Below are positions 1-6,864 of a stretch of 6,864 bases of DNA, piece after piece. The position numbers and the translations under genes are program-made. A model generated the notes under the pieces. That model saw only the letters and a list, made by a program, of their open reading frames with translations, searched no databases and was not told where the DNA came from. Source of the stretch: an uncultured Clostridia bacterium. Lineage in GTDB: Bacteria; Bacillota_A; Clostridia; TANB77; CAG-508. Every line of letters starts with the position of its first letter. Position 1 is the first letter of the stretch. The DNA is taken from assembly GCA_947627825.1 (NCBI GenBank), contig CANQXO010000075.1:1-6864 (forward strand), written 5' to 3'.

Positions 1-77
1 GATTCATCTCTATTTTTTATTGGTACTTGTGCTATTAGTTCTTTTGGTAAATCATAATTAAAATCTGCTACTTTCAT
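1..77 (-). CDS. queA: QueA, S-adenosylmethionine:tRNA ribosyltransferase-isomerase (N-terminal fragment, runs off the window)
   Basis: Only the first 25 codons and part of the next are in the window; the rest lies beyond base 1. The fragment contains DFNYDLPKELIAQVPIKNRD, which matches the well-conserved QueA N-terminus (pattern DFDYxLPxELIAQxPxxxRD). QueA transfers and isomerises the ribosyl group of S-adenosylmethionine onto 7-aminomethyl-7-deazaguanine in tRNA, giving epoxyqueuosine at the wobble position; it acts in the cytoplasm. Two in-frame ATGs exist, at 83 and 77. The purine-rich stretch AGAAAGAAG is well spaced for 77 and too close for 83, and family members usually begin MKxxDF, so 77 is preferred. 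The gene starts 45 nt after the stop of the metalloprotease-like gene with no terminator between, so the two are probably cotranscribed, although their functions look unrelated. Confidence 0.88.
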   Translation of the reverse strand, partial: MKVADFNYDLPKELIAQVPIKNRDE

Positions 78-122
78 TTTCATTCTTCTTTCTGTTATTT
101 GCTTTATTTGAATTTTAAAGTG

Positions 123-1526
123 TTATGCGCCTATATCACTTTCTACTAGTTCATTTTGATTTTCAATATTTTGGCTACTTCCATTACTAAACATTTTTAT
201 TAATTTCTTAAACAATATTCCTATCTCTTCAAAAATGTTGGCAGGTTCTTTTAAATCATTAAGTTCTATTGATAAATTAAAATCACTTGCTTTTGCAGGC
301 TTTTTAGTAAATATTTCCTCATTTAAACCAACATTGCCACTAGATGACCTTATTTCACAATTCAAATAATCCTTATACCAATCTTTTAAACCTACTAATT
401 TTTGATCTTGGTATCCGTAATATGAATATGAGTGTAACTCTGGTACATCATACCCATATTCTTCAGAATTTCTTTCTAAAGTGTGTAAAAATTCATGAAT
501 ATATACTTCTTCTGGGAATGTGTTTATTCTTGTATCATATTTATAAATATAATTATTAGACTCATTTGGAAGCCTTATATTTGAAAATCCTATGCCCCTA
601 TATTGCATTCCTCCAAGTCCTATCCAGTCATTTACTGGTATTTCATTTTGTGTGTTTATATCTCCCGTTCTAAATGCTATAAATATGTGGTCATATTTTC
701 CAGCATCTATATATTTATCCAACGTTTCCTTAACATCTGTTGGAGATACATAATACCCATTATCTTTGTCATGTGACATTGTAGTTATTTCTTCTTTTAC
801 TTCTTTTACTTCATATCTAGCATTTATTTTTCCTTTAGATAACTCTGATAATGATGTTTTAAATCTTTCAATACAAGCTTTCATATCTTCTTTATCCTCT
901 TCTGATAAATGCAATTTTATATTCTTTTCTCCACTATCATAAGGTATATTTACATTAACATTGTCAAATAGCAAACATAAGAAATTCCATGTGTTTGATA
1001 TATCTGCACTTCCAGATTCTATCTTAAAATCTGAAAACCATGCTGTTCCTTTTGAATTTCCTGCATAACCACCTAATCTAAACCCTACCTCTACCATTGT
1101 TTTATCTTTTGAATTAAATACAAATTCAAGCTTTGTCCAATCTGTTGTACCAGTTACATCTACAGATTTTTCCATAGTTTTATTTAGACATATATGTGCT
1201 CCTGCATCTACATTACTTTCCTCATTTTCTACATTTTCAGTTTTTACCATACAAGTAACTCTATATGATGTATTTGGAGATACTGGTATTTCTTTATAAA
1301 ACATGGCGTCATTATATTGCTCACTATGTATTTTATAACTATTTACTTCAGAATATTTTACCTTACTATCTCTTTCGAATTCAGAAAGCCCCCTATTATA
1401 TTCTGCCTTTACATACTCATTAAAATTGTATTTAGAATAAATTAAATATGCTATTACTAAAATAGCAATTATAATTACCAAAAATAAAATTTTTCCTATT
1501 ACTTTTAATACTTTTCTTGTGTTCAT
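123..1526 (-). CDS. Membrane-anchored extracellular protein with CBM-like jelly-roll and HExxH metalloprotease-like domain
   Basis: A 467-residue protein. A Lys/Arg-rich start is followed by one hydrophobic helix (about 11-30) without a clear cleavage site, suggesting a membrane tether with the rest outside. Residues about 75-172 resemble carbohydrate-binding jelly-roll domains of the CBM4/9 type: IPVSPNTSYRVTCMVKT, then GTTDWTKLEFVFNS, then GTAWFSDFKIESG. Residues about 200-400 hold a putative zinc-peptidase region with HEFLH at 344-348, where H344 and H348 would bind zinc and E345 would be the catalytic base. The motif lacks the metzincin HExxHxxGxxH extension, so the third ligand is unclear; E355, E356, D360 and H365 are candidates. 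The C-terminus has a possible amphipathic helix (about 430-447) and no sortase motif. The start is ATG with an AAGGA-type ribosome site upstream. It has its own promoter (1619-1647). Proteolytic activity and substrate are inferred from the motif only; I recognise no named family. Confidence 0.85.
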   Translation of the reverse strand: MNTRKVLKVIGKILFLVIIIAILVIAYLIYSKYNFNEYVKAEYNRGLSEFERDSKVKYSEVNSYKIHSEQYNDAMFYKEIPVSPNTSYRVTCMVKTENVENEESNVDAGAHICLNKTMEKSVDVTGTTDWTKLEFVFNSKDKTMVEVGFRLGGYAGNSKGTAWFSDFKIESGSADISNTWNFLCLLFDNVNVNIPYDSGEKNIKLHLSEEDKEDMKACIERFKTSLSELSKGKINARYEVKEVKEEITTMSHDKDNGYYVSPTDVKETLDKYIDAGKYDHIFIAFRTGDINTQNEIPVNDWIGLGGMQYRGIGFSNIRLPNESNNYIYKYDTRINTFPEEVYIHEFLHTLERNSEEYGYDVPELHSYSYYGYQDQKLVGLKDWYKDYLNCEIRSSSGNVGLNEEIFTKKPAKASDFNLSIELNDLKEPANIFEEIGILFKKLIKMFSNGSSQNIENQNELVESDIGA

Positions 1527-1618
1527 AAAATTTCCATTCCTTTCTTGCTTTGCTCATAAGGTATATATAGTAATGAAAAATTATTTCTTTCAAACTATTT
1601 TCCTTTTTCTATTGTAAT

Positions 1619-1647
1619 ATTATACTAAATTTTCAAGCTATACACAA
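1619..1647 (-). promoter_or_regulatory. Sigma-A-type promoter for the metalloprotease-like gene and queA
   Basis: On the minus strand, a -35 box TTGTGT (1647-1642) is separated by exactly 17 bp from a perfect -10 box TATAAT (1624-1619). Transcription would begin near 1612, giving a leader of about 85 nt before the ATG at 1526. It lies downstream of the terminator of the preceding operon, which is where an independent promoter would be needed. AT-rich DNA yields such matches by chance, but the consensus -10, ideal spacing and position together are good support. Confidence 0.65.
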
Positions 1648-1728
1648 TAGTTAATCTCATTTTATTTTTAATTTTATAGAAAATATTAATATGTTATTCG
1701 TTTAGTATTGTTTAACTAATTATATGCT

Positions 1729-1763
1729 AAAAAATGGGGCTACCATTTACGACAGCCTCATTT
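1729..1763 (-). terminator. Intrinsic terminator ending the surface-protein operon
   Basis: Read on the minus strand, a 13-bp stem (1763-1751 with 1744-1732; one A/C mismatch, two G-U pairs, central GGCU/AGCC) closes a 6-nt loop and runs straight into six T residues (1734-1729). It is the only GC-richer patch in an otherwise very AT-rich gap and sits 35 nt after the stop of the Ig-like surface protein gene. On the plus strand the stem is not followed by a T-run, so it acts in the minus direction. The rest of the gap (1527-1797) holds only the promoter at 1619-1647. Confidence 0.85.
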
Positions 1764-1797
1764 ACATTATATTTAATATATTTAATTATTTTTAATT

Positions 1798-3270
1798 TTA
1801 TTTAATGTCCATATTCTTTCTATATTTTTTCATTGCTACAATTCCAATAACTGCAATTATTGCTATTACTACAAATATAGCTAAACTTTCACCTGTTTGT
1901 GGTATTGTTCCTTGAGCCATAGTATTGTCTTTACCACTTGTTGTTCCTGCGTTATTACCACTATTGCTCGTTCCAGAGTTACTACCATTATTAGTACTTC
2001 CGCTATTACCTCCATTGTTTGTGCTAGAGTTACTACCATTGTTGCTACTGTTATTGTTTGAACCTCCACTGCTTTGTCCACTATTATTTCCTGAATTAGT
2101 ATCTTGATTTCCAGTATTATTATTATCTATTCCATCCACATTTGCTCTTATATAATTTGTTCCTGTTATTGATGGACAACTAAGTTTTGCATCATTTCCA
2201 GTTTCATCCTTAATTGTTCCACCTTCTAAACTAACAGTAGCAAGTTGACCAACGTCTGTTGCTTGAATATTATATGAGTATTCAATAAAATGTGCTGTTC
2301 CTGAAGTTTTAATTATTCCATTTGTTACACTTCTTACGGGACTTTCTCCAAATTTAATTTTTAAAGTTGGTACTGACGTTCCTGTAATTGTTTCACTAAA
2401 ATATACACCTATTTTTACTGTTTGACCTGTTTTATATGTTCCAGATAATGGAGTTATAACTTTTATAGATTCTACTGTTGGTACATCTACATCTAATCCT
2501 TCTATATATTGTTCCACTTTAGTTGCTTCTGGTATACCATCATGTATTATGCAACCATATATATCTTTGCAACCATCTCCTGTAAGTCTTAACCATAAGA
2601 AATATAAACCTGGTTCTTTATGACTATTTTCACCAAAAGTTGAACTAGTATCTTGAACGTTCCAGCCTGTTGTAGGATGATTAGGCAAATAATTTTCTAA
2701 AGTAGATATGTCATCTCCATTATTCTTAACTTTTAAAAATTGTTCTATAAATGTTTTATCTTTTACTATTTGAAATTTATAATAAGTTTTTTTAGTTCCA
2801 AGCAAATCATACCCTCCTATACTATCATAAACATCGTGTACATTATAACTTCCTTTGTCATAGGCTGTATAACTAGTTGCTTGTAAAAGTGGTAATTTTA
2901 AATTTACATCCAATTTTGCTACATATGTACCACTTTCATTATTTTTTTCCCTTACAAATAAAGTTCCTACATCTGCTACTCGTAAAACTTCAACAATTCC
3001 TGTTGTTCCAGATCCTAAATTAACTTTTAGTGTACTTGTTGTTTTTTCAGTTACATCAAACCATTTTGATGGTACACTTCCTTGTGTAGCTAATCCATAT
3101 TCGTATGCTTTTTCTGTTTGTAATTCTAAACCTGATAAATTAATTACTATTGAACCATCATTACTTGGTATAGTTCTTGTATAACTTACTGCAGCATCTA
3201 CTTTAGTAGACATTATAAATAACCCTATACTAGTTATTATTAATATTAAAAAATACTTTACAGTTTTCAT
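1798..3270 (-). CDS. Cell-wall-anchored surface protein: Ig-like domain, Asn/Ser/Gly linker, IPQTGE sorting signal
   Basis: A 490-residue secreted protein. Residues 1-26 form a signal peptide with likely cleavage after KVDA. Residues about 27-265 are a beta-rich region I do not recognise, with a Cys pair in GCKDIYGC that could form a disulfide. Residues about 265-375 (from VESIKVITPLSGTYKTGQTV through GGTIKDETGNDA) resemble bacterial Ig-like repeats of the SwmB type found in adhesins. An Asn/Ser/Gly/Thr linker (about 383-448) probably spans the wall. IPQTGE (456-461), a hydrophobic helix and the basic tail KKYRK form a sortase signal. An earlier in-frame ATG exists at 3285, but it has no ribosome site; GGAGG (3283-3279) is 8 nt from the ATG at 3270, the spacing also used by pspA and the GIDE-like gene, so 3270 is the start. 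It begins 26 nt after the VWA gene's stop and ends the operon. Role is likely adhesion or surface structure; ligand unknown. Confidence 0.88.
   Translation of the reverse strand: MKTVKYFLILIITSIGLFIMSTKVDAAVSYTRTIPSNDGSIVINLSGLELQTEKAYEYGLATQGSVPSKWFDVTEKTTSTLKVNLGSGTTGIVEVLRVADVGTLFVREKNNESGTYVAKLDVNLKLPLLQATSYTAYDKGSYNVHDVYDSIGGYDLLGTKKTYYKFQIVKDKTFIEQFLKVKNNGDDISTLENYLPNHPTTGWNVQDTSSTFGENSHKEPGLYFLWLRLTGDGCKDIYGCIIHDGIPEATKVEQYIEGLDVDVPTVESIKVITPLSGTYKTGQTVKIGVYFSETITGTSVPTLKIKFGESPVRSVTNGIIKTSGTAHFIEYSYNIQATDVGQLATVSLEGGTIKDETGNDAKLSCPSITGTNYIRANVDGIDNNNTGNQDTNSGNNSGQSSGGSNNNSSNNGSNSSTNNGGNSGSTNNGSNSGTSNSGNNAGTTSGKDNTMAQGTIPQTGESLAIFVVIAIIAVIGIVAMKKYRKNMDIK
1880..1936. repeat. 57-bp perfect direct repeat, copy 1 (sorting-signal module)
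   Basis: This stretch is identical over all 57 bases to 3376-3432. It encodes the GKDNTMAQGTIPQTGESLA region just before and through the sortase motif of the Ig-like protein. Similarity continues more loosely to the stop codon (to about 1801), covering the membrane helix and charged tail, and drops off on the other side. Confidence 0.95.
1937..2120 (-). repeat. Low-complexity region coding the Asn/Ser/Gly linker
   Basis: This stretch within the Ig-like protein gene uses mainly AAT/AAC, AGT/AGC, GGT/GGA and ACT codons, giving a Gly/Asn/Ser/Thr-only linker. A 15-base word repeats exactly at 1975-1989 and 2026-2040 (51 bp, 17 codons apart), and NNGSNS recurs in the protein. The structure suggests growth by in-frame slippage or duplication. 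Length variation between strains would be expected. Confidence 0.75.
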
Positions 3271-3296
3271 TTTATTTTCCTCCATTTTATTTTTAA

Positions 3297-4787
3297 TTAT
3301 ATGTCCATATTCTTTTTATATTTGTTCATTGCTACTATTCCAATAACTACAACTATTGAAATTACTGCAAAAATTGCTAAACTTTCACCTGTTTGTGGTA
3401 TTGTTCCTTGAGCCATAGTATTGTCTTTACCAGTAGTTGTACCTCCTCCTGTACCATTACCATCAATATTAACATCAGGAATATCTGGTTCACGTTCTTC
3501 TTCCTTTTGAGTTAATTTTATTTGTGGACTATCTGTTAAAGTTACTGTATATGACTTTTCATTAGTATCTTTATATGTAAGTACAACTTTTTCATTTGTA
3601 GATATTACCTTATCTAACAATTCCTCATTATCCATATCTTTTAATTTTAATTTATATTTAACTGTTGCAGTTTCATCACCTTTTAAAGTATCCATATTCC
3701 AAGTTATTGTATGGTTTTCTTCATCAATTACATCTGATATTTCTCCAACATTAGGTTTTCCGACGTATTCAAATGTAAAGTTTTCTGTTATATCTTCTGG
3801 AAAATAATCGACTATTTCTACTGTATTTATTGGATTACTTATTTTACTTGAAACATCTTTAAAAATTTCTTCTGTAATGACACTATCTACATCTGTACTT
3901 TGTGCTAAATAATACTTATCAGCTGTGGGGTTCGTAGGTGTTCCAAATATTCTCTCTGCAGCTTCTAAACTTTCTTCTAATGTTTGATTCTCACCCCACA
4001 CACTATTTCCATTTTCATCTTTATCTGTTGCATCCATTCCTGTAAGCATTGCTATTGTGTATATTCCTTTTTTCTTTAAATCTAATATCGTTTGCTTTGT
4101 ATTATTTTGTACTTCAATTGCTTTTTCTGATACTACATTATTTCCTGCACTATTTCCTTTCGCATCTGAAGTTGGTATTCCATCCGTTAATAAAATTATG
4201 ACTTTATTTCCCGCATTTTCAGAAAAGTTATTTTCGGCATTTTTTAGTCCTGCATCTATATTTGTACCACCCATATATCCATTTCTCGTTTTTTGATCAT
4301 TTACAGCTTTTAATATAGTATCTTCATCTTCTGTTAATTTCTGTCTCATAGAAGCATCATACATACCAGCAAAAATTCCTTCAAAGTCAATTAAACCAAC
4401 TTTAATATTTTTAGAAATATCAAACATTGACTTTACTAATTGATAAGCACTATCTACTACTAATTGTTTTCTACTAACTCCTGCAGTTGTCATAAAATCC
4501 ATAGATGGTGAATTATCTATAACAAGAAATACTTCTGTAGCTGATACTGTTTCAGTTTCTTTTTTTGTATTTGATAGCTTTAACTCAACTGTAACCTCTC
4601 CATTTTCTGGATCAGAATTTACAATTGATTTTGATATATATCCTTGGTCATTCTCTAAATTTTTAGTAGTACTAGATTCTTTTACTACCTGTAGTATGTT
4701 AGTACTTGCTGCATTAACACTTGTAATACCACTAGCACAAATTAAAATTAATACTATTCCTATTATTAAAATTTTTTTCATTTTCAT
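3297..4787 (-). CDS. Cell-wall-anchored VWA-domain surface protein with intact MIDAS and IPQTGE sorting signal
   Basis: A 496-residue secreted protein. Residues 1-26 are a signal peptide (cleavage near SVNA-A). A short beta region (about 45-85) precedes a von Willebrand factor A domain (about 85-320). Its metal-ion-dependent adhesion site is complete: DNSPS gives D91, S93 and S95, GGTN gives T175, and LLTDG gives D202. Residues about 320-425 form a beta domain (NTVEIVDYFPEDI, then TITWNMDTLKGDETATVKYK) like the stalk domains that follow VWA in Gram-positive pilus-tip and adhesin proteins. An acidic and Gly-rich stretch leads to IPQTGE (463-468), a membrane helix and a short Lys/Asn tail. The first ATG is chosen because a GAGGG ribosome site lies 6 nt upstream; it would be too far for the second ATG at 4781. 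It lies 53 nt after the GIDE-like gene and 26 nt before the Ig-like gene. Likely role: metal-dependent binding of a surface or matrix ligand; the partner is unknown. Confidence 0.92.
   Translation of the reverse strand: MKMKKILIIGIVLILICASGITSVNAASTNILQVVKESSTTKNLENDQGYISKSIVNSDPENGEVTVELKLSNTKKETETVSATEVFLVIDNSPSMDFMTTAGVSRKQLVVDSAYQLVKSMFDISKNIKVGLIDFEGIFAGMYDASMRQKLTEDEDTILKAVNDQKTRNGYMGGTNIDAGLKNAENNFSENAGNKVIILLTDGIPTSDAKGNSAGNNVVSEKAIEVQNNTKQTILDLKKKGIYTIAMLTGMDATDKDENGNSVWGENQTLEESLEAAERIFGTPTNPTADKYYLAQSTDVDSVITEEIFKDVSSKISNPINTVEIVDYFPEDITENFTFEYVGKPNVGEISDVIDEENHTITWNMDTLKGDETATVKYKLKLKDMDNEELLDKVISTNEKVVLTYKDTNEKSYTVTLTDSPQIKLTQKEEEREPDIPDVNIDGNGTGGGTTTGKDNTMAQGTIPQTGESLAIFAVISIVVVIGIVAMNKYKKNMDI
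3376..3432. repeat. 57-bp perfect direct repeat, copy 2 (sorting-signal module)
   Basis: Identical to 1880-1936; encodes the matching sortase-signal region of the VWA protein. Identity continues imperfectly to the stop codon on the 3' side, so the two genes share a common C-terminal anchoring module of about 45 residues while their ectodomains are unrelated. Confidence 0.95.
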
Positions 4788-4808
4788 ATGTTTCCCTCTT
4801 TATTTTTC

Positions 4809-4836
4809 ATTATTTAATAACTTTATAAACTTACAA
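4809..4836 (-). promoter_or_regulatory. Possible weak internal promoter before the VWA gene
   Basis: In the 53-nt gap after the GIDE-like gene, TTGTAA (4836-4831) is followed after 16 bp by AATAAT (4814-4809) on the minus strand. A transcript would start only a few bases before the ribosome site GAGGG (4798-4794). The match is imperfect and the DNA is nearly all A and T, so this may be chance. If real, the two surface proteins could be expressed without the upstream membrane genes. Confidence 0.25.
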
Positions 4837-4840
4837 AATT

Positions 4841-5632
4841 TTAATTTCTTTTAATAAAAAACATAACTACTATTCCTCTAACTATTGCAGCCATTCCTAC
4901 AAAAAGTGCAAATTTTGAATTTTTATCAGATGTGTTTACCATATCTTCTTCAGATTTTGTACTAACAATAAATGGTTTTTTAGCATCCATTGGCTTTCCT
5001 ATATGAATTACATTACCTACTCTAAATGCTTCACCTATTACATATAAACTTTGGTTTAAATTTATTGTTTTTTCAATCATTCTAAACCCTAAAGTCTCTG
5101 CTCCAAATCTATCCCATGAAAATCTATTAAAATATCTATACCCTGAAAGATTATTTTTAGGTTCAAATCTATCAAAAGTAGTAGGAATATCTAACTCGCA
5201 ACCTGTAGCATTTACCTCTAAAACAACCTCTCCTGTTCCATCAGTCATACTAATTTCTTGGCTTGTTTTTTCATCAGATATCACATTTTCTGCTTTATTT
5301 GTTCTAGTATTATAATTTCCATTTGCATCTCTATATTGTTCTTTTACTTCTGTAACCTGTGATAGTTTAGATTCACAATATGCAACTTTTTTGCTTGAAA
5401 ATGGCGTTTCCACATTGGCTTGTGTAACAACATTTCCTTTTAGTTCTACATATTCTCTATAATCATTTCCCATTCCAGAAGCATCCATTTGGCTAAACAT
5501 ATCTTGAAGTTCTGAAATTTTTTTGGTTTGCATATATTTCATTTCCATAGAATTATTTTTCATTTTTGGTCTCATGTAAAATATTGCAGCCAAACCAATA
5601 GCAATAAGGGCCAACCCCATTATTATGTTCAT
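4841..5632 (-). CDS. GIDE-like domain membrane protein (no RING), partner gene of PspA
   Basis: A 263-residue protein with a hydrophobic helix at each end (about 2-20 and 241-259), the middle being one soluble domain. The core resembles the GIDE domain known from the mitochondrial E3 ligase MUL1/MULAN and its prokaryotic relatives: YVELKGNVV (61-69), TPFSSKKVAYCES (76-88), a charged loop, DGTGEVVLEV (131-140), LGFRMIEKTI (181-190), LYVIGEAF (196-203) and PFIVSTKSEED (220-230). No RING finger or other catalytic motif is present, so ubiquitin-ligase activity should not be assumed; the bacterial domain is thought to act at membranes. The start has AGGAGG (5646-5641) 8 nt upstream. It lies 43 nt after pspA, across an inverted repeat, and is likely cotranscribed with it. 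I infer a role in membrane maintenance with PspA; the biochemical function is unknown. Family assignment is by motif pattern only. Confidence 0.8.
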   Translation of the reverse strand: MNIIMGLALIAIGLAAIFYMRPKMKNNSMEMKYMQTKKISELQDMFSQMDASGMGNDYREYVELKGNVVTQANVETPFSSKKVAYCESKLSQVTEVKEQYRDANGNYNTRTNKAENVISDEKTSQEISMTDGTGEVVLEVNATGCELDIPTTFDRFEPKNNLSGYRYFNRFSWDRFGAETLGFRMIEKTINLNQSLYVIGEAFRVGNVIHIGKPMDAKKPFIVSTKSEEDMVNTSDKNSKFALFVGMAAIVRGIVVMFFIKRN

Positions 5633-5649
5633 TTGTTGTTCCTCCTATC

Positions 5650-5678
5650 TAGAAAAAGTAATTTTGATACTTTTTCTA
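5650..5678 (-). other. Intercistronic hairpin between pspA and the GIDE-like gene
   Basis: A perfect 11-bp inverted repeat (5678-5668 with 5660-5650 on the minus strand) with a 7-nt loop. The left arm contains the pspA stop codon TAG, and the right arm ends 3 nt before the AGGAGG ribosome site of the next gene. The right arm carries five T residues but is not followed by a T-run and the stem is AU-rich, so it is at best a leaky terminator. It may instead adjust relative expression of the two genes through mRNA stability or ribosome access. Confidence 0.6.
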
Positions 5679-6347
5679 ATTTCCACCATTCATTTCATTT
5701 TTTAATTTTTCTAATTCTGCATTAACTGCATTTTCTTTATCCATTTGAGCAAATGGATCTGATTCTGATTCTTGTACTCCAGAAACATCTGCAAATGCAT
5801 CTGCTTGAGATTCCTTTGCTTCAATTTTTTGCTCCATTTTATCCATTTTAGCAAAAGCACTTTTGCTATCCATACTTCCTAAAGTTTTAGCCATATCTGC
5901 TTTAGCATCTGCCATTCTACTTCTAGCAACTAACATAGCTTGTTTGCTTCTTGCTTCTTCTAATTTTTGTTTTAATATATCTACTTGAGATTTTATTTCA
6001 TTTACTTGTGCTTCCATTGAATTAACCATCTCTTGGTACTGACTAACCATTTTATCTTGTTTTACTTTATTTTCCAATGCTTGTTTTGCTAATTCTTCAT
6101 TTCCTTGCTCCAAGCAAGTTTTAGCTTTTGCTTGCCATGTATTTGATTGTTCTTGTGCCTCTTCTAATTGTTTTTTCACTTGATTTAAGCTTCCCATTGC
6201 TGTACCTAAACCTTGTGTTGATTTTCTTAATTGTTCCTCCATATCTATAATTATTTGTTTTACCATCTTTTCTGGATCTTCTGCCTTGTCTATTAAATCA
6301 TTAATATTTGATCTTACTAAATCACTTAATCTTTCAAAAATTGCCAT
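5676..6347 (-). CDS. pspA: PspA/IM30 family membrane-stress protein
   Basis: A 223-residue protein, the usual length for the PspA/IM30 (Vipp1) family. It opens with the family's amphipathic helix (MAIFERLSDLVRSNINDLID) followed by the hallmark EDPEKM at 23-28, then a long coiled-coil (about 28-185) rich in Glu, Gln, Lys and Ala. The tail includes ESDPFAQMDKE and a final short helix. Family members have an ESCRT-III fold, form rings or rods on the inner face of the cytoplasmic membrane, and protect or remodel it under envelope stress. AGGAGG (6361-6356) sits 8 nt before the ATG. The neighbours are membrane proteins: a four-helix protein 45 nt upstream and a GIDE-like protein 43 nt downstream, likely a functional unit. 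No pspF, pspB/C or liaFSR genes are in the window, so control of expression is not visible here. The symbol denotes family, not proven orthology to E. coli PspA or Bacillus LiaH. Confidence 0.95.
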   Translation of the reverse strand: MAIFERLSDLVRSNINDLIDKAEDPEKMVKQIIIDMEEQLRKSTQGLGTAMGSLNQVKKQLEEAQEQSNTWQAKAKTCLEQGNEELAKQALENKVKQDKMVSQYQEMVNSMEAQVNEIKSQVDILKQKLEEARSKQAMLVARSRMADAKADMAKTLGSMDSKSAFAKMDKMEQKIEAKESQADAFADVSGVQESESDPFAQMDKENAVNAELEKLKNEMNGGN

Positions 6348-6392
6348 TTTAAATTCCTCCTATTACTTATAATTTCATAAATTGTAGTTTTA

Positions 6393-6833
6393 TTAATCTT
6401 TCTTTTTAAATAAAACTCTTAATAGCAAGCCTGCACCTGCTGCTGCCATTCCTATTATTAAAATGTATTCATATAATGATGTTGCAACAAAATTTATTCT
6501 TACACTCATTATAATTGCTGCAACTATTATAACTGCACCTAGTACCATAAATATTTTAGCTATAATTGATTTTGGATTTACAAATTGCCATATTATTCCT
6601 ATAATTAATGGAACAATAACTAAACCTGATGTAATATCCATTCCCCATAATCTAAATCCCCAACTTGTGTGTACCACTACTCTTTGGCTAAGCATAAATA
6701 GACCTACTCCTAATAGTATTAGACCCACAAAAAATAGTAATAAATCATTACTTCCCTTTTTGTTAGATGCTTCAGCATTTTCATTATTAGGTTTTAAATT
6801 ATTAACTTCTTCTACAATTTTCTTGTCCGACAA
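6393..6833 (-). CDS. Four-helix membrane protein of unknown function, cotranscribed with pspA
   Basis: A 146-residue protein with a polar N-terminus (about 1-29, rich in Asn, Lys and Glu) and four predicted membrane helices (about 30-49, 68-84, 90-110 and 120-141), ending in the basic tail FKKKD. Helices one and two are joined by a loop with Trp and Arg (HTSWGFRLWGMD). The start is TTG: the codon before it in frame is TAG, so no longer reading is possible, and GGTGGTGAT (6847-6839), a near match to the extended ribosome site, lies 5 nt upstream. It is 45 nt from pspA with no terminator between. Small multi-helix proteins often accompany PspA-family genes and recruit PspA to the membrane or sense stress; by position this protein may do so, but I see no diagnostic PspB, PspC or LiaF motif and the function is unknown. 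Confidence 0.85.
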   Translation of the reverse strand: MSDKKIVEEVNNLKPNNENAEASNKKGSNDLLLFFVGLILLGVGLFMLSQRVVVHTSWGFRLWGMDITSGLVIVPLIIGIIWQFVNPKSIIAKIFMVLGAVIIVAAIIMSVRINFVATSLYEYILIIGMAAAGAGLLLRVLFKKKD

Positions 6834-6856
6834 CTATTATCACCACCATTCTTTTA

Positions 6857-6862
6857 ATTATA
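6857..6862 (-). promoter_or_regulatory. Possible -10 box of the pspA operon
   Basis: TATAAT occurs on the minus strand at 6862-6857, 23 nt before the TTG start and just upstream of its ribosome site. The matching -35 region would lie beyond the window edge, so it cannot be confirmed. The DNA here is almost pure A and T, which makes chance matches common. Confidence 0.3.
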
Positions 6863-6864
6863 TA

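Follow-up and report, generated by a model that had tools for sequence, protein, structure and literature searches.

The window (the whole stretch of DNA that was analysed, 6,864 nucleotides) holds six genes, all on the minus strand, and several repeats and hairpins, as follows.

6393..6833, minus strand: TM4, an ORF of 146 aa with a TTG start, a charged N-terminus and four predicted TM helices
5676..6347, minus strand: PspA/IM30 (bacterial ESCRT-III family), 223 aa, Pfam PF04012
5650..5678, minus strand: 11-bp perfect inverted repeat, an AT-rich hairpin in the pspA-GIDE gap
4841..5632, minus strand: GIDE/BAM-domain protein, 263 aa, PF12483, predicted TM helix - beta barrel - TM helix
3297..4787, minus strand: surface protein 1 (VWA), PF13519 and PF21426, signal peptide, IPQTG sorting signal
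3292..3459, minus strand: anchor-coding repeat (168-nt direct repeat), surface protein 1 copy
1798..3270, minus strand: surface protein 2, ORF extendable to 3285, signal peptide, IPQTG
1796..1963, minus strand: anchor-coding repeat (168-nt direct repeat), surface protein 2 copy
1738..1757, minus strand: terminator-like hairpin with T run, 3' of the last surface gene
123..1526, minus strand: flanking gene 3' of the run, 467 aa, one N-terminal TM helix, HEFLH motif

The initial annotation described five tightly spaced genes on one strand, and all five ORFs are present, with gaps (by ORF coordinates) of 45, 43, 53 and 11 bases from TM4 through PspA, GIDE and VWA to surface protein 2. TM4-PspA-GIDE is referred to here as the triad; the window stops 31 bases upstream of TM4, and genes further upstream are out of view. 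The triad and the surface genes would probably be co-transcribed in one transcript. No terminator-like site was found between 4841 and 4787 (the GIDE-VWA gap) in the scan of the window, and the hairpin at 1757-1738 is the sole such site on its minus strand. The flanking 467-aa gene starts 271 bp past surface protein 2 and is probably a unit separate from the five-gene run; it is kept at the sister locus, L001, and its CBM matches are weak and below the Pfam cut-off. The two copies of the anchor-coding repeat are 86% identical. An inverted repeat as long as that in the pspA-GIDE gap was found in 0 of 200 shuffles, and the same gap in L001 and in L005 also carries inverted repeats, different from that of the window.

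The identities proposed for the triad proteins (a four-helix protein, PspA and a GIDE protein with two membrane helices) are backed by hydropathy, Pfam and a predicted model. PspA_IM30 (PF04012) matched at 160.9 bits against a curated cut-off of 33.9 (E 4.7e-47), the best match among solved PspA/Vipp1 chains was 6zvr (E 7.2e-33), and by its sequence the protein is a PspA/IM30 member of the ESCRT-III superfamily. The GIDE domain (PF12483) scored 87.1 bits against a cut-off of 23.6 (E 1.2e-24), and in the predicted model (pLDDT 83) this domain is flanked by two TM helices and its beta barrel is OB-fold-like. The chain stops after the second TM helix and a Pfam scan found no match to a RING domain, thus this protein is not a ubiquitin ligase. 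TM4 has hydrophobic peaks at residues 31-49, 67-85, 90-108 and 124-142, and its TTG start is backed by alignment with 17 relatives (identity 36-89%). Pfam profile searches placed it in no curated family above cut-off and the family is unnamed; DUF2157 came below its cut-off (16.3 bits against 32.4, E 0.0081) and a weak match to LiaI-LiaF-like_TM1 (E 0.07) was seen in one of 18 members of the TM4 family.

Surface protein 1 matched VWA_2 (PF13519; 47.1 bits, cut-off 27, E 4e-12) and the GBS104-like tip-pilin Ig domain (PF21426; 29.5 bits, cut-off 26, E 1.4e-6), and so contains the domain pair of tip pilins of the GBS104/SpaC type. The metal-site motifs (DxSxS/T/D) of its VWA domain are intact, and the VWA profile matches the pilus chains 6m3y and 6m48 (SpaC adhesin) with E about 3e-9. 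For surface protein 2, the ATG at 3270 is more likely the true start than that at 3285 because the latter overlaps a GGAGG ribosome-binding site; the database copy has 490 aa. This protein had been called Ig-like. No Pfam domain was found above cut-off, whereas the predicted model shows a beta-rich chain, placed with confidence over residues 34-388, then a disordered Asn/Ser-rich linker and a C-terminal TM helix, so the term is fair solely as a loose description of the fold. Some relatives of surface protein 2 carry PF00059 or PF13306 in precomputed annotation, which we take to be a C-type lectin and a leucine-rich repeat. The C-termini of both proteins read IPQTGES, then a hydrophobic stretch, then a K/R tail, and a pattern scan found all four elements (hydrophobic N-terminus, pentapeptide, hydrophobic stretch, positive tail) in both. 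The claim that they are sortase-anchored is therefore supported by the architecture of the sorting signal, but the LPXTG_anchor model gave 12.8 and 15.4 bits, just below its cut-off of 15.9; a linked surface protein of L001 clears that cut-off at 20.8. Sortases were found in all 10 genomes of GIDE relatives that were searched, at 3 to 10 per genome.

When loci with a close GIDE relative were gathered by two peptide patterns (which can miss others, so that their number, 21, is a lower bound), 9 of the 21 had a tight same-strand run of surface gene and triad, and 2 more had a VWA gene within 2.3 kb of the triad. The run in L008 is U169-D4870-VWA-TM4-PspA-GIDE, with gaps of 26, 12, 18, 18 and 15, and that in L002 is Big_2 surface protein-sortase-TM4-PspA-GIDE, with gaps of 51, 28, 18 and 19. 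L002 gave the only sortase profile match among L001-L021, and no sortase class model scored above cut-off for that gene. An amylopullulanase ORF overlaps TM4 in L021, and L007 has a tandem amplification, unless this is an assembly artefact. The linkage is found in other species and so is not confined to this strain. However, contrary to the initial wording, the surface genes do not as a rule follow the triad: they lie upstream in 12 of 23 loci (one such match, L017, is doubtful) and downstream in 4, namely the window, L001, L007 and L003 (1.2 kb away). The Big_2 gene of L003 is short (229 aa), its N-terminal part missing.

The linkage also exceeds the same-genome background. Within 6 kb of the triad there were 20 sortase-type ORFs in 197 kb (23 loci), against 3.6 expected from the control rate (7 in 388 kb), and all 20 have the orientation of the triad. 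It should be noted that the pattern gives false positives: the 20 include both surface genes of the window, the doubtful match in L017 and one ORF between the tandem copies of L007, in a span outside the searched length, and the 7 control ORFs include two taken as FtsW-like proteins and one other doubtful ORF. The L087 VWA escapes the pattern because of its frameshifted end. The control comprised 20 stretches from 9 triad-bearing genomes, 8 of the stretches coming from G163. An exact two-sample test gave 2e-5, and a pruned test on 15 ORFs (without the window, one doubtful match and two duplicate copies) gave 8e-4; these values are preferred to the Poisson value of 1.5e-9 because the latter treats the control rate as exact. 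This suggests that the surface genes do belong with the triad.

The partners themselves are exchangeable and change fast. Linked partners include VWA proteins of several lineages, Big_2 and amylopullulanase, and at least 5 label changes are forced on the VWA proteins by the starred branches of a quick tree (37 rows from the best matches, with duplicate loci skipped and genes of up to 350 aa or up to 180 bits excluded). Of the 9 linked VWAs, 6 have an intact metal-site motif and 3 lack it. On the GIDE tree (28 rows, 20 labelled, L010 and L020 scored as unlinked) the surface link was gained or lost repeatedly, with 7 changes. When the window was compared with L001, the triad was 85-96% identical and the surface genes 34-57%, and dN ranged from 0.30 to 0.72 across the surface genes but only from 0.02 to 0.09 in the triad and flanking gene. 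Of 195 genomes of the family, 8 have a PspA that scores above the Pfam cut-off, and 6 of these are the GIDE genomes, with one such PspA each; the GIDE profile was found in 6 of the 195 and the VWA profile in 80 (the samples for family, order and class are overlapping). The triad is missing from most of the family's VWA-bearing genomes and is therefore dispensable for the surface proteins.

The explanation preferred here, held tentatively and at somewhat less than even probability, is a clade-specific Psp variant in which the PspA triad is wired in cis to exchangeable sorted surface proteins and protects the membrane while they are exported and anchored. Once exported, the VWA and beta-rich proteins would stay in the membrane through their C-terminal TM helix until a sortase cleaves the IPQTG signal and attaches them to the wall, and this export and holding would burden the membrane. 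TM4 and GIDE, both predicted membrane proteins, may recruit PspA to the inner face by physical contact, and PspA assemblies could then support or seal the membrane at these sites and so relieve stress. In this gut-bacterial group, the cell may thus protect its membrane where its outer surface is built. Several observations count against this explanation. Eight of the 21 relatives (L009 and L012-L018, with L009 and L014 truncated at contig ends) have no trusted surface gene nearby, and in L010 and L020 the only surface genes belong to other kinds and lie 2.9 and 5.1 kb off. The linked label is somewhat clustered on the VWA tree (20 of 500 shuffles as low), the 7 changes on the GIDE tree are also compatible with loose association, and triad-free VWA genomes are frequent. 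L001 has a weak terminator-like hairpin in its GIDE-VWA gap, and the AT-rich pspA-GIDE hairpin of the window also weighs on this side.

It is rather unlikely that the neighbourhood has no joint function and is a variable, horizontally moved locus where recombination or co-transfer alone linked triad and surface genes. The sparse triad, the VWA genes often found alone, the common anchor repeat with turnover of the surface genes, and the amplification in L007, if real, point that way, but the uniform orientation, many gaps under 60 bp, a sortase gene within one run (L002) and a link that is kept in several VWA lineages and with varying gene order do not. Also unlikely is a two-sided membrane-wall machine, in which TM4 and GIDE would physically couple inner-face PspA assemblies to sorting sites, and the resulting dedicated export-and-anchoring zone would let an ESCRT-III protein assist in fitting the exchangeable surface proteins into the wall; if true, bacterial ESCRT-III would take part in surface display and not in damage repair alone. 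The initial annotation offered as one possibility an envelope system with an outer-face sensor or scaffold; as a sensor, the anchored proteins would detect damage to the wall or the force of attachment and signal through TM4 and GIDE for PspA to repair the membrane. Its gene linkage holds and the layout agrees with it, as do the six intact metal sites, the profile match to SpaC, and the model and hydropathy that make GIDE and TM4 membrane proteins. However, a sensor dedicated to this machine would be expected to stay conserved along with it, whereas the linked ectodomains can be exchanged and evolve rapidly, three VWAs lack the motif and an enzyme fills the position in L021. A mature sorted protein has moreover left the membrane by the chemistry of sortase and cannot easily signal through it. 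The sensor is considered quite improbable. Least probable is reinforcement of adhesion sites, with PspA strengthening the membrane where it bears the load of attachment to host or particles: the SpaC and GBS104-type matches, the variable ectodomains and the PF00059 or PF13306 domains would suit adhesins, but the amylopullulanase partner is an enzyme.

The recurrent run provides a concrete, testable link between inner-membrane ESCRT-III machinery and wall display, and so bears on the role of PspA in Gram-positives without the usual Psp/Lia partners. It also supplies a partner for the prokaryotic GIDE domain and points to three more genes of the module: a one-TM family of 169 aa, DUF2752 and DUF4870. 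The papers that a literature search brought up contain no description of a PspA triad linked to sorted surface genes. PspA is widespread, and the window shares with Psp/Lia systems (PspB/C, LiaI/H/G/F, ydjFGH-type operons) a PspA beside small membrane proteins, and its 4-TM partner is loosely reminiscent of the LiaI-LiaF TM region. However, the other partners here are sorted surface proteins, and no Lia (LiaF/LiaRS-type), PspB/C/F, TPM or band-7 partner is among the six genes in view in the window, which ends 31 bases upstream of TM4. The main text of a survey of PspA partners (PMC11237479) mentions GIDE, vWA, sortase and LPXTG 0 times. The GIDE protein resembles GIDE/BAM proteins (MAPL/MUL1, prokaryotic BAM) in having its domain between two TM helices, and differs from MAPL in lacking a RING and being paired with PspA; prokaryotic BAM proteins likewise lack a RING, according to PMC4457424. 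The VWA, GBS104-like Ig and sorting signal are common to sortase-assembled tip pilins (GBS104, SpaC), but the window protein is linked to a PspA triad instead, and the Pfam scan found neither a pilus sortase nor a backbone pilin in the same six genes. A precedent for the preferred explanation is Enterococcus faecalis, where, according to PMC11326707, pili stuck in the membrane without SrtA and HtrA trigger envelope stress and induce liaXYZ by about 3 log2-fold, and deletion of the pilin genes brings liaXYZ expression nearer to wild type. There too a membrane-stress system (LiaXYZ/CroRS) answers a burden of sortase substrates, but that link is regulatory, whereas the link in the window is one of gene neighbourhood and PspA-GIDE machinery.

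The initial annotation had joined a PspA/GIDE membrane module to wall-anchored surface genes, and this layout is real and recurrent, as similarly tight runs were found in 9 of 21 other loci. In the window, the triad consists of TM4 (a four-TM protein), PspA (ESCRT-III family) and GIDE (a two-TM protein). The window edge lies 31 bases upstream of TM4, and the intergenic gaps from TM4 to surface protein 2 are 45, 43, 53 and 11 bases. The features are:

6833-6393, minus strand, ORF of TM4
6347-5676, minus strand, pspA, with PspA_IM30 over the curated cut-off
5632-4841, minus strand, GIDE gene, with the GIDE domain over the curated cut-off
4787-3297, minus strand, surface protein 1 gene (VWA), with VWA_2 and GBS104-like_Ig over the curated cut-off
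3270-1798 (with 3285 as the less likely start), minus strand, ORF of surface protein 2
1757-1738, minus strand, terminator-like hairpin after the surface protein 2 gene
1526-123, minus strand, next gene after the hairpin, encoding a 467-aa protein that has one TM helix and an HEFLH motif

The family-profile scan gave no curated family over cut-off for TM4, and no Pfam match over cut-off was found for surface protein 2 or for the 467-aa protein. The latter is 86.6% identical to its counterpart in L001, the sister locus of the window, and its motif makes it a possible metallopeptidase. The gene starting beyond it is presumably queA-like (L001_08 in the sister locus).

Recurrence was assessed in a collection of one genome per species (84,980 species) using two peptide patterns from a GIDE alignment. 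This returned 28 loci, and the 21 closest (L001-L021) come from Clostridia-type MAGs going by their titles. TM4 and PspA lie alongside GIDE in 20 of these 21, with L019 counted via another contig of its genome (L087); in L013 neither was seen with GIDE. The nine tight, co-oriented runs of surface gene and triad (L001, L002, L003, L005, L006, L007, L008, L019 and L021) have surface gene-triad gaps of at most 203 bases. The surface gene in the L003 run is a short Big_2 gene of 229 aa, and the L019 run was observed on L087, where the VWA end is frameshifted. A same-strand VWA gene lies 2.2-2.3 kb from the triad in L004 and L011, and other kinds of surface gene lie 2.9 and 5.1 kb away in L010 and L020. 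The eight loci that have no trusted surface gene (L009 and L012-L018, with L009 and L014 truncated by contig ends) count against a functional link.

Two observations concern individual loci. In L007 (about 6942-17368) a unit of U169 (a 169-aa one-TM family), RCC1, TM4, PspA, GIDE and a Big_2 surface gene occurs in tandem at a spacing of 5104 bp, with 5128 of 5275 compared bases identical, which is either a recent amplification or an assembly artefact. In Candidatus Merdicola (L040/L087) a frameshift lies at the sorting signal of the VWA gene next to the triad, and the database relative P0145 looks alike; phase variation and sequencing error are both possible.

The linkage exceeds what the control rate predicts. 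Within 6 kb around the triad in 23 loci (L001-L021, L087 and the window; 197,130 bases), 20 ORFs match the sortase-anchored surface-protein pattern, spread over 14 loci and all on the strand of the triad. In the control of 20 other stretches from 9 of the triad genomes (387,654 bases) there were 7 such ORFs, a rate that predicts 3.6 for the triad set (exact two-sample comparison, P = 2e-5). When the count was pruned to 15 by removing the window, a doubtful L017 hit and two duplicate L007 copies, P was 8e-4. Elements in the gene gaps count against a functional link. Between GIDE and VWA, L001 has a terminator-like hairpin that is weak, with 3 G-C pairs and an RNA fold z of -2.0. The pspA-GIDE gap holds perfect inverted repeats of 11 bp in the window (5650-5678), 9 bp in L001 (2551-2580) and 9 bp in L005 (before 10001), which differ in sequence and were equally long in 0 of 200 shuffles each. 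L014, the other long-gap locus, has a 7-bp repeat (25 of 200 shuffles equally long), and short-gap loci have no pspA-GIDE inverted repeat above 5 bp. These repeats may cause unequal expression, possibly as mRNA hairpins that would raise pspA over GIDE.

The surface partner of the triad is exchangeable. From TM4 through to the queA-like gene, the window and L001 are collinear except at the surface genes. PspA is 95.5% identical between them, TM4 89%, GIDE 84.7% and the gene that follows the surface genes 86.6%, whereas the better VWA match reaches 57% and the last surface gene 34%. The dN values are 0.02-0.09 in the triad and the following gene and 0.30-0.72 in the surface genes. A quick tree computed from 37 VWA proteins, 9 of them triad-linked, requires the linked label to change 6 times, and starred branches force at least 5 of these changes; some clustering of the label remains all the same (20 of 500 shuffles as low). 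The GIDE tree, with 28 rows of which 20 carry a label, gives 7 changes in the surface-gene link, starred branches accounting for at least 3, and shows no clustering of it (410 of 500 shuffles as low). The alternative partner is a Big_2 protein in L001, L002, L003 and L007, and in L021 it is an amylopullulanase whose ORF overlaps TM4. The DxSxS metal-site motif is kept in 6 of 9 triad-linked VWAs and lost in L001_04, L004_06 and L005_10; the two VWA surface genes that lie in tandem in L001 (3442-6594) differ in this respect, just one of them having the motif.

At their C-terminus, both surface proteins of the window have IPQTGES followed by a hydrophobic stretch and then a basic tail, and both score marginally below the LPXTG_anchor cut-off. 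In the predicted structure of surface protein 2, a confident beta-rich part is joined by a disordered Asn/Ser-rich linker to a terminal TM helix. The anchor-coding ends of the two genes form a 168-nt direct repeat that is 86% identical, and the proteins share 84% identity over the last 50 residues but 23% elsewhere, which points to exchange of ectodomains on a common anchor. Relatives of surface protein 2 (P0261, P0281, P0282, P0359 and P0360) have precomputed PF00059, PF02368 (Big_2) or PF13306 domains, as if ectodomains had been swapped; we take PF00059 to be a C-type lectin and PF13306 a leucine-rich repeat.

Linked runs often also carry a DUF2752 protein (102-108 aa), a DUF4870 protein (107-121 aa) and a one-TM protein of 169-185 aa that is not assigned to a family. 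DUF4870 and the 169-aa family also adjoin VWA genes that have no triad (L072, L077), so surface genes and small partners of this kind can occur independently of the triad. Sortases occur in all 10 of 10 GIDE genomes, 3 to 10 in each, and the L002 run itself includes a sortase gene, placed after the surface gene and before TM4 (PF04203, E 3.7e-24; no sortase class model over cut-off). In L082 (7465-11158) and L083 (7259-10835) a VWA surface gene is flanked by two sortase genes with no PspA triad in view.

Of the 195 genomes in the family sample, 6 have GIDE and 80 match the VWA profile at E 1e-20; the absence of the triad from most VWA-bearing genomes counts against a functional link. A VWA gene is near the triad in 4 of the 6 GIDE genomes (G001, G013, G163 and, with a 2.2-kb gap, G179), while G019 is truncated by a contig end and G081 has none near it. 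PspA was over cut-off in 8 of 195 genomes, namely these 6 plus G034 and G093, where pspA adjoins genes of Gly-rich two-TM proteins that match no Pfam family over cut-off. In neither of these two genomes did the genes listed include one flagged as sortase-type. GIDE was found in 10 of 385 genomes of the order sample and 4 of 391 of the class sample. The latter include G001; in the other three a distant PspA-GIDE pair is present, and no TM4 or sortase-type gene was flagged among the neighbours listed. PspA and GIDE share the locus in 5 of the 7 more distant loci L022-L028, L028 also having a TM4 relative, and a sortase-type ORF was flagged in none of the seven. The PspA-GIDE pair is thus broader than the clade, TM4 extends slightly beyond it, and the sorted surface genes appear to be this clade's own elaboration.

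The function of the module is inferred, and the outer-face envelope sensor proposed in the initial annotation for the wall-anchored proteins is possible but not favoured. The layout is undescribed in the literature searched: a PspA-GIDE-surface arrangement was not found among the matches listed, by title and start of abstract, in open-licence literature without supplements. A term search found no occurrence of GIDE or sortase in the searched text of PMC9239133, and none of GIDE, vWA, sortase, LPXTG, BAM or adhesin in the main text of PMC11237479, a 2024 survey of Psp partners. Cell-surface lipoproteins and a peptidoglycan-binding partner are among the subjects that this survey does treat.
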